Source: Rhodanobacter panaciterrae (GTDB taxonomy: Bacteria; Pseudomonadota; Gammaproteobacteria; Xanthomonadales; Rhodanobacteraceae). From it: a stretch of DNA of 64,000 bases. Made by a program: the position numbers and the translations under genes. The DNA is taken from NCBI RefSeq assembly GCF_014651895.1, contig NZ_BMXT01000001.1, positions 1,798,001 through 1,862,000 of the forward strand. Direction: 5' to 3'. Under the pieces are notes generated by a model that made no database searches, was not told the DNA's origin, and saw nothing but the letters and a program-made list of their open reading frames with translations. This document shows, piece after piece, positions 1 to 64,000 of the stretch (positions within the stretch are counted from its first letter, which is position 1; the number at the start of each line of letters is the position of its first letter).

Positions 1-554
1 AATTGCGCGTAGTGATGGGTGCCGCGCGGCAACATCCGCATGACGTATTCGGCACCGAGGATGGCCGCGCCGAATGCGGCCGGCGTGCGATTCAAGGTGG
101 ACATGAACAGCCGGCCGCCGGGCTTCAACATCGTCGCCAGGTCATGCACCAGCGCCGCCGGATCAGGCACATGCTCGATCAGCTCCATGCAGCACACCGC
201 GTCGAAACTGGCCGGTTCGGCGGCGGCCAGATCGACTGAGGATTGCACGCGGTAATCGACATCGAGGCTCGACTCGTGCAGATGCAAGCGGGCGACGTCG
301 ATCACCTTCTGCCCCAGGTCGATGCCAGTGACCTTTGCGCCGGCGCGCGCCAGCGCCTCGCTCAACAGGCCGCCGCCGCAACCGACGTCGGCCACACGGG
401 CGCCACGCAGATCGACGCGGGCGGCGATATAGGCCGCGCGCACCGGGTTGAGGTCATGCAGCGGACGCGATTCACCGTCCGGATCCCACCAGCGTGCAGC
501 CAGCTGGTCGAAACGGGCTATTTCCTCGGGACTGACATTGGCGGTCTGTGACAT
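1..554 (-). CDS. ubiG: 3-demethylubiquinol / 2-octaprenyl-6-hydroxyphenol O-methyltransferase UbiG (3' end cut by window edge)
   Basis: SAM-dependent methyltransferase for both O-methylations of ubiquinone synthesis. The first 184 residues are visible. The protein starts [11 protein letters not shown], then has the UbiG signature [20 protein letters not shown] and a Rossmann motif I ([15 protein letters not shown]), followed by ELIEHVPDP and [14 protein letters not shown], all typical of UbiG. The C-terminal quarter lies outside the window. It faces away from no other gene visible here; a YciI protein and an MTA/SAH deaminase lie upstream on the same strand, so methyltransfer (which makes SAH) and SAH/MTA breakdown are neighbours. 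The identification rests on conserved family motifs and is firm. Confidence 0.95.
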
Positions 555-582
555 GGTCGTGTGCTCAAGAAGTACCGGCAGC

Positions 583-837
583 CTAGCTGGCCTGCCATGC
601 ATGGACGGTGATCTCCCAACCGCCGCTGATATGTGCCGGATCGCGCTGCACGATGGCCATGGCCTCGTCCAGATCGTTCGCGCGCAGCAGATAGGCGCCG
701 CCGGACCCATCGCCGAACGGGCCGTTCATTTCATTGCGACCCTGGGCGCGCAGATCGTCGAGAAAGTCACGGTGCATCGATACCACGGCAGGGTCGACAT
801 GCGGCTTGCGCATCAGGATGACGAGATAACGGTTCAC
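583..837 (-). CDS. YciI family protein
   Basis: A small (84 aa) single-domain protein of the YciI/YCII dimeric ferredoxin-like fold. The start [11 protein letters not shown], the central [12 protein letters not shown] and the [16 protein letters not shown] segment fit this family, in which a His-Asp pair is often conserved. I chose the GTG at 837 because GAGG lies about eight bases upstream; a TTG at 855, overlapping the preceding stop, would add six residues. It lies 14 bases after the deaminase gene and is probably cotranscribed with it and ubiG. The biochemical function of most YciI proteins is unknown, and nothing in the context fixes it. Confidence 0.75.
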
Positions 838-851
838 GGGCGTCCTCGGGT

Positions 852-2183
852 TCAACCAGCGACGATGCGTTCGCGCCAGGCGCGTGTCTTGTCCAGGATC
901 GCGGCGGTGTCGACACCGATCAGTTCACGTGCAGCCAGCTTGCGCTTGCCGGCAATCCACACGTCGCTGACCTGATGGCGGCCGGTCGCGTAGACCAGCT
1001 GCGAGATGACATGGAACATCGGCTGGGTTTCCAGATCGCTCAGACGAATAGCCGCAAAGTCGGCCTGCTTGCCGACTTCGATCGAGCCGATCTTCGCTTC
1101 CAGCCCGATCGCCTTTGCGCCGTTGAGCGTGGCGGCGCGCAGCGCGAACGCCGCATCGAACGCCGCCGCATCACCGGCCACGGCTTTGGCCAGCAGCGCG
1201 GCGGTACGCATCTCGCCGAACATGTCCAGATCGTTGTTGGAGGCGCAGCCGTCGGTGCCGAGCGCCACGTTGACGCCGGCCACGCGCAGCTTCTCCGCCG
1301 GGCAGAAGCCCGAGGCCAGCTTCAGATTGGATTCCGGGCAATGCACCACCGACACGCCAGCCGCAGCGCAGGCGGCGATCTCGCCATCGGTCAACTGGGT
1401 CATATGCACTGCAATCAGGCGGTCGTTGACCAGACCGAGTTTCTGCAGTCGCTGGAACGGGCGCAGACCGCTCTTGGCCTTTTCGTCCTCGACCTCGTGC
1501 GCGGTCTCGTGCGTGTGCAGATGCACCGGGATGTCGAGCTGATCGGACAGCACGCGGATGCGCTCGAAGCTCTCGTCCGACACCGTGTACGGCGCGTGCG
1601 GCGCGAACGCGGTGCTGACCAGATTGTCGCCGCGAAAGCTGTCGTGCACTTCGCCGGCGCGCTCGAAGTATTCGTCCTGGCTCTTCGCCCACGCAGTCGG
1701 GAACTCGATCACCGGCAAGCCAACCACCGCGCGGAAACCCATGCGCCGGTACGTCGCGCCGATCACGTCGGGGAAGAAGTAGTTCTCGTTGGCGCAAGTG
1801 GTGCCGCCGCGCAGCATCTCGGCCACCGCCAGCTCCACCCCATCGCGCACGAATTCCGGCCCGATCACCTTCGCCTCGGCCGGCCAGATGTGCTGCTGCA
1901 GCCACACCATCAGCGGCAGATCATCGGCGAGGCCGCGCAGCAGGGTCATCGGGTTGTGCGTGTGGCTGTTGATCAGGCCGGGGATCAGTGCGTGCTCGGC
2001 CAGCTCGACGCGTTCGCGTGGCGCGTAGGCAGCACGGGCGTCGGCAATCGGCAGCAACGCGACGATACGGTCGCCATCCACGGCCACCGCATGGTTCTCG
2101 AACACCACGCCGTGCGGCTCCACCGGCACGATCCAACGCGCTTCAATCAACAGGTCGATGGGCTGTGGTGTGATCTGACTCAT
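852..2183 (-). CDS. mtaD: TRZ/ATZ-family amidohydrolase, probable 5'-methylthioadenosine/S-adenosylhomocysteine deaminase
   Basis: A metal-dependent deaminase of the amidohydrolase superfamily, about 443 aa. The metal ligands are visible: INSHTHNP (residues 74 and 76), HLHTHET, HMTQLTD and GTDGCASNND. The EYFERAGE and CANENYFFP segments resemble the MtaD/SsnA branch that deaminates 5'-methylthioadenosine and SAH to inosyl forms. Two ATG codons lie side by side at 2186 and 2183, and a longer in-frame start at 2213 has no better ribosome site, so the start is uncertain by a few residues. Its position beside the methyltransferase ubiG fits recycling of SAM by-products. The substrate is inferred from family, and related members use other amino-purines. 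Confidence 0.85.
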   Translation of the reverse strand: MSQITPQPIDLLIEARWIVPVEPHGVVFENHAVAVDGDRIVALLPIADARAAYAPRERVELAEHALIPGLINSHTHNPMTLLRGLADDLPLMVWLQQHIWPAEAKVIGPEFVRDGVELAVAEMLRGGTTCANENYFFPDVIGATYRRMGFRAVVGLPVIEFPTAWAKSQDEYFERAGEVHDSFRGDNLVSTAFAPHAPYTVSDESFERIRVLSDQLDIPVHLHTHETAHEVEDEKAKSGLRPFQRLQKLGLVNDRLIAVHMTQLTDGEIAACAAAGVSVVHCPESNLKLASGFCPAEKLRVAGVNVALGTDGCASNNDLDMFGEMRTAALLAKAVAGDAAAFDAAFALRAATLNGAKAIGLEAKIGSIEVGKQADFAAIRLSDLETQPMFHVISQLVYATGRHQVSDVWIAGKRKLAARELIGVDTAAILDKTRAWRERIVAG

Positions 2184-2214
2184 CATGACTCGCTTCGAAA
2201 GTGGATACGACAAA

Positions 2215-2239
2215 GGGCGGCACCTTGCGGCAACCGCCC
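2215..2239 (-). terminator. Probable intrinsic terminator of efp
   Basis: Six perfect base pairs (GGGCGG with CCGCCC) enclose a 13-base loop that can form an extra TTG/CAA pair. On the minus strand it is followed by TTTGTC. It sits between the efp stop and the start of the deaminase gene. The short T run makes it a moderate rather than strong terminator. Confidence 0.5.
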
Positions 2240-2284
2240 CTCCTGATCATCTTGTTGCTGGAAGCGGAATGGCGCGCCAGCCCG

Positions 2285-2863
2285 TCACTTCACGCGGCTG
2301 TCGTACTCGCCGGTGCGGGTGTCGACCTTGATGATTTCGTCCTGATTGACGAACAGCGGCACGCGCACCACGGCACCGGTCTCCAGCGTGGCCGGCTTGC
2401 CACCGCCGCCGGAGGTATCTCCACGTACGCCGGGATCGGTCTCGGTGATCTTCAGCTCGACGAACTTCGGCGCCTGCACGGCGACGATGCCGCCGTTGAA
2501 CAGCGTGACCACGCATTCTTCCTCACCCTTGAGCCACTTCCAGGCATCGCCCATCGCGGCCAGCGAAGCCGGCACCATCTCGAAGGTCTCCATGTTCATG
2601 AAGTGCCACACCCGCTCCTTGCCGATGCCGTCGATAAACGAAAGCTGCATGTCGGTATCGGTGGCATCCGCCTCTTCGAAGGAGTCGCTGGACTTCAGCG
2701 TCTGCTCGGTGGTGCGGCCGTCCTTCAGGTTGCGGATGCGGATGCGGGTGAATGCCTGGCCCTTGCCCGGCTTGACGAAGTCCGCTTCGGTGATGATCCA
2801 GGGATCACCGTTATGAAGGATCTTCTTGCCCGTTTTGACGTCATTGAGGCCAAGGGTCGCCAT
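2285..2863 (-). CDS. efp: Elongation factor P
   Basis: EF-P relieves ribosome stalling at polyproline stretches by binding between the P and E sites. At 192 aa it is close to the E. coli length (188). The KOW-like N-terminal domain carries [10 protein letters not shown] with the modifiable lysine at residue 34 (PGKGQ loop), the type lysylated by EpmA after EpmB makes beta-lysine. The central and C-terminal OB domains end GEYDSRVK. The modifying enzyme gene epmB lies divergently just upstream, and the 90-base gap must hold both promoters. On the plus strand it contains two TAGAAT hexamers near 2892-2910, though no convincing -35 box accompanies them. Confidence 0.97.
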
Positions 2864-2953
2864 GCGCTGTCTGCTCCGGAGTCACTACGCCTTATGGGCG
2901 GTAGAATTAGAATGAATATGTCACGGGCTACAGCGCCCGCACCAAGGCCCGAC

Positions 2954-3964
2954 ATGATAACCGCAAGCCCCCATTCCCGCCTATCGTCGCCTGCTCCCGG
3001 CTGGCGCGAGCTGTGGCGGGATGCCATCACCGACGCTGGCGAACTGCTGCAGGCGGTGGGCCTGGGCGACCGCACTGATCTGCTGCCGGTCGACGATGCC
3101 GGCTTCGCCTTGCGGGTTCCGCGTGGCTTTGTCGCGCGGATGCGCCGCAACGACCCGACCGACCCGCTGCTGCTGCAGGTGCTTCCGCAACAGGCTGAGC
3201 ACGACCTGGTCGAGGGTTTCACGATGGATGCCGTGGGCGACATGGCGTCCAAGGCTGGACACGGCCTCCTGCACAAGTACGACGGACGTGCGCTGCTGAT
3301 CGCCAGTGGCAGCTGTGCGGTGAACTGCCGTTATTGCTTCCGCCGGCACTTCCCCTATGGCGAGGAGATCGCCGCTGCGTCGCAGTGGCGCGATGCCCTC
3401 GCCCACGTGAAGGCCGACCCGTCGATCCGCGAGCTGATCCTGTCCGGCGGCGATCCACTGGCACTGGCCACGCACAAACTCGAGGAACTGACCCTCGGCC
3501 TGGCCGAGCTGCCCCATGTGATCCGCCTGCGCATCCATACCCGCCTGCCGGTCGTGCTGCCCGAACGGATCGACGATGCCTTCGTCGCCTGGCTGGCCGC
3601 GCTGCCACTGCAGAAGGTGGTCGTGCTGCATGCCAATCACGCCAACGAGTTTGACGCCAGCGTCGATGCCGCCTGCGCCCGCCTGCGTGATGCCGGCGCC
3701 ACGCTGTTGAACCAGTCGGTACTGCTGCGTGGCATCAATGACGATGCCGAGGCACTGGCTGACTTGTCCGAGCGACTGTTCGCTGCCGGCGTACTGCCGT
3801 ACTACCTGCATCAGCTCGATCGCGTGCAGGGCGCCGCGCACTTCGAGGTCAACGACATCCGTGCGCTGGCGTTGATGGAAGCACTTCGCGCGCGACTGCC
3901 AGGCTATCTGGTACCCCGGCTGGTGCGCGAAGTGGGCGGCGACGCCTCCAAGCGGCCAGTGTAA
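2954..3964 (+). CDS. epmB: EF-P beta-lysylation enzyme EpmB (L-lysine 2,3-aminomutase family)
   Basis: Radical SAM and PLP enzyme that converts (S)-alpha-lysine to (R)-beta-lysine for attachment to EF-P. The radical SAM cysteines appear as CAVNCRYC (CxxxCxxC) followed by FRRHFPYGEE. SGGDPLAL and HTRLPVVLPERI are typical of the KamA/EpmB fold. The length of about 336 aa matches E. coli EpmB (342 aa) rather than the longer catabolic lysine 2,3-aminomutases. I chose the ATG at 2954 because homologous sequence begins soon after it; an in-frame ATG at 2912 would lengthen it slightly. Divergent from efp, its substrate protein, which strongly supports the assignment. Confidence 0.95.
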   Translation: MITASPHSRLSSPAPGWRELWRDAITDAGELLQAVGLGDRTDLLPVDDAGFALRVPRGFVARMRRNDPTDPLLLQVLPQQAEHDLVEGFTMDAVGDMASKAGHGLLHKYDGRALLIASGSCAVNCRYCFRRHFPYGEEIAAASQWRDALAHVKADPSIRELILSGGDPLALATHKLEELTLGLAELPHVIRLRIHTRLPVVLPERIDDAFVAWLAALPLQKVVVLHANHANEFDASVDAACARLRDAGATLLNQSVLLRGINDDAEALADLSERLFAAGVLPYYLHQLDRVQGAAHFEVNDIRALALMEALRARLPGYLVPRLVREVGGDASKRPV

Positions 3965-4097
3965 ATCCGGGACCCGATCACCGATGTGCGGTTTTTCGCT
4001 GGCGGCCACTGGCGGAATCCGTTACAAACATCAATGGTGAACGACCCCCGGGTCGTTTCGCCCAGCCCGCGGTGATCAACGGACAGCTCAACGCCCC

Positions 4098-6140
4098 ATG
4101 AAAAAAGATTACGTCATCAAGATCCTCTTCATCGAGAGCTCGCTCGAGGAGGCCGAACAGATCATCAGCCTGCTGCGCAACACCGGCATCGCCGTGCGGC
4201 CAGCCCGCGCCACCAACGTCGAACAGCTGCAGACGGCGGTGAATGAGCTGGAGCCGGATGTGGTGATGTTCGACCCGGCGGTCACCACCATCACCCTGGC
4301 TGAAGCGGTGAAAGTGCTCGACGCCTACGGTCGCGATTATTCGCTGCTGGGCCTGGTCAACACTTTCGAAAACCAGGTCATTGCCGACATGTTCGTGCAT
4401 GGTGCCCGTGGCGTCGCCTCACGTAGCCAGCCGAAGCAGCTGATCGCGGTGCTCAATCGCGAATTCGATGCGTTGCAGACGCGCCGCCAGGTGCGCCGAC
4501 TGGAAACCTCGCTGCGTGAATCGGAGCGTCGCTGCGATGCGCTGCTCGACTCCTCCACCGATGCGATCGCCTACGTGCATGAGGGCATGCACGTGCGTGC
4601 CAACCACGCTTATCTGGAAACCTTTGGCTACGACAGTTTCGACGACCTGCTCGGGCTGCCCGTGATGGACATGATCGATGCAGCCAATGCGGACGAGTTC
4701 AAGTCGCTGCTGCGCGGCCACGCGCGCCAGGAAAAGATGCCGTCCCAGCTCACCCTGCGTGCACGGCGCGCCGACGGCAGCCACTTCGACGCCACGGTGG
4801 AATTCGCGCCGGCCACATTCGAGGGCGAACCCTGCCTGCAGATCGTGTTTCGCCGGCAACTTGTCGATCTGGCCATGCTGGCACAACTGCAGCGCGACCC
4901 GGTCACCGGGCTGTTCAACCGCGCGCACATGCTGAGCTGCGTCGACGACGCCGTCACCGCCGCCACCAAGGGCAAGAAGGGCCAGTCATTGCTGCTGATC
5001 GAACCCGACAACTGGGCTTCACTGGTGGGCGGCATTGGCCTGGGCAAAGCCGATGAATTGCTGGCCCGCTTCGCCGATCGCATCCGCATGCTGTTGGGTG
5101 CCGACGACATCGCCGGCATGCTCGCCGAACACACGCTCGGTGTAATACTCGACACGCGCGAGGACGAGGCGATCAGGGAATGGATCGCCAAACTCCAGCA
5201 CAGTGTCAGCAACGAGATCTTCGATGCTGGCGCCCGCTCGATCACGGTCACCGCCAGCATCGGCGGCAGCCTGCTGGGCGAAAAGAACGCCAACACGGAT
5301 CTGCTGCTCAACCAGGCCAGTCAGGCCTTGCGCACGGCGCAGAGCCTCGGCGGCAGCAAGGTGGAACTGCATGACCCGGCTGCACGTGAAAAAGCCGACG
5401 AGGAGCGCGACCGCTACTGGCTGGAACTGTTGCAGCAGGCGCTGGCGAAAAATGGGTTGGTGCTCTATCACCAGCAGACCATCAGCCTGCAGGATGTCGA
5501 AGGCGATTACTCGGAAATCCTGCTGCGCATGAACGGCCCGCAAGGTGAAGTGCTGCCAGGCTTCTTCATGCCGATCGCCGAGAAACACAACCTCACCGGT
5601 GCAATCGACCGCTGGGTGCTCGATAAAGCCATCACCGCGCTGCAGTCGCGCGAGGGACAGGGGCAACAGACCACCTTCTTCATCAAGCTCACGGCGGCCT
5701 CGCTGCAGGACGACACGTTGCTCCCGTGGTTGCGTGAACGACTTGGACAGGCCGCGCTCAAACGCGGCCATCTGGTGCTGGAAATGACCGAGAGCAAGGT
5801 CATGACGCTGTTGCGTCCGGCACAGGAGTTCGTCAACGGCTGGAAGAAACTGGGTGGCCGTTTCGCGCTGGAACAGTTCGGCTCGGGCCTGAACTCGTTC
5901 CAGTTGCTCAATCATGTCGACGCGGATTACCTGAAGATCGACCGCAGCTACATGGCCGAACTGCCGCAACACCCGGAAAGCCAGAAGAAGATCGCCGAGA
6001 TCTGCCAGCAAGCGCGCGAACTGAAGCGTCAGACCATCGCCGAATGGGTCGAGGATGCCACCAGCACGTCGCTGCTCTTCGCCTGCGGTGTGGACTTCGT
6101 GCAGGGTAATTTCCTGCAGCTGCCGATGCGGCTGGAGTAA
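4098..6140 (+). CDS. fimX: FimX-like degenerate REC-PAS-GGDEF-EAL protein
   Basis: 680 aa in four parts: a REC-like domain without a normal phosphoacceptor site (1-125), PAS (about 140-255), GGDEF-like (about 265-425) and EAL-like (about 435-675). The GGDEF signature is replaced by AEHTL (343-347), so cyclase activity is unlikely. In the EAL domain, EIL (473-475) stands for EAL, the conserved Asn of the VNLS motif is Lys530, and DDFG reads EQFG (592-595), so phosphodiesterase activity is unlikely; QGNFLQLP remains. This is the pattern of FimX, a c-di-GMP-binding protein of type IV pilus assembly and twitching at the cell pole. It may be a receptor only. The neighbourhood efp-epmB-fimX also fits xanthomonads. 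Confidence 0.85.
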   Translation: MKKDYVIKILFIESSLEEAEQIISLLRNTGIAVRPARATNVEQLQTAVNELEPDVVMFDPAVTTITLAEAVKVLDAYGRDYSLLGLVNTFENQVIADMFVHGARGVASRSQPKQLIAVLNREFDALQTRRQVRRLETSLRESERRCDALLDSSTDAIAYVHEGMHVRANHAYLETFGYDSFDDLLGLPVMDMIDAANADEFKSLLRGHARQEKMPSQLTLRARRADGSHFDATVEFAPATFEGEPCLQIVFRRQLVDLAMLAQLQRDPVTGLFNRAHMLSCVDDAVTAATKGKKGQSLLLIEPDNWASLVGGIGLGKADELLARFADRIRMLLGADDIAGMLAEHTLGVILDTREDEAIREWIAKLQHSVSNEIFDAGARSITVTASIGGSLLGEKNANTDLLLNQASQALRTAQSLGGSKVELHDPAAREKADEERDRYWLELLQQALAKNGLVLYHQQTISLQDVEGDYSEILLRMNGPQGEVLPGFFMPIAEKHNLTGAIDRWVLDKAITALQSREGQGQQTTFFIKLTAASLQDDTLLPWLRERLGQAALKRGHLVLEMTESKVMTLLRPAQEFVNGWKKLGGRFALEQFGSGLNSFQLLNHVDADYLKIDRSYMAELPQHPESQKKIAEICQQARELKRQTIAEWVEDATSTSLLFACGVDFVQGNFLQLPMRLE

Positions 6141-6183
6141 TCAGCGGGAACTTGCCTGACCCCGGCGCCGACGCACTGACAGC

Positions 6184-6215
6184 AAAAAACCCGCGGATCG
6201 CTCCGCGGGTTTTTT
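6184..6215. terminator. Bidirectional intrinsic terminator between fimX and rplS
   Basis: Perfect stem ACCCGCGGA / TCCGCGGGT with a TCGC loop, flanked by a run of A on the left and a run of T on the right. It can therefore stop both the plus-strand fimX transcript and the minus-strand rpsP-rimM-trmD-rplS transcript. Confidence 0.9.
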
Positions 6216-6240
6216 CATGCAGCGACAACCGCGGGGTGGA

Positions 6241-6651
6241 TTACTCGGCGGCGGATGCTGCGGCAGCTGCTGCCGCCTTGGCGCTGATCTTGGCAGCGGA
6301 GACTGCGGCGATGTCTTCCTTGATGCGGGCAGCCTTGCCTTCCAGACCACGCAGGTAATACAGCTTGGCGCCGCGCACCTTGCCCTTGCGCTTCACGGTC
6401 AACGAGTCGATGGCCGGGCTGTGCGCCTGGAACACACGCTCCACGCCGGTGCCGTGCGAAATCTTGCGCACGGTGAAGGCCGAATGCAGGCCGCGGCTGC
6501 GCTTGGCGATGACGATACCTTCGAACGCCTGCACGCGCTCGCGGTTGCCTTCCTTCACCTTGACGTTGACCACCACGGTGTCGCCGGGGCTGAATTCCGG
6601 CAGCTGGCGGGTGATCTGCTCGGATTCGAACTGTTCAATGATCTTGTTCAT
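6241..6651 (-). CDS. rplS: 50S ribosomal protein L19
   Basis: Ribosomal protein at the 30S-50S interface, last gene of the conserved rpsP-rimM-trmD-rplS operon. The core is recognisable from [41 protein letters not shown] and KLYYLRG. At 136 aa it is about 20 residues longer than E. coli L19 (115 aa). The extra part is a C-terminal tail rich in alanine ([10 protein letters not shown] preceded by SAKAA). Such tails occur in several high-GC gammaproteobacteria and probably lie outside the rRNA-binding core. Confidence 0.97.
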
Positions 6652-6695
6652 GGCGCACCTGTCGGTTCACTTTAGCGATATCAATGCTGCGGTCG

Positions 6696-7469
6696 TCATT
6701 CGGCCGCATCGTCTTGCCGCAACCGCTCAGCTTGAGCATGTTCACGGCGGAATTCATCCAGCAAGGCTTGGGATTTCGCATCCAGCCCACGCTGTGACAA
6801 CAAGTCCGGGCGGCGCAACCAGGTTCGTCCCAGCGATTGCTTCAGGCGCCAGCGGGCGATCGCCGCATGGTCACCGGACAGCAACACCTCCGGTACATCA
6901 CCCAGCGCATCGTGCACCGGTTTTCCATAATGCGGACAATCCAGCAGGCCATCCGAAAATGAATCCTGCTCGGCTGACTGCGCGTCATTCAACGCACCGT
7001 CCTGCAAGCGTCCCACCGCGTCGATGATCACCGCCGCGGCAAGCTCACCGCCGGACAGCACATAATCGCCGATGGAAAGCTCCTCGTCGACCTCGTGCGC
7101 CAGCAGACGATCGTCCACACCTTCGTAACGTCCACAAAGCAGCGCGATGCGCGGCAGTTTCGCCAGCGCCTCCACCCTGCCCTGCGTCAGCCGCGCTCCC
7201 TGCGGACTGAGATAAATCAGATGCACCGGTTCCGGTACGGCGTCACGCATGGCCGCCAGGGTCGTGCGCAACGGTTCAATCATCATCACCATACCGGGAC
7301 CGCCGCCATACGAGCTGCTGTCCACACTGCGGTGTTTGTCGGTGGCGTAGTCGCGCGGGTTCCAGGCTTCCACCTGCAGCAACTCGCGTTGCTGCGCGCG
7401 TCCCACTACACCAACGGCGGCACACTGACGCACGAAGTCGGGAAACAGGCTGACGACATCGATGCGCAT
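6696..7469 (-). CDS. trmD: tRNA (guanine-N1-)-methyltransferase TrmD
   Basis: SPOUT-class methyltransferase that makes m1G37 in tRNAs reading CNN codons and prevents +1 frameshifts. The trefoil-knot signatures are present: [40 protein letters not shown] and the following IDAVGRL. Length (257 aa) is normal. The segment [27 protein letters not shown] is the usual C-terminal RNA-binding part. It is third in the ribosomal operon, 35 bases after rimM. Confidence 0.98.
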
Positions 7470-7504
7470 GATCCTTGGTCCTTATGTCCCGCAACCCGGC
7501 GACG

Positions 7505-8020
7505 TCAGAATTCAGGATCCCAGTCCACCACCATGCGCCCGGCGGACAAGTCCACTGAACGCACATACGAACCCTGGATGAAAGGAATCAGCCGCTCGCG
7601 CTCGCCATCCCTCACTACCACGACGTCGTTGGCACCGGTGGCGAACAGGTGACTGACCCGCCCCAGCTTCACGTCTTCCGTGGTGACGACCTCAAGTCCT
7701 TCGAGATCGACCCAGTAATACTCATCTTTCGCGGGTGGCGGCAACTGCTCACGGGTGACATAGATGTCATGACCGATAAGCGCTGCTGCCTGTTCGCGGT
7801 CGTCCACTCCAGGCAATTGGGCCACCATGCCCTTGCCCTGCGTACGACCCTTCACTCCCGTGATCTGCGTCTCCACACCCGGCGCTGCAGTAAGCAGCCA
7901 AGGCTGGTAGTCGAAGATCCGCATGCGCGGCTCAGCCCAGGATTCGATCTTGAGCCAGCCCTGCACACCGTACAGCCCGACGATGCGTCCGATCAGGACG
8001 CGCCGACTGGCTACAGTCAT
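7505..8020 (-). CDS. rimM: Ribosome maturation factor RimM
   Basis: 16S rRNA processing factor that binds S19 and helps mature the 30S head. The N-terminal RimM domain reads VLIGRIVGLYGVQGWLKIES, and the C-terminal PRC-barrel contains EYYWVDLEGLEVV and LIPFIQGSYVRSVDL. Length is 171 aa, as in the family. The start at 8020 is supported because the rpsP stop lies only two bases upstream; a longer reading frame to 8101 would run through rpsP. Confidence 0.97.
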   Translation of the reverse strand: MTVASRRVLIGRIVGLYGVQGWLKIESWAEPRMRIFDYQPWLLTAAPGVETQITGVKGRTQGKGMVAQLPGVDDREQAAALIGHDIYVTREQLPPPAKDEYYWVDLEGLEVVTTEDVKLGRVSHLFATGANDVVVVRDGERERLIPFIQGSYVRSVDLSAGRMVVDWDPEF

Positions 8021-8022
8021 AC

Positions 8023-8277
8023 TCAGGCAGCCTGCTGCTTGCCGGCTTCCTTCACCAGAGCGGCGACCTTGTCGGTCAGCTGGGCGCCCTTGCCCACCCA
8101 CTCCTTGACGCGCTCGACGTTCAGCTCAAGGCGCTTGTCCTTGCCCGACGCGACCGGGTTGTAATAACCGACGTTCTCGATGTTGCGGCCGTCGCGCTTG
8201 CTGCGCTGATCGGTCACGACGACGTGGTAGAACGGACGGCCCTTGGCGCCACCGCGCGAAAGACGAATCTTGACCAT
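8023..8277 (-). CDS. rpsP: 30S ribosomal protein S16
   Basis: First gene of the rpsP-rimM-trmD-rplS operon. The 84-aa product begins [20 protein letters not shown] and has [13 protein letters not shown], diagnostic of S16. The C-terminus ends in a short Lys/Ala-rich tail (KEAGKQQAA). It is followed almost without gap by rimM, suggesting coupled translation. The promoter must lie in the about 200-base gap towards ffh. Confidence 0.98.
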
Positions 8278-8380
8278 GGTAAAACTCCAGAATTGCCGAA
8301 TGAGCGGCAGGCACACGAGAGACGTGCGCGGTAAACGGGGCATTTTAGCGGTTTTTCGGGAAAAGGGAAGGGCTGACGGC

Positions 8381-8470
8381 GAGGAGTGAGCGAGTGAAGA
8401 GGCGTGAGAAACGGGAGTGAGGCGTCAGACCCGGCTTTCTCTCATTTCTTACTCCGCTCCACTCGTTCCC
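8381..8470. repeat. Imperfect GAGTGAG-type simple repeat in the ffh-rpsP gap
   Basis: The gap between rpsP and the end of ffh holds several imperfect copies of GAGTGAG/GCGTGAGA on the plus strand, then a run of related complementary words (TTTCTTACTCC, CCACTCG). The two halves can pair imperfectly. It looks like a degenerate intergenic repeat. No reading frame or RNA gene was recognised here. Confidence 0.35.
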
Positions 8471-8476
8471 CAGCTT

Positions 8477-9856
8477 TCAGCGTGGCGGCGGCAAACCGCC
8501 CATGCCGCCCATCCCCTTCATGGCACCGCGCATCTGCCGCATCAGACCCTTGCTGCCGCCCTTGGACAGCTTGGACATCATCTTTTCCATCTGCATGTAC
8601 TGTTTCAGCAGGCGGTTGACATCAGCAGGCTGGGTACCGGAACCGCGCGCCACACGGGCGCGGCGCGAACCGTTCAGCAGATCGGGGTGACGACGCTCCT
8701 TCTTGGTCATCGAATTGATGATCGCGACCATCCGGTTCATCTCGCCGTCGTTGACCTTGGACTTGACGCTGTCCGGCAGGCTGGCCACGCCTGGCAGCTT
8801 GTCCATCAGGCCAGCGAGGCCACCCATGTTGCCCATCTGTTCCAGCTGATCCTTCATGTCATTCAGGTCGAAGCGCTTGCCCTTCATCACCTTCTGGGCC
8901 AGCTTCTGCGCCTTCTCCTGGTCGACCTTGCGCTCGACTTCCTCGACCAGCGACAGCACGTCGCCCATGCCGAGGATGCGTTGCGCCAGACGATCGGGAT
9001 GGAACGGCTCCAGCGCGTCGGTCTTCTCGCCGGCGCCGAGGAACTTGATCGGCTTTCCCGTGACATAACGCACCGACAATGCGGCACCACCACGGGCATC
9101 GCCGTCGGTCTTGGTCAGGATCACGCCGGTCAACGGCAACGCTTCGCTGAAAGCCTTGGCGGTGTTGGCGGCGTCCTGGCCGGTCATCGAATCGACCACG
9201 AACAGGGTTTCGACCGGCGTGATCGCGGCATGCAAGGCCTTGATCTCGGCCATCATCGCCTCGTCCACGTGCAGACGACCGGCGGTATCGACGATCAGTA
9301 CATCGACCACTTCACGACGCGCCGCAGCGACTGCAGCCTTCGCGATCGCCACCGGATCCTGCCCCGCCTCGGACGGGAAGAACTTCACGCCGACCTGTTC
9401 GGCCAGCGTACGCAGCTGTTCGATCGCCGCCGGACGATAGACGTCGCAGCTGACCACCATCACCTTTTTCTTCTTGCGCTCGGTCAACAGCCGCGCCAGC
9501 TTGGCCACCGTGGTGGTCTTGCCGGCGCCCTGCAAGCCGGCCATCAGCACCACGGCGGGCGGTGTCTGGGCCAGATTCAGTTCGGTGTTGGCGGTACCCA
9601 TCACCACCGTCAGCTCGTCGCTGACCACCTTGACCAGCGCCTGACCCGGCGACAGGCTCTTCAGCACATCCTGGCCAACCGCACGCACCTTGATGCGCTG
9701 GATCAGCGCCTGCACCACCGGCAACGCGACGTCCGCCTCCAGCAACGCGATGCGCACTTCGCGCAACGATTCGCGGATGTTCTCCTCGGTCAGCCGGCCG
9801 CGGCCGCGCAGGCGATTGACGGTGGTGGAAAGACGTTGGCTGAGCGACTCGAACAT
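8477..9856 (-). CDS. ffh: Signal recognition particle protein Ffh
   Basis: SRP54 GTPase that binds 4.5S RNA and signal peptides and delivers ribosomes to FtsY. The N domain (MFESLSQRL) is followed by the G domain with GLQGAGKTTTVAKLA, DVYRPAAIEQL, VDTAGRLHVD and TKTDGDARGG. The methionine-rich M domain near the C-terminus contains MKGMGGMGGLPPPR. Length (459 aa) is typical. It is divergent from a YpjD-like gene, a conserved arrangement in gammaproteobacteria. Confidence 0.98.
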   Translation of the reverse strand: MFESLSQRLSTTVNRLRGRGRLTEENIRESLREVRIALLEADVALPVVQALIQRIKVRAVGQDVLKSLSPGQALVKVVSDELTVVMGTANTELNLAQTPPAVVLMAGLQGAGKTTTVAKLARLLTERKKKKVMVVSCDVYRPAAIEQLRTLAEQVGVKFFPSEAGQDPVAIAKAAVAAARREVVDVLIVDTAGRLHVDEAMMAEIKALHAAITPVETLFVVDSMTGQDAANTAKAFSEALPLTGVILTKTDGDARGGAALSVRYVTGKPIKFLGAGEKTDALEPFHPDRLAQRILGMGDVLSLVEEVERKVDQEKAQKLAQKVMKGKRFDLNDMKDQLEQMGNMGGLAGLMDKLPGVASLPDSVKSKVNDGEMNRMVAIINSMTKKERRHPDLLNGSRRARVARGSGTQPADVNRLLKQYMQMEKMMSKLSKGGSKGLMRQMRGAMKGMGGMGGLPPPR

Positions 9857-9952
9857 GACGGGACCGGCGTACAGGAAAGTGTTCGATTATAGCGGACCGA
9901 GCGGCCTGCTCCGCATGCACGCCCGGCGGAGCCTGTGCGACACTCCGCGGCT

Positions 9953-10753
9953 ATGGTCATCCACGTCTTCGCCCTGCTCGCCATCGTGCTGTACCTCGCT
10001 GCCGCGGGCGGCCTGGCGCGCCCCCTGCTGAGCGGTGGCCAGCCGCTGAACCGGCTGGCACTGAGCCTCGCCGGCTGTGCAGTACTGATCCACGCCGGCA
10101 TCCTACTCGGCATGCATCGCGGCGCACTGGACTTGCACTTCTTCGCTGCGCTGTCACTGGTCGCCTTCGTGGTGTCGACACTGACCCTGCTGGTAAATCT
10201 CTCGCGCCCGGTCGCCGCCCTCGGCGTGATCGTGTTTCCGCTCACCGCGCTGCTGGTTGCGGTAGACAGCTTCCTGGCACCGCCAACATTGCCGCTGACG
10301 ATGGATTGGCAGATCAAGCTGCATGTCACGGTGGCGCTGATCGCGTTCAGCGTGCTGTCGATCGCGACCGTGCTGGCCATCCTGTTGGCAGTGCAGGAAC
10401 GCGCCTTGCGCCATCGCCAGTTCGGTCCATGGCTGCGCGCGCTGCCGCCGCTGACGCTGACCGAAACCCTGCTGTTCCGACTGATCGCTGCGGGCTTCGT
10501 GTTGTTGACGCTGACCTTGCTCACCGGTGCGCTGTTCGTCGACAACCTGTTCAGCCAGCACCTGGCGCACAAGACGATCCTGTCGATCGTGGCCTGGCTG
10601 GTGTTCGGCGTGCTGCTGTACGGCCGCTGGCGCCATGGCTGGCGCGGCCAGCGTGCAGTCAACCTCACCCTGATCGGTATGGTCGCCCTGGTGCTGGCCT
10701 TCTTCGGCTCGAAATTCGTGCTGGAACTGATCCTGCATCGCCCAGTGGGCTGA
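9953..10753 (+). CDS. YpjD/CcsA-like inner-membrane protein, cytochrome c assembly family
   Basis: 266 aa with about eight hydrophobic segments and the CcsA/ResC-type core: a WQIKLHV segment followed by a membrane helix, LPPLTLTETLLFRL, then QHLAHKTILSIVAW, with histidines that in this family bind or pass haem. E. coli YpjD is the closest named homologue and its gene also lies divergently next to ffh. I start at the ATG at 9953, since upstream GTG codons would add a non-hydrophobic extension. The precise role of YpjD proteins is not established, and haem handling is an inference from family. Confidence 0.85.
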   Translation: MVIHVFALLAIVLYLAAAGGLARPLLSGGQPLNRLALSLAGCAVLIHAGILLGMHRGALDLHFFAALSLVAFVVSTLTLLVNLSRPVAALGVIVFPLTALLVAVDSFLAPPTLPLTMDWQIKLHVTVALIAFSVLSIATVLAILLAVQERALRHRQFGPWLRALPPLTLTETLLFRLIAAGFVLLTLTLLTGALFVDNLFSQHLAHKTILSIVAWLVFGVLLYGRWRHGWRGQRAVNLTLIGMVALVLAFFGSKFVLELILHRPVG

Positions 10754-10767
10754 GTACCCTCGAAAAT

Positions 10768-12153
10768 TCAGCGGCAGGCGTCGATCGCTTCCGCCAATCG
10801 CTCCACACCGATCACCTCCATCTCGCCGACCTTGCCCTTCTTCGGCGCATTCGCCTTCGGCACGATCGCGCGACGGAAGCCATGATGCGCGGCTTCCTTC
10901 AGACGCTCTTCGCCATTCGGCACCGGGCGGATCTCGCCGGACAGGCCGACCTCGCCGAACGCGACGGTGTGCTCCGGCAACGGCCGATCGCGCAACGACG
11001 ACAACACCGCCAGCAGCACCGGCAGATCGACTGCCGTCTCCTGCACACGGATGCCGCCGACCACGTTGACGAATACGTCCTGGTCATACGCCGCCACGCC
11101 GCCATGCCGATGCAGCACGGCCAGCAGCATCGCCAGCCGGTTCTGTTCCAGCCCCAGGGTGACGCGGCGCGGATTGCCCAGCGAGGACTGATCGACCAGT
11201 GCCTGCACTTCGACCAGCAGCGGGCGGGTGCCTTCGCGTGTCACCATCACCGCGCTACCCGAGGTCGGCCCGCTATGAGAGGACAGGAAGATCGCCGACG
11301 GATTCGGCACTTCACGCAGGCCCTTGTCGGACATCGCGAACACGCCCAGTTCGTTCACCGCACCGAAGCGGTTCTTGAACGCACGCAGGATGCGGAAGCG
11401 GCTGCCCGATTCGCCCTCGAAATACAGCACCGCATCGACCATGTGCTCGAGCACACGCGGGCCAGCGATGCCGCCTTCCTTGGTGACATGACCGACCAGG
11501 AACACCGAAGTGCCGGTTTCCTTGGCGAAACGAGTGAGCTTGGCGGCGGACTCACGCACCTGCGACACCGAGCCCGGCGCTGCCGCCAGCAACTCGGTCC
11601 AGATCGTCTGGATCGAATCGATCACCAGCACGCGCGGCCGCGAGGCCATCGCCTGCTCGAGGATGCGTTCGATGCAGGTTTCGGCAAGCGCCTGCAGCGG
11701 CTCCAGTCGCAGGCCCAGCCGCTGCGCGCGCGACGCCACCTGCGACAGCGATTCCTCACCGGTGACATACACGCTGGGCAGATGCGCGCCCAGCGTGCCA
11801 AGCATCTGCAGCAACAGGGTCGACTTGCCGATGCCGGGATCGCCACCGATCAGCACCACGGAGCCTTGCACCAGCCCACCGCCAAGCACCCGATCCAGCT
11901 CGCCGATGCCGGTGAGCGTGCGCGCCTCGGTGGTCAACGCCACTTCGGTCAGCGGCGTGATGCGCGCCACACCGGCGGCGTTGCCCGCGTAGCTGGAACG
12001 CTGCGCGCCAACGGACGACACGGCTACCGACGCCGGCGTCAGCACGATCGCGCTGAGCGTGTTCCACACCCCGCACTCGACACATTGCCCCTGCCACTTG
12101 TTGTGCTCGGCGCCACACTCGGTGCAGACGTAGGCGGTCTTGGCTTTGGCCAT
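10768..12153 (-). CDS. radA: DNA repair protein RadA/Sms
   Basis: RecA-like ATPase and branch-migration helicase used in recombinational repair. Domains in order: a four-cysteine zinc finger (CTEC...CVEC, residues 10-27), a RecA-like ATPase with GGDPGIGKST (Walker A), the RadA-specific KNRFG motif, and a Lon-protease-like C-terminal domain (GEVGLSGEIRPV). Length (461 aa) is standard. It lies downstream of alr on the same strand, 85 bases away. Confidence 0.97.
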   Translation of the reverse strand: MAKAKTAYVCTECGAEHNKWQGQCVECGVWNTLSAIVLTPASVAVSSVGAQRSSYAGNAAGVARITPLTEVALTTEARTLTGIGELDRVLGGGLVQGSVVLIGGDPGIGKSTLLLQMLGTLGAHLPSVYVTGEESLSQVASRAQRLGLRLEPLQALAETCIERILEQAMASRPRVLVIDSIQTIWTELLAAAPGSVSQVRESAAKLTRFAKETGTSVFLVGHVTKEGGIAGPRVLEHMVDAVLYFEGESGSRFRILRAFKNRFGAVNELGVFAMSDKGLREVPNPSAIFLSSHSGPTSGSAVMVTREGTRPLLVEVQALVDQSSLGNPRRVTLGLEQNRLAMLLAVLHRHGGVAAYDQDVFVNVVGGIRVQETAVDLPVLLAVLSSLRDRPLPEHTVAFGEVGLSGEIRPVPNGEERLKEAAHHGFRRAIVPKANAPKKGKVGEMEVIGVERLAEAIDACR

Positions 12154-12238
12154 GAGGGGTTCCGGCTGGATACTTGTGATGCGAACAGCTTAGCTTGCGC
12201 TCATCGCAAACTACGAGACGCCGCGGCGCCAGAGGCTG

Positions 12239-13327
12239 TCAGCTTTCGTCTTCGACGAACAGCACGCGACGGGTCATGCCGCAGGTGAGGTCATAGGAGA
12301 TAGTGCCGGATTGCGCGGCGATCAGTTCGACCGGCAATTCCGGCCCCCACAGCAGCACGCGATCACCGATTTTCGCGGCCGGTGCATCGCGCAGATCAAG
12401 CGTGATCAGATCCATCGAGACGCGGCCGATCAGCGGCACGCGCTGTTCGCCGACCAGCACCGGCGTGCCGGCCATGGCACTGCGCGGATAACCGTCGCCG
12501 TAACCGACAGCGGCCACGCCGACCGGCATATCTTCGGGACACGTCCAAGTGCCGTTGTAGCCGATGCGTTCACCACGTTTGATCTGGTTGATCGCGATCA
12601 GCCGCGTGCTCAGCGTCATCGCCGGACGAAAACCGAAGTCGGCACCTGTCTTGCCGTCGACCACCGACAAGCCGTACAGCAGACCGCCGGTGCGTACCCA
12701 GTCACCACGCGCGTCGGGCCAGCCAAGCACCGCGGCGGAATTGGACAGCGAACGCGGGCCATCGAACATCCGTGTCGCCTCGGCGAAACGGGCGATCTGC
12801 GCTGGCGTCTGTTCGCCGTCAAACACTTCGGAATCGGAGAAATGGGTAAGCAGGCCGATCTCAGGATCGATGCCTGGCATCGCGGCGAGTCGCGCATGCA
12901 CATCGGCCACGTGCTCCGGCGCGAAGCCGAGCCGATGCATGCCGCTGTCGATCTTCAACCACACGCGCAAACGTCCACGCACCGGCTCGGCCTGCGTCAG
13001 CCATTGCAACTGCGCCTCGTGATGGATCGCCGCGTCCAGCTGCAGCCGCTGCATTTCGGCGATGTCGCGGACGTTGTCGGGACCGGACAGCACCACGATG
13101 CGTTGCTGATGTCCCGCCGCGCGCAGCCGCAGGCCATCGCCGAGCGCAGCCACCGCGAACGCCTCGGCCTCGCCGTTCAACGCACGAGCCACCCGCTCCA
13201 AGCCGTGGCCATAGGCGTCGGCCTTGACCACCGCCATCACTTTCGCTGGCGCAGCGAGCGCTTTCAGCCGCGCCAGGTTGTGGCGCAGCGCACCGAGGTG
13301 GATGGTGGCGACGGTGGTGCGGCTCAT
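12239..13327 (-). CDS. alr: Alanine racemase
   Basis: PLP enzyme that makes D-alanine for peptidoglycan. The PLP lysine is in VVKADAYGHG (Lys35). The C-terminal beta domain has GYNGTWTCPEDMPVGVAAVGYGDGYPR and GRVSMDLITLDL. The 362-aa length is normal. It follows dnaB closely (19 bases), the dnaB-alr order seen in many gammaproteobacteria, and is probably cotranscribed with it. Confidence 0.97.
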   Translation of the reverse strand: MSRTTVATIHLGALRHNLARLKALAAPAKVMAVVKADAYGHGLERVARALNGEAEAFAVAALGDGLRLRAAGHQQRIVVLSGPDNVRDIAEMQRLQLDAAIHHEAQLQWLTQAEPVRGRLRVWLKIDSGMHRLGFAPEHVADVHARLAAMPGIDPEIGLLTHFSDSEVFDGEQTPAQIARFAEATRMFDGPRSLSNSAAVLGWPDARGDWVRTGGLLYGLSVVDGKTGADFGFRPAMTLSTRLIAINQIKRGERIGYNGTWTCPEDMPVGVAAVGYGDGYPRSAMAGTPVLVGEQRVPLIGRVSMDLITLDLRDAPAAKIGDRVLLWGPELPVELIAAQSGTISYDLTCGMTRRVLFVEDES

Positions 13328-13346
13328 GGCAAACGGAAGTCCGGGA

Positions 13347-14741
13347 TCAGTCGAACGACCCGACGAACGAATCCGGCGCGTAGTTCACAAACTTGGTGTA
13401 GTGACCGAGGAAGGTCAGCTTGCAGGTATCGGTGGGACCGTTGCGCTGCTTGCCGATGATGATTTCGGCGATGCCCTTGTCCGCCGATTCCTTGTTGTAG
13501 TACTCGTCGCGGTAGATGAACATGATCACGTCGGCGTCCTGCTCGATCGCGCCGGACTCGCGCAGGTCGGACATCATCGGGCGCTTGTCGGCGCGCTGTT
13601 CCAGCGAGCGATTCAACTGCGACAGGGCGATCACCGGTACGTTCAGCTCCTTGGCGAGGCCTTTGAGTGAACGCGAAATTTCTGAAATTTCGGTGGCGCG
13701 ATTCTCCTTGTTGCCGGGCACCTGCATCAGCTGCAGGTAATCGATCACGATCAGGCCCAGCCCACCGTGCTCGCGATGCAGCCGGCGCGCACGCGAACGC
13801 ATTTCCACCGGCGACAGGCTGGGTGTGTCATCGATGAAGATCTTGGCGTCGGACAGCAGCGCGATCGCGTTGGAGACTCGCGGCCAGTCCTCCTCTTCCA
13901 GCGTGCCGTTGCGCAGGTGCTGCTGGTGGATGCGACCGACCGAGGAGATCAGGCGGAACGCCAGCTGCGAGGAAGACATTTCCATCGAGAACACCACCAC
14001 CGCCTTCTTGCCGCCCAAGGCAGCGGTCTCGGCGATGTTCAGCGCAAACGCGGTCTTGCCCATCGACGGGCGCGCCGCCACGATGATCAGATCCGACGGC
14101 TGCAGGCCGGAGGTGAGACTGTCCAGATCATTGAAGCCAGTACTGACGCCGGTGAGCTGACCGCGATTCTCGTAACGCTCGGTGAGCAGGCGGAACGCAT
14201 CCTTCACCGCCTCGCGCATCGAGACGGAATCCTTCTTGCCGCGCGCGCCGGACTCGGCAATGTGGAACACGCGCTGCTCGGCGCTTTCCAGCACTTCCTG
14301 CACGCTCTTGCCTTCGGGCCGATAACCGTCCTCGGTGATCGAAGTGCCGGCATCGATCAGCTGGCGCATCACCGACTTCTCGCGCACGATCTCGGCATAC
14401 GCCGCAATGTTGGCGGCGCTGGGCGTGCTGTTGGCCAGCTCGATCAGGTAGCCGGCGCCACCGACCATCTCGGCCAGACCGTTGGTTTCGAACCAGTCGC
14501 CCAGGGTCACCGCGTCGCACGGCATGCCCTTGTTCGCCAGTTCGTTGATCGCGCGCCAGATCAACCGGTGATCCTTGCGGTAGAAGTCCTGCTCGGCCAA
14601 CCGGTCGGCCACCTTGTCCAACGCATCCGGTGCCAGCATCAAGCCGCCGAGCACCGCCTGCTCGGCATCGATGGAATGCGGCGGTATGCGCAACGCCTCG
14701 ATGGCAGGAGATGAGGGTTTGCGTTCGGGCACGAAGGACAT
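13347..14741 (-). CDS. dnaB: Replicative DNA helicase DnaB
   Basis: Hexameric helicase of the replication fork. The N-terminal domain (PPHSIDAEQAVLGGLML) is followed by the RecA-like C-terminal domain with ARPSMGKTAFALN (Walker A), VVFSMEMSSSQLAFR, LIVIDYLQLM (Walker B) and SQLNRSLEQR. There is no intein. I chose the ATG at 14741 (464 aa, usual size); a frame open to 14807 would add 22 atypical residues. It is downstream of the rpsF-rpsR-rplI group, separated by a strong terminator, so it probably has its own promoter in the 210-base gap. Confidence 0.97.
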   Translation of the reverse strand: MSFVPERKPSSPAIEALRIPPHSIDAEQAVLGGLMLAPDALDKVADRLAEQDFYRKDHRLIWRAINELANKGMPCDAVTLGDWFETNGLAEMVGGAGYLIELANSTPSAANIAAYAEIVREKSVMRQLIDAGTSITEDGYRPEGKSVQEVLESAEQRVFHIAESGARGKKDSVSMREAVKDAFRLLTERYENRGQLTGVSTGFNDLDSLTSGLQPSDLIIVAARPSMGKTAFALNIAETAALGGKKAVVVFSMEMSSSQLAFRLISSVGRIHQQHLRNGTLEEEDWPRVSNAIALLSDAKIFIDDTPSLSPVEMRSRARRLHREHGGLGLIVIDYLQLMQVPGNKENRATEISEISRSLKGLAKELNVPVIALSQLNRSLEQRADKRPMMSDLRESGAIEQDADVIMFIYRDEYYNKESADKGIAEIIIGKQRNGPTDTCKLTFLGHYTKFVNYAPDSFVGSFD

Positions 14742-14950
14742 CGGGATTCTCTCAAGCAATAGCCAGCACGATGCTGCACGTGTCCGTGCCAGCATACGCG
14801 GCCCCACGGTCAGGCACGAGACAACAACTCTGTGGATAACCTGTGAGTTGGCGTGGATAAAACATGCACCGATCCGCGCTCATCCTTTGCGACAGATGCA
14901 GACTCACGGGGCGGAGCTGGCGAAATTCCTGATTATTGGGCCGTCAAAAA

Positions 14951-14979
14951 CAGAAGGGCGCCCCAAGGGCGCCCTTCTG
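14951..14979 (-). terminator. Intrinsic terminator of the rpsF-rpsR-rplI operon
   Basis: An 11-bp perfect stem (CAGAAGGGCGC with GCGCCCTTCTG) has a seven-base loop. On the minus strand it is followed by a TTTTT run. It lies 28 bases after the rplI stop. Confidence 0.92.
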
Positions 14980-15007
14980 TTTCCATCAGGAAGATGGCGG
15001 TATCAGC

Positions 15008-15457
15008 TTACTTGTCGCCGACCACGATCACCTTGACGGTGGTGTGGACATCGGCGTGCAGGTGGACCGCGACGTCATATTCGCCGGTGTTGCGAAGCGG
15101 GCCTTCGCCCAGGATCACTTCACCCTTGTTGACGGCGTGACCGGCAGCGGCCAGTGCCTCGGCGATATCGCGCGGGCCGACCGAACCGAACAGCTTGCCT
15201 TCCGCGCTGGCATGCGCAGAGATCGTCACCGACGCGTCGGCCAGCTTGACCTTGCGGGCTTCGGCGTCGGTCAACATAGTGTTGGCTTTCGCTTCGTACT
15301 CGGCGCGACGCTGCTCGAACGCAGCCAGGTTGGCGGCATTGACGCGTACGGCCTTGCCCTGCGGCAGGAGAAAATTGCGGCCGTAGCCCGGCTTCACGTT
15401 GACCTTGTCGCCAAGCGTGCCGAGGTTGCGGACTTTCTGCAGAAGAATGAGTTCCAT
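15008..15457 (-). CDS. rplI: 50S ribosomal protein L9
   Basis: 149 aa, two domains joined by a long helix. The N-terminal domain [19 protein letters not shown] and [13 protein letters not shown] is diagnostic; the C-terminal domain contains [16 protein letters not shown]. Third gene of the rpsF-rpsR-rplI operon, but separated from rpsR by about 220 bases that hold two REP-like palindromes. Confidence 0.98.
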
Positions 15458-15526
15458 GATGCTTCCTTTTCGTTAGCACCGGTGTGGCCCGGCGCAGCCA
15501 GAGGACGGTTGTCCGAAGGTCTTGCA

Positions 15527-15562
15527 CCCTCTCCCCTTCGGGGAGAGGGTTGGGGTGAGGGG
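15527..15562. repeat. REP-like palindrome, copy 1
   Basis: A 10-bp perfect inverted repeat (CCCTCTCCCC / GGGGAGAGGG) with a TTC loop, followed by TTGGGGTGAGGGGC. The same word occurs near 46.8 kb, and related elements are common in the gaps of many proteobacteria. It lies between rpsR and rplI, so it is transcribed within an operon and may stabilise or process the mRNA. Confidence 0.7.
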
Positions 15563-15644
15563 CTGGGCTTGCGCAATCGGTTGTTCGAAGCACGCTTCGA
15601 CGAACCTGATCGCGAGCACCCGCCCCTCATCTGCTCTGCGGGCA

Positions 15645-15668
15645 CCTTCTCCCCCGGAGGGGAGAAGG
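15645..15668. repeat. REP-like palindrome, copy 2
   Basis: A second perfect inverted repeat (CCTTCTCCCC / GGGGAGAAGG) lies only ten bases after the rpsR stop, in the same gap. The preceding CGCCCCTCATCTG and GCGGGCACC words belong to the same repeat family. Together with copy 1 it forms a pair (a BIME-like arrangement). Confidence 0.65.
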
Positions 15669-15677
15669 GATCACAGG

Positions 15678-15908
15678 TCAGACGTCGTGGTTGTCGGTGT
15701 ACGGCAGCAGCGAGAGGAAGCGTGCGCGCTTGATCGCGGTGGCCAGCTGACGCTGATAACGCGCCTTGGTACCGGTGATGCGGCTCGGCACGATCTTGCC
15801 GTTCTCGGTGACGTACTGACGCAGGGTGTTGAGATCCTTGTAGTCGATCTCCTTCACGTCTTCGGCAGTGAAGCGGCAGAATTTGCGGCGGCGGAAAAAC
15901 TTGGACAT
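15678..15908 (-). CDS. rpsR: 30S ribosomal protein S18
   Basis: 76 aa and strongly basic. The start [16 protein letters not shown] and the segments [27 protein letters not shown] and [13 protein letters not shown] are diagnostic. It binds S6 on the 30S platform, and its gene follows rpsF by 14 bases. Confidence 0.98.
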
Positions 15909-15922
15909 GGTCTGGGTTCCTA

Positions 15923-16354
15923 TCAGTCGTCGCTGTCGCGATCGTTGTCGCGGTCATCGCGGTCACGGCCGCGGCCTTCGCCATCACCCTCGTCGTCGCG
16001 GCGACGGGTGGACTTGGCGTCATCCTTTTCCTTCGACTTCAGGATGAAGGACGGCTCGGTATCGGCCTCGTCACGACGCACGACCAGATGGCGCAACACG
16101 GCGTCGTTGAAGCGGAAACCCGACTCCAGCTCGGTCAGCGCGTTCTGGCTCACTTCGATGTTGAGCAGCACGTAATGTGCCTTGGCCAGGTTCACGATCG
16201 GATAGGCCAGCTGACGACGGCCCCAATCTTCCAGACGGTGAATCTTGCCGCCGTCGGTCTCGATCAGCGCCTTGTAGCGCTCGAGCATCGCCGGAACCTG
16301 CTCGCTCTGGTCAGGGTGGACCATAAACACAACTTCGTAATGACGCAGGGTCAT
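15923..16354 (-). CDS. rpsF: 30S ribosomal protein S6 with a charged C-terminal tail
   Basis: S6 core from [20 protein letters not shown] to [12 protein letters not shown], including [11 protein letters not shown]. At 143 aa it is a little longer than E. coli S6 (131-135 aa). The tail from about residue 116 is a run of alternating Arg and Asp/Glu with Gly ([11 protein letters not shown], then [14 protein letters not shown]). In E. coli the S6 tail receives glutamates from RimK, but whether this one does is unknown. The start at 16354 has a clear AAGGAG site; an open frame further upstream is not credible. First gene of its operon. Confidence 0.96.
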
Positions 16355-16460
16355 TGTGGGTTGACTCCTTGTGGATGCGGCCTTGCGGCCTCGCAGCCTC
16401 CCGCTGGTGCGGTGAGGCAAGTGTCCTGCCGGCACCCAAGCGGGCGCGGACAGAAGCGGA

Positions 16461-16490
16461 ATTGTACGGTGTCGGCGAATGATCGCGCAA
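16461..16490 (-). promoter_or_regulatory. Sigma-70-type promoter of rpsF operon
   Basis: On the minus strand TTGCGC (-35) and TACAAT (-10) are separated by 18 bases. Transcription would start near 16453 and give a leader of about 100 bases that contains a GGCC-GCAA-GGCC hairpin ahead of the ribosome site. The -10 box matches the consensus at five of six positions, and the -35 is moderate. Confidence 0.6.
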
Positions 16491-16528
16491 GTCATTGAAA
16501 ATCATGACCTGAACGACACGAACTTTGG

Positions 16529-16855
16529 TCAGCTGACGGTAAAGCTCTCGCCACAGCCGCATTCGCCGGTGGCATTCGGGTTGTGGAACACGAAGCTGGC
16601 GTTGAGACCCTGCCGCTGAAAGTCGATCACAGTACCCTCGACCATCGCCAGGCTCTTGTCGTTGACGATCAACGACAGCCCGTCCACATCGACCACCTGA
16701 TCGCCCTCACCAATGGACTCGGCCAGATCCACCACGTAGGCAAACCCGGAGCAACCCGTGCGCTTGACGCCGAAACGCACACCGGCCGCCGCTGGCGTGT
16801 TGGCCAGAAAGTGGCGCATGCGTTCGTTGGCGGCGGGTGTGATGGTGATCGTCAT
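16529..16855 (-). CDS. A-type iron-sulfur carrier protein (IscA/SufA type)
   Basis: 108-aa HesB/IscA-family protein that carries iron or Fe-S clusters to apo-enzymes. The three ligand cysteines are present: Cys35 in KRTGCSGFAY, and Cys99 and Cys101 in ECGCGESF. The GCGESF form is that of IscA/SufA rather than ErpA, which has GCGSSF. There is no other isc or suf gene nearby, so it stands alone. The start at 16855 leaves the standard TITITPAA N-terminus; the longer frame adds ten residues. Which target enzymes it serves cannot be told from sequence. Confidence 0.9.
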   Translation of the reverse strand: MTITITPAANERMRHFLANTPAAAGVRFGVKRTGCSGFAYVVDLAESIGEGDQVVDVDGLSLIVNDKSLAMVEGTVIDFQRQGLNASFVFHNPNATGECGCGESFTVS

Positions 16856-17015
16856 GGAGCGAATCGAACCTCGATAAAACTGCACTGCGGGAGCCCGGAA
16901 AGTCGCAGCGCGGGCAACGGCTACATTATCATGCCGGTTTGGCCTTGCGTGCCGCGGCGCGCGCGCCGTTCATCCATACGCGCCGATATGCGGTGCATCA
17001 GCAGGAGTTTCAACG

Positions 17016-18416
17016 ATGGCCGTGGTCAGTGTGAAGCAGGCTCTCTCCGGCAAGCTCGAAGCCGGCAGCAAGGTGACCGTGCGCGGCTGGGTGCGCACGC
17101 GCCGCGACTCCAAGGCTGGCCTGTCCTTCGTCAACGTGACCGATGGCTCCTGCTTCGACCCGATCCAGGCTGTGGTGCCGGCCACGCTAGGCAACTACCA
17201 CAGTGAAGTACTGCATCTCACCGCCGGCGCCGGCGTGATCGTTTCCGGCATCCTGGTGCCCTCACAGGGCAAGGGCCAGAGTTTCGAGCTGCAGGCGGAT
17301 GAAGTGATCGTCACCGGCCTGGTCGACGACCCGGAAACCTACCCGATCCAGCCCAAGCAGCATTCGATGGAATTCCTGCGCGAGGTCGCCCACTTGCGCC
17401 CGCGCACCAACCTGTTCGGCGCGGTGACGCGGGTGCGCCACACCATGATGACGGCGATCCACCGCCACCTCACCGAGCAGGGTTTCTTCTGGATCAACAC
17501 GCCGATCATCACCACTTCGGATGCCGAAGGCGCCGGCGACATGTTCCGCCTGTCCACGCTGGACCTGGCCAACCTGCCACGCCTGCCCGACGGCAAGATC
17601 GACTTCCGCAAGGATTTCTTCGGCCGCGAGGCGTTCCTCACCGTGTCCGGCCAGCTCAACGTCGAGGCGTACTGCCTGGCGATGAGCAAGGTCTACACCT
17701 TCGGCCCGACCTTCCGCGCCGAGAACTCCAACACGCCGCGCCATCTGGCCGAGTTCTGGATGGTCGAGCCGGAGATCGCATTTGCCGACCTTACCGCCGA
17801 TGCCGATTGCGCCGAAGGCTTCCTCAAGGCGATCTTCAAGGCCGTGCTGGACGAACGCGCCGACGACATGGCTTTCTTCGCCGAGCGCGTGCAGCCGGAT
17901 GCGATCAGCCGGATGGAGGCGTTCATTGCGCAGCCGTTCGAGCGCATCGACTACACCGACGCGATCGAGATCCTGAAGAAGTCGGGCCAGAAGTTCGACT
18001 ACCCGGTCGCCTGGGGCATCGACCTGCAGACCGAGCACGAACGTTATCTGGCCGAGAAACATATTGGCCGTCCCGTGGTCGTAATGAACTACCCCGAGGC
18101 GATCAAGGCGTTCTACATGCGCTTGAACGATGATGAGAAGACCGTTGCCGCGATGGACGTGCTGGCCCCAGGCATCGGCGAGATCATCGGTGGCAGCCAG
18201 CGTGAAGAACGCTTGGACTACCTCGATCGCCGCATGATCCAGTTCGGTCTCGATCCCGCCAGCTATGGCTGGTACCGTGACCTGCGCCGGTACGGCACGG
18301 TCCCGCATGCCGGTTTTGGCCTCGGCTTCGAGCGGCTGCTGGTTTACGTCTGCGGCCTGTCCAACATCCGCGACGCCATCCCCTACCCTCGCGCGGCCGG
18401 TACGGCCGAATTCTGA
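17016..18416 (+). CDS. asnS: Asparaginyl-tRNA synthetase
   Basis: Class IIb synthetase, 466 aa. The N-terminal OB anticodon-binding fold contains [14 protein letters not shown]. The catalytic domain has motif 1 around [21 protein letters not shown], motif 2 in [27 protein letters not shown], and motif 3 in [17 protein letters not shown]. The SDAEGAG and absence of aspartate-specific insertions mark AsnRS rather than AspRS. Presence of asnS means Asn-tRNA can be made directly. It is divergent from the IscA-type gene. Confidence 0.98.
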
Positions 18417-18430
18417 GTACCCCATCTGTT

Positions 18431-19288
18431 ATGTCGCATCGCTTCCCTGCCACCATCGCTGCACTGGCTCTCGCCGTTCTGCTGGCTGGCTGTCACACCG
18501 CCAAGGTGCTGATTCCGCCCAATCTGCGGCCACCTTCGGAAAACACCGGTGATGCGCTGAAGCTGGCCCAACAGCAGTTGCTCCAGGCCTCACCATGCTG
18601 CAGCAGCTTCGCCGACTTTTCCTATAGCAGCACGCTGCCGTGGCAACCGCAGAAGTTCACGCTGGGCAGCGGCAGCATGGTCGCCAACCTCAATGGCACC
18701 CACAGCTACTTCCTGGCCTTCCGTTTGCCGGCCGACGTGAAGCTGCCGTACCGGGTAGCCATGAAATCCGAATTGAATGGCCGCTGGCTGCACGCCAGCT
18801 ACCTGTTCGCGCCGACCATCGTGCTGCTGGATGAGGCCTTCCAGCCGATCCGCTCCGAAGACATCGGGCTGTGCGAACACATGGGTTGGAGCGACGAAAC
18901 CACCGGCGCCTTCGGCAGCGTCAAGGTCAACGAGCCGCAAGCGCGCTATCTGCTGGTCTACAGCTCCGCCGAACAGCAGTCAGGCAAGACCTATTGGGAG
19001 CAGTCGCCCGCGTCGATCTCGACCACCACCACGGCGACCCTGAAGATGAACTCCACCGGCAGCTTCAGCATTCCGCATGGCCCGGATGGTTCGCTGTGGG
19101 TCGGCCTGATGAACAAGACCTACGAAAAGGCCATCGACAACGCGATCTGCAAGAAGGCGGAAAAAGGCGACGGCGTCCTCAACACCCTGCGCACCGCACT
19201 GCCGCTGCCATGGATCAACAGCAACACCAGCAACGGCAGCAGTGGCAGCAGCAACGACAGCAAGACCAACCACCGCAGCTCGCCATGA
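18431..19288 (+). CDS. MalM-like periplasmic lipoprotein
   Basis: 285 aa. It has a lipoprotein signal peptide with lipobox LLAGC (Cys21). The segment ASPCCSSFADFSY and the following TLGSGSMVANLNGTHSYFLAFRLP resemble the MalM family (maltose operon periplasmic protein), whose function is unknown. The C-terminus is low-complexity and rich in Ser and Asn (SNTSNGSSGSSNDSK). No maltose genes are nearby. It starts 15 bases after asnS and overlaps the next gene by four bases, so it may be cotranscribed with both. The family call is moderate. Confidence 0.7.
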   Translation: MSHRFPATIAALALAVLLAGCHTAKVLIPPNLRPPSENTGDALKLAQQQLLQASPCCSSFADFSYSSTLPWQPQKFTLGSGSMVANLNGTHSYFLAFRLPADVKLPYRVAMKSELNGRWLHASYLFAPTIVLLDEAFQPIRSEDIGLCEHMGWSDETTGAFGSVKVNEPQARYLLVYSSAEQQSGKTYWEQSPASISTTTTATLKMNSTGSFSIPHGPDGSLWVGLMNKTYEKAIDNAICKKAEKGDGVLNTLRTALPLPWINSNTSNGSSGSSNDSKTNHRSSP

Positions 19289-19599
19289 TCATCCTTTACC
19301 TGGGCCTGCTGATCGGCGGCGTGGGCTTGCTCCTGTTGTCGTATGTGGCCCAGTTCCGGCTTGCCGCGTTGCTGCGCAAACGCTACCCGCAACACTGGCA
19401 GGTCATTGCCGAGCCGGAGCACGGCAAGACTTCGACGTTCCGCACCTGGATCCGCATGCAGCACGTGCTGCGCTCCCCGGCACTGCCTGCGCTGGGCGAT
19501 GTGACCATCAACCGCTGGCTCCAGGTCTGGCGTTACAGTCCGTGGCTAGGTTGGCTGTGCTGGTTCGCGGCACTGGCGATGCGCTTGTTGCTGCACTGA
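19285..19599 (+). CDS. Small membrane protein of unknown function
   Basis: 104 aa. The ATG overlaps the stop of the lipoprotein gene (ATGA), which suggests translational coupling. One hydrophobic N-terminal helix (IILYLGLLIGGVGLLLLSY) is followed by a basic stretch RLAALLRKRYPQHW, a middle soluble part, and a C-terminal Trp-rich hydrophobic segment (WLGWLCWFAALAMRLLL). Both hydrophobic ends could span the membrane. I do not recognise the family. The coupling implies a shared role with the MalM-like lipoprotein. Confidence 0.75.
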   Translation: MIILYLGLLIGGVGLLLLSYVAQFRLAALLRKRYPQHWQVIAEPEHGKTSTFRTWIRMQHVLRSPALPALGDVTINRWLQVWRYSPWLGWLCWFAALAMRLLLH

Positions 19600-19621
19600 T
19601 CAAACCGAACGGAGAACCTGC

Positions 19622-20413
19622 ATGCAACTGGACCTGAGTGGACGGCATGCGCTGGTCTGCGGCGCCTCGCAAGGCATCGGTCGTGCCAGCGCGATCGAAC
19701 TGGCCGAACTGGGCGCCAGCGTCACCTTGCTGGCGCGTTCGGCAGATGCCCTCAAGATCGTCGCCGAGAACCTGCCACGGAAGCATGCCGCACAGCGCCA
19801 CGACTGGCGCAGCGTCGACATGCTGGACACTGCCAGTCTGCAGGCGATCGCCAGCGGGATCGCCGCCAGCGAACCGGTGCATATCCTGATCAACAACAGC
19901 GGCGGACCACCGGGCGGTCCGGCACATGCCGCCACCCCAGCCGCGTTTGAAACCGCATTCCGGCAGCACCTGTTGGCCGGTCAGACCTTGTTGCAGGCAC
20001 TCTTGCCCGGCATGCGCGCCAGCGGCTACGGCCGCATCGTCAATGTGATCTCCACTTCGGTGAAAGAACCGATCGTGGGGCTCGGCGTATCCAACACCGT
20101 GCGCGCCGCCGTCGCCGGCTGGGCCAAGACGCTCTCCGGCGAACTGGCTGCCGACGGCATCACCGTCAACAACGTGTTGCCCGGCTACACCCGCACCGGC
20201 CGCCTCGATGGCTTGCTGGCCGCGAAAGCCGCCGCAAGCAGTCAGACCGAAGACGCGATCGCACAGGACCTGATCGCCACGATCCCGGCCCGTCGCTTCG
20301 GTGAAGCCAGCGAAGTGGCAGCGGTGATCGCATTCCTGTGCACACCTGCCGCCGCCTACGTCAACGGCGTCAGCATCGCGGTCGATGGCGGCCGCACCCG
20401 CGCCTTGAGTTGA
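19622..20413 (+). CDS. Atypical short-chain dehydrogenase/reductase (SDR) family protein
   Basis: 263 aa. The NAD(P)-binding motif is intact (VCGASQGIGRAS), as is the structural motif INNSGGPPGG. The active site is changed: after the catalytic Ser144 (NVISTS) the expected YxxxK is SNTVR, so Tyr is Ser157 and Lys is Arg161. Classical SDR oxidoreduction is therefore doubtful unless other residues substitute. The GGPPGG loop replaces the usual NNAG motif. It lies just upstream of aminomuconate semialdehyde dehydrogenase and is probably cotranscribed, so it may act on a pathway intermediate or may have a non-redox role. The reaction is unknown. Confidence 0.8.
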   Translation: MQLDLSGRHALVCGASQGIGRASAIELAELGASVTLLARSADALKIVAENLPRKHAAQRHDWRSVDMLDTASLQAIASGIAASEPVHILINNSGGPPGGPAHAATPAAFETAFRQHLLAGQTLLQALLPGMRASGYGRIVNVISTSVKEPIVGLGVSNTVRAAVAGWAKTLSGELAADGITVNNVLPGYTRTGRLDGLLAAKAAASSQTEDAIAQDLIATIPARRFGEASEVAAVIAFLCTPAAAYVNGVSIAVDGGRTRALS

Positions 20414-20480
20414 GCCAGATCGCGCACGCATACGCCAGCGTCCGGTGCATTTGCAGCACGCTGGTTTTAAGCTTGTGCAG

Positions 20481-21947
20481 ATGCCTACCCTGCGCCTAGC
20501 CAATCTGATCGACGGTCGCCTGCAGCCGCCGCAGCATGATGCATGGCTGGAGGTGCACGAACCGGCCACCGCCATGGTGTTTGCACAGTGCCCGGATTCC
20601 AGCCCGGACGACGTCGCTGCCGCCGTCGCTGCCGCCAGCCGCGCCGCCGCCGGCTGGGCTAACACCCCGATTGAACAGCGCGCGCACCTGCTGCAGCGAT
20701 TGGCTGACCTGATCGAAGCACGGCTTGAAGAATTCGCAGCGCTGGAATCGCGCGACAGCGGCAAGCCGTTGATCCTCGCACGCCGGCTCGATATCCCGCG
20801 AGCGATCAGCAACCTGCGCTATTTCGCGGCGGCGATCATGAGTTGGGGCAGCGAGTCGCACGCGATGGAAACCGGTGCCGTCGGTACCGGCGCGATCAAC
20901 TACACCCTGCGTCAACCGCTCGGCGTGGTCGGCTGCATCAGCCCATGGAACCTGCCGTTGTACCTGTTCACCTGGAAGATCGCGCCGGCGCTGGCCGCTG
21001 GCAACACGGTGGTGGCCAAGCCGTCGGAAGTGACTCCATGCACCGCGGCGCTGCTTGGCGAACTGAGCATCGAGGCCGGGTTTCCAGCCGGCGTGCTGAA
21101 CATCGTGCAGGGGCGCGGACCCAGCGTCGGTCAGGCGATCGTGGAGCATCCGTCGGTGCAGGCGATTTCCTTCACTGGCAGCACCGCCACCGGCGCACAG
21201 ATCGCCCGTGTCGCCGCGCCACAGTTCAAGAAAGTGTCGCTGGAAATGGGCGGCAAGAATCCGGCGATCGTGTTTGCCGATGCCGATCTTTCCGAGGCGA
21301 ACCTGGACACCATCGTGCGCTCGGGCTTCGCCAATCAGGGCGAGATCTGCCTGTGCGGTTCACGCCTGCTGGTGCAGCGCTCGATCTATGACGCCTTCCG
21401 CGAGCGCTACCTTGCGCGCGTTCAGGCGCTGCGCATCGGTGATCCGACAGATGCCGACAGCGATCTCGGCGCGATGGTTTCGCGAGCGCATTACGACAAG
21501 GTGCTCGGTTGCATCGAACAGGCCCGCGTCGAAGGCGGCCACGTGCTGTGCGGCGGTCAATCGATCCGATTGTCCGGTCGCTGTGCCGATGGCTGGTTCA
21601 TCACGCCGACCGTGATCGAAGGCCTGCCGTCTGCGGCGCAGACCAACCAGCAGGAAATCTTCGGCCCGGTGGTCAGCCTGATTCCATTCGAGGACGAGGC
21701 CGAGGCGCTGGCGATCGCCAACGACAGCCGCTATGGACTCGCCGCTTCACTGTGGACACAGGATCTCTCCCGTGCCCACCGGCTCGCCGGCCGGCTTGAG
21801 TTCGGCATCGTATGGATCAATTGCTGGCTGCTGCGCGATCTGCGCACGCCGTTCGGCGGCGCCAAGCAGTCCGGACTCGGTCGCGAAGGTGGCCTCGACG
21901 CATTGCACTTCTTTACCGAGTCGAAAAACATCTGCATCCGCTATTGA
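20481..21947 (+). CDS. amnC: Aldehyde dehydrogenase, probable 2-aminomuconic 6-semialdehyde dehydrogenase
   Basis: NAD-dependent dehydrogenase, 488 aa. SPWNLPLYLFTWK (catalytic Asn), LEMGGKNP (catalytic Glu) and GEICLCGSR (catalytic Cys) are present. The pair NLRYFA and RDLRTPFGGAKQSGLGREGG is typical of 2-hydroxymuconate and 2-aminomuconate semialdehyde dehydrogenases, in which two arginines at these places hold the substrate carboxylate. The downstream gene for 2-aminomuconate deaminase makes the aminomuconate substrate the likelier one. This converts 2-aminomuconate 6-semialdehyde to 2-aminomuconate in tryptophan/3-hydroxyanthranilate breakdown. Start ATG 20481 is preferred to an in-frame ATG at 20445. 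Confidence 0.85.
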   Translation: MPTLRLANLIDGRLQPPQHDAWLEVHEPATAMVFAQCPDSSPDDVAAAVAAASRAAAGWANTPIEQRAHLLQRLADLIEARLEEFAALESRDSGKPLILARRLDIPRAISNLRYFAAAIMSWGSESHAMETGAVGTGAINYTLRQPLGVVGCISPWNLPLYLFTWKIAPALAAGNTVVAKPSEVTPCTAALLGELSIEAGFPAGVLNIVQGRGPSVGQAIVEHPSVQAISFTGSTATGAQIARVAAPQFKKVSLEMGGKNPAIVFADADLSEANLDTIVRSGFANQGEICLCGSRLLVQRSIYDAFRERYLARVQALRIGDPTDADSDLGAMVSRAHYDKVLGCIEQARVEGGHVLCGGQSIRLSGRCADGWFITPTVIEGLPSAAQTNQQEIFGPVVSLIPFEDEAEALAIANDSRYGLAASLWTQDLSRAHRLAGRLEFGIVWINCWLLRDLRTPFGGAKQSGLGREGGLDALHFFTESKNICIRY

Positions 21948-22000
21948 TCTGGTTCCTTTGATCCACCCGCGGCGCAAGCCGCACCAATGAGTACCTGACA

Positions 22001-22669
22001 GTGACCCGTCCCCTGCAAGAACTGCTCGATGGCAACCGCCGCTGGTCCGCCGCCAGACACGCGGAAGACCCGCATTTCTTCGAGTATCTGGCGAAGCAGC
22101 AGTCACCGAAATACCTGTGGATCGGCTGTTCCGATTCGCGCGTGCCGGCCACCCAGATCGTCGACCTGCCGCCGGGCGAGATCTTCGTGCAGCGCAACGT
22201 CGCCAACGTGGTCTCGCACAGCGACCTCAACTGCCTCAGTGCGATCCAGTTCGCGGTGGACATCCTCAAGGTCGAGCACATCATCGTCGTCGGCCATTAC
22301 GGCTGCGGTGGCATCCAGGCCGTACTGGACGAACGCCGACTCGGCCTCGTCGACAACTGGTTGCGGCATGTCGGCGACGTGGCGGAGAAGCATTCCTCGT
22401 TGCTCGCCTCCATGGACTTGATGTCGCTGCGCAATACCCGCCTGTGTGAACTCAATGCGATCGAACAGGTGACCAATACCTGCCGTACCACGGTCGTGAT
22501 GGACGCCTGGGAACGCGGCCAGAAACTCGCTGTGCACGCATGGTGCTACAGCCTCGACAATGGCCATATGAACGATCTGGATATGCATGTCGATTCACGC
22601 ATGGCACTGGAACCCGCCTACGAAAACGCCCTGCGGCGATTGACGCGGCTGCCGGCAACGCACCCATGA
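22001..22669 (+). CDS. can: Beta-class carbonic anhydrase
   Basis: Zinc enzyme, 222 aa, interconverting CO2 and bicarbonate. The ligands and dyad are visible: Cys43, Asp45 and Arg47 in GCSDSR, and His99 and Cys102 in GHYGCGG. LPPGEIFVQRNVAN is also typical, so it is a close relative of E. coli Can. The start is GTG at 22001. Its stop overlaps the ATG of the 2-aminomuconate deaminase gene (ATGA), so the two are coupled. A carbonic anhydrase inside an aminomuconate cluster may simply share the promoter, or may handle CO2 released by the decarboxylase of this route. Confidence 0.95.
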   Translation: MTRPLQELLDGNRRWSAARHAEDPHFFEYLAKQQSPKYLWIGCSDSRVPATQIVDLPPGEIFVQRNVANVVSHSDLNCLSAIQFAVDILKVEHIIVVGHYGCGGIQAVLDERRLGLVDNWLRHVGDVAEKHSSLLASMDLMSLRNTRLCELNAIEQVTNTCRTTVVMDAWERGQKLAVHAWCYSLDNGHMNDLDMHVDSRMALEPAYENALRRLTRLPATHP

Positions 22670-23094
22670 GCGGAGTCATCCACACCGATGCCGCGCCTGC
22701 GCCGGTCGGCGCCTATCCGCATGCGCGGCGCGTCGGCGACCTGCTGTTCCTGTCCGGCGTCGGTCCGCGCCAGCCCGGCAGCAACGCGATTCCCGGCAAT
22801 GTGCACGATGCAGACGGCCAGCTGGTCGACTACGACATCGAGGCGCAATGCCGGCAGGTGTTTGCCAACGTGCGCGCCGTGCTGGAAGCCAGCGGTGCCA
22901 CCTGGGCTGATCTGGTCGATGTCACCGTGTTTCTGACCGACATGCAGCGCGACTTTGCCACCTACAACCGGCTGTACGCGGAATACTTCGCGGGCGTGGA
23001 TGCGTGCCGTACCACGCTGGGCATCAGCGCCCTGCCGACACCGATCGCGATTGAGCTGAAATGCATCGCGGCAATGCCACCATCCGCGCGTTGA
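22666..23094 (+). CDS. amnD: 2-Aminomuconate deaminase (RidA family)
   Basis: 142 aa RidA/YjgF fold protein. The features fit the aminomuconate deaminase branch: PVGAYPHARRVGDLLFLSGVGPR, YDIEAQC, VDVTVFLTDM and YNRLYAEYF, then CRTTLGISALPTPIAIELKC. It hydrolyses 2-aminomuconate to 4-oxalocrotonate and ammonia, directly after the dehydrogenase encoded two genes upstream. The ring-opening dioxygenase and the decarboxylase of the route are not in the window. Confidence 0.88.
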   Translation: MSGVIHTDAAPAPVGAYPHARRVGDLLFLSGVGPRQPGSNAIPGNVHDADGQLVDYDIEAQCRQVFANVRAVLEASGATWADLVDVTVFLTDMQRDFATYNRLYAEYFAGVDACRTTLGISALPTPIAIELKCIAAMPPSAR

Positions 23095-23118
23095 GCGCTC
23101 TGCCGCGCTGCGCATGAA

Positions 23119-23148
23119 AAACCCCGCCGGTCTGCACCGGCGGGGTTT
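23119..23148. terminator. Intrinsic terminator of the aminomuconate operon
   Basis: Stem AACCCCGCCGGT with ACCGGCGGGGTT and a four-base loop. An A run on the left and TTT on the right allow action in both directions, including for the small exported-protein gene that converges from the right. Confidence 0.9.
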
Positions 23149-23175
23149 CGATTCACACCATCATCCAGCCGACGA

Positions 23176-23445
23176 TCAGCCTGCCGTGCTGGCAGCCGCC
23201 GGGGCTGCCGCTGCGGCAGCCTTGTGGTGCTTGTGATGTTTCTTGCTGTGGGCCTTGGGAGCGGCAGCCGCAGCCGGGGCGGCATCAGCTGCCGGGGCAG
23301 CCATCGGCGCCGCAGCCGGAGCAGTCGCGGGAGCGGCCTGTTCCGCTGCAGCGGCAGCCTTCGGCGCAGCCGCCTGGGCCAACACAGAACCGGAAAGCGC
23401 AACGCCCGCCACGAGCAGGGAAGCGATCAGAAGTTTACGCATCAT
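23176..23445 (-). CDS. Small exported Ala/Pro-rich protein with His/Lys cluster
   Basis: 89 aa. An N-terminal signal peptide (MMRKLLIASLLVAGVALSG, then SVLAQA) is followed by a low-complexity tail of Ala with Pro and Met, ending in a basic His/Lys stretch (KAHSKKHHKHHK) and more Ala. The His-rich part could bind metal ions or negatively charged surfaces. I do not recognise the family, and its low complexity makes homology uncertain. It stands alone between the terminator and hutG. Confidence 0.7.
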   Translation of the reverse strand: MMRKLLIASLLVAGVALSGSVLAQAAAPKAAAAAEQAAPATAPAAAPMAAPAADAAPAAAAAPKAHSKKHHKHHKAAAAAAPAAASTAG

Positions 23446-23630
23446 ATGTTGAGCCTCGGAAATGGGGTATCGCGAGCCCGGCCGGAACCCGGCAACACGG
23501 GTGGCGCGACGAGTCCACAATGCGGCGGAAATGGGATACCAAAGCTGAATGGGGTGCGCGACTTTCTACGTGTCTGGCGCGCAGGATCTTGACTTTTATT
23601 CAACGCACTGAAGCACGCAATAATTTGCGC

Positions 23631-24410
23631 TCATTTCAGACAGGCCTGCAGCATCCGACCGATGAGTTCCTGCACCGCTGGCGCCTTCCCATCGTCGTAT
23701 TCGAAGCTCGCCTCGTCCATGTAGTTGAGCTGCGCCAGCTCCAACTGCACCGCCTGCACTCCGGCATCGGGATCACCGTAATGACGGGTGATGTAGCCGC
23801 CCTTGAAGCGTCCATTGACGGCAAAACTGTAGCGTGACTGCGATTCAAGACAGGTCTGCAACTGCGCCTGCAGCGCCGAACCGCAACTCGCCCCAGTAGC
23901 CGTGCCGAGATTGAAATCCGGCAGACGCCCCTCGAACAGCAGCGGTACCTGGCTGCGAATGGAATGACCTTCCCACAGCACAGCCCGGCCGTGTTCGGCA
24001 CACAGTCTCGCAAGTTCATGCGCCAGTGCCTGGTGGTAGGGCTGCCAGAATTCGTTTATCCGTTGTTGAACTTCCACGCTGTCCGGTTCGCAGCCATCCA
24101 GATACAGCGGTTCGCCGTCGAAACCGATCGTCGAAACCAGACCGGTTTCGCGCTGCCCCGGATATAACGCATGCCCATCGGCAGGCCGGTTGAGGTCGAT
24201 CACATAACGCGACGCCAACGGCTTGAGCACGCTGGCGCCTAGCGCCTGCGCCAGCGGCTCGTACAGCCGCCCCACATGCCAGTCGGTATCCGGCGAACGG
24301 CGTGCAGTTGGATGCATTCGCACGATGATGTCGTCGGGAATGAAGCTGCCGTCGTGCGGCAGACTGATCAACAGCGGCACATGGCCGCGCTGCAAGGTGA
24401 AGTTGCTCAT
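23631..24410 (-). CDS. hutG: N-formylglutamate deformylase (amidohydrolase)
   Basis: 259-aa zinc amidohydrolase of the HutG/FGase family. The conserved segments are LLISLPHDGSFIPDDI, DTDWHVGRLYE, VIDLNRPADGHALYPGQRET, EGHSIRS and GYITRHYGDP. The enzyme releases formate and glutamate from N-formylglutamate, the last step of one histidine-degradation route. No other hut gene is visible. The start at 24410 (MSNFTLQRG) is chosen; an ATG at 24419 is nearly equal. It lies 14 bases after a glutathione-reductase-like gene on the same strand and is probably its operon partner. Confidence 0.9.
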   Translation of the reverse strand: MSNFTLQRGHVPLLISLPHDGSFIPDDIIVRMHPTARRSPDTDWHVGRLYEPLAQALGASVLKPLASRYVIDLNRPADGHALYPGQRETGLVSTIGFDGEPLYLDGCEPDSVEVQQRINEFWQPYHQALAHELARLCAEHGRAVLWEGHSIRSQVPLLFEGRLPDFNLGTATGASCGSALQAQLQTCLESQSRYSFAVNGRFKGGYITRHYGDPDAGVQAVQLELAQLNYMDEASFEYDDGKAPAVQELIGRMLQACLK

Positions 24411-24424
24411 GCGCAGCATTGTAC

Positions 24425-25771
24425 TCAGCCCATCAGCACGAGTTCTTCGGCGGAACTGGGATGGATCGCCACGGTCGCATCCAGGTCGCATTTGCGCAGG
24501 CCGAGCTTCAGCGCTACCGCAAAGCCCTGCAACATTTCTTCGGCACCCGGACCCAGCGCATGGATGCCGAGTACGCGTTCGTCGCGACCCACGCAGACCA
24601 GCTTCATCAGACTCTGCCCCTGCATGCCGGCCAACGCCCACTGCATCGGTGTGAATCGGCTGCGGTAGACGGTGACCGCATCTCCATATTGTTCACGAGC
24701 CGCTTCCTCGGTCAGCCCGACCATGCCCAGCGGCGGCTCGGAAAACACCACACTGGGAATATTCTCGTAAACCAGCTGTGCATCCGGCTGACCGCCAAAC
24801 AACCGGTCCGCCAGGCGCCGGCCAGCCGCAACGGCCACCGGCGTCAACGCCTTGCGCTCGGTAACGTCGCCGACCGCGTGGACACCTTTCACGTTGGTAT
24901 CCTGCCGCGCGTCGGTCAGCACGTGGCCACGCTCGTCGGTTTCCACGCCGATCGAACCGAGCTCCAACGCCTCGCTGTTCGGCACACGGCCTACCGCCCA
25001 CAGCAGCGCGTCGTAGGGGCCGCGCGAACCGGTCGGCGCATCGTCGAGCAGGATGCCTGCGTCCCCACGATGTGCCGCCTGTATTGCACTGTGCAGGTTG
25101 ACCCGGATGCCTTGCGCTTCCATCAGTTCCCGCAATGCCAGCACCAGTTCTGTATCGAAGCCTTCCAGCAGGTGCTCGTGTGCCAGCACTTCCACCTTGC
25201 TGCCGAGTGCCTGCAGCAAACCGGCAAACTCCACCGCGACATAACCCCCGCCCACGATCGCCACCCGTCGCGGCAATGACTGCAGCGCAAAGACATCATC
25301 GGAAACCATCCCCAGCCCAAAACCCGGCAATGCCAGCGTGCGCGGACGTGCGCCGGTGGCAATCACGATCTGCGCTGCCTGCAACTGGCTGCCATCGGTC
25401 AGCTCGATCGTATCGGCTGCGACAAAACGGCCAGCTTGACGGATCAACTGCACGCTCGCGCTCTGCAGGCGCCGGGCATAGCTTTGATCGATCGCATCGA
25501 TATAGCGAAGTCGCACCTGACGAAAGCGCTCCCAGTCCAGCGGACCCGGTTCCGACGCAAAACCCACGTAGACCGCAAACTGCTGGGCCTGCGCCCACTG
25601 CGCGGCAAACCACAGCGCCTTCTTCGGTACGCAGCCGCGATGCACGCAGGTACCACCCAGTTCGCCCGGGTCGAGCAAGGCAACCCGCGCGCCATGCTGC
25701 GCGGCGCGGAAGGCAGTGGCCAGGCCGCCGGAACCGGCGCCGAGCACGATCAGGTCATGGCTTGCCGTCAT
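24425..25771 (-). CDS. gor: Glutathione-reductase-like pyridine nucleotide-disulfide oxidoreductase
   Basis: 448-aa FAD flavoenzyme. N-terminal FAD site VLGAGSGGLATA, redox disulfide GGTCVHRGCVPKK (Cys42 and Cys47), second nucleotide site VGGGYVAVEFAG, and the C-terminal HPSSAEELV with the catalytic His-Glu pair of glutathione reductases. The Arg residues after the second beta strand that bind the NADPH 2'-phosphate in classical GR are absent: the place reads VLAHEHLLEGFD (about 195-206). Either NADH is used, or the enzyme is a GR relative acting on another disulfide. The family is certain; the substrate is moderately so. Confidence 0.85.
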   Translation of the reverse strand: MTASHDLIVLGAGSGGLATAFRAAQHGARVALLDPGELGGTCVHRGCVPKKALWFAAQWAQAQQFAVYVGFASEPGPLDWERFRQVRLRYIDAIDQSYARRLQSASVQLIRQAGRFVAADTIELTDGSQLQAAQIVIATGARPRTLALPGFGLGMVSDDVFALQSLPRRVAIVGGGYVAVEFAGLLQALGSKVEVLAHEHLLEGFDTELVLALRELMEAQGIRVNLHSAIQAAHRGDAGILLDDAPTGSRGPYDALLWAVGRVPNSEALELGSIGVETDERGHVLTDARQDTNVKGVHAVGDVTERKALTPVAVAAGRRLADRLFGGQPDAQLVYENIPSVVFSEPPLGMVGLTEEAAREQYGDAVTVYRSRFTPMQWALAGMQGQSLMKLVCVGRDERVLGIHALGPGAEEMLQGFAVALKLGLRKCDLDATVAIHPSSAEELVLMG

Positions 25772-25954
25772 CGAAGCGCCCTCGGGGATTTGCTCGAATC
25801 TAGCTTATGACGCCTGATCTCGGTATCAAACCAGTACCGACGAGACAGGCGCAATCGCACCCGCGCATAGGCCAAAGTTGTCGCATCGACAATTGCTTGC
25901 TTAGCAGGTAGTTCACGTGCACGCTTGGCTCGAATCACCCAGATGGGTTTGAGC

Positions 25955-27301
25955 ATGCTGATCAGAATCTCGACCAGAGTGGTTTCAATCGGACTATGCC
26001 TTGTGGTGCTGTTGGTGCCGGCCGGCCTCGCGCAGACGTTCAGCCCAGCTGCGGTCAAGATGTTCCATGAGCTGGATCAGCAGCCTAACGATCTGGCCCG
26101 CTACATCTACCTGGTCAAGACGATACCGGAACTTCCCGTATCCGACCGCCAGCTCGCCATGCAGATGTTTGCCTCGACCGAGGACGAACTGGGCCTCTAC
26201 AACGAAGCCATTCGCGACTTCCCTCTCAAGAGTCACGCATCGGCGGATACGACGCTTCCCACAGCGGCTGAGTGGATGCCAGCCAGTGCTGCCGACGTCG
26301 TCACGAAACTGGCCTCCGACCGGCGCACCGTGCTGGTCAACGAAGCCCATCACGATGCCCATACCAGGCAACTTACCCTTGCCTTGCTGCCCCGCTTGCG
26401 TGCGCTTGGCTTCAACTATTTTGCTGCCGAAGCCCTGGTCGACGAAGATGCCGCGCTGATGCAGCGCGGCTATCCGACCATGGCAAGCGGCACCGAATAT
26501 CTGCGTGAACCCTCGTACGGTGACATTGTGCGCATGGCGCTCAAGTTGGGCTACACGGTCGTGTCTTACGATGTCGACAGGGGCACCACCCAAGATCGTG
26601 AAATCGGGCAGGCAAACAACCTGTACAAGAAGGTGTTTGCCAAAGACCCCAACGCTCGCCTGTTCGTCCATGCCGGCTATGCACATATCGACAAGGCAAA
26701 AGGGCGTCTTGGCAGCACCATACCGATGGCCATGCAGTTGCAGAAACTGACTGGCATCGAACCGCTATCAGTCGATCAAACCCAGTTCCGTGAGCAGATC
26801 CCGAGTGAGCCAGATGACTACCAGCAGCTGATCAAGGAATTTCCGCCCGATGGTCCCACCGTGTTGCTCAACCGCATCACCAGCAAGCCCTGGAGCGCCC
26901 ACCCGGATCTGTACGACGTCAACGTAATCCTGCCGCCCACTGGTCAGGGTGCACTCGATAGCGGATATGTCCAGCCTTCGACGATCGTGCACGACATGGT
27001 GCGTGCCCAACCCATGCTGGCGCATTACGTCAACACGCAACGTCCCGAATGGCTCACCCTGCACAATGAGCGCTTTCCGTACGCGGTCAGCACGGCACTC
27101 TGCAAAGTTACCTCGCCCTGCGTCGTCGACGCGCACTATATCGACGAGTCGAACGACGCCATCGCCGCCGATCGTTACGCCTTCATGCAGGGCGAGACCG
27201 CGAGCAAGCTGTACCTCCGTCCAGGGCGTTATCGCTTGCGCGCATGGGATATCCGCGGCAAGACCTTGTCCGAGCAGATCATTACAGTGGACCAGCGATA
27301 A
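25955..27301 (+). CDS. Exported protein of the Tiki/EreA/ChaN-like superfamily
   Basis: 448 aa with a signal peptide (STRVVSIGLCLVVLLVPAGL, cleaved near LAQT). The segment RTVLVNEAHHDAHTRQLTLA has the H-x-x-R spacing of the ExxHH/His motif of EreA-, ChaN- and TraB-like proteins, with LFVHAGYAHI as the later conserved His region. This fold includes metal-dependent proteases, haem carriers and esterases. The last 150 residues look like a beta-rich domain of unknown kind. No related gene lies beside it. The superfamily call is tentative, and no function can be assigned. The start ATG at 25955 fits the signal peptide. Confidence 0.65.
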   Translation: MLIRISTRVVSIGLCLVVLLVPAGLAQTFSPAAVKMFHELDQQPNDLARYIYLVKTIPELPVSDRQLAMQMFASTEDELGLYNEAIRDFPLKSHASADTTLPTAAEWMPASAADVVTKLASDRRTVLVNEAHHDAHTRQLTLALLPRLRALGFNYFAAEALVDEDAALMQRGYPTMASGTEYLREPSYGDIVRMALKLGYTVVSYDVDRGTTQDREIGQANNLYKKVFAKDPNARLFVHAGYAHIDKAKGRLGSTIPMAMQLQKLTGIEPLSVDQTQFREQIPSEPDDYQQLIKEFPPDGPTVLLNRITSKPWSAHPDLYDVNVILPPTGQGALDSGYVQPSTIVHDMVRAQPMLAHYVNTQRPEWLTLHNERFPYAVSTALCKVTSPCVVDAHYIDESNDAIAADRYAFMQGETASKLYLRPGRYRLRAWDIRGKTLSEQIITVDQR

Positions 27302-27347
27302 GCCCTTCGGCACGAATGACTTGATGGGAAGACCTCTCACGGAGCGC

Positions 27348-27376
27348 TTGCGTTTATAAAATTACATGCGTAATCT
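27348..27376 (+). promoter_or_regulatory. Putative promoter of the blaI-M56 operon
   Basis: TTGCGT (-35) and TAATCT (-10) are 17 bases apart. The -10 box lies inside the first BlaI-type operator palindrome, so a bound repressor would block RNA polymerase. Agreement with the consensus is only moderate; the operator overlap is the main support. Confidence 0.45.
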
Positions 27377-27397
27377 TTATTGGACTACGCATGTAAT
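27361..27397. promoter_or_regulatory. Double BlaI/MecI-type operator
   Basis: Two near-palindromes, ATTACATGCGTAAT (27361-27374) and ACTACGCATGTAAT (27384-27397), are reverse complements of each other with one mismatch. They stand 23 bases apart, about two helical turns. Both carry the TACA/TGTA-type core of BlaI/MecI operators. They sit directly upstream of the blaI-like gene, which indicates autorepression. The site is seen in sequence; binding is inferred. Confidence 0.8.
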
Positions 27398-27414
27398 CCA
27401 AAACCGGAGCGCCT

Positions 27415-27801
27415 GTGCCAAACAAGCCGATTGCCATCAGCGATGCCGAAAGCCGGGTGATGGAGGTGCTCTGGCAGCAAGCGCCACAGACGTCCGAAGA
27501 CATCGTGGCCAGCCTGCTGCAACCCACCGGCTGGCACGAAAAAACCATCAAGACCCTGCTCAACCGCCTGCTCGGCAAGGGTGCGGTGAGCGCGCAGAAG
27601 GATGGCCGACGCTATCTGTATTCGCCGCTGCTGCGACGTGAGGAATGGCAGCGGCTGGAGAGCCGCAGCCTGCTTGATCGCGTATTCGGCGGCAAGGTGG
27701 CGCCGCTGCTGGCGCACTTCAGCCAGCACGAAAAGCTCTCGACGAAGGAGGTCGCCGAGTTGCGCAAGCTGATCGATGCGATCGAGAAGAAGGCACGCTG
27801 A
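27415..27801 (+). CDS. BlaI/MecI family transcriptional repressor
   Basis: 128 aa. The N-terminal winged helix (ISDAESRVMEVLWQQAPQTSEDIVASL, then TIKTLLNRLLGKGAV and YLYSPLL) is the BlaI DNA-binding domain, and the C-terminal helix region dimerises. The start is GTG at 27415. It is followed two bases later by an M56 peptidase gene, the usual BlaI-BlaR1 pairing in which signal sensing leads to repressor cleavage. Two operator palindromes lie upstream. No beta-lactamase gene is in view, so the regulon is unknown. Confidence 0.93.
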   Translation: MPNKPIAISDAESRVMEVLWQQAPQTSEDIVASLLQPTGWHEKTIKTLLNRLLGKGAVSAQKDGRRYLYSPLLRREEWQRLESRSLLDRVFGGKVAPLLAHFSQHEKLSTKEVAELRKLIDAIEKKAR

Positions 27802-27803
27802 CC

Positions 27804-29042
27804 ATGCTCGGCATGCTGCTCTACCTCACCTTTGGGCTCGCACTCGTGCTGGCCCTGCGTAAACCGGCGCGACGTCTGTTCGGTGCCGGGCCGGCATTCA
27901 CGCTATGGCTGCTACCGCTGATGCTGGCTGTGCTGCCGTGGCTGCCCACCTTGCCGTCGACATGGTCGATCTCGCCGACGCTGCTGGTGCTGCCTGCCAC
28001 GCAGACTTTCGCCGCGCAGGTTGGACAAACGGCTTCGACGCTGCATTGCCCGCAGCTGTTGTGGCTGATCGGCGCGCTGATCTGCCTGCTGCGCCTGATG
28101 ATTCATTACGGCCGCCTGCTGAGGCAAAGCTGCCGCCTGCCCGCTCCCCTGCTGCAACTGCTGCAAACCGATCTGGGTGACCTCGATCCACGCCGCCTGC
28201 GGCTGCATCCAGCCGGCCCGGCGGTGCTGTGGGCGCCGTGCAGCCTGCTGTTGCTGCCCGGGGACTTTCTCGAACGCTTCAACGCCGACGAGCGGCGACT
28301 GGTGCTGCAGCACGAGCGCATGCATCTGTGCCGCGGCGATGCGCTGTGGAGCCTGCTGGCCGAACTTGCCGTTGCATTGCTGTGGTTCCACTCGCTGGCG
28401 TGGCTGGCGCTACCGCGGCTGCGACTGGATCAGGAACTGGCCTGCGACGAACGTGTGCTGCGCCAGTTGCCACAGGACGAGATGGCGTACGCACGAACCT
28501 TGCTGCACAGCACCGGCATGGATTCCAAGCCGGTACTCATCCCCTGGCTCAGCGAGCCACAACTGAAGGAGCGACTGAACATGATCCAGCGCCATCGTCC
28601 CGGTGCCTTGCGCCGTCGTCTCGGATACATCGGCCTGGCCGCCCTGATGCTGGGCAGTGCGTTCACCGCGCAAGCCCTCACGCACGCCAAACCGGACCAA
28701 TCCGCCTCATCCGACCTCAGCTACAACTCACACATGCAACCGCACTACCCAGCCGATGCGATCAAGAACAAGCAGGAAGGCACCGTCATCCTGATGGTTC
28801 TGGTCGGTACCGATGGCCGTCCGCAAACTATCGAAGTGGATCCGGCGACGCATGCCGCACCCAGTCTGGTCAAGGCCGCTAGCGATGCCGCCATGCAATG
28901 GCATTTCAATCCCGCCATGAAGGACGGCAAGCCCATCGTGGGTTACGACCGCGTGCCGGTGAAGTTCAGCCTGGATCCGATGCCTGTGGCGCCGTCTCCC
29001 GCAGTTGCGCCCGCCTCGCCTTCAAATTCGACCAGTTCCTGA
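27804..29042 (+). CDS. BlaR1/MecR1-like M56 membrane peptidase with C-terminal TonB domain
   Basis: 412 aa. Several membrane segments lie in the first 300 residues. The gluzincin site HERMH (170-174) and the third ligand in ELACDE (211-216) place it in peptidase family M56. In place of the penicillin-binding sensor of BlaR1 there is a TonB C-terminal fold (about 314-395: PHYPADAIKNKQEGTVILMV, AMQWHFNPAMKDGKPIVGY), then a Pro/Ser tail. Such fusions are common in xanthomonads; the periplasmic TonB-like domain may sense or contact an envelope partner. It probably cuts the adjacent BlaI. Confidence 0.9.
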   Translation: MLGMLLYLTFGLALVLALRKPARRLFGAGPAFTLWLLPLMLAVLPWLPTLPSTWSISPTLLVLPATQTFAAQVGQTASTLHCPQLLWLIGALICLLRLMIHYGRLLRQSCRLPAPLLQLLQTDLGDLDPRRLRLHPAGPAVLWAPCSLLLLPGDFLERFNADERRLVLQHERMHLCRGDALWSLLAELAVALLWFHSLAWLALPRLRLDQELACDERVLRQLPQDEMAYARTLLHSTGMDSKPVLIPWLSEPQLKERLNMIQRHRPGALRRRLGYIGLAALMLGSAFTAQALTHAKPDQSASSDLSYNSHMQPHYPADAIKNKQEGTVILMVLVGTDGRPQTIEVDPATHAAPSLVKAASDAAMQWHFNPAMKDGKPIVGYDRVPVKFSLDPMPVAPSPAVAPASPSNSTSS

Positions 29043-29070
29043 GAACTTCCTTCCAAGTCATTGATTTGAT

Positions 29071-29097
29071 AACCTCGGCTCGACTCAAGCCGAGGTT
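29071..29097 (+). terminator. Hairpin after the M56 gene, overlapping the next gene's ribosome site
   Basis: A 10-bp perfect stem (AACCTCGGCT with AGCCGAGGTT), seven-base loop, then TGTTTC. It would end the blaI-M56 transcript. The only GAGG ahead of the next ATG (29103) lies in its 3' arm, so the hairpin may also hide that ribosome site. Confidence 0.7.
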
Positions 29098-29102
29098 GTT
29101 TC

Positions 29103-29678
29103 ATGCGTATGGACCCTGCCGCCCGATCGACGTCCACGTCATGGTCAGCGCACGCTGCACGCCAGCTATTGCTCGGTACGCTGATTCTGCTGCTGGCCGC
29201 CTGCGCCAGCGGTCCGCATCGACGGCAGCCCACCTTCAAGACCTCGCACTCGGCCCTGGCTGATCTGCCACCACTCGCACCCTCAGCCGCCAGCGCTGGT
29301 GCCGCGAACGACATCCTGTTTCGCGCGATCGGCTTGGTCGGCACCCCGTACCGCTGGGGTGGCAACACGCCGGCGGGCGGCTTCGACTGCAGCGGACTGG
29401 TCGACTACATCTATCGCACCGCCGCCCGCATCAAGCTGCCACGCACGTCGCACGACATGGCAGCGATGGACGGCCGCAAGGTGCGCCAGATGACCCAACT
29501 GGCCAGTGGCGACCTGGTGTTCTTCGACATCGACGGCGCGATCAGCCATGTCGGCGTGTATGTCGGCAAGGGGCGTTTCGTGCATGCACCGAACAGTGGT
29601 GGCACGGTGCGGCTGGACGACATCGACGGGCCGTACTGGGGCGGCCATTTTGCCTACGGCAAGCGTGTGCTGGACTGA
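29103..29678 (+). CDS. NlpC/P60 (C40) peptidoglycan hydrolase lipoprotein
   Basis: 191 aa. A lipoprotein signal ends at LLAAC (Cys34). The C-terminal NlpC/P60 domain has the catalytic Cys96 in FDCSGLV, His149 in SHVGVYVG and a third polar residue region at FVHAPNSGG (His161). Such proteins cut D-gamma-glutamyl-meso-DAP links in peptidoglycan stem peptides. The predicted start at ATG 29103 is odd, because only six bases separate it from a hairpin; ATG 29109 is a second choice. It lies close downstream of the blaI-M56 pair, so a cell-wall role for the whole group is possible. Confidence 0.88.
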   Translation: MRMDPAARSTSTSWSAHAARQLLLGTLILLLAACASGPHRRQPTFKTSHSALADLPPLAPSAASAGAANDILFRAIGLVGTPYRWGGNTPAGGFDCSGLVDYIYRTAARIKLPRTSHDMAAMDGRKVRQMTQLASGDLVFFDIDGAISHVGVYVGKGRFVHAPNSGGTVRLDDIDGPYWGGHFAYGKRVLD

Positions 29679-29706
29679 TACGCCGGATTGGCAGGTCGCA
29701 TTAAAA

Positions 29707-29732
29707 ACAACGGCGCCGAAGGGCGCCGTTGT
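29707..29732. terminator. Bidirectional terminator between C40 lipoprotein and slyD
   Basis: An 11-bp perfect stem ACAACGGCGCC / GGCGCCGTTGT with a short GAAG loop, preceded by TTAAAA on the left and followed by GTCG. On the minus strand T residues follow, so it best serves slyD, but either direction is possible. Confidence 0.8.
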
Positions 29733-29754
29733 CGTCTAAAGGATGCCGCCAGGC

Positions 29755-30240
29755 TCAGTGTGCGTCAGCACCCGGCGCATGCGCGTGGCCGTGCTGGATC
29801 TCTTCCTCTGTGGCATCGCGCACTTCGTTGATGGCCACGTCGAAATGCAGGGCCTTGCCGGCCATCGGGTGGTTAAGATCCACATCGATCGCGCTCATGC
29901 CGACCTTGTGCACGGTCACGGCGCGTTGGCCGCCATCTTTCAGTTTCAGTACGGTGACCATGCCTGGCTTGAGTCGGTTGGCCTGCGGGAAATACTTCTT
30001 CGACATGCGCTGGATCTGGTCTTCCTGGCGTTCGCCGTAACCGTCGGCTGCAGCCACGTCCACCGACAGCGTATCGCCGGCCTCATGGCCCTCGATCGCC
30101 GTCTCCAGACCCGGAATCAGCTGGCCATGGCCGAGCAGGATCCACAGTTGCTCGTTGTGATCGTGCGAGCTCTCAACCTTTTCACCGTCCACTGTTAGCG
30201 TGTAGTGGATCGCGATGACCTTGTCCTTGCCAGCCTTCAT
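29755..30240 (-). CDS. slyD: FKBP-type peptidyl-prolyl isomerase SlyD
   Basis: 161-aa folding helper with an FKBP domain interrupted by an IF (insert-in-flap) chaperone domain. KVIAIHYTLTVDGEKVESS, WILLGHGQLIPGLETAIEGHEAGD, DGYGERQEDQIQ and LNHPMAGKALHFDV are diagnostic. The C-terminal metal-binding tail is short (HGHAHAPGADAH) compared with E. coli SlyD, so nickel binding is probably weaker. The start at 30240 gives the normal N-terminus. It stands alone between a terminator and an MFS gene on the same strand. Confidence 0.95.
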   Translation of the reverse strand: MKAGKDKVIAIHYTLTVDGEKVESSHDHNEQLWILLGHGQLIPGLETAIEGHEAGDTLSVDVAAADGYGERQEDQIQRMSKKYFPQANRLKPGMVTVLKLKDGGQRAVTVHKVGMSAIDVDLNHPMAGKALHFDVAINEVRDATEEEIQHGHAHAPGADAH

Positions 30241-30307
30241 TGCCTGTCTCGTCGATGGGATCAAACGACGGATTCTAGCAGCAGCCGGCCAGCGGCCAGC
30301 ATCGACA

Positions 30308-31540
30308 TCACGACTCCGCTCGACCGAAACCCACCCCGCGCGCCTCCGGCCCCAGCCACAACAGCACAGCCAGCAACAAGGCCACCAACACCATCCACAA
30401 CGACATCGCGAACGCGAAATCACCGCCATGCCGCTGGGCCAACCAGGTTTGCGCGGTAGCAGTGACCGCCGCCAGCAGGTTGCCCATCTGATAGGCAAAC
30501 CCCGGCAAGGTGCCGCGCACCGCCGCAGGCGACAACTCGTTCAGATGGGTCGGCACCACGCCCCAGGCGCCCTGCACCATCATCTGGATCAAGAACGCGC
30601 CGATGCCCAGCAGGATCAGCGAGCCGCCATACATCCACAGTGGAATCACCGGTATCGCCAGCAAGGCGGCGATCATCATCGCCTTGCGCCGACCGATGCG
30701 TTCTGAGAGCGCACCGAAATACAGGCCGCCAACCAAGGCCCCGAGATTCAACAACGCCACCAGCACGAAGGCCATCGCCGAGCCGGTGGGTAGATGCAGG
30801 TTGGTTTCTTCGAAGGTGTGATACATGTCCTGCGAGCCGTGGCTGAACATGTTGAACGCCATCATCAGCAGCATCAGGTAGATCGCCAACTTCCAATGAC
30901 CACGCATCGCTTCCAGCAAGCCGGGGCGTTTCGAGGCCTGCTGCCCCGCTTGCCATACCGCCGACTCCGGCACCTTGCGCCGGATGTACAGCACCAGCAG
31001 GGCCGGGATCGCACCGACCACGAACAACCCGCGCCAGCCGATATGGTCGACCAGTAGCCAGTTCGCCAATGCCGCCAGAAAGAAGCCGCACGGATAGCCG
31101 CTCTGCAGCAGACCGGACACCGCGCCGCGCGCCTTCGCCGGGATCGATTCCATCGCCAGCGACGCACCGATGCCCCACTCGCCACCCATCGCCACGCCGA
31201 ACAGGAAGCGCAGCACCAGCAGCATGGTGAGCGACGTCGAGAACGCGGTGGCCAGTTCGAACACCGAAAACAGGATCACATCGAGCATCAGGATCGGCCG
31301 CCGCCCGAAACGATCGGCCAGCCGTCCGAACAGCAATGCGCCCAGCGGCCGCGCGGCGAGGGTCAGGAACAGCGCGTAGGTGATTTGCGCCGTGCCCACC
31401 TCGAACTCCTTTGCCACCGTGACGATGACGAAGGTCAGCAGGAAGTAATCGAACGCATCCAGCGTCCAGCCGAGGAAACTTGCCAGCACGGTATGCCGCT
31501 GGCTGGAATCGAGTTCACGCAGGGGCGCAAGCAGCGACAT
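30308..31540 (-). CDS. MFS transporter, SHS/lactate or organic-acid type
   Basis: 410 aa with 12 predicted membrane helices. The loop 2-3 motif GRLADRFGRRPILMLDV and the later SERIGRRKAMM are MFS signatures. The start LGWTLDAFDYFLLTFVIV and GGEWGIGASLAMESIPAKARG resemble the sialate:H+ symporter/SHS lactate family. The substrate is therefore probably a carboxylate, but this rests on family resemblance alone. The ATG at 31540 is chosen; the frame extends further upstream with no hydrophobic sense. Confidence 0.85.
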   Translation of the reverse strand: MSLLAPLRELDSSQRHTVLASFLGWTLDAFDYFLLTFVIVTVAKEFEVGTAQITYALFLTLAARPLGALLFGRLADRFGRRPILMLDVILFSVFELATAFSTSLTMLLVLRFLFGVAMGGEWGIGASLAMESIPAKARGAVSGLLQSGYPCGFFLAALANWLLVDHIGWRGLFVVGAIPALLVLYIRRKVPESAVWQAGQQASKRPGLLEAMRGHWKLAIYLMLLMMAFNMFSHGSQDMYHTFEETNLHLPTGSAMAFVLVALLNLGALVGGLYFGALSERIGRRKAMMIAALLAIPVIPLWMYGGSLILLGIGAFLIQMMVQGAWGVVPTHLNELSPAAVRGTLPGFAYQMGNLLAAVTATAQTWLAQRHGGDFAFAMSLWMVLVALLLAVLLWLGPEARGVGFGRAES

Positions 31541-31667
31541 CAGACTTCTCTCGGATCGGCAGATGGCCGCTATCGTATGCCCGGGATGGCCGAAAACGCG
31601 ACGTCGACATGGCACACGTGCACGCGATGACCTAGATTGAGGCAATCGACGCAAGGACTGGACACGC

Positions 31668-32324
31668 ATGGATCGTCGCACCCGGCATCGCATCGCCAGT
31701 CTGTATGACTCCCATCTGCAACGCTGTTACGTCAGGAGCAAACTGGCCAGCGATCCGGTCTATGCCGCCACCGCGGCGCTGATTACCGGCAGCCCGCTGC
31801 CCCTGCTCGACATCGGCTGTGGCATCGGCCTGCTTGGGCAGTATCTGCACGCGCAAGGGCACCGACAGCCGTATCTCGGACTCGATCATGATCTGCGCAA
31901 GATCGCTGCGGGACGGATTGCCGCGCAGCGCGCCGGACTCGACACCATGATGAGCCTGCAACATGCCGACGTGGCCGAACTTCCGCCGATGCATGGCCAC
32001 GTCGCCCTGCTCGACGTGCTGCACTATCTGCCTGCCGAACGTCAGCCCGCGCTGTTGCAAGCGGCCATCCGGCATCTGGCACCGCAAGGCTGCCTGATCA
32101 TCCGCAATGTGCTGCGCGAACCGAACTGGCGTTTCCACGCTACCCGGATCGAGGAGTTTTTTCTGCGTGCGTCCGGCTGGATTCCCGGTGGGGCGCAACA
32201 CTATCCGACCGCCGATGAACTGCGTGCCCCGCTGGAAAACGCCGGGCTCGATGTGCGTATCGAACCACTGCGCGGACATACTCCGTTCAACAGCTACTTG
32301 ATCGTGGCACGGCCGCACTACTGA
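31668..32324 (+). CDS. Class I SAM-dependent methyltransferase
   Basis: 218 aa. The SAM-binding motif is LLDIGCGIGLLGQYL; YLGLDHD is motif II and VALLDVLHYLPAE is the post-II region. The conserved HLAPQGCLIIRNVLRE segment is that of small-molecule methyltransferases. The substrate is not recognisable, and the neighbouring genes (MFS transporter divergent, rhlE downstream) give no clear link. Confidence 0.85.
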   Translation: MDRRTRHRIASLYDSHLQRCYVRSKLASDPVYAATAALITGSPLPLLDIGCGIGLLGQYLHAQGHRQPYLGLDHDLRKIAAGRIAAQRAGLDTMMSLQHADVAELPPMHGHVALLDVLHYLPAERQPALLQAAIRHLAPQGCLIIRNVLREPNWRFHATRIEEFFLRASGWIPGGAQHYPTADELRAPLENAGLDVRIEPLRGHTPFNSYLIVARPHY

Positions 32325-32387
32325 GGCCGTCTCGCCGTTCCATTCAGTTTGGCGGCCACCGCGCAAGCACGGTGCTGATGAATCAGC

Positions 32388-32487
32388 TATACTTGGCGGC
32401 GCAGTCACTCTGACTGCTGCGGCAATGCCGCCCTCTTCCCCCAAGTCTGCAACACGGTATGAACACTCCGGGTTGCTCAGGAGTGTT
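32388..32487 (+). promoter_or_regulatory. rhlE leader: -10 box and structured 5' untranslated region
   Basis: TATACT at 32388 is a good -10 box, but no convincing -35 is present. The leader contains a perfect hairpin GCAGTCA-CTC-TGACTGC (32401-32417) and a second one, AACACTCC with GGAGTGTT (32462-32487, ten-base loop). The ribosome site AGGAG lies in the 3' arm of the latter, three bases before the ATG. This suggests control of translation by RNA structure, as often seen for helicases that act on RNA. Confidence 0.6.
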
Positions 32488-32489
32488 AC

Positions 32490-33827
32490 ATGTCCTTCGA
32501 TTCGCTGGGCCTTGCGCCCGCGTTGTTGCGTGCGCTTGCCGATTACGGCTACACCCAGGCCACCCCGATCCAGACCGCCGCGATTCCGCCGGCACTGGCA
32601 GGCCATGACCTGCTCGCCGCTGCCCAGACCGGCACCGGCAAGACTGCTGCGTTCGCGCTGCCGCTGCTGCAGAAACTGTCGACCAGCGGTCAGACCATGA
32701 CCCGTCGCCCGCGCGCACTGATACTCACCCCGACTCGCGAACTGGCCGCCCAGGTGCATGAAAACCTGCGCGACTACAGCAAGCACATGCAGGTCAGCGC
32801 CACCACCATCTTCGGCGGCGTCAGCATGGGCCCGCAGATCAATGCACTGCGTCGCGGCGTCGACATCGTCATCGCCACCCCGGGTCGATTGATCGACCAC
32901 ATGCAGCAGCGCACGCTCGATCTGTCGGCCGTGGAAACGCTGATCCTCGATGAAGCGGACCGCATGCTGGACATGGGCTTCCTGCCGGCACTGAAGCGCA
33001 TCCTGCAGTCGGTGCCGAAGAAGCGCCAGACGCTGCTGTTCTCCGCCACGTTTGCGCCGGCGATCAAGACGCTGGCGATGGAGTTCATGCACAACCCGAA
33101 AGAGATCTCGGTTTCGGCGCCGAACACCGTCACCACCCTGGTCAGCCATCAGGTGCACCCGGTCGATGCCTCACGCAAGCGCGACCTGCTGCTGCACCTG
33201 CTGTCGGCGGACAGCCGCCGGCAGTCGCTGGTGTTCAGCCGCACCAAGCACGGCGCCGACAAGCTGGTGACGTTCCTCAACGCCTCCGGCCTGCGCAGCG
33301 CCGCGATCCACGGCAACAAGAGCCAGAATGCCCGTACCCGCGCGCTCAGCGACTTCAAGAGCGGCCGCATCACCGTGATGGTGGCTACCGATATCGCCGC
33401 GCGAGGCATCGACATCGAGCAGCTGCCGATCGTGATCAATTTCGACCTGCCCTCGGTCGCCGAAGACTATGTGCATCGCATCGGTCGTACTGGTCGTGCC
33501 GGCATGGAAGGCCTGGCAGTGTCGCTGGTCAGCCACGACGAGTCCGGTCTGTTGCACGACATCCGCAAGCTGCTGAAGCAGGACATTGCGATCACGCCGA
33601 TCGTTGGTTACGAGCCTTCCGCGCCGCTGCGGCTGGATGCCGGTGCACCGCGCCCGAAACAGGGTGGCGGCGGTGGTGGTGGTGGACAACGTCAATCGCG
33701 CGCGCCACGCCAGGGCAAGCCCGCTGGCTCGGCCCGCCCGAACGGCTATGCGCCGCAGGGTCGTGGCGATCACGCCGCCGGCAACCAGCGCCGTCGTTCG
33801 AACTCGCGCCCGGCCGCCAAGGCCTGA
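32490..33827 (+). CDS. rhlE: ATP-dependent RNA helicase RhlE (DEAD-box)
   Basis: 445 aa. Motifs in order: Q motif (TPIQTAAIP), [38 protein letters not shown], then the helicase C domain with [12 protein letters not shown] and [10 protein letters not shown]. After residue 380 the tail is glycine- and arginine-rich ([16 protein letters not shown]), typical of RhlE. It acts in ribosome assembly and mRNA decay. The leader is strongly structured, consistent with autoregulation or cold control. Confidence 0.93.
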
Positions 33828-33846
33828 GCGATCGCTTGAATGACAC

Positions 33847-33878
33847 CGAATGTGGCGGCCTGAGGGCCGCCACATTCG
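33847..33878 (+). terminator. Strong hairpin after rhlE
   Basis: A perfect 14-bp stem (CGAATGTGGCGGCC with GGCCGCCACATTCG) and a TGAG loop, 19 bases after the rhlE stop. There is no T run after it, so it may work as a stabilising 3' structure or with Rho. It lies between rhlE and the convergent fghA. Confidence 0.7.
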
Positions 33879-33941
33879 TATGCGGAACCCGGAATCCTTC
33901 GTCGCGTTGCACTCAAACGCCGTGATGGATCGCCGCGATGC

Positions 33942-34790
33942 TCAGAGCAGCCCTAATGCCACAGCATGATGACGTATGTGATCGTCGATAAAGCTGGTGA
34001 TGAACCAGTAACTGTGGTCGTAACCGGGGTGCCGGCGCAACAGCAAGCTCTGCCCAGCTTCCGCACAGGCCTGGTCGAACAGTTCGGGTTTCAGCTGGGC
34101 TTCGAGGAACTGGTCGGCCTCGCCCTGATCGATCAGGATCGTGCCGGGAATGGTCTGCCGCCGCACCAGCTCGCAGGCGTCGTAGTCGGCCCAGGTTTTC
34201 GGGTCGACGCCGAGATAACGCGGCAAGGCCTTCCTGCCCCACGGCACTTGGCTGGGCGCCACGATCGGCGCGAAGGCCGACACCGAGCGGTAGCGCGTCG
34301 GATGCGTCAAGGCGATGGTCAACGCGCCATGGCCACCCATCGAATGACCACAGATGCCGCTGCGCTCGACGTCCACCGGAAAGTGTGCGGCGATAAGCGC
34401 CGGCAGCTCATCGGCCACGTAGCTGCGCATGCGGAAATGCGCCGACCATGGCGCCACGCTGGCATCGACGTAGAAACCCGCGCCTTCGCCGAACTCCCAG
34501 TCGCCGGTGGCGCCGTCGATGCCGGTGTTGCGCGGGCTGGTATCGGGCATGACCAATACCAGCCCTAGTTCGGCCGCCAGCCGTTGCGCGCCTGCCTTGA
34601 TCGTCGCCGTCTCTTCGGTGCAGGTGAGCCCGGCCAGGAAGTACAGCACCGGACACGGTTGCTGTGCGGCTTGTGGCGGCTGATATACGGCAAAGCGCAT
34701 CGGTCCGGCACAAGCTTCCGATTGATGCCGGTAAAAGCCTTGCACACCGCCGTGCAGGCGTTGTTCGGAGATCGTTTCGAGCATGCCCAT
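33942..34790 (-). CDS. fghA: S-formylglutathione hydrolase
   Basis: 282-aa serine hydrolase that frees formate and glutathione from S-formylglutathione, the second step of glutathione-dependent formaldehyde removal. The catalytic site is GHSMGGHGAL (nucleophile Ser), with AGLTCTEE, DTSPRN and the C-terminal HPGYDHSYWFI carrying the His. GDWEFGEGAGFYVDA is also typical. The ATG at 34790 has GAGGAC about six bases upstream. Its usual partner, class III alcohol dehydrogenase, is not in the window; instead it sits between two DEAD-box helicase genes, which is probably accidental. Confidence 0.94.
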   Translation of the reverse strand: MGMLETISEQRLHGGVQGFYRHQSEACAGPMRFAVYQPPQAAQQPCPVLYFLAGLTCTEETATIKAGAQRLAAELGLVLVMPDTSPRNTGIDGATGDWEFGEGAGFYVDASVAPWSAHFRMRSYVADELPALIAAHFPVDVERSGICGHSMGGHGALTIALTHPTRYRSVSAFAPIVAPSQVPWGRKALPRYLGVDPKTWADYDACELVRRQTIPGTILIDQGEADQFLEAQLKPELFDQACAEAGQSLLLRRHPGYDHSYWFITSFIDDHIRHHAVALGLL

Positions 34791-34937
34791 CGTCGTCCTC
34801 ATCGGCCCCGAAGCATAACCGCGCGCCACCTCAGCATCGCGTTCAGCCAGACCGGCGACGCGCAAGCCCGGAGACTGGTAGAATGCACGACTTGCGCGCC
34901 GCATTCCCGGCGCCGCTCTCTGTTTTGAGGTACCCCC

Positions 34938-36872
34938 ATGTCATCCCCCGTTTCCGACAACGCCCCGGTCCCGTCCGGCTTTGGCGCACTCGCGCTGCAC
35001 CCTGACGTTCTGCGCGTACTCGCCGACGTCGGCTATGAATCGCCTTCGCCGATCCAGGCCGCCACCATTCCGCCGCTGCTTGAAGGCCGCGACGTGCTCG
35101 GCCAGGCGCAGACCGGCACCGGCAAGACCGCCGCGTTCGCGCTGCCAATCCTGTCGAAGATCAGTCCACGCGCCGGCAAGCCGCAGGCACTGGTGCTGGC
35201 GCCCACGCGCGAACTGGCGATCCAGGTCGCCGAGGCGTTCCAGCGCTACGCCGCGCACATCCCCGGCTTCCAGGTATTGCCGATCTACGGCGGCCAGAGC
35301 TACGGCCCGCAGCTGCACTCGCTGAAGCGCGGCGTGCACGTCGTGGTCGGTACGCCCGGCCGCGTGATCGATCACATGGACAAGGGCACGCTGGACCTGT
35401 CCGAGCTGAAGTATCTGGTGCTCGACGAAGCCGACGAAATGCTTCGCATGGGCTTCATCGACGACGTCGAGAAAGTGCTGCAGGCGACACCGCCCGAGCG
35501 CCAGGTCGCGCTGTTCTCGGCGACCATGCCAAGCGTCATCCGCAAGATCGCGCAGCGCCACCTGAAGGATCCGGTCGAAGTCACGATCAAGTCCTCCACC
35601 AGCACCGCGCCGAACATCCGCCAGCGCTACTGGTTCGTCAGCGGCATGCACAAGCTCGATGCGCTGACCCGCATCCTGGAAGCCGAGCCGTTCGACGCGA
35701 TGATCATCTTCGCGCGTACCAAGCAGGCGACCGAGGAACTCGCCGGCAAGCTGCAGGCACGCGGCCTGGCTGCTGCCGCGATCAACGGCGACATCGCTCA
35801 GCCGCAACGCGAACGGGTGATCCAGCAGCTGAAGGACGGCAAGCTCGACATCCTGGTCGCCACTGACGTGGCCGCACGTGGCCTCGACGTGGAGCGCATC
35901 AGCCACGTGTTCAATTACGACATTCCGTACGACACCGAAAGCTACGTGCATCGCATCGGCCGCACTGGTCGCGCCGGTCGTGCCGGTGACGCGATCCTGT
36001 TCGTCAGCCCGCGCGAGCGCGGCATGCTGAACGCGATCGAGCGTGCCACCCGCCAGCCGATCGAGCAGATGCAGCTGCCGTCGGTCGACGTGGTCAACGA
36101 CGTGCGCATCGGCAAGTTCAAGCAGCGCATCAGCGACATGCTGGCGCAGGGCAACCTCGGCCAGTTCCAGCAGCTGATCGAGCAGTACGAGCAGGAGCAC
36201 AACGTGCCGGCGCTCGAGATTGCCGCCGCACTGGCGCGTATCGCGCAGGGTGATCAGCCGCTGCTGCTGGCACCGCCGCCGAAGCGCGAAAAGTACGAAC
36301 CCGCCTCGCGTGAGCGGGTCGAACGCGCGGCACCACGCGAGCGCACAAGCAGCGAACGCCGTCCGCCGAGTGCGCCGCGTGAAACTTCTGCTGCCAGCCA
36401 TCCGCCGCGCGAGTCCAGGCCACATGAATCACGGCCACGCGAACATGCCCCACACCAGCATGGCGCGCACGAGAATGCGCCGCCGCGCGACTTCGGCCAT
36501 CGTCCGGTGCGCGCGCATGCCACCGAAGAAGGCAAGCGCACGTATCGTGTCGAGGTTGGTCACGAGCATGGCGTGAAGCCGGGCAACATCGTCGGCGCGA
36601 TCGCCAACGAGGCCGGTCTGGAAAGCCAGTTCATCGGCCGCCTCAGCATCCGCGACCACTACAGCCTGATCGATCTGCCCGACGGCATGCCGGCAGAAGT
36701 GTTCGAGCACCTCAAGAAAGTGTGGGTGGTGCAGCAGCAGCTGCGCATCCACGAGTGGGACGGCACCGACACTGGCACCAGTGCACCGCCATCGCACAAG
36801 CCAGGCGGCTTCAAGAAGCCCGGCAGCTTCAAGCCGCGGCCCAGCGGCGGCAAGCCACCGCGTCGCAAGTAA
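34938..36872 (+). CDS. deaD: DEAD-box RNA helicase DeaD/CsdA
   Basis: 644 aa. DEAD core with [38 protein letters not shown] and [13 protein letters not shown]; then a dimerisation region, a long charged Arg/Glu/His-rich linker (about 440-530), and a DbpA-type RNA-binding domain (about 535-610) with YRVEVGHEHGVKPGNIVGAI. This order is that of DeaD (CsdA), which aids 50S assembly and cold growth. The window thus has two DEAD-box proteins of different type in close succession. Confidence 0.93.
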   Translation: MSSPVSDNAPVPSGFGALALHPDVLRVLADVGYESPSPIQAATIPPLLEGRDVLGQAQTGTGKTAAFALPILSKISPRAGKPQALVLAPTRELAIQVAEAFQRYAAHIPGFQVLPIYGGQSYGPQLHSLKRGVHVVVGTPGRVIDHMDKGTLDLSELKYLVLDEADEMLRMGFIDDVEKVLQATPPERQVALFSATMPSVIRKIAQRHLKDPVEVTIKSSTSTAPNIRQRYWFVSGMHKLDALTRILEAEPFDAMIIFARTKQATEELAGKLQARGLAAAAINGDIAQPQRERVIQQLKDGKLDILVATDVAARGLDVERISHVFNYDIPYDTESYVHRIGRTGRAGRAGDAILFVSPRERGMLNAIERATRQPIEQMQLPSVDVVNDVRIGKFKQRISDMLAQGNLGQFQQLIEQYEQEHNVPALEIAAALARIAQGDQPLLLAPPPKREKYEPASRERVERAAPRERTSSERRPPSAPRETSAASHPPRESRPHESRPREHAPHQHGAHENAPPRDFGHRPVRAHATEEGKRTYRVEVGHEHGVKPGNIVGAIANEAGLESQFIGRLSIRDHYSLIDLPDGMPAEVFEHLKKVWVVQQQLRIHEWDGTDTGTSAPPSHKPGGFKKPGSFKPRPSGGKPPRRK

Positions 36873-37036
36873 CCGTTTCGGAGCGCGCTGCTCGCCCCTG
36901 GGTCGGCGGCGCGCTGAAGCGCATCAGCTTGTCGTTCGATTGATGCACACAGAAACAGGATGGCGACAGGCTGCTCGATAAGCACCCTCGCGACGACGTA
37001 CCATCGGCCGGATCATCGCCGCTGCGAAACCGCCGC

Positions 37037-38650
37037 ATGTCCAGCCCTTCCGCCGAACAGCGCCAGCTCAACCGTGCCGAACCGTGTCTTGCCGGTCTCG
37101 CACCTGCAGCCGTACGGCAGCTGCAGGTTGCGGCACATGCCATCCGTGATGGTGCCGAAAGTACTGCACGACAGGCGCTGGATACTGTTCTTGCGATGAC
37201 GCCGGAGCATCCGGAAGCGCTGCGGCTGTACGGCATCCTGCACACCCGCGCGCAACGCCATGCCGAAGCGCAGACCATCCTGCAGAGAGCCCTCGCGCAA
37301 TGGCCGGACTACGCGCTGGCCTATTCCGATCTGGGCAATGCACAACAGGCAGCCGGTGAACTGGACGCTGCGTTCGCCAGCTGGCGGCAAGCCTGTGCGC
37401 TGGCGCCGAAGGCCGCGATGCCGTGGTTCAACCTCGGCCGCAACCTGCAGCAACATGGCGATACCGATGCGGCGATCGACGCGCTGCAGCAGGCCCATGC
37501 ACTGGCGCCGGATTTCTTGCCCGCGCTGATCCTGCTTGGCGATGCACTGGTGCATGCAGGCCGTTTCGACGATGCCGATGCGCGCTATCGCGCAGCACTC
37601 ACCTTGCATCCTGCCTGCGGCGACGCCTGGCGTGGGCTGGCGAACATGAAGACGCGACCCTTGTCCGAGACCAATCGCGAGCAGCTGGCAACGGCACTGC
37701 GCCGTACCGACATCAATCCGCCTGACCGTATAGCGATGGGCTTTGCCTTGGGCAAGGTATGCGAGGACCAAGGCCACTACGAGCAGGCGTTTGCCGTACT
37801 GAACGCAGCCAACGCGCAACTGCGCGCGCTGTCTACATGGCAGGCGGGAGCGTTCCATACGCACGTCGACGCGATGCTCGCTGCCTCAGCCAGACTGCCG
37901 ACACCGACGGACGCCACGCTCGGCCATGAGGTGATCTTCATCGTCGGGTTGCCGCGTTCCGGCTCCACCCTGTTCGAGCAGATCCTCGCCGCCCATCCCG
38001 ACGTCGAAGGCGCCAGCGAGCTGCCCGATCTGGAACAGGTACTCAGCGAGGAATCCGCACGCCGCCGCCAGCCATTGCTGCAATGGATCGGTGCCGCCAG
38101 CGCCGACGACTGGCAGCGACTGGGCCGGCGCTACCTGGAACGCACCGCGCGCTGGCGCCGGACCAAGCCGCGCCACACCGACAAGCTGCCGTCGAACTGG
38201 CTGCTCGGCGGCGTGCTCGCCGCGATGTTGCCCGGCGCGCGCATCGTGGACGCCCGCCGCGATGCGCTGGAGGCGGGCTGGTCCTGCTACAAGCAGCAGT
38301 TCTACCGGCTGCCGCATTTCGCCTGCACGCTGACCGACATCGCCGCCTATATCCACGATTACGAGCGCGCGATGGCGTTGTGGCAGGCCGCCGCTCCACA
38401 GCGCATCCGCATCCAGCGTTACGAGGCGCTGCTGGCCGAACCGGAGTGCGAGATCCGCGCGTTGCTGGCGTTCTGCGGGCTGCCGTTCGATCCGGTCTGC
38501 CTCGACTACCACCAGGCAACCCGCAGCGTGCGCACCGCCAGCGCGGCGCAGGTACGGCAGCCGCTGCAACGCGATACCGCGCGCGCGGCCCATTACGGTG
38601 CGCTGCTCGATCCGCTGCGTTTCGGCCTCGGCATCCCCACCATCAAGTGA
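37037..38650 (+). CDS. TPR-containing sulfotransferase
   Basis: 537 aa. Residues about 25-270 are tetratricopeptide repeats (for example LAYSDLGNAQQAAGELDAAF, MPWFNLGRNLQQHGDTDAAI). The C-terminal part (about 285-530) is a sulfotransferase domain with the PAPS 5'-phosphosulfate loop VGLPRSGSTLFEQIL, and the 3'-phosphate region around DARRDALEAGWSCYKQQF. The TPR part probably recruits the acceptor. Such fusions are common in proteobacteria, but their substrates (protein tyrosine, lipid or sugar) are unknown. No signal peptide is seen. There is no sulfation cluster nearby. Confidence 0.85.
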   Translation: MSSPSAEQRQLNRAEPCLAGLAPAAVRQLQVAAHAIRDGAESTARQALDTVLAMTPEHPEALRLYGILHTRAQRHAEAQTILQRALAQWPDYALAYSDLGNAQQAAGELDAAFASWRQACALAPKAAMPWFNLGRNLQQHGDTDAAIDALQQAHALAPDFLPALILLGDALVHAGRFDDADARYRAALTLHPACGDAWRGLANMKTRPLSETNREQLATALRRTDINPPDRIAMGFALGKVCEDQGHYEQAFAVLNAANAQLRALSTWQAGAFHTHVDAMLAASARLPTPTDATLGHEVIFIVGLPRSGSTLFEQILAAHPDVEGASELPDLEQVLSEESARRRQPLLQWIGAASADDWQRLGRRYLERTARWRRTKPRHTDKLPSNWLLGGVLAAMLPGARIVDARRDALEAGWSCYKQQFYRLPHFACTLTDIAAYIHDYERAMALWQAAAPQRIRIQRYEALLAEPECEIRALLAFCGLPFDPVCLDYHQATRSVRTASAAQVRQPLQRDTARAAHYGALLDPLRFGLGIPTIK

Positions 38651-38760
38651 TGCATGGCGATCGTGCGCTGACGGCGACACATCGTTTCCGTCAACGGGCT
38701 CGGCAAATCGTCGATGTGCCCCCACCATGACGGCATGGATTCCCGTGGAGCAAACCTCGA

Positions 38761-39585
38761 ATGACCACCCTGCCCAGCCTGTACATCTCGCACGGTTCGC
38801 CGATGACTGCACTGCAACCGGGCCTGACCGGCGAACGACTGGCCGAACTGGCTGCTGTGCTGCCACGGCCGAAGGCGATCGTGATGGCCAGCGCGCACTG
38901 GCTGTCGCGACGGCCGCAGGTCGGCAGTGCAGCCATGCCCGAAACCATCCACGATTTCGGTGGTTTTCCCGCCGCACTTTACCAGCTGCGCTATCCGGCG
39001 CCAGGCGATCCTGTGCTGGCCGATCGCGTCATGCAGTTGCTGGATCATGCGGGCCTGGCGCCCATCGCCGATCCCAAGCGCGGACTGGATCATGGCGCCT
39101 GGGTGCCATTGCGCTTGCTGTATCCGGACGCCGACATTCCGGTAGTACCGGTCTCGATCCAGCCCGAACTTGGCCCCGCGCATCAGTACGCGCTGGGTCA
39201 GGCGCTGGCGCCGTTGCGCGACGAAGGCGTGCTGGTGATCGGCTCGGGCAGCATCACCCACAATCTGCACGATCTGCGCGCCGGCTACAGCGACGAGCGG
39301 CAGGCGCCGTACGTAAAGCCGTTCATCGACTGGATCGAGCAGAAGCTCGCCGCCGGCGATATCGACGCCTTGCTCGACTATCGCCGCCAGGCACCGTTCG
39401 CCGAACGCGCGCATCCCACCGACGAGCACCTGCTGCCGTTGTTCGTGGCGTTGGGTGCCGCCGGCGCAAAGGCCCATGCGCAACGGATCGACGCGGGCAT
39501 CGACATGGGCCTGCTGGCGATGGATATCTACCGCTTCGACGGCCCGACCGTCGACGACTCGCGCACCCCGCTCACTGCACGATGA
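38761..39585 (+). CDS. DODA-type extradiol dioxygenase family protein (YgiD-like)
   Basis: 274 aa of the class III extradiol dioxygenase (LigB) superfamily. Metal-site histidines appear in LYISHGSPM (His11), ASAHWLS (His46) and SGSITHNLHD. The start is a short hydrophobic TTLPSLYISHG typical of YgiD/DODA proteins. E. coli YgiD acts on DOPA, but a physiological substrate is not established. The 3' end overlaps the convergent cupredoxin gene by 14 bases. Confidence 0.88.
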   Translation: MTTLPSLYISHGSPMTALQPGLTGERLAELAAVLPRPKAIVMASAHWLSRRPQVGSAAMPETIHDFGGFPAALYQLRYPAPGDPVLADRVMQLLDHAGLAPIADPKRGLDHGAWVPLRLLYPDADIPVVPVSIQPELGPAHQYALGQALAPLRDEGVLVIGSGSITHNLHDLRAGYSDERQAPYVKPFIDWIEQKLAAGDIDALLDYRRQAPFAERAHPTDEHLLPLFVALGAAGAKAHAQRIDAGIDMGLLAMDIYRFDGPTVDDSRTPLTAR

Positions 39586-39967
39586 TCGTGCCGACCATCA
39601 TCGGGTGGATCGAGCAGTAATAGGCATAGGTACCCGGTTTGGAAAACGTCACCGCGTAGGAGTCGCTGGTATCCAGTCCCTTCGAGGAAGCGAACTGCGA
39701 ACCGGCGCTGGTGATCACGTGCGGCTCCTCGTCCTGGTTGGTCCACACCACGCGGGTACCCGCCGGCACGGTCAGCGTCGCGGGCGCGAAGGCGAAGTTG
39801 CGTATCTCGATCTGCTGCGTGTGCATCGCCTTCGAGGCCGCTGCACTTGCTGCCATAGCGGCAGGCGATGCCATGCTGACACAGCAAAGCACGCCCAACG
39901 CCAGCAGCACAGTTGGATGCCAACGCAGCGCGTGTGGTCGTGCAAATCCACGGGCAATCGCTTTCAC
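39572..39967 (-). CDS. Exported type-1 copper protein (cupredoxin)
   Basis: 131 aa. The signal peptide ends near SMASPAAMAA. The cupredoxin domain has all four type-1 copper ligands: His83 (EEPHVI), Cys118, His121 and Met124 (CSIHPMM). It resembles plastocyanin/amicyanin-like electron carriers found in envelope stress operons. Its start overlaps the metallophosphoesterase stop by four bases, so the two are coupled. Expression is probably driven by the ECF promoter at 40994-41022. Confidence 0.88.
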   Translation of the reverse strand: MKAIARGFARPHALRWHPTVLLALGVLCCVSMASPAAMAASAAASKAMHTQQIEIRNFAFAPATLTVPAGTRVVWTNQDEEPHVITSAGSQFASSKGLDTSDSYAVTFSKPGTYAYYCSIHPMMVGTIIVQ

Positions 39968-40908
39968 GACAGCACCTCCTCGGTCACGGCGAGGGCTTGC
40001 CTGCCCTGCACGTGGCGTACATCGCGAATGCCGAGATAGCGATGCAGCGCGCCCGGCGCCACCTCCTTCATCGGTCCGGGCCCAGGCCCGACGCCGGGCG
40101 CAGGTTGCGGATAGGCCGTCGAGCGCGCCGTGTAGAACGTGATGTTGCCTTCCACCTTCTGCTGGATCTGGTGGATATGGCCATTGAGTACGCTGACCGA
40201 GCCGAACCGTCGCAGAAGGGACATCGCCTCGGCACTATCGTCCGTGCCCCAGCCCCACGGCGGGTACAGCGGCCATAGCGGCATGTGGGCGAACACCACC
40301 AGCGGCGTTTCGGCGGATAGCCCGGCGAGATCCTTTTTCAGCCAGGCCAGCTGCTCCATGCCCAGCGAACCCAGCCCACCGGCCTTGAGGTCGAGCACGT
40401 TGATCAAACCGACGAAGTGCACGCCGCGATGGTCGAAGCTGTACCAGCCGCCCGTCTGCTGGCGTTCGCCGAAGCGGCGAAAGAATTCGGCACCGTTGTC
40501 GCCGATCACGTCGTGCTCGCCCGGCACGTAGAACACCTTGCGCGCGTGCGACTCCTGCATCACGCCGGTCAGCGTGTCGAACTCCTCGGGCTTCGACAGA
40601 TGCGTGAGATCGCCGGTATGCAACAGAAAATCCGGACGCGCGGCCTGCGCATTGACCAGCGCCACCGAAGCACGCAGCGTGCCCACCACGTCCATGTTCG
40701 GCGCCTTGTGGAAGCCGATATGGGAATCGCTGATCTGCGCAAAGCTGAAGCTGGCATCCGCCATGGATGCCGTCGCCGCGCCATCACCCAACGGCTGGGC
40801 GCGCAGCACGCCGCCCTTCATCAGCCAGAGCGTGCCGGCCCCGGCCCAGGCCATACATTTGAGGAACTGGCGGCGGCCGCCAGCTTCGTTGTCGTGATTG
40901 TCTTGCAT
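39964..40908 (-). CDS. Tat-exported metallophosphoesterase
   Basis: 314 aa. A twin-arginine signal (GRRQFLKCMAW) is followed by a Ser/Ala spacer and a calcineurin-like phosphoesterase domain. Motifs: DSHIGFH (61-67), HTGDLTH, PGEHDVIG (normally GNHD) and NGHIHQ. The N-to-E change in the third motif is unusual; in this fold that residue contacts a metal. Being Tat-exported it folds with its metals in the cytoplasm before export. The coupled cupredoxin downstream and divergent sigma factor suggest a periplasmic stress role. The substrate is unknown. Confidence 0.85.
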   Translation of the reverse strand: MQDNHDNEAGGRRQFLKCMAWAGAGTLWLMKGGVLRAQPLGDGAATASMADASFSFAQISDSHIGFHKAPNMDVVGTLRASVALVNAQAARPDFLLHTGDLTHLSKPEEFDTLTGVMQESHARKVFYVPGEHDVIGDNGAEFFRRFGERQQTGGWYSFDHRGVHFVGLINVLDLKAGGLGSLGMEQLAWLKKDLAGLSAETPLVVFAHMPLWPLYPPWGWGTDDSAEAMSLLRRFGSVSVLNGHIHQIQQKVEGNITFYTARSTAYPQPAPGVGPGPGPMKEVAPGALHRYLGIRDVRHVQGRQALAVTEEVLS

Positions 40909-40993
40909 GATGAACACTCCGCAGGGGTGAATGGTCGAACGGCCACGGCCGGGAATCGGGTGGCCGTAGATGCCTGGGCTTCCCTCTCCCTGC

Positions 40994-41022
40994 ATTACCG
41001 ATCGCCTGGCTCGCCTATTCCC
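40994..41022 (-). promoter_or_regulatory. ECF-type promoter of the metallophosphoesterase-cupredoxin operon
   Basis: On the minus strand GGGAATA (41022-41016) is followed, after exactly 16 bases, by GGTAAT (40999-40994). The spacing and both boxes are identical to the plus-strand copy at 41036-41064, and an inner CGAGCCAG word is shared. The resulting leader is about 80 bases. Confidence 0.75.
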
Positions 41023-41035
41023 GCTTTTGCGCGGC

Positions 41036-41064
41036 GGGAATAAAGTCGAGCCAGCCGAGGTAAT
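41036..41064 (+). promoter_or_regulatory. ECF-type autoregulatory promoter of the sigma/anti-sigma operon
   Basis: GGGAATA (41036-41042), 16 bases, GGTAAT (41059-41064), mirrored by the minus-strand copy. The two GGGAATA boxes form the arms of a 9-bp palindrome (GCGGGAATA). The sigma gene start codon lies only seven bases after the -10 box, so the message would be nearly leaderless, or the true start is further down. Confidence 0.75.
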
Positions 41065-41071
41065 CCCTTTC

Positions 41072-41641
41072 ATGCCCGTCGATTTGCACGTCATCCCGCC
41101 AAGCCCGGACAGCGTCCGCAGCGCGCGCTTCGAGGCGCTCGTGCTGCCGTGCCTCGACGCGGCCTACAACCTCGCGCGCTGGCTCGCGCGCAACGATGCG
41201 GATGCGCAGGATGTGGTGCAGGAAGCGATGCTGCGGGCGCTGCGCTATTTCGACAGCTTCCACGGCAACGACGCCCGCGTCTGGCTGCTCGCCATCGTGC
41301 GCAACACCTACTACACGCTGTGCATGAAAACCCCGCCCGACAACCTGCGCGAGTCGCTGGACGAGGACGCCCATCCGCTGATCGATCAGGGCCCTTCACC
41401 GGAAGCCCTGACCCTGCTGGCGGTGGACGTCGGCACGCTGCAGCTCGCACTGGAACGCCTGCCACCTCCGCTGCGCGAAGTGCTCGTGCTGCGCGAGCTG
41501 GAAGAGTGTTCCTACAAGGAAATCGCCGCGATCACCGAACAGAAAATCGGCACCGTCATGTCCCGGCTCGCCCGTGCGCGGGAACGCCTGAAGACCGAGC
41601 TGACCTGCCGCCCCAAGGAGGTACGTCGTCATGACCTGTGA
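41072..41641 (+). CDS. ECF RNA polymerase sigma factor
   Basis: 189 aa with sigma region 2 (LDAAYNLARWLARNDADAQDVVQEAMLRALRYFDSF) and region 4 (LQLALERLPPPLREVLVLRELEECSYKEIAAI, then GTVMSRLARARERLK). It would bind the two divergent GGGAATA promoters. The anti-sigma gene overlaps its end by 11 bases, ensuring equal synthesis. The signal is unknown. The ATG at 41072 matches region 2 homology; an in-frame codon at 40970 would put the N-terminus across the promoter and is unlikely. Confidence 0.92.
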   Translation: MPVDLHVIPPSPDSVRSARFEALVLPCLDAAYNLARWLARNDADAQDVVQEAMLRALRYFDSFHGNDARVWLLAIVRNTYYTLCMKTPPDNLRESLDEDAHPLIDQGPSPEALTLLAVDVGTLQLALERLPPPLREVLVLRELEECSYKEIAAITEQKIGTVMSRLARARERLKTELTCRPKEVRRHDL

Positions 41642-42425
41642 TGACACCAGGCTGCTGATGCACGCCTATCTCGATGACGAGCTGGACGCTGCGCAAAGCG
41701 CGGTCATGGCCCGGCACCTGCAGGAGTGCACCTCTTGCACAGCCAACTACGGCGTATACAGCCGACTGCGCAAGGCGCTGGCGCAACCCGGGCTGTACCA
41801 TCGCGCGCCGGACGCGTTGCGCGAACGCTGGAGCCCCGCGCCATCCGCGGCGCAGGCCACCCTGCCCGCTTCTTCCCAGCCCCGTCGCGCACCGCTCGCC
41901 TACGCGATGGCCGCCGGTTTCGCCGGTGCGTTGCTGCTCACCAGTCCGGCATGGATCACCGCCTTGCAGCAGCGCGGCGCGGACAGCAATCCGGTCGTGG
42001 CCGAGGCCATCTCCAGCCACATCCGCTCGCTGCAGGCACAACACCTGATGGACGTGGTGTCGACCGACCAGCACACGGTGAAACCATGGTTCGAGGGCAA
42101 GCTCGATTTCTCGCCGCGTGTGAAGGATTTAGTCAGCGAAGGGTTCCCGCTGATCGGTGGCCGTCTCGATGCGATCGACGGGCGCAGTGTTGCCGCCCTG
42201 ATCTACAAGCGGCACCTGCATGTAATCAACCTCTACCAGTGGCCAGCGGATTCGGCGGCGACGGCGCAAGCGGAAGTGCAGCGTCACGGTTACACCGTCA
42301 TCCGCTGGACCGCCGAAGGCATGCGCTATGTCGCCATCTCCGACGTCAGCGCGGGCGATCTGAAACAGTTCGTGCTCGCCTTCCAGAACGATGCTGGAAC
42401 ACCAGCCGTGAACCCGTCGCGATAA
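41631..42425 (+). CDS. Zinc-finger anti-sigma factor with periplasmic domain
   Basis: 264 aa. The N-terminal ZAS domain has His29-xxx-Cys33-xx-Cys36 (RHLQECTSC). A single membrane helix (about 90-112) separates it from a 150-residue periplasmic domain with KPWFEGKLDFSPRVKDL and HVINLYQWP, a pattern shared by COG5662-type anti-sigma proteins. It holds the overlapping-gene sigma factor at the membrane until a signal acts on the outer part. The start overlaps the sigma gene. Confidence 0.92.
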   Translation: MTCDDTRLLMHAYLDDELDAAQSAVMARHLQECTSCTANYGVYSRLRKALAQPGLYHRAPDALRERWSPAPSAAQATLPASSQPRRAPLAYAMAAGFAGALLLTSPAWITALQQRGADSNPVVAEAISSHIRSLQAQHLMDVVSTDQHTVKPWFEGKLDFSPRVKDLVSEGFPLIGGRLDAIDGRSVAALIYKRHLHVINLYQWPADSAATAQAEVQRHGYTVIRWTAEGMRYVAISDVSAGDLKQFVLAFQNDAGTPAVNPSR

Positions 42426-42428
42426 CGC

Positions 42429-42815
42429 TCAGGCGCTTTGCGGTATCGGTGGTTCGCTGGCATCGAACGGATCGAGCCAGTCCTCGGGCGTCAGCACTGG
42501 TAATCCATGCGCGAGTCGGGCCTTGTCGCATTGCGGACTGATCGCACCGAACTCCCACGACGGCTGCACCTCGCGGCATACCGACGGCCGCTGCGCGTAG
42601 ATGCCGCAATGCGCCGCTACACCCACCGTGCCCTGCAACGCCACGCAACGCGGCTGCGCGGCGTTGGTGCCGCGCATCGCCAGTCGGTGTGGATCGAGCT
42701 TCTCGGTGAGTTCCGGCGGCACACCTCCGCCGAGGAAGGCTTCCGCCTCTGACCAGTGAAACGCCACGCGAAAGTGCGCACAACAAGCACCACAGCGCAG
42801 ACAGGGATGTTGCAT
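42429..42815 (-). CDS. YkgJ-family cysteine-cluster protein
   Basis: 128 aa with about eight conserved cysteines: CLRCGACC at the start, then PRCVAL, AHCGIY, PSVCREV and SPQCDKA. This is the YkgJ/zinc- or iron-chelating cluster family, with no assigned function. Its stop is four bases beyond the convergent anti-sigma gene's stop, so the two transcripts meet. Confidence 0.88.
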   Translation of the reverse strand: MQHPCLRCGACCAHFRVAFHWSEAEAFLGGGVPPELTEKLDPHRLAMRGTNAAQPRCVALQGTVGVAAHCGIYAQRPSVCREVQPSWEFGAISPQCDKARLAHGLPVLTPEDWLDPFDASEPPIPQSA

Positions 42816-42865
42816 GGGATCGACCAGGGCGCACCCCGAGGCGCGCAGCCTGCAGATTCTAGAAC

Positions 42866-42897
42866 GTGAAAGGCCTGCCGTGCGGCAGGCCTTTCAC
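42866..42897. terminator. Hairpin between ypfJ and ykgJ-like gene
   Basis: A 14-bp perfect stem GTGAAAGGCCTGCC with GGCAGGCCTTTCAC and a GTGC loop. It follows the ypfJ-like stop by 20 bases on the minus strand. There is no long T tract. Confidence 0.7.
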
Positions 42898-42917
42898 GGC
42901 ATCACGCAAACCCGCGC

Positions 42918-43793
42918 TCAGGGTTCGCCGGCAAACGTATCGCACTGGTCCATGTCGCCGCCGCTGAAACCGGTCTTGAACCATTTCACCCGCTGCGCCG
43001 AAGTGCCATGGGTGAACGTGTCCGGGCGCACCCGACCTTGCGCCTGCTGTTGCAGGGTGTCGTCGCCGATATGGCTGGCGGCGTTGAGCGCCGACTCGAT
43101 GTCGCCCGGCTGCAGCCAGTTCAGATCCTTCTGGCTGTGGTTGGCCCACACGCCGGCGTAGCAATCCGCCTGCAGTTCCTGCCGCACGGACAAGCCGTCC
43201 GCACCGTCCATCGGTGTGCCATTACGACGTGCCGCGTCGACCTTGTCGAACACGCCGGTCAGCTTCTGCACGTGGTGGCCCACCTCGTGCGCGATCACGT
43301 AGGCGCGGGCAAAATCGCCGGAGGATTGCAGTTGATCCTGCAGTTGCTGGAAGAACGCCACATCCAGATAGACTTTTTGGTCGCCCGGACAATAGAACGG
43401 ACCCACCGCGGTAGTCGCACCGCCGCAAGCCGTCCTCACTCCACCGCTGAACAGGTGCAGTTTGGGATCGACGTAGGTAGCACCCTTGGCCTGGAAAATC
43501 TCACCCCAGGTCTGCTCGGTCGAATGCAGGATCGCACTGACGAAGGCCTTCTGCTGCGGGTCGACCTGCGCCGGCACGCCCGTCGTCTGCGTCGGCGCAT
43601 TCAGCTGGGCGCCACCGCCCTGATCGAGCAAGGCCAGCGGATTCTTGAAGAACACCCAGCCCAGGATGGCCAGCACGATCAGACCGCCAATCCCCATGCG
43701 ACCGCCGCCGAAACCCGGACCACCGCCGCCCCCCCCGCCGCTGCCGCTGTCGACTTCGACGTTGTCACTGCTGCCGCCCTTCTGCCAATCCAT
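42918..43793 (-). CDS. YpfJ-type neutral zinc metallopeptidase
   Basis: 291 aa. After a Gly-rich linker (SGSGGGGGGGPGFGGG) comes one membrane helix (IGGLIVLAILGWVFF), then the peptidase domain with AHEVGHHVQ (HExxH) and QELQADCYAGVWAN carrying the third ligand. It is a member of the YpfJ/DUF652-like zinc peptidases. The natural substrate is unknown. I chose ATG 43793; a longer frame is not supported by homology. Confidence 0.9.
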   Translation of the reverse strand: MDWQKGGSSDNVEVDSGSGGGGGGGPGFGGGRMGIGGLIVLAILGWVFFKNPLALLDQGGGAQLNAPTQTTGVPAQVDPQQKAFVSAILHSTEQTWGEIFQAKGATYVDPKLHLFSGGVRTACGGATTAVGPFYCPGDQKVYLDVAFFQQLQDQLQSSGDFARAYVIAHEVGHHVQKLTGVFDKVDAARRNGTPMDGADGLSVRQELQADCYAGVWANHSQKDLNWLQPGDIESALNAASHIGDDTLQQQAQGRVRPDTFTHGTSAQRVKWFKTGFSGGDMDQCDTFAGEP

Positions 43794-43912
43794 ACGCCCC
43801 TCGCTGACTGATGCACCGCCCCCGATGCTGCATGGCGACGATAGCGCCTTGTCTGGCATCACGCCACGCACGCGCTGCGGCTAGAGTAGGCAACCCTTCA
43901 TGAGGATCCACC

Positions 43913-44305
43913 ATGACCCATCTGCCTGCCCTGGTTACCCTGCTCACCGTCCTGCTGCTGTTCGGCACCATGTGGGCCGTGGGCCGCGCCCGTGACAAGT
44001 ACGGCATCAAGGCGCCGGCCATCAGTGGCGATCCGGCCTTCGAGCGCGCCTACCGGGTGCAGATGAATACGCTGGAGAGCACCGTGATGTTCCTGCCCAC
44101 GCTGTGGCTGGCGGCCAATTACGGTTTCAGTGGCTGGGCCGGCGTGGCGGGGCTGATCTGGCTGGTTGGTCGGGTGTGGTATGCGCTGGCCTACCTGAAA
44201 GAGGCGGGCAAACGAGGTCCCGGCTTCACGGTCGGCATGATCGGCTGGGGGGCCACGCTGGTGATGGCCTGCATCGGCGTCGGCCGCGTGCTGTTGCTCG
44301 GCTGA
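43913..44305 (+). CDS. MAPEG family membrane protein
   Basis: 130 aa with four predicted membrane helices. The pattern AVGRARDKYGIKAP, then AFERAYRVQMNTLESTVMFLPTLW and GRVWYALAYLKEAGKRGPGF, is typical of MAPEG proteins (glutathione transferase-like membrane enzymes). Bacterial members are mostly uncharacterised. It is 49 bases upstream of a CPBP protein on the same strand and likely cotranscribed with it. Confidence 0.88.
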   Translation: MTHLPALVTLLTVLLLFGTMWAVGRARDKYGIKAPAISGDPAFERAYRVQMNTLESTVMFLPTLWLAANYGFSGWAGVAGLIWLVGRVWYALAYLKEAGKRGPGFTVGMIGWGATLVMACIGVGRVLLLG

Positions 44306-44353
44306 CGGCAACTGCATCCGTTCCACCCACAGCCCGTCAGGCATAGTTTCCGC

Positions 44354-45184
44354 ATGGAAGTCATCTGTACCGAAGCTGCTCCGCTGCCTCCGGCACTACC
44401 GCCTTCACCGGCGCCACTGGTCCATGCGCAGGTACCCGGCTTGTGGGCTGCTGCGGGATTGATCGCCACCTATTTTTTGCTGCAGATCATGACCAGCACC
44501 TTGCTCGCGCTGATCATCGGCGTGATAGCGGCGCTCAGTCATGCCGGGCCAAATCTCGACTTGGCGATTCCGGCAGCCGTCGAACAACCAGCCATGCAGG
44601 CGCTGCTGGTCATGCTCTCGCTCGCCGTCTCCGCACCCGTGACGCTATGGCTGGCATATCGGAAATGGCCGCAACTGTGGTCACTGGCGCAGCCACCGGG
44701 CTTCGGTTTCGCGTTGCCGCGCAACCTGCAGTTCCTGGCCCTGGCCATGGTGGCGGGACTGGCCGTACCGCTGCTGGGCACATGGCTGACCCAGTTGCTG
44801 GCACACGGTCATGCGGTGACCCAGGACATCCAGCAACTTGGCGGCAGCACCCCGCTGGGGTTGCGCCTTCCGCTGGTACTCGTGGTGGTGAGCGTGGGTC
44901 CGCTGGTGGAGGAGCTGTTGTTTCGCGGCGTGCTGTTGTCGGCCTTGCTGCAGCGCCGGCATGCGGGTTGGGCGGCGGCGATCAGCTCGCTGGCGTTTGC
45001 GCTGGTCCATCTGCCGGGCCTGCAATACCAGTGGTACGCGTTGCCTGAGCTGGCCCTGCTGGCGCTGGTGCTGGCCTGGTTGCGACTGCGCTCGGGCTCG
45101 ATCTGGCCGGCCGTGGTGGCGCACGGCGTGAACAACCTGCTCGCCGTGGCGGGATGGTTCGTGGCGCTCAACCTGCCTGGCTGA
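44354..45184 (+). CDS. CPBP family intramembrane glutamic endopeptidase
   Basis: 276 aa with about seven hydrophobic segments. The site residues of the CPBP/Abi family appear as VEELLFRGVLL (EExxxR), AFALVHLPG and HGVNNLL. These proteases act in prenyl-protein processing in eukaryotes and in diverse roles in bacteria. The N-terminus has a Pro-rich stretch before the first helix. No substrate is indicated. Confidence 0.88.
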   Translation: MEVICTEAAPLPPALPPSPAPLVHAQVPGLWAAAGLIATYFLLQIMTSTLLALIIGVIAALSHAGPNLDLAIPAAVEQPAMQALLVMLSLAVSAPVTLWLAYRKWPQLWSLAQPPGFGFALPRNLQFLALAMVAGLAVPLLGTWLTQLLAHGHAVTQDIQQLGGSTPLGLRLPLVLVVVSVGPLVEELLFRGVLLSALLQRRHAGWAAAISSLAFALVHLPGLQYQWYALPELALLALVLAWLRLRSGSIWPAVVAHGVNNLLAVAGWFVALNLPG

Positions 45185-45190
45185 GCACGC

Positions 45191-45763
45191 TTACTTCGAC
45201 GGAGTGGCGAGGTCGTGCAGCAGTCGTGCCGTCTCGAACACCGGCAAACCCATCACACCGGAATAGCTGCCCTGCAGATGTTCAACCAGCACGGCGCCGC
45301 GGCCCTGGATCGCGTATGCGCCGGCCTTGCCGAACGGTTCGCCAGTGGCGACGTAAGCGGCGATGGTCGGCTCGTCCAGCGTGGCAAAACGCACCTGCGA
45401 CACGCACTCGACCGATTGCTCGCGTACCGCGCTGACCAGCCACACCACCGAGATCACTGCATGCGTGCGCCCCGACAGCCGGCGCAGCATTGCGGCGGCA
45501 TCGTCCGCATTCTGCGGTTTGCCGAATACTTCATCGTCCAGCACCACTTCGGTATCTGCGCCCAGCACGAACGCATCCTGCATGCTGCCGAGGCTGGCCA
45601 GTCCCGCGCGTGCCTTGTCGCGTGCCACTCGGCTCACGTATGCCTGCGGCGACTCACCCGACGCACGCTGCTCGGCCACGTCGACATCGAGCGCGACGAA
45701 GTCCACGCCGATCTGTTCCAGCAACTGGCGACGGCGCGGCGACTGCGAAGCGAGGTGAAGCAT
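45191..45763 (-). CDS. Maf/YhdE-type nucleotide pyrophosphatase
   Basis: 190 aa. The start LHLASQSPRRRQLLEQIG is the Maf signature (ASxSPRRxxLL), and LGADTEVVLDDEVFGKP is the second conserved block. The YhdE branch hydrolyses dTTP and UTP and their modified forms. The start at 45763 fits homology; the open frame extends nine residues. It lies in a housekeeping block with GNAT, rlmH and rsfS on the same strand. Confidence 0.93.
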   Translation of the reverse strand: MLHLASQSPRRRQLLEQIGVDFVALDVDVAEQRASGESPQAYVSRVARDKARAGLASLGSMQDAFVLGADTEVVLDDEVFGKPQNADDAAAMLRRLSGRTHAVISVVWLVSAVREQSVECVSQVRFATLDEPTIAAYVATGEPFGKAGAYAIQGRGAVLVEHLQGSYSGVMGLPVFETARLLHDLATPSK

Positions 45764-45802
45764 CTGAATTCCGATCTGTGGTGAAACCACCAGCGTAACG
45801 GT

Positions 45803-46252
45803 TCACAGCGCGAGGCTGTACTCGCAGAACTGCCGGTCACGCTGCCAGCCCAGCGATTCGTACAGCGCCTGCGCTGGTGCATTGTCCAGTGCGGTCGACA
45901 GCGACAGGCTGGCTGCACCCAGCGCACGGGCCTGTTCCGCCGCGGCAACCAGCAAGCCCGCCGCTACGCCTTGCCGACGTGCCGAAGGCACCACAAACAA
46001 ATCGTTGAGCAGCCAAGTACGGACCGTGCGAACCGAGGAGAACAGCGGATACAGCTGAGTAAAACCCAGGCCATCGCCGTGTTCGTCCTTCGCCAGCAGG
46101 ATCAGCGACTCGTGCTGATGGACGCGCTCGGCCAGAAAATCATGCGCCCGCGCCAGGTCGGCCGGCTGGCCGTAGAACTGGCGATAGCCGTCGAACAGCG
46201 GCGCCAGCGTGTCGAGATCGAGGATGGTGGCTTGCCGGATCTGGAAGGACAT
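45803..46252 (-). CDS. GNAT family N-acetyltransferase
   Basis: 149 aa. The acetyl-CoA-binding motif A appears in VPSARRQGVAAGLLVAAAEQARALG. SVRTVRTWLLNDLFV is the usual beta-strand region before it. The acceptor is not identifiable. It sits between rlmH and maf, and is probably cotranscribed with them. Confidence 0.88.
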   Translation of the reverse strand: MSFQIRQATILDLDTLAPLFDGYRQFYGQPADLARAHDFLAERVHQHESLILLAKDEHGDGLGFTQLYPLFSSVRTVRTWLLNDLFVVPSARRQGVAAGLLVAAAEQARALGAASLSLSTALDNAPAQALYESLGWQRDRQFCEYSLAL

Positions 46253-46278
46253 GGCGATTCCGTAGACAGGGCTGACGA

Positions 46279-46749
46279 TCAGGCCCGATGGTAAGGGTGT
46301 CCGGCCATGATCGTGTTGGCACGATACAACTGTTCGGCCAGCACCAGCCGCACCAGCATGTGCGGCAGGGTCAACGGACCGAGCGACCAGCGCTGGTCGG
46401 CACGCGCCAACACCTCGGGTGCGTGACCATCCGGGCCGCCGATCAGGAACGCCAGATCACGTCCGGCCATGCGCCACTTCGCCAGCTGCTCGGCCAACTC
46501 TTCGCTGGACCACGTCTTGCCGCGGCCATCGAGCGCAACCACATGGATGTCGTGTGGCAGGGCGGCAAGTATCGCCGCGCCTTCGTCCTGGATCGCCCGC
46601 GCATCATCGCGGCCCTTGCCGCGAATGCCGGGTTTCAGTTCGATCAGTTCCAGCGGCAGCTCGTGCGAGAGCCGCTTGCGGTATTCGGCAAAGCCTTCGG
46701 CCACCCAGCCGGGCATGCGTTCACCGACGGCGATCAGGCGTGCACGCAT
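46279..46749 (-). CDS. rlmH: 23S rRNA (pseudouridine-1915-N3)-methyltransferase RlmH
   Basis: 156 aa SPOUT methyltransferase that methylates pseudouridine 1915 in helix 69. Diagnostic parts are MRARLIAVGERMPGW, LDGRGKTWSSEELA, FLIGGPDGHAPEV and LTLPHMLVRLVLAEQLYRA. It follows rsfS, as in most gammaproteobacteria, with a REP-like element between them. Confidence 0.97.
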   Translation of the reverse strand: MRARLIAVGERMPGWVAEGFAEYRKRLSHELPLELIELKPGIRGKGRDDARAIQDEGAAILAALPHDIHVVALDGRGKTWSSEELAEQLAKWRMAGRDLAFLIGGPDGHAPEVLARADQRWSLGPLTLPHMLVRLVLAEQLYRANTIMAGHPYHRA

Positions 46750-46797
46750 GATTGTCGTCGATCAAATGAAAGCCGGCGCGCAGCGCCACGATCGCCT

Positions 46798-46833
46798 CCT
46801 CTCCCCGGAGGGGAGAGGATTGAGGAGAGGGGC
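46798..46833. repeat. REP-like palindrome, copy 3
   Basis: CCTCTCCCC/GGGGAGAGG with a GGA loop, then ATTGAGGAGAGGGGCC. It resembles copy 1 at 15.5 kb in stem and in the GAGGGGC end. It lies between rsfS and rlmH, again inside an operon. Confidence 0.65.
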
Positions 46834-46861
46834 CAATCTTGCAGCGAACCCCACACAGGTA

Positions 46862-47248
46862 TCAGCTGGCATGCGCTGCGTCGACTTCGTGCCCGTGGTC
46901 GCCCACCGTCCACAGCCGCTCCAGGCCGTAGAACTCGCGGATGCGCGGCAGCATCACATGGACGATCACGTCGCCCAGGTCGACCAGCACCCATTCGCCT
47001 TCCTGTTCGCCTTCCACACCCAGCGGCATCACGCCCGCCTTCTTGGCGAACTTGCTGACTTCGTCGGCGATGGATTTGACGTGACGTGCTGAGGTGCCGG
47101 AGGCGATGACCAGCAGGTCGGCGATGGAGGTCTTGCCACGAACGTCGATCTCGCGAACGTCCTTGGCTTTCAATTCTTCCAGCGCGTCGATGACTGACTT
47201 GCGCAGGGTGGCCGTGGTGACGGACTTGTTCGTACGGGCAGTACTCAA
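46862..47248 (-). CDS. rsfS: Ribosomal silencing factor RsfS
   Basis: 128 aa. The core segment [38 protein letters not shown] and [27 protein letters not shown] are diagnostic. It binds L14 and stops subunit joining in starvation. Its usual upstream neighbours nadD and holA are about 8 kb away here, beyond a block of accessory genes. Confidence 0.96.
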
Positions 47249-47333
47249 GAGGAGGAGCCTCAGGTGTGATCGCAGCGCGAAATGGCGCGGGCGCAGTATA
47301 ACCGCCTGCCGTCAAGGCTGCTCTGGGCACCGC

Positions 47334-48416
47334 TCAGGGTGCCTGCAGCCGTCTGGCCAGCCGGTATTCGTGCATCAGGCGCGCTACCAGCTCGGCCGCC
47401 GGCTGCGGCCGCACCAGGCCGGCGGCCTGCCCGCACCATTCGGACAGCAGATCACCGCGCCCGGCCGCCGCCGCAGCCCGGCGCAACGGCGCGGTGAGCG
47501 CGTTCAGGACCGGATACGGCAACCCCTCCAGCGCTTCCGGCATCGCCTCGACGAAACGGTTGCGCAGGCCGCGGGCCGCGCGGCCGGAGAAACCCCGGAT
47601 CGTGGTGACCTGATCGGCCTCGACATGCGGCAGATCCCGCTTCCATGTCTCGGCCGCCGAACACTCCGGGCAGGTGAGAAAGGCGGTGCCCAGTTGGCTG
47701 GCCGCCGCGCCAAGGACTTCCGCCGCCAGCATGCCGCGACCGTCCATGATGCCGCCGGCGGCGATCACCGGCACCTCACTTGAGGACTCCGCCAGCGCAC
47801 GCACGGTGAGCGGCAGCAACGCGAACAGGCCGATCATGGCGTCCTCGGCCTCGTGCAGGAAGGTGCCGCGATGCCCGCCGGCCTCGGCGCCCTGCACGCA
47901 TACCGCGTCCGCACCGGCGGCGGCCCAGGCCCGGGCTTCGGTAACGGTGGTGGCGGTACCGATCACGTAGATGTCGCGCTGCTGCAGCTCGCGCAGCTGC
48001 GCCGGATTGATCAGGCCAAACGCAAAACTCGCCACCGCCGGGCGCGCCTCGCACAGCGCGGCAAACTGCTCAGAGAAGCGCGGCGCCCAGCGCGTCGGCA
48101 AGCTGGTACGCACATCGAGACCTTCACGCGCCATCAGGGCATCGAGTTGTTCGCGTGCCTTCGCCACCGCGGACATGTCCGCATCGAATTCATCGGGCAA
48201 CACGAACAGACCGATCGCGTAAGGCCGATCGCCGAGTGCGCGGACCTGCGCCGCCTGCTCGAGAATCGCCTGCGGCTCCAGGTAACCGGCGCCGAGCGAG
48301 CCCAGGCCGCCCGCATTGGATACGGCCGCCACCAGGGCCGGCGGCGACGAGCCGGACATCGGCGCCTGGATCAGCGGATGCTCGAGCCCAAGTCGGCTGG
48401 CGAATGGTGAGCTCAT
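47334..48416 (-). CDS. Nitronate monooxygenase (2-nitropropane dioxygenase family)
   Basis: 360-aa FMN enzyme. PLIQAPMSGSS at the start, AGGLGSLGAG, ADAVCVQGAEAGGHRGT, and PVIAAGGIMDGRG are typical. Class I nitronate monooxygenases detoxify propionate-3-nitronate. The substrate range is not shown by sequence. It is the first gene of the accessory block between nadD and rsfS. Confidence 0.9.
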   Translation of the reverse strand: MSSPFASRLGLEHPLIQAPMSGSSPPALVAAVSNAGGLGSLGAGYLEPQAILEQAAQVRALGDRPYAIGLFVLPDEFDADMSAVAKAREQLDALMAREGLDVRTSLPTRWAPRFSEQFAALCEARPAVASFAFGLINPAQLRELQQRDIYVIGTATTVTEARAWAAAGADAVCVQGAEAGGHRGTFLHEAEDAMIGLFALLPLTVRALAESSSEVPVIAAGGIMDGRGMLAAEVLGAAASQLGTAFLTCPECSAAETWKRDLPHVEADQVTTIRGFSGRAARGLRNRFVEAMPEALEGLPYPVLNALTAPLRRAAAAAGRGDLLSEWCGQAAGLVRPQPAAELVARLMHEYRLARRLQAP

Positions 48417-48481
48417 GTCGGGTGGCCTGCAGCGTTGGAAGATTCAAGTATCCACCGCTGCCGCACCCAGCAGAAGCCGCC

Positions 48482-48511
48482 GACAGGTAGCGCCGCAACA
48501 GCGCTCCTGTC
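48482..48511 (-). terminator. Hairpin after the Met-rich repeat-protein gene
   Basis: Stem GACAGG-T-AGCGC pairs with GCGCT-CCTGTC, loop CGCAACA. It is 13 bases after the stop of the repeat protein gene. There is no T run, so termination would be weak. Confidence 0.45.
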
Positions 48512-48523
48512 AGCGGCCGTGAA

Positions 48524-48811
48524 TCAGCCGCCGGAGTTCATCGCGTCGCTTTTCATGGCGTCGCCCTTCATCGCGTCCTTTTTCATCGAGCTCTTTTTCA
48601 TGGCGCCGTGCTTCATGCCGCCCATCTTCATCGAATCATGCTTCATGGAGTCGGCCTTCATGGCATCGTGCTTCATCGAGTCCTTCGACATCGCGTCGTG
48701 CGACATCGCGGTGCTGGAGCTGGCGGCCATCGCGTCCTGCGCGAATACCGACGTAGTGGCGAGGCCGCAGCACATGGCGGCGACAAGAAGTGTGGCGAGG
48801 CGTGCGTTCAT
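48524..48811 (-). CDS. Exported Met/Lys/Asp-rich pentapeptide (MxKDx-type) repeat protein
   Basis: 95 aa. A signal peptide (TLLVAAMCCGLATTSVFA) is followed by pentapeptide repeats of the form KHDAM, KADSM, KHDSM, KKDAM. Such proteins are listed in databases as pentapeptide MXKDX repeat proteins. The mature part has about 20 Met and many His residues, which could bind copper or other metals in the periplasm. Function is unknown. It has its own flanking terminators, so it is probably monocistronic. Confidence 0.8.
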   Translation of the reverse strand: MNARLATLLVAAMCCGLATTSVFAQDAMAASSSTAMSHDAMSKDSMKHDAMKADSMKHDSMKMGGMKHGAMKKSSMKKDAMKGDAMKSDAMNSGG

Positions 48812-48833
48812 CGGGAAAGTCCTGATAAAGAAA

Positions 48834-48864
48834 GGGATGGAGACAGTCATGCCGTCTCCATCCC
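48834..48864 (-). terminator. Intrinsic terminator of the DUF1345 gene
   Basis: An 11-bp perfect stem (GGGATGGAGAC with GTCTCCATCCC) and a nine-base loop. On the minus strand it is followed by TTTCTTTATC. It lies about 50 bases after the DUF1345 stop. Confidence 0.85.
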
Positions 48865-48915
48865 TCCATTCGCCTCCGGCCAATCCACGGTTACATCGTT
48901 CGGACAAGCGCTGGC

Positions 48916-49617
48916 CTAGCCACCCTGCCCGGCCACGATATTCACCGTGATCGCGATGATGAACACGTTGAAGAAAAACGAGATCACGCTGTGCAACAAG
49001 GCCACGCGTCGCAGATAACGACTGGTGATCTGCACGTCAGAGACCTGAAAGGTCATGCCGATCACGATCGCGAAATAGGCGAAGTCCCAGTAGTCCGGTT
49101 CGGGCGTATCGGGAAACTCCAGTCCCGCGTGCTTCTCGCCAAGGTCGCCGTAGAAACCATGCGCATAATGGATCGCGAACATGGTGTTGAGGAATAGCCA
49201 GCTCAGCACCACGCTGAGCGTTCCCACGCCCAGTGCCAGCAGCCCCCCGCCCTTGGCCGCATGCAGCTCGCTGCTCAGCGCCACCAGCACCACCGTCGAC
49301 AACACGATGCCGCTCCACAGGATGCCCCAGCGTCCGGTGTCCTGCGCCCGCGCCTGACTGCGCATGTGCGACGCAGAGCAACGATTGAACATGCGCGCAA
49401 GCATGCTCAGAAACACCACGGCGGCCAGATCGAACGCCAGCAGGATGGCGGTGGCCACGCGCAGCTTCATTTCCACCAGCACGACGCTGGCCACCAGAAA
49501 AATGATCAGCGACACGATCATCCGCGGCCGCGCTTTCACATAATGGAAAGGCCGCCAGCGGCGTTTCTTCCGAGGGACCGTCACGCCTGATTCGTCGCTA
49601 CTCACGCAAGCCTCCAT
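48916..49617 (-). CDS. DUF1345 family membrane protein
   Basis: 233 aa with about five predicted membrane helices. The second half has FPDTPEPDYWDFAYFAIVIGMTFQVSDVQITSRYLRRVALLHSVISFFFN, the DUF1345 core. The start is ATG 49617, preceded by a basic N-terminal stretch (PRKKRRWRPFHYVKARPRM). Function is unknown. Confidence 0.88.
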   Translation of the reverse strand: MEACVSSDESGVTVPRKKRRWRPFHYVKARPRMIVSLIIFLVASVVLVEMKLRVATAILLAFDLAAVVFLSMLARMFNRCSASHMRSQARAQDTGRWGILWSGIVLSTVVLVALSSELHAAKGGGLLALGVGTLSVVLSWLFLNTMFAIHYAHGFYGDLGEKHAGLEFPDTPEPDYWDFAYFAIVIGMTFQVSDVQITSRYLRRVALLHSVISFFFNVFIIAITVNIVAGQGG

Positions 49618-49661
49618 GGCGCAACCATCGGCGCCGGCACGCAGCGATCATAACGGGAGTT

Positions 49662-49937
49662 TCAGGCGCACAGCGCGCGATATTCCGGGTGCCGCCCGAT
49701 CCACACGGCGGCGTACGAGCACGCGGGCACGACCTTCCAGCCTTCGCTGCGCGCCGCTTCGAACGCGGCCTGCACCAGCGCCGACGCGATGCCACGTCCA
49801 CCCACCTCGGCAGGCACGCCGGTGTGGGTGATCGTCATCACGTCAGCAGTCAAGGTGTAATCGAGTTCGCATTCAACGCCATCCACCTGCGTCTCGAAAC
49901 GATGGGCGGCGCGATCGTGCTGGATGGCAAACGGCAT
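49662..49937 (-). CDS. Small GNAT-type N-acetyltransferase
   Basis: 91 aa. The single-domain pattern FETQVDGVECELDYTLTADVMTITHTGVPAEVGGRGIASALVQAAFEAARSEGWKVVPACSYAAVWI is that of the small COG2388 GNAT branch (Gcn5-like, related to YjdJ). The start at 49937 fits it. Function is unknown. It is divergent from the OsmC gene. Confidence 0.85.
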   Translation of the reverse strand: MPFAIQHDRAAHRFETQVDGVECELDYTLTADVMTITHTGVPAEVGGRGIASALVQAAFEAARSEGWKVVPACSYAAVWIGRHPEYRALCA

Positions 49938-50086
49938 GTGGGCTCCGCGCATGAAGACAAACCACAAGCATACGGCGTACCTGGGGCAACCGCGCGTGAA
50001 GCCTTATCGCCGATACGTTCGCGCCAGCTGCATGAACCGTCCGGCACAGTCGTAGTTTGTTTGCCATCGCTCAACAGGAGCATTCC

Positions 50087-50512
50087 ATGAAAAAATCCGC
50101 ATCCGCCCACTGGTCCGGCGGTATCAAGGATGGCCAGGGCACGATCTCGACGGATACCAAGGTGCTGCGCGAGGCGCCGTACGGTTTCAAATCCCGCTTC
50201 GAGGACGGCCCCGGCACCAATCCGGAGGAGCTGATTGCCGCGGCGCATGCCGCCTGTTACTCGATGGCGCTGTCGCTCGGATTGGGCAACGCCGGCCTCA
50301 CCGCCGACAGTATCGACACCCAGGCCACTGTAACGCTGGAGAAGGACGGCGACGGTTTCTCGATCACTGCCGTGCAACTCGACTGCAAGGCCAAGGTGCC
50401 CGGCGCCGATGCGGCCACCTTCGACCAGATCGCGCAAGCCACCAAACTCGGCTGCCCGGTCTCCAAGGTACTCAAGGCCACCATCACGCTGAATGCCTCG
50501 CTGGATACCTGA
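50087..50512 (+). CDS. OsmC/Ohr family peroxiredoxin
   Basis: 141 aa. It has the two conserved redox cysteines of OsmC-like thiol peroxidases in [10 protein letters not shown] and [21 protein letters not shown] is also typical. These use dihydrolipoyl or similar thiols to reduce organic hydroperoxides. A strong ACAGGAG ribosome site precedes the ATG. Whether it belongs to the OsmC or Ohr branch is not fully certain; [12 protein letters not shown] at the start favours OsmC. Confidence 0.92.
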
Positions 50513-50558
50513 AACATCTCTCGGCGGCTTGTGCACGGCACCACGCTAGACTTGCAGG

Positions 50559-51503
50559 ATGCCCTCGCCGCCGAATTTCCTCAGCCGTATCGCCCGCGAA
50601 CCGATTCGCCCGGTGCGCGCCGCGATCCGCCATTGGGTGCTCAGTGCCTTCCCGCGCGCCGATACCGGCAGCATCGATTACGACCATCCACACGGCGACC
50701 CTGGCCTGTTCGGGCCGGATAGCGCGACCTGGCGCGTGCACTCGGACTTTCCCGGCATGCTGGCCGGCGGCCTGGCTGCACTAACGCTACAGACGCTTCA
50801 CCCACTGGCGCTGGCCGGTGTATGGGATCACTCCAATTTCCGCGGTGACCTGCTCGGGCGCTTGCGCCGCACTACCGCGTTTGTCGGCGGCACCACCTAT
50901 GCCCCGCGCGCGCAGACCGAGGCACTGATCGAACACGTGCGACAGATCCACACGCATATCACTGGACATGGCGAGGATGGCCGTCCGTATGCCGCGAATG
51001 ATCCCGCGCTGCTGACCTGGGTGCATGTCACCGAGGCGTACAGCTTTCTGCAGGGTTATCGCCGCTATAGCCATGTGACCCTTCCGGCAGATGCGGCTGA
51101 TCGCTACTACGACGAGGTGCGGCGGATTGCCGAAGCGCTGGGCGCCCACGCGGTACCCGCCTCGGAACAGGCCGTCAACGACTACTTCCAGCACATCCAG
51201 CCCGAACTGGCTTATACCGAACGCTCGCGCGTGGTGCTCGAACTGTTGTCGCAAGTGCGCCTGCCGGTACCGGCGGCGGGACTGTCGCGTGACCTGTTCC
51301 TGCATGCCGGCGCCGCGCTGCTGCCGGACTGGGCGACCGAACTGCTGGGCCGCACACCACGGCAACAGCGCCAGGCACGACTGGCCGCCCACGCACTATG
51401 GACGATCGCGCCAGTCTTTCGCGCCGCACTGAAGGACGGCATCGCCAGCCGCGCCTGCCGGCGCATGGACGTGCCAGCGGAGCAATTGCAGCACTGGGCG
51501 TAG
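50559..51503 (+). CDS. MpaB/rubber-oxygenase-family protein (DUF2236)
   Basis: 314 aa. The LQTLHPLALAGVWDHSNFRGDLLGRLRRT, HVRQIHTHITGHGEDGRPYAANDPALLTWVHVTEAYSFL and ERSRVVLELL segments fit the ER-bound oxygenase/latex-clearing-like family, whose histidines hold a haem. No signal peptide is seen. Bacterial members are mostly of unknown function. It is 47 bases after osmC on the same strand and may share its promoter. Confidence 0.82.
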   Translation: MPSPPNFLSRIAREPIRPVRAAIRHWVLSAFPRADTGSIDYDHPHGDPGLFGPDSATWRVHSDFPGMLAGGLAALTLQTLHPLALAGVWDHSNFRGDLLGRLRRTTAFVGGTTYAPRAQTEALIEHVRQIHTHITGHGEDGRPYAANDPALLTWVHVTEAYSFLQGYRRYSHVTLPADAADRYYDEVRRIAEALGAHAVPASEQAVNDYFQHIQPELAYTERSRVVLELLSQVRLPVPAAGLSRDLFLHAGAALLPDWATELLGRTPRQQRQARLAAHALWTIAPVFRAALKDGIASRACRRMDVPAEQLQHWA

Positions 51504-51581
51504 ATCTGCGGCGACAGGCCTGGCATTGACAGCCCCTCGCTATCGGCTAACGTCCCATGGACATGTCAGTCAGGGGCGCCT

Positions 51582-53453
51582 GTGGCAATACTCATTCCGA
51601 CCCGCAACAGCTGCCTGCCGCGCATGACCGGCGGCGAGAAACGCGTTTCCGAACGACTGGAACAGAAGCTCGAGGACGACTACCTGCTGTGGTACGACGT
51701 GCCGGTCGGTGTGAAACAGCGTCATCCGGATTTCGTGGTGTTCCACCCGCGCCGTGGCCTGCTGGTGCTGGAAGTGAAGGACTGGAAGGCCGACACCATC
51801 CGCCATGCCGACAGCACCCAGTTCACCCTCGTCACCGAACGCGGCTTGACCAAAGAGACCAATCCGCTGCTGCAGGCGCGCGCCTATGCATTGGAAATCG
51901 GCGTGGTGCTGGAGCGCGATCCCGCGATGCGCCACCCGGAAGGTTCACGTTACGCCGGCAAGCTGATCATGCCGTGGGCGTGGGGCGTGGTGCTGGCCAA
52001 TATCACCCGCAAACAATTCGATGAGGGCGCGCTGGGCGAAGTGCTGCCCGAGCATCTGGTGATCTGCCGCGACGAGCTGTACGAGACGGTCGACGCCGAA
52101 GCGTTCCAGGAGCGCCTGTGGGCGATGTTCCCGCAGGTGTTCCCGGTGGCGCTCACCCTGCCGCAGATCGATCGCCTGCGTTGGCACCTGTTCCCCGAGC
52201 TGCGGGTCGAGCCCGGCAGTGGCCAGTTCGGCCTGTTCGGCCCCACCGCCGCGGCGGTGCGTCCGCTGGAGATTCCCGACCTGGTCAAGGTGATGGACTC
52301 GCAGCAGGAACAGCTGGCGCGTTCGCTCGGCGACGAGCACCGGGTTATCCACGGCGTGGCCGGCTCCGGCAAGACGATGATTCTCGGCTTCCGCGCGATG
52401 CAACTGGCGCGCGAGATGGGCAAGCCCATCCTGGTGCTCTGCTACAACAAGACGCTGGCTGCGCGGCTCGAGCAGCTGATCGGCGAGCGCGGCCTCAGCG
52501 ACAAGGTGCAGGTCTACAACTTCCACAAGTGGTGCCGCAAAATGCTGGTGGCCTACCACGTGGATCTGCCCGCGCAGGGCAGCAAGGATTTCTTCGAGCA
52601 GATGGTGCAAAACGTCATCGCCGGCGTGGATCGCGGCCAGATCCCGCGCTTCCAGTACGGCGCCGTGCTGGTCGATGAAGGTCACGACTTCGAGCCGGAC
52701 TGGTACAAGCTGATCGTGCAGATGATCGACCCGGCCACCAATTCGCTGCTGGTGCTGTACGACGACGCGCAGAACATCTACGGCAACGCCGATCGTCGCA
52801 AGATCAGCTGGAAGAGCCTCGGTGTGCAGGCGCAGGGCCGTACCACCATCCTCAAGCTCAACTACCGCAACACGCTGGAAATTCTCTCGGTGGCGCGCGC
52901 GTTTGCCCAGGACCTGCTCACCTCGCGCGGTGAGGACGATGATGGCGTACCGTTGATCGCGCCGGAAAGCGCCGGCCGCCGCGGTGCCGTACCCGAACTG
53001 GTGCGCACCGACACCGCCGGTGCCCAGCTCGACGTACTGATCGCACGACTGCGCGATGAGCACGCCAATGGCCGCCCCTATTCGGACATGGCGGTACTGT
53101 TCCGCAACCAGTGGGAAGGCGAAAAACTGCACGAGGCATTGCAGCGCATCGACCTTCCCAGCCGGCTTGCCGACAGCAGCGGCAAGCAGACGCTGTTCGT
53201 GGTCGAGGACAGCGTCAAGCTGGTCACCATGCATTCCAGCAAGGGCCTGGAGTTTCCGTTCGTGATCATCCCCGGCCTCGGCTCGCTGCCCAAACCCGGC
53301 CAGAGCGAGGCCGACGAAGCGCGCCTGCTCTACGTCGCAATGACCCGCGCCACCGAACATCTGTTGCTGATCCACCATGACGATTCGGTCTTCAGCAAAC
53401 GCATCCGCGACTCGATCAATGAGGTGCAGGGGCAGTTGGAGCGTGGCGTTTAA
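51582..53453 (+). CDS. NERD nuclease-UvrD/SF1 helicase fusion
   Basis: 623 aa. The N-terminal NERD nuclease-related domain has the D...ExK pattern (PDFVVF with Asp50, LEVKDW with Glu64 and Lys66). The C-terminal part is an SF1 helicase: GVAGSGKT (Walker A, about 258), VDEGHDF (Walker B), LNYRNT, TMHSSKGLEF and LLYVAMTRAT. The start is GTG 51582 with AGGGG six bases upstream. Possible roles are DNA repair or defence against foreign DNA; the sequence does not decide. Confidence 0.9.
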   Translation: MAILIPTRNSCLPRMTGGEKRVSERLEQKLEDDYLLWYDVPVGVKQRHPDFVVFHPRRGLLVLEVKDWKADTIRHADSTQFTLVTERGLTKETNPLLQARAYALEIGVVLERDPAMRHPEGSRYAGKLIMPWAWGVVLANITRKQFDEGALGEVLPEHLVICRDELYETVDAEAFQERLWAMFPQVFPVALTLPQIDRLRWHLFPELRVEPGSGQFGLFGPTAAAVRPLEIPDLVKVMDSQQEQLARSLGDEHRVIHGVAGSGKTMILGFRAMQLAREMGKPILVLCYNKTLAARLEQLIGERGLSDKVQVYNFHKWCRKMLVAYHVDLPAQGSKDFFEQMVQNVIAGVDRGQIPRFQYGAVLVDEGHDFEPDWYKLIVQMIDPATNSLLVLYDDAQNIYGNADRRKISWKSLGVQAQGRTTILKLNYRNTLEILSVARAFAQDLLTSRGEDDDGVPLIAPESAGRRGAVPELVRTDTAGAQLDVLIARLRDEHANGRPYSDMAVLFRNQWEGEKLHEALQRIDLPSRLADSSGKQTLFVVEDSVKLVTMHSSKGLEFPFVIIPGLGSLPKPGQSEADEARLLYVAMTRATEHLLLIHHDDSVFSKRIRDSINEVQGQLERGV

Positions 53454-53466
53454 AAGGATCGCGCAT

Positions 53467-53691
53467 ATGGAAAAGAAGAATATTGAGTCGCGTCAGCTCA
53501 ACATGGCGTGGTTCTCCGCCTCGTTGACCATCATTGTCATGCTGCTTTGGGGTATCTATGGGAGCAATGCGATCCGTGATGCCAATGGCGAACGTCCGCC
53601 CATGTTGGCCGCTTGGTTTTTTGCACTGATCGTTATCGCGTTACTCCGTCCTGCCCTACGTCATCATTTCAAGACACGTCGCCCGAAGTGA
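53467..53691 (+). CDS. Small two-helix membrane protein
   Basis: 74 aa with two hydrophobic helices (SASLTIIVMLLWGIYG; AAWFFALIVIALL) and a basic end (RHHFKTRRPK). It starts 13 bases after the helicase stop, with AAAGGA as ribosome site, so it is probably cotranscribed. Its base composition looks less GC-rich than neighbours. I do not recognise it. Confidence 0.7.
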   Translation: MEKKNIESRQLNMAWFSASLTIIVMLLWGIYGSNAIRDANGERPPMLAAWFFALIVIALLRPALRHHFKTRRPK

Positions 53692-53731
53692 TATTTGCTT
53701 TACCGAGCACGGGAAGGAGCAGACTTGCACC

Positions 53732-55309
53732 ATGCAACCCGTATCGACAGGCACCCATGACACGCAGGTACTGATCGTCGGCGCCGGTCCCACCGGACTG
53801 GTACTGGCGCTGTGGCTGACCCGGCTCGGCATCCGCGTGCGCATCATCGACAAGGCCGCCGAAGCGGGCACCACCTCGCGTGCGCTGGCCGTGCAATCGC
53901 GCACGCTGGAGTTTTACCGGCAGCTAGGCATCGCCGATGCGGTCGTCGACGGCGGCGTCACGATTGCCGGCATCAACCTTTGGGTCAAAGGCAGCAAGGC
54001 CGCGCGGGTGCCTTTCCGGCAGATCGGCGAAGGCCTGAGCCCGTTTCCCTCGGCGCTGGTGTTTCCGCAGGATGCCCACGAGGGACTGCTGATCGAGCGG
54101 CTGCAGGCGCTGGGCGTGACCGTGGAGCGCCAGACCGAGCTGCTGCGCTTCGATCAAGACAGTGCCGGTGTTCACGCCACGCTGCGACAACCCGATGGCA
54201 CTGAAGTGAGTTGCCGCGCGGCCCATCTTGCCGGTTGCGATGGCGCGCGCTCGATCGTGCGCGAGGTTCTTGGCTTCGCCTTTCCCGGCGGAACCTATAC
54301 GCAGCGCTTCTACGTCGCCGACGTGGATGCGACAGGCCCGGTCACCGATCACGAACTGCATATCGATCTCGATGACGCCGATTTCCTCGCGGTGTTTCCG
54401 CTCAAGGGTGCCGGCCGCATACGTCTGGTCGGCACGGTGCGCGAGCCCGCTGACGAAAACAGCGCATTGACGTTCGACGACGTCAGTCCGCGCGCGATCG
54501 CGCAACTCCAGCTCGGCATCGCGAAGGTGAACTGGTTCTCGACCTACCACGTGCACCACCGGGTTGCGCCGTCCTTCCGGCAGGAGCGTGCGTTCCTGCT
54601 GGGCGACGCCGCGCATATCCATAGCCCGGCCGGCGGCCAGGGCATGAACACCGGCATCGGCGACGCCGTGAACCTGGCGTGGAAGCTCGCCGCCGTGCTG
54701 AATCACCAGGCTGCCGACAGCCTGCTCGACACCTACGAAGTCGAACGCATCCGCTTTGCCCGCCGGCTGGTCGCCACCACCGACCGTGGATTCACCCTGG
54801 CCACCAGCGAGGGTGCGCTCGCGCGACAAGTGCGCACCCGGCTGATTCCATTGATTGCACCGCTGCTGTTTCGCTTGCCATCACTGCGCCGATTCCTGTT
54901 CCGCACGATGTCGCAGATCGGCATCAAGTATCGGTACAGCACGCTGAGCTCTGGCAGCACCGGCAGTGTGCACGGCGGCGATCGCCTGCCATGGGTGCGC
55001 ACAACCACCGGACACGACAATTTCGATCCGCTCACGTCGCTGGCGTGGCAAGTGCATGTCTACGGCGAGACAAGCGCGGAGCTGACGGCGACCTGTGCCG
55101 AATACCAACTTCCATTGCATGTCTTCACATGGAATGCCGACATGCCACGCGCCGGCCTCATGCTCGATGCCATTTATCTCATCAGGCCGGATGGCTACAT
55201 CGCGCTTGCCGCTGCTGACGGCAAGCCACAACGACTGCGCGACTATCTGCTGACGCGATACGGTGACAACAACCCGGCGTCGTCGAACAACCCTGCCGGC
55301 AGCAGATAG
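53732..55309 (+). CDS. FAD-dependent aromatic-type monooxygenase
   Basis: 525 aa of the PheA/TfdB-type p-hydroxybenzoate hydroxylase fold. FAD binding by IVGAGPTGLVLALWL, GCDGARS and LLGDAAHIHSPAGGQGMNTGIGDAVNLAWKL. A thioredoxin-like C-terminal part (HVFTWNADMPRAGLMLDAIYLIRPDGYIALA) is present. The substrate is not indicated, and no ring-cleavage gene is near. Its last 67 bases overlap the convergent nadD. Confidence 0.88.
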   Translation: MQPVSTGTHDTQVLIVGAGPTGLVLALWLTRLGIRVRIIDKAAEAGTTSRALAVQSRTLEFYRQLGIADAVVDGGVTIAGINLWVKGSKAARVPFRQIGEGLSPFPSALVFPQDAHEGLLIERLQALGVTVERQTELLRFDQDSAGVHATLRQPDGTEVSCRAAHLAGCDGARSIVREVLGFAFPGGTYTQRFYVADVDATGPVTDHELHIDLDDADFLAVFPLKGAGRIRLVGTVREPADENSALTFDDVSPRAIAQLQLGIAKVNWFSTYHVHHRVAPSFRQERAFLLGDAAHIHSPAGGQGMNTGIGDAVNLAWKLAAVLNHQAADSLLDTYEVERIRFARRLVATTDRGFTLATSEGALARQVRTRLIPLIAPLLFRLPSLRRFLFRTMSQIGIKYRYSTLSSGSTGSVHGGDRLPWVRTTTGHDNFDPLTSLAWQVHVYGETSAELTATCAEYQLPLHVFTWNADMPRAGLMLDAIYLIRPDGYIALAAADGKPQRLRDYLLTRYGDNNPASSNNPAGSR

Positions 55310-55881
55310 CGCGGCTCGCGCCCATCGACGAGCAGCTCGCGAATACGCGTGGCGGAAATTTCCAGCGGAGTCACCGCCAGCTCGATGAGCTTGCCGGCGG
55401 GCAGTCCACGCAAGGCAGACACATCAGCCGTGCGGCAGCCAGCTACCTCGCGTTCCAATGCGTCTGGCCACGTGGCGTCCACGCCGGGCCGGCTCAATAC
55501 GCCGATATGCGCAACATCGAACAGCTCGCGCCAGCGATGCCATGTCGCCAGATTCGCAAACGCATCGGCGCCGATCAGCAGCACCAACGGGCGTGCACCC
55601 TGCTCTTCCCGCAACTCGATCAAGGTGTCGATCGTGTACGACGGACCTTCACGTTCCAGCTCGCGAGTATCCAGCGTGAGCCGCGACTGCCCCTGCAAGG
55701 CGGCACGCAGCATTGCCACACGCTGCGCGGCCGAAGCGGTCGGTGGCGGTTTATGCGGCGGCACGTTGGCCGGCATAAGGTGTACGTCGGCGTCGAGCAG
55801 TTCGGAGGCTTCCCACGCCACGCTCAAATGCCCCAGGTGCACCGGATCGAAGGTGCCCCCGAAAATGGCGAGGGGTTTCAC
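55243..55881 (-). CDS. nadD: Nicotinate-nucleotide adenylyltransferase
   Basis: 212 aa. The start KPLAIFGGTFDPVHLGHLS and NVPPHKPPP, then LLIGADAFANLATWHRW and ISATRIREL are diagnostic. It adenylates nicotinate mononucleotide in NAD synthesis. The start is GTG 55881, which overlaps the holA stop (GTGA). The C-terminus overlaps the convergent monooxygenase gene by 67 bases. Fourth gene of the leuS-lptE-holA-nadD operon. Confidence 0.96.
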   Translation of the reverse strand: MKPLAIFGGTFDPVHLGHLSVAWEASELLDADVHLMPANVPPHKPPPTASAAQRVAMLRAALQGQSRLTLDTRELEREGPSYTIDTLIELREEQGARPLVLLIGADAFANLATWHRWRELFDVAHIGVLSRPGVDATWPDALEREVAGCRTADVSALRGLPAGKLIELAVTPLEISATRIRELLVDGREPRYLLPAGLFDDAGLLSPYRVSR

Positions 55882-56917
55882 GCCAGTGCCTTGGCCGCGC
55901 GCGGTTCGGCAATCGCGGCGATCAGCCGTTCGGCTTCCTGCCAGGGGTTGCCGCTCTCGCGGCCCTTGACCATGCGGTCGATACGCGAAGCGCGCGCGAG
56001 ACATTGCAGCCAGTGCTCGCGCGGAGCACGGCGCAGCGCCTGACGGAACAGTTGCTCGCGTGCCTGCCACAAGTGTTCGGTACGGATCTGCGCAGCGAGG
56101 TCATGCGCGTTGGCCAGGCGCAAGGCCAGTTGCAGTTGATTGACCAGCCAGCCCATCAGCGCCAGCAACTCGTCGCCTTCGGAACGCAAGCCGGCGAGGA
56201 TGCGCAGCGCGCGTGCACCATCACCGATAAAGGCGGCATCGGTGAGCTTGAACACGTCATAGCGGGCGCTGTCGGCGACCAGGTTTTCCATCTCGGCGGC
56301 ATCGATGCGGCGCGCATTCGGCTGGGCATCGCCGTCCGGCGCAGAGCCGCGCAGGATGGCGAGCTTGTCGATTTCCTGCGCAGCGGCGAGCAGGTTGCCT
56401 TCGACGCGCTCGGCCAGCAGGCCGATCGCGTCAGGCGTGGCAGACAGACCGCGCGAAGCCAGCCGCGCGCCGATCCACGCACCCCACTCGTTCGGCCGTG
56501 GCGCGTTGAACACCACCATCGTGCCGCTGGCGTCGAGCTTCTTGCTCCACGCGCCGTCGTGCTTGTTGCTCCACTCCATCGCGGTGATCAGCAAGGTCAC
56601 GTCCGGCGGCGGGTCGGCACAGAACGCATTGATCGCCTTCGCCCCTTCGGTGCCGGGGCGACCGGTAGGCAGGCGCAGATCGATCAGGCGACGGGTGGCG
56701 AACAGCGACATGCCGGCGGCGGAACGCGCCAGGTCGTCCCAGTCGAAATGCTGGGTGACGTCAATCACCTCGCGTTCGCTGTAACCCAGTTTCTTCGCCT
56801 GCGCGCGCAGCGCATCGGCGGCTTCCAGCACCAGCAGCTCCTCGCCGGCGAGCAGGTACACCGGCGCCAGACGGTCAGCCGTCAACGCCTTCTGCCACTG
56901 ACCGAAACTGAGCGGCA

Positions 56918-56918
<1 letters not shown>
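55878..56918 (-). CDS. holA: DNA polymerase III subunit delta
   Basis: 346 aa clamp-loader subunit. VYLLAGEELLVLEAADALRAQAKKLG, then VTLLITAMEWSNKHDGAWSKKL, and RVEGNLLAAAQEIDKLAIL are characteristic. It opens the beta clamp. The start overlaps the lptE stop by one base, and the stop overlaps nadD. Confidence 0.96.
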
Positions 56919-60210
<3,292 letters not shown>

Positions 60211-60252
60211 TCAGACTAGCCCAGCACGGGCCGGGCGCCAAGCCTGAAGCCC

Positions 60253-60867
60253 TCAGCCGGCCGGACAAACCGGAGTCTGGCCGTTGCCAAGCATGCGTGC
60301 CGCCGTGGCGATCTGTCCCGCCAGCGCCCCGAGTGCGCGCTGGTGGCCGGCAACCAGTGCGTCGTAGCCCGGCCCCACCGATTCGTTGATGCGGCTGGTG
60401 CAGGCCAGCGCAGCAGCAGGGTGCTCCCCGCGCAACAGGCGCACGCTCCATGCGCCTTCGATCAACGCATAGCTACCGGGCTGCGAGTCGAACCGGCGCA
60501 AATCCAGCTTGATCCGCAGCACCGGCTTGTCGTTGCCGGGCATGCCGCTGACGTCCTGGCTGTTCAGCTCGCGCGCCAGATCGGCCGACAACGCACTGCG
60601 CACCTCGTCGCTGAGCGGTGCGATCCAGCGTTCGCTGCCGAGCAGGGCCACACCCTGGCCGCCTTCGCGCACCACCAGTTGTGGCTGATCGACCTGCGCC
60701 GGCACGCTGACCGGCAACAGTTCGAACGGCAGCGACGGCGTCATCGAACTCGCTGGCGTGTCGCCAGCCGGTGCAACAAGCGTGTAGTAGTGCAGCGGTG
60801 CCGACGCGCAGGCAGCCAGTGCCAGCGCGGCTCCCGTGCCCAGCAGGCGCATGGCGATACGGATCAT
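60253..60867 (-). CDS. pqiC: PqiC-type lipoprotein
   Basis: 204 aa lipoprotein (ALAAC, Cys20). YYTLVAP and PVSVPAQVDQPQLVVR belong to the PqiC/ABC-type transport auxiliary family. The role is assembly of the PqiABC intermembrane lipid-transport tube at the outer membrane. It overlaps pqiB by four bases. Confidence 0.9.
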   Translation of the reverse strand: MIRIAMRLLGTGAALALAACASAPLHYYTLVAPAGDTPASSMTPSLPFELLPVSVPAQVDQPQLVVREGGQGVALLGSERWIAPLSDEVRSALSADLARELNSQDVSGMPGNDKPVLRIKLDLRRFDSQPGSYALIEGAWSVRLLRGEHPAAALACTSRINESVGPGYDALVAGHQRALGALAGQIATAARMLGNGQTPVCPAG

Positions 60868-62558
60868 GGCTGGCTCCCTTGCGGCGGTTTGGCCGCCGCT
60901 GCCGGCGGCGTGGTGGTGGCTGGCTTGTCATCGGGACCGCGGCCGCGAATCAGCGCCTCTGGATGCACGCCCAGATAATCGGTGAGCACCCGCAGCGAAC
61001 GCGCCATGCGCTGCACTTGCTCCAGCGTAGCGCCCAGGTTCTGCTGCAACGGCGAGTCACCCGACAGTGCATTGCTGGCCGTGCCCATGGTTTTCTGGAC
61101 GCCCTTCAAGGTGTCGTTGAATGCCGGCAAGGTCTGGCCATTGACCTGCTTCAACGTGGCATTGAGCCCGGCCAGGGTCTGGTCCAGATTCTTGCCGATG
61201 CTGTCGAACGGAATCTTGTCGAGCTTGTCGACGATGTCGGCCATCTGCTCCTGCAGCTTGTCGAAGCTGCCCGGAACGGTCGGGATCAGCAGTGGCTTGG
61301 CATTCGGATCGAAATCCACCTTCGGCGTATGCGGCACGAAATCCAGCGCGACATACAGCTGACCGGTCAGCAGGTTGCCGCTGCGTGCCTGCGCGCGCAG
61401 GCCGTGCTCGACCATGCGCCCCAGCAGCTGGGTCAGGTCGGGATTCTCGCCACGTGCCTTGGCCAGCGCCTCCAGCTTGTCATAGGCCTTGCCCAGGCGC
61501 TGCGGATACGCCACCGCACCCACGATCACCGGGAAGCGCTGAGTCTTTTCGTCGTAATCGAGATTGACCGACACCACCTTGCCGATATTGATGCCGAGGA
61601 ATTCCACCGGTGCATCCACCGCCAACCCGCGCACCGACTGCTCGAAGCGCATGCGGAAATAATGCGGCTCGCCGTCAGGCGGCGCCATCGCCGTGGCCTG
61701 GTCGGCAAACAACTGGTACTGGGTCAGCTCGGGTGCCGGCGTGCTGTCGTGCGGGCCGCGCGGATCGAGAAAGGCAATGCCACCGGCCAGCACCGAAGCC
61801 AGCGACTGGGTATTGACCTTGAGGCCACCCGCGCCGAGCGAGAGGTCGACGCCGCTGGCATTCCAGAAACGGGTGGATGCGGTGACGAACTTGTCATTGG
61901 GGCCATCCACGAAAATACCTATCGAGATGCCCTTGCCGTCCTTGTCCAGTTCGTAGGACACCACCCGGCCGACCTGGATGCGTCGGTAATAGATCGGCGA
62001 ACCGATATCCAGCGAACCGAGGTCGTCGGTATGCAGCACGTAGCTGTGGCCCGGCGCGCCGTGATTCACCGACGGCGGGATTTCCAGTCCCTTGAAATCA
62101 TCCTTTGGCGTCGAGGAGTCACCCGTGTCGGCGCCGATGAAGGAACCGGACAGCAAGGTATCGATGCCGGATACGCCACCCAGCCCGATGCGCGGACGCA
62201 CCACCCAGTAGCGCGTACCTTCGGTGGCGAAACTTTCGGCGTTCTTCTCCAGCGCCACGCTGACCAGCACGCGCTTGTGATCCGAACTGAGCCGAATCTT
62301 GTGCACCCGGCCGATCACCACGTTCTTGTATTTCACCGGCGTCTTGCCGGCATCCAGCCCTTCGGCGCTCTGGAAACTGATGGTGATCTGCGGGCCTGCC
62401 TGCAGCCAGTTGTTGACTACCAGCGAGAGGCCGACCAGCGCTGCCAGCGCCGGCACCAGCCAGACCAGCGAGGCATTGAAACGACGATGCCGCACTACCG
62501 GTCGCGGCAGTTCGCTGCCGTCCGGACCATCGCGTTCAGTGCGGTTGTCGTCAGTCAT
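60864..62558 (-). CDS. pqiB: PqiB, MCE-domain intermembrane transport protein
   Basis: 564 aa. One membrane helix near residue 25 (WLVPALAALVGLSLVV) is followed by three MCE (mammalian cell entry) domains, for example ITISFQSAEGLDAGKTPVKYKNVVIG and SPIYYRRIQVGRVVSYEL, then a long C-terminal helix. It forms a hexameric tube for lipids across the periplasm. It overlaps the upstream pqiA half by eight bases. A start at 62573 (longer by five residues) is possible. Confidence 0.95.
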   Translation of the reverse strand: MTDDNRTERDGPDGSELPRPVVRHRRFNASLVWLVPALAALVGLSLVVNNWLQAGPQITISFQSAEGLDAGKTPVKYKNVVIGRVHKIRLSSDHKRVLVSVALEKNAESFATEGTRYWVVRPRIGLGGVSGIDTLLSGSFIGADTGDSSTPKDDFKGLEIPPSVNHGAPGHSYVLHTDDLGSLDIGSPIYYRRIQVGRVVSYELDKDGKGISIGIFVDGPNDKFVTASTRFWNASGVDLSLGAGGLKVNTQSLASVLAGGIAFLDPRGPHDSTPAPELTQYQLFADQATAMAPPDGEPHYFRMRFEQSVRGLAVDAPVEFLGINIGKVVSVNLDYDEKTQRFPVIVGAVAYPQRLGKAYDKLEALAKARGENPDLTQLLGRMVEHGLRAQARSGNLLTGQLYVALDFVPHTPKVDFDPNAKPLLIPTVPGSFDKLQEQMADIVDKLDKIPFDSIGKNLDQTLAGLNATLKQVNGQTLPAFNDTLKGVQKTMGTASNALSGDSPLQQNLGATLEQVQRMARSLRVLTDYLGVHPEALIRGRGPDDKPATTTPPAAAAKPPQGSQP

Positions 62559-63192
62559 CACTATCCCTGCCATCCCAGATCAACCGGGGGTCAAAACTCA
62601 TCGAGGCCAGCATAGTCAGTACCACGGTCAGGCCGAAAAAGATCACGCCAGGCAGCGGTTCGACCAGGCTCAGCAGCCCGAAACGCACCAAGGCCGTCAA
62701 CAGCGCCACCACGAAGACATCGAGCATCGACCAGTAGCCGATGAACTCGACCAGCCGATAGAGTTTTGCACGCTGCGGCCGTGCCCAGCCGCTGCCGCGC
62801 TGGCTGCTCAGCAACAACGTGCCCAACGAAAGGAATTTCAGCATCGGCACCACGATGCTGGCGGTGAACACGATGATCGCCAGGTCCGGCGAACCCTTGA
62901 CCCATAACTCCACCACGCCGCTGATGATGGTGTTGTCGTCGATGTCGTTCAAGCTGGCGGTGCGCATGATCGGCAGCACGTTGGCCGGGATGTACAGCAG
63001 GAACGCGGCGATCAGCAACGCCCAGGTGCGCATGTAGCTGTACGGCTTGCGCCGGTGCAGCGCCGAACCGCAGCGCGGGCACGCCAGCTCGTCGGCGGCA
63101 TCATCGGGATCGGGCATGTCCGCGGAAATCACCAGCCCGCACACATGGCAACCGATCAGACCGAGCTCGGCGGCACGCGGAAACGCACTCAT
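62551..63192 (-). CDS. pqiA: PqiA-like protein, C-terminal-half type
   Basis: 213 aa. The N-terminal zinc ribbon has CHVC ... CPRC, and four membrane helices follow (for example TWALLIAAFLLYIPANVLPIM). It matches one half of the 417-aa E. coli PqiA. Its ATG overlaps the stop of the other half (ATGA), so the two are translated in step and probably pair. Confidence 0.88.
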   Translation of the reverse strand: MSAFPRAAELGLIGCHVCGLVISADMPDPDDAADELACPRCGSALHRRKPYSYMRTWALLIAAFLLYIPANVLPIMRTASLNDIDDNTIISGVVELWVKGSPDLAIIVFTASIVVPMLKFLSLGTLLLSSQRGSGWARPQRAKLYRLVEFIGYWSMLDVFVVALLTALVRFGLLSLVEPLPGVIFFGLTVVLTMLASMSFDPRLIWDGRDSDD

Positions 63193-63806
63193 GCCCGATC
63201 CTCCGGCGTGAGCTCCCACAACTGGCGCAGGTCGACGCCGGCAAAAACGGTGATCAGCAAGGTCAGCACCGCATAGGCATAGATGCCCGGATCCGCCATC
63301 ACGTCGAAGTAGAGGTGCGCCTTGACGATCGCCACCAGCGCGCCCAGCACGAACACCTCGCTCATCGTCCACGGCTGCAGGTAGTGCAAGGTCACCATCA
63401 TCGGCACAAAACCCGGTGCGCGCCGGCCGAGGCGACCAAACCACAGCAGCCAGCCGAGCAGAGACATCTTGAGCAGCGGGAAAAAGAACAACGTGCCGGC
63501 CGCCAGCACGGCGACCACCTGGGCCTGTTGCTGCCACATCACGATGATCGTGCCCCACAGCGTGGCGCCACTGAGCTGCCCGTTCAGTCCGAGAGTGACG
63601 ATCGGCCACATGTTCGCCTGCACGAACACAATCATCGCCGTCAGTACCAATGCCAGCATGACATTCACGCTCAGCCCGTGATGCCGCTCCAGCACTGCAT
63701 AACAGCATGCACAACGCGCCACGTCGCCATGCGCCAGCGGTTGCCGGCGGTAGACCGTGTCGCAGTGCTCGCAGATCAGCAGCGCTTCGGGTGGGGTCGT
63801 GCCCAT
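63189..63806 (-). CDS. pqiA: PqiA-like protein, N-terminal-half type
   Basis: 205 aa. The zinc ribbon CEHC ... CACC is followed by four membrane helices (NVMLALVLTAMIVFVQANMWPIV, AVLAAGTLFFFPLLKMSL). It corresponds to the other half of PqiA. First gene of the operon pqiA-pqiA-pqiB-pqiC. The two halves are separate here, unlike the fused E. coli gene. Confidence 0.88.
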   Translation of the reverse strand: MGTTPPEALLICEHCDTVYRRQPLAHGDVARCACCYAVLERHHGLSVNVMLALVLTAMIVFVQANMWPIVTLGLNGQLSGATLWGTIIVMWQQQAQVVAVLAAGTLFFFPLLKMSLLGWLLWFGRLGRRAPGFVPMMVTLHYLQPWTMSEVFVLGALVAIVKAHLYFDVMADPGIYAYAVLTLLITVFAGVDLRQLWELTPEDRA

Positions 63807-63947
63807 GGATTCGGTGCCTGGCTCCGGCGTGACGATCCGCGGATTCTCGCAAATCTATCGTGAACACGCTGAACAGGGCATCCCTGCCGCTTGATATGCT
63901 GGGCGTTGCCCTGATCTGAACCGACATCCGCCGAACTGGAGTTTCCC

Positions 63948-64000
63948 GTGACTGATGCCGCTGCTGCCCCCGCCCATGTCTTCGACGTGGATCAGCAAAG
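63948..64000 (+). CDS. Thioredoxin-like protein, probably CnoX/YbbN (5' end only)
   Basis: Seventeen residues are visible after a GTG start with TGGAG seven bases upstream: TDAAAAPAHVFDVDQQ, which resembles the start of CnoX/YbbN-type thioredoxins with a TPR tail. The catalytic region is outside the window. It is divergent from the pqi operon. The call is tentative because so little is seen. Confidence 0.5.
   Translation, partial: MTDAAAAPAHVFDVDQQ

Follow-up and report, generated by a model that had tools for sequence, protein, structure and literature searches.

Predicted divergent ECF26-type promoters, one of them with a probably leaderless sigma message, between an ECF sigma factor operon and a metallophosphoesterase-cupredoxin operon

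In the genome of Rhodanobacter panaciterrae (3,457,015 bases, 12 contigs), we found a pair of back-to-back promoter motifs that we read, with a probability of about 0.78, as a divergent promoter pair used by one ECF sigma factor of ECF26-type promoter preference, the message of the sigma factor itself being predicted to be leaderless. A motif of fixed spacing lies on each strand of the intergenic region, is conserved on both sides among relatives, and recurs at this locus. All coordinates below refer to a 64,000-nt stretch of contig NZ_BMXT01000001.1, which is the whole stretch of DNA that was analysed and which we call the window.

The sigma factor gene (41072..41641, plus strand) encodes a 189-aa ECF-type protein in which Sigma70_r2, Sigma70_r4_2, and Sigma70_r4 scored above the Pfam cut-offs, while no match to region 3 was found in the 189 residues, so that the protein comprises regions 2 and 4 only. 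Against the NCBIfam model NF009185 (PRK12533 RNA polymerase sigma factor) it scored 211.6 bits, under the curated cut-off of 248. Directly downstream, and overlapping the end of the sigma gene, lies an anti-sigma factor gene (41631..42425, plus strand; 264 aa), whose product carries an N-terminal zf-HC2 zinc-finger anti-sigma domain above the cut-off and a hydrophobic stretch that, judged by eye, suggests one membrane span. On the minus strand, the metallophosphoesterase gene (39964..40908; 314 aa) matched Metallophos above the cut-off and encodes a calcineurin-like protein with a twin-arginine-like start (RRQFLK), and its end is overlapped by a cupredoxin gene (39572..39967, minus strand; 131 aa; Cupredoxin_1 and Copper-bind above the cut-offs). 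The sequence GGAG at 40917..40920 (minus strand), 8 nt before the phosphoesterase ATG, is likely the ribosome-binding site of that gene. The divergent start codons enclose a gap of 163 bp (40909-41071), with the sigma ATG at 41072. Beyond these four genes, a LigB-family extradiol dioxygenase gene (38761-39585; top NCBIfam match 4,5-DOPA dioxygenase, below the cut-off) converges on the cupredoxin gene, with a 14-bp overlap at its end. Within the host genus the locus is patchy: the sigma gene was present in 7 genomes (E 1e-40 or better) and had no match in at least 20, which makes loss or transfer of the locus within the genus likely.

Our starting point was an initial annotation that had reported GGGAATA-N16-GGTAAT on both strands of the gap, and this held to the base, with a 16-base spacer in each case. 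On the sigma side (plus strand), the -35 box GGGAATA lies at 41036..41042 and the -10 box GGTAAT at 41059..41064 (core GT 41060-41061), the latter ending, as had been stated, seven bases before the predicted start codon. On the phosphoesterase side (minus strand), the corresponding boxes lie at 41016..41022 and 40994..40999 (core GT 40998-40997). The genome-wide scan that the annotation had proposed, run here as GGGAATA-N15..17-GGTAAT, returned 2 matches in the 3.46-Mb genome, both at this locus, against 0 for the reversed-pattern control. Upon shuffling the gap 20,000 times with dinucleotides preserved, GGAATA-N17-GT arose on either strand in 63 shuffles and never on both. The strict GGGAATA-N16-GGTAAT pattern arose on either strand in 1.

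The motif was strongly conserved within the bacterial family of the host (Rhodanobacteraceae, to which Dyella also belongs), in which 61 of 233 genomes held a sigma orthologue at E 1e-40 or better and all 61 loci were read. We found GGAATA-N17-GT on the sigma side in 59 loci, on the opposite strand in 60, and on both in 59, and the spacer was always 17. Both sigma-side misses, L011 and L186, are the most distant two by the tree, and the upstream DNA of L186 is missing because that locus begins at a contig end. A -10 box is present as first described, but the strict GGTAAT did not stand: its core is GT with flanking preferences, and the motif is better written GGAATA-N17-GT. The base after GT was A in 49/59 loci on the sigma side and in 59/60 on the phosphoesterase side. 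Next to the -35 box, AA followed GGAATA on the sigma side in 59/59 loci, with a T two bases on in 56/59, and on the phosphoesterase side the next base after GGAATA was G in 44/60. Two further features of the earlier description are correct for the window and proved incidental. CGAGCCAG is indeed contained in both spacers, but it is unconserved as a spacer element, since an 8-mer common to both spacers occurred only in the host and in L184 (a CG repeat) out of 59 loci. Likewise, the GGGAATA boxes do sit in the arms of a 9-bp palindrome, TATTCCCGC at 41016-41024 and GCGGGAATA at 41034-41042, yet the bases between the -35 boxes, that is, the palindrome beyond GGAATA, vary among family loci. The strand folds strongly (z -4.2), and this fold, which runs through CGAGCCAG and the -35 boxes, is the same unconserved inverted repeat. 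In three more distant relatives (L012, L015, and L017), the phosphoesterase, cupredoxin, sigma, and anti-sigma genes share a single orientation; this gene set therefore also occurs without a divergent promoter pair.

The motif GGAATA-N17-GT equals the published consensus of group ECF26 promoters, which in the portion of PMC6180224 used here is given as -35 GGAATA / -10 GT across species, with mapped examples including rpoE4, the rpoE1 operon, and the sorT operon with its pseudoazurin gene; the RpoE1 promoter, GAAT-N18-GTCT in the excerpt of PMC3616915, has the same spacing. We speak of an ECF26-type promoter and not of an ECF26 member because the assignment rests on the promoter and the protein was placed against one member only, at 33% identity over residues 45-185 (E 6e-14). 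That member is encoded by a sigma gene in an unannotated stretch of pSymA, which we take for rpoE6 since mapped RpoE6 promoters adjoin it. The Sinorhizobium system built on RpoE1, RpoE4, and RpoE6 of S. meliloti (ECF26) resembles our locus in its -35 and -10 elements and their spacing, in an autoregulated sigma/anti-sigma operon, in a divergent target gene beside rpoE6, and in a copper protein (pseudoazurin) gene in an RpoE4 target operon, whereas the targets described in the sections used of PMC6180224 and PMC3511301 include sulfite oxidase and a serine protease. A term search of PMC6527743 found no phosphoesterase, and the rpoE6 stretch of pSymA gave no phosphoesterase match. In the excerpt of PMC3511301, the authors describe a sulfite response for the S. 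meliloti factors RpoE1 and RpoE4 and state that RpoE3 and RpoE6 have none.

Outside the family, we collected 119 loci (118 distinct upstream regions) as 67 + 22 + 30 from separate searches. Two of these samples are closest-first, as the 67 are what remained of the best 80 of 422 once 13 family members had been set apart, and the 30 were the best 30 from 242 matched of 398 genomes. A locus was classed as having a divergent phosphoesterase when a homologue pointed away within 700 bp. In this partly closest-first sample, the 37 loci with a divergent phosphoesterase carried both motifs in 28 cases, the sigma-side motif only in 6, the opposite only in 2, and none in 1, compared to 4, 41, 1, and 36, respectively, for the 82 loci without one. 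The spacer was 17 in 77/118 on the sigma strand (next, spacer 20: 15) and in 35/118 on the opposite strand (next, spacer 16: 4), again with part of the sample closest-first. The 17-base spacer is seen again in other families and phyla, chiefly at loci with a divergent phosphoesterase gene. When 398 genomes of the phylum were searched by pattern, 6 contained both strict sites (controls 0), namely, the host, G022, G534, G406, G564, and G642, with gaps between the -35 boxes of 15, 14, 21, and 32 in the last four. Within the family of G642, a divergent phosphoesterase was present in 9/30 loci read, six of which had both sites, with gaps of 31-33 in five and 14 in one. The earlier proposal that the sigma factor drives both its own operon and the metallophosphoesterase-cupredoxin operon is, as far as sequence can speak to it, well supported: the sites fit the ECF26 consensus, the motif is conserved on both sides in 59/61 family loci, and outside the family the motif pair is linked to a divergent phosphoesterase (28/37 vs 4/82 in the partly closest-first sample).

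These data bear on three other accounts of the sites. Chance matches, which the short cores and the single sites in 63/20,000 shuffles would favor, have a negligible probability in view of the 0/20,000 shuffles with both sites and the conservation on both sides. We consider it very improbable that a dimeric regulator uses the inverted repeat as its operator and that the arms are not two -35 boxes: while the perfect 9-bp arms in the host, the folding of the strand, and the quantised gap lengths in the family (see below) would suit an operator, the bases outside GGAATA vary, the gap can be anything between 14 and 37 among family loci and between 2 and 126 elsewhere, and the far GT boxes are conserved too, at fixed spacing. 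Improbable, if less so, is a reading in which one or both promoters are used by some other ECF sigma factor that the cell possesses. Another sigma factor could read the sites because 14 genome stretches match the sigma family model NF009185, and overlapping regulons were reported for S. meliloti RpoE1, RpoE4, and RpoE6 (PMC6180224, in the part used here). Against it, the sites accompany this particular sigma gene: the pair is present in 59/61 family loci, and outside the family they occur mostly where phosphoesterase and sigma genes are divergent neighbors.

The strict regulon looks like just these two divergent operons, with weaker sites possible. Scanning eight family genomes for GGAATA-N16-GGTA gave 26 hits, 14 at the locus and 12 elsewhere, compared to 14 in controls; the promoter locus was the recurrent site across these genomes. 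For the patterns scanned, a wider regulon was rejected. Ten of the 12 strays lay inside open frames and two before a gene (L104 in the host and L119 in G145), neither of which recurred among the listed hits of the 8 genomes. The L104 site (1501-1526; C1:410389-410414), found in the host genome only, lies 74 bp before a gmd-like gene and is possibly an extra target or a chance hit. With GGGAATA-N17-GTM, we obtained 4 hits in the host (2 at the locus and 2 inside long frames; 2 control hits) and 7 in G145 (2 at the locus; 2 control hits). One stray hit common to host and G145 (L124/L125) was dismissed as a target, as it sits in a coding frame with codon-wise changes.

The sigma-side promoter is predicted to start transcription at the start codon itself. 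We derived a start rule from the nine ECF26-type rows in Table 1 of PMC6180224, the last base of which we took as the transcription start because it is in lower case in some rows. Counted from the G of GT, this base stands at +10 in one row, +11 in five, +12 in two, and +14 in one. By this rule (10-14 bases, mode 11), the sigma message would begin at 41071..41072 (plus strand), at or one base before the ATG, and the phosphoesterase message at 40987 (minus strand), leaving a leader of about 79 nt. The nearly leaderless sigma message put forward in the initial annotation thereby gains support, both from this distance of 0-1 base and from the position of the ATG, which is fixed across the family: it was found at +11 (13 loci) or +12 (46 loci) from the G of GT in 59/59 loci, in frame in 57/59 and out of frame in L181 and L182. 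The phosphoesterase ATG, by comparison, lies 37-91 bases from its own GT in the 50 family loci that could be aligned. No fixed distance from GT to the start codon was seen outside the family, where L081 (ATG at +12) and L039 and L085 (GTG at +11) resemble the family arrangement. In 14/57 loci, the stretch from the in-frame stop upstream to the conserved region 2 Phe contains no ATG, GTG, or TTG other than this ATG. Differences after the ATG fell on codon positions 1/2/3 as 86/69/109, compared to 40/31/201 in the following domain (20 disjoint pairs, 48 loci), and by this pattern the stretch after the sigma ATG is coding and weakly constrained.

Leaderless messages have precedents. In S. meliloti, 171 starts were mapped to the first base of the start codon, all of them AUG (PMC3616915, in the portion used here), and the sigma start codon at 41072 is likewise an AUG; the present case differs from these in being predicted and in concerning a single autoregulated sigma gene throughout a family. 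The EcfF-OsrA system of Bradyrhizobium japonicum is similar in that its ECF operon is autoregulated and has been mapped to a start overlapping the annotated ATG, but its authors inferred a later start codon, and it belongs to another ECF group with another promoter (PMC3420878, as excerpted). S. meliloti ecfR6 was tried as a leaderless parallel and set aside: its ATG is at the mapped start, yet the frame consists of six codons at the sigma gene end.

The chief alternative keeps both promoters as described but has the sigma protein made from something other than a leaderless message, either a longer transcript from an undetected upstream promoter, using GAGG as its ribosome site, or a later start codon. 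We judge this unlikely, though with some points in its favor. The sequence GAGG overlaps the sigma-side -10 box in 25/48 loci examined, and six more loci (L171-L176) have a ribosome-site-like purine run 4-5 nt before the sigma ATG, which in L172-L176 resembles AGAGG or GAAGG and falls within a stretch that should stay untranscribed if the message is leaderless. An A just before GGT is also far more frequent on the sigma side (28/59) than on the other side (2/60). Another start codon stands ahead of the conserved Phe in 21/57 loci, and ecfF offers the published precedent for choosing a later one (PMC3420878, same excerpt). Set against these points, the ATG is held in position to one base in 59/59 loci while the bases before it vary, a search of 40850-41150 found no sigma-70-like promoter, and in 36/57 loci no further start codon comes between the ATG and the conserved Phe of region 2. 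In the host, moreover, the distance from GAGG to the ATG is 11 nt, more than is usual for a ribosome site.

Taking the divergent, partly leaderless arrangement as the preferred reading, we propose the following sequence of events. A membrane anti-sigma factor would release the sigma factor, which together with RNA polymerase would bind GGAATA-N17-GT on either strand. Transcription of the sigma/anti-sigma operon would then provide positive feedback with a matched supply of anti-sigma factor, while transcription of the metallophosphoesterase-cupredoxin operon would provide the output. The phosphoesterase message would carry its leader of about 79 nt with the GGAG site, whereas the sigma message would have its first base at the AUG, or one base ahead of it, and be translated leaderless, in an arrangement fixed in the family. 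That this sigma factor is the reader of the sites is our inference, as are the release step and the signal.

By inference from the gene content, with a copper protein and a phosphoesterase that looks secreted, the function could be an envelope response to redox or metal stress. ECF autoregulation and divergent ECF promoters were already known. To these the locus adds an output, made up of a secreted-looking metallophosphoesterase and a cupredoxin, that accompanies an ECF26-type switch in several phyla; a strict regulon that seems confined to the two divergent operons; and an example, holding throughout a family, of an autoregulated sigma message predicted to begin at its own AUG. A literature search, mostly of open journals and covering titles and the starts of abstracts, found no paper on a sigma factor with a metallophosphoesterase and cupredoxin. 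Leaderless messages are translated differently from leadered ones under stress, and the locus may for this reason serve as a natural test of translation mode as part of a stress switch.

The distance between the two -35 boxes showed a pattern of its own. The GGAATA boxes are separated in the host by 15 bp (41022..41036, between TATTCC at 41016-41021 and GGAATA at 41037-41042), and in the 59 family loci by 14 (1 locus), 15 (41), 25 (2), 26 (7), 36 (2), or 37 bp (6), which places the box centers 20-21, 31-32, or 42-43 bp apart, or about 2, 3, or 4 helical turns. Gap length looks constrained because the gap sequence varies and the phosphoesterase leader takes many lengths (25 in 50 family loci). 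The family tree requires at least 7 gap changes, with only 3 needed between turn classes, and all 17 longer gaps fell in one clade. For loci outside the family, the Rayleigh test was restricted to the 22 whose gaps do not exceed 60 bp, 6 with longer gaps being set aside, and yielded R 0.47 (p 0.007) at 10.5 bp. Clustering at 75% sigma identity reduced these to 18 loci, for which R was 0.50 (p 0.009), at a phase of 8.3 compared to 0 in the family; other periods also gave low p values there (0.04 at 8.5, 0.025 at 10). Helical phasing as a general rule was therefore dropped, being weaker outside the family, where lineages follow another phase or depart from the pattern, and the quantised spacing within the family is suggestive only; if real, it would tie promoter geometry to the switch. 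Rather doubtful, in our estimate, is the bidirectional switch that could be built on it, in which the -35 boxes lie on about the same helix face and the two halves are coupled by DNA geometry: two sigma-polymerase complexes, or alpha C-terminal domains on a shared A/T run, would cooperate or exclude each other, and the leaderless sigma arm would throttle the feedback while the output arm is translated normally. Among Paraburkholderia relatives the gaps are 32, 32, 33, and 48. A run of at least five A or T lies between the -35 boxes in L035, L039, L052, L059, L068, L079, L080, L200, L202, L203, and L205, and such a run between divergent boxes could be UP element-like and serve both promoters.
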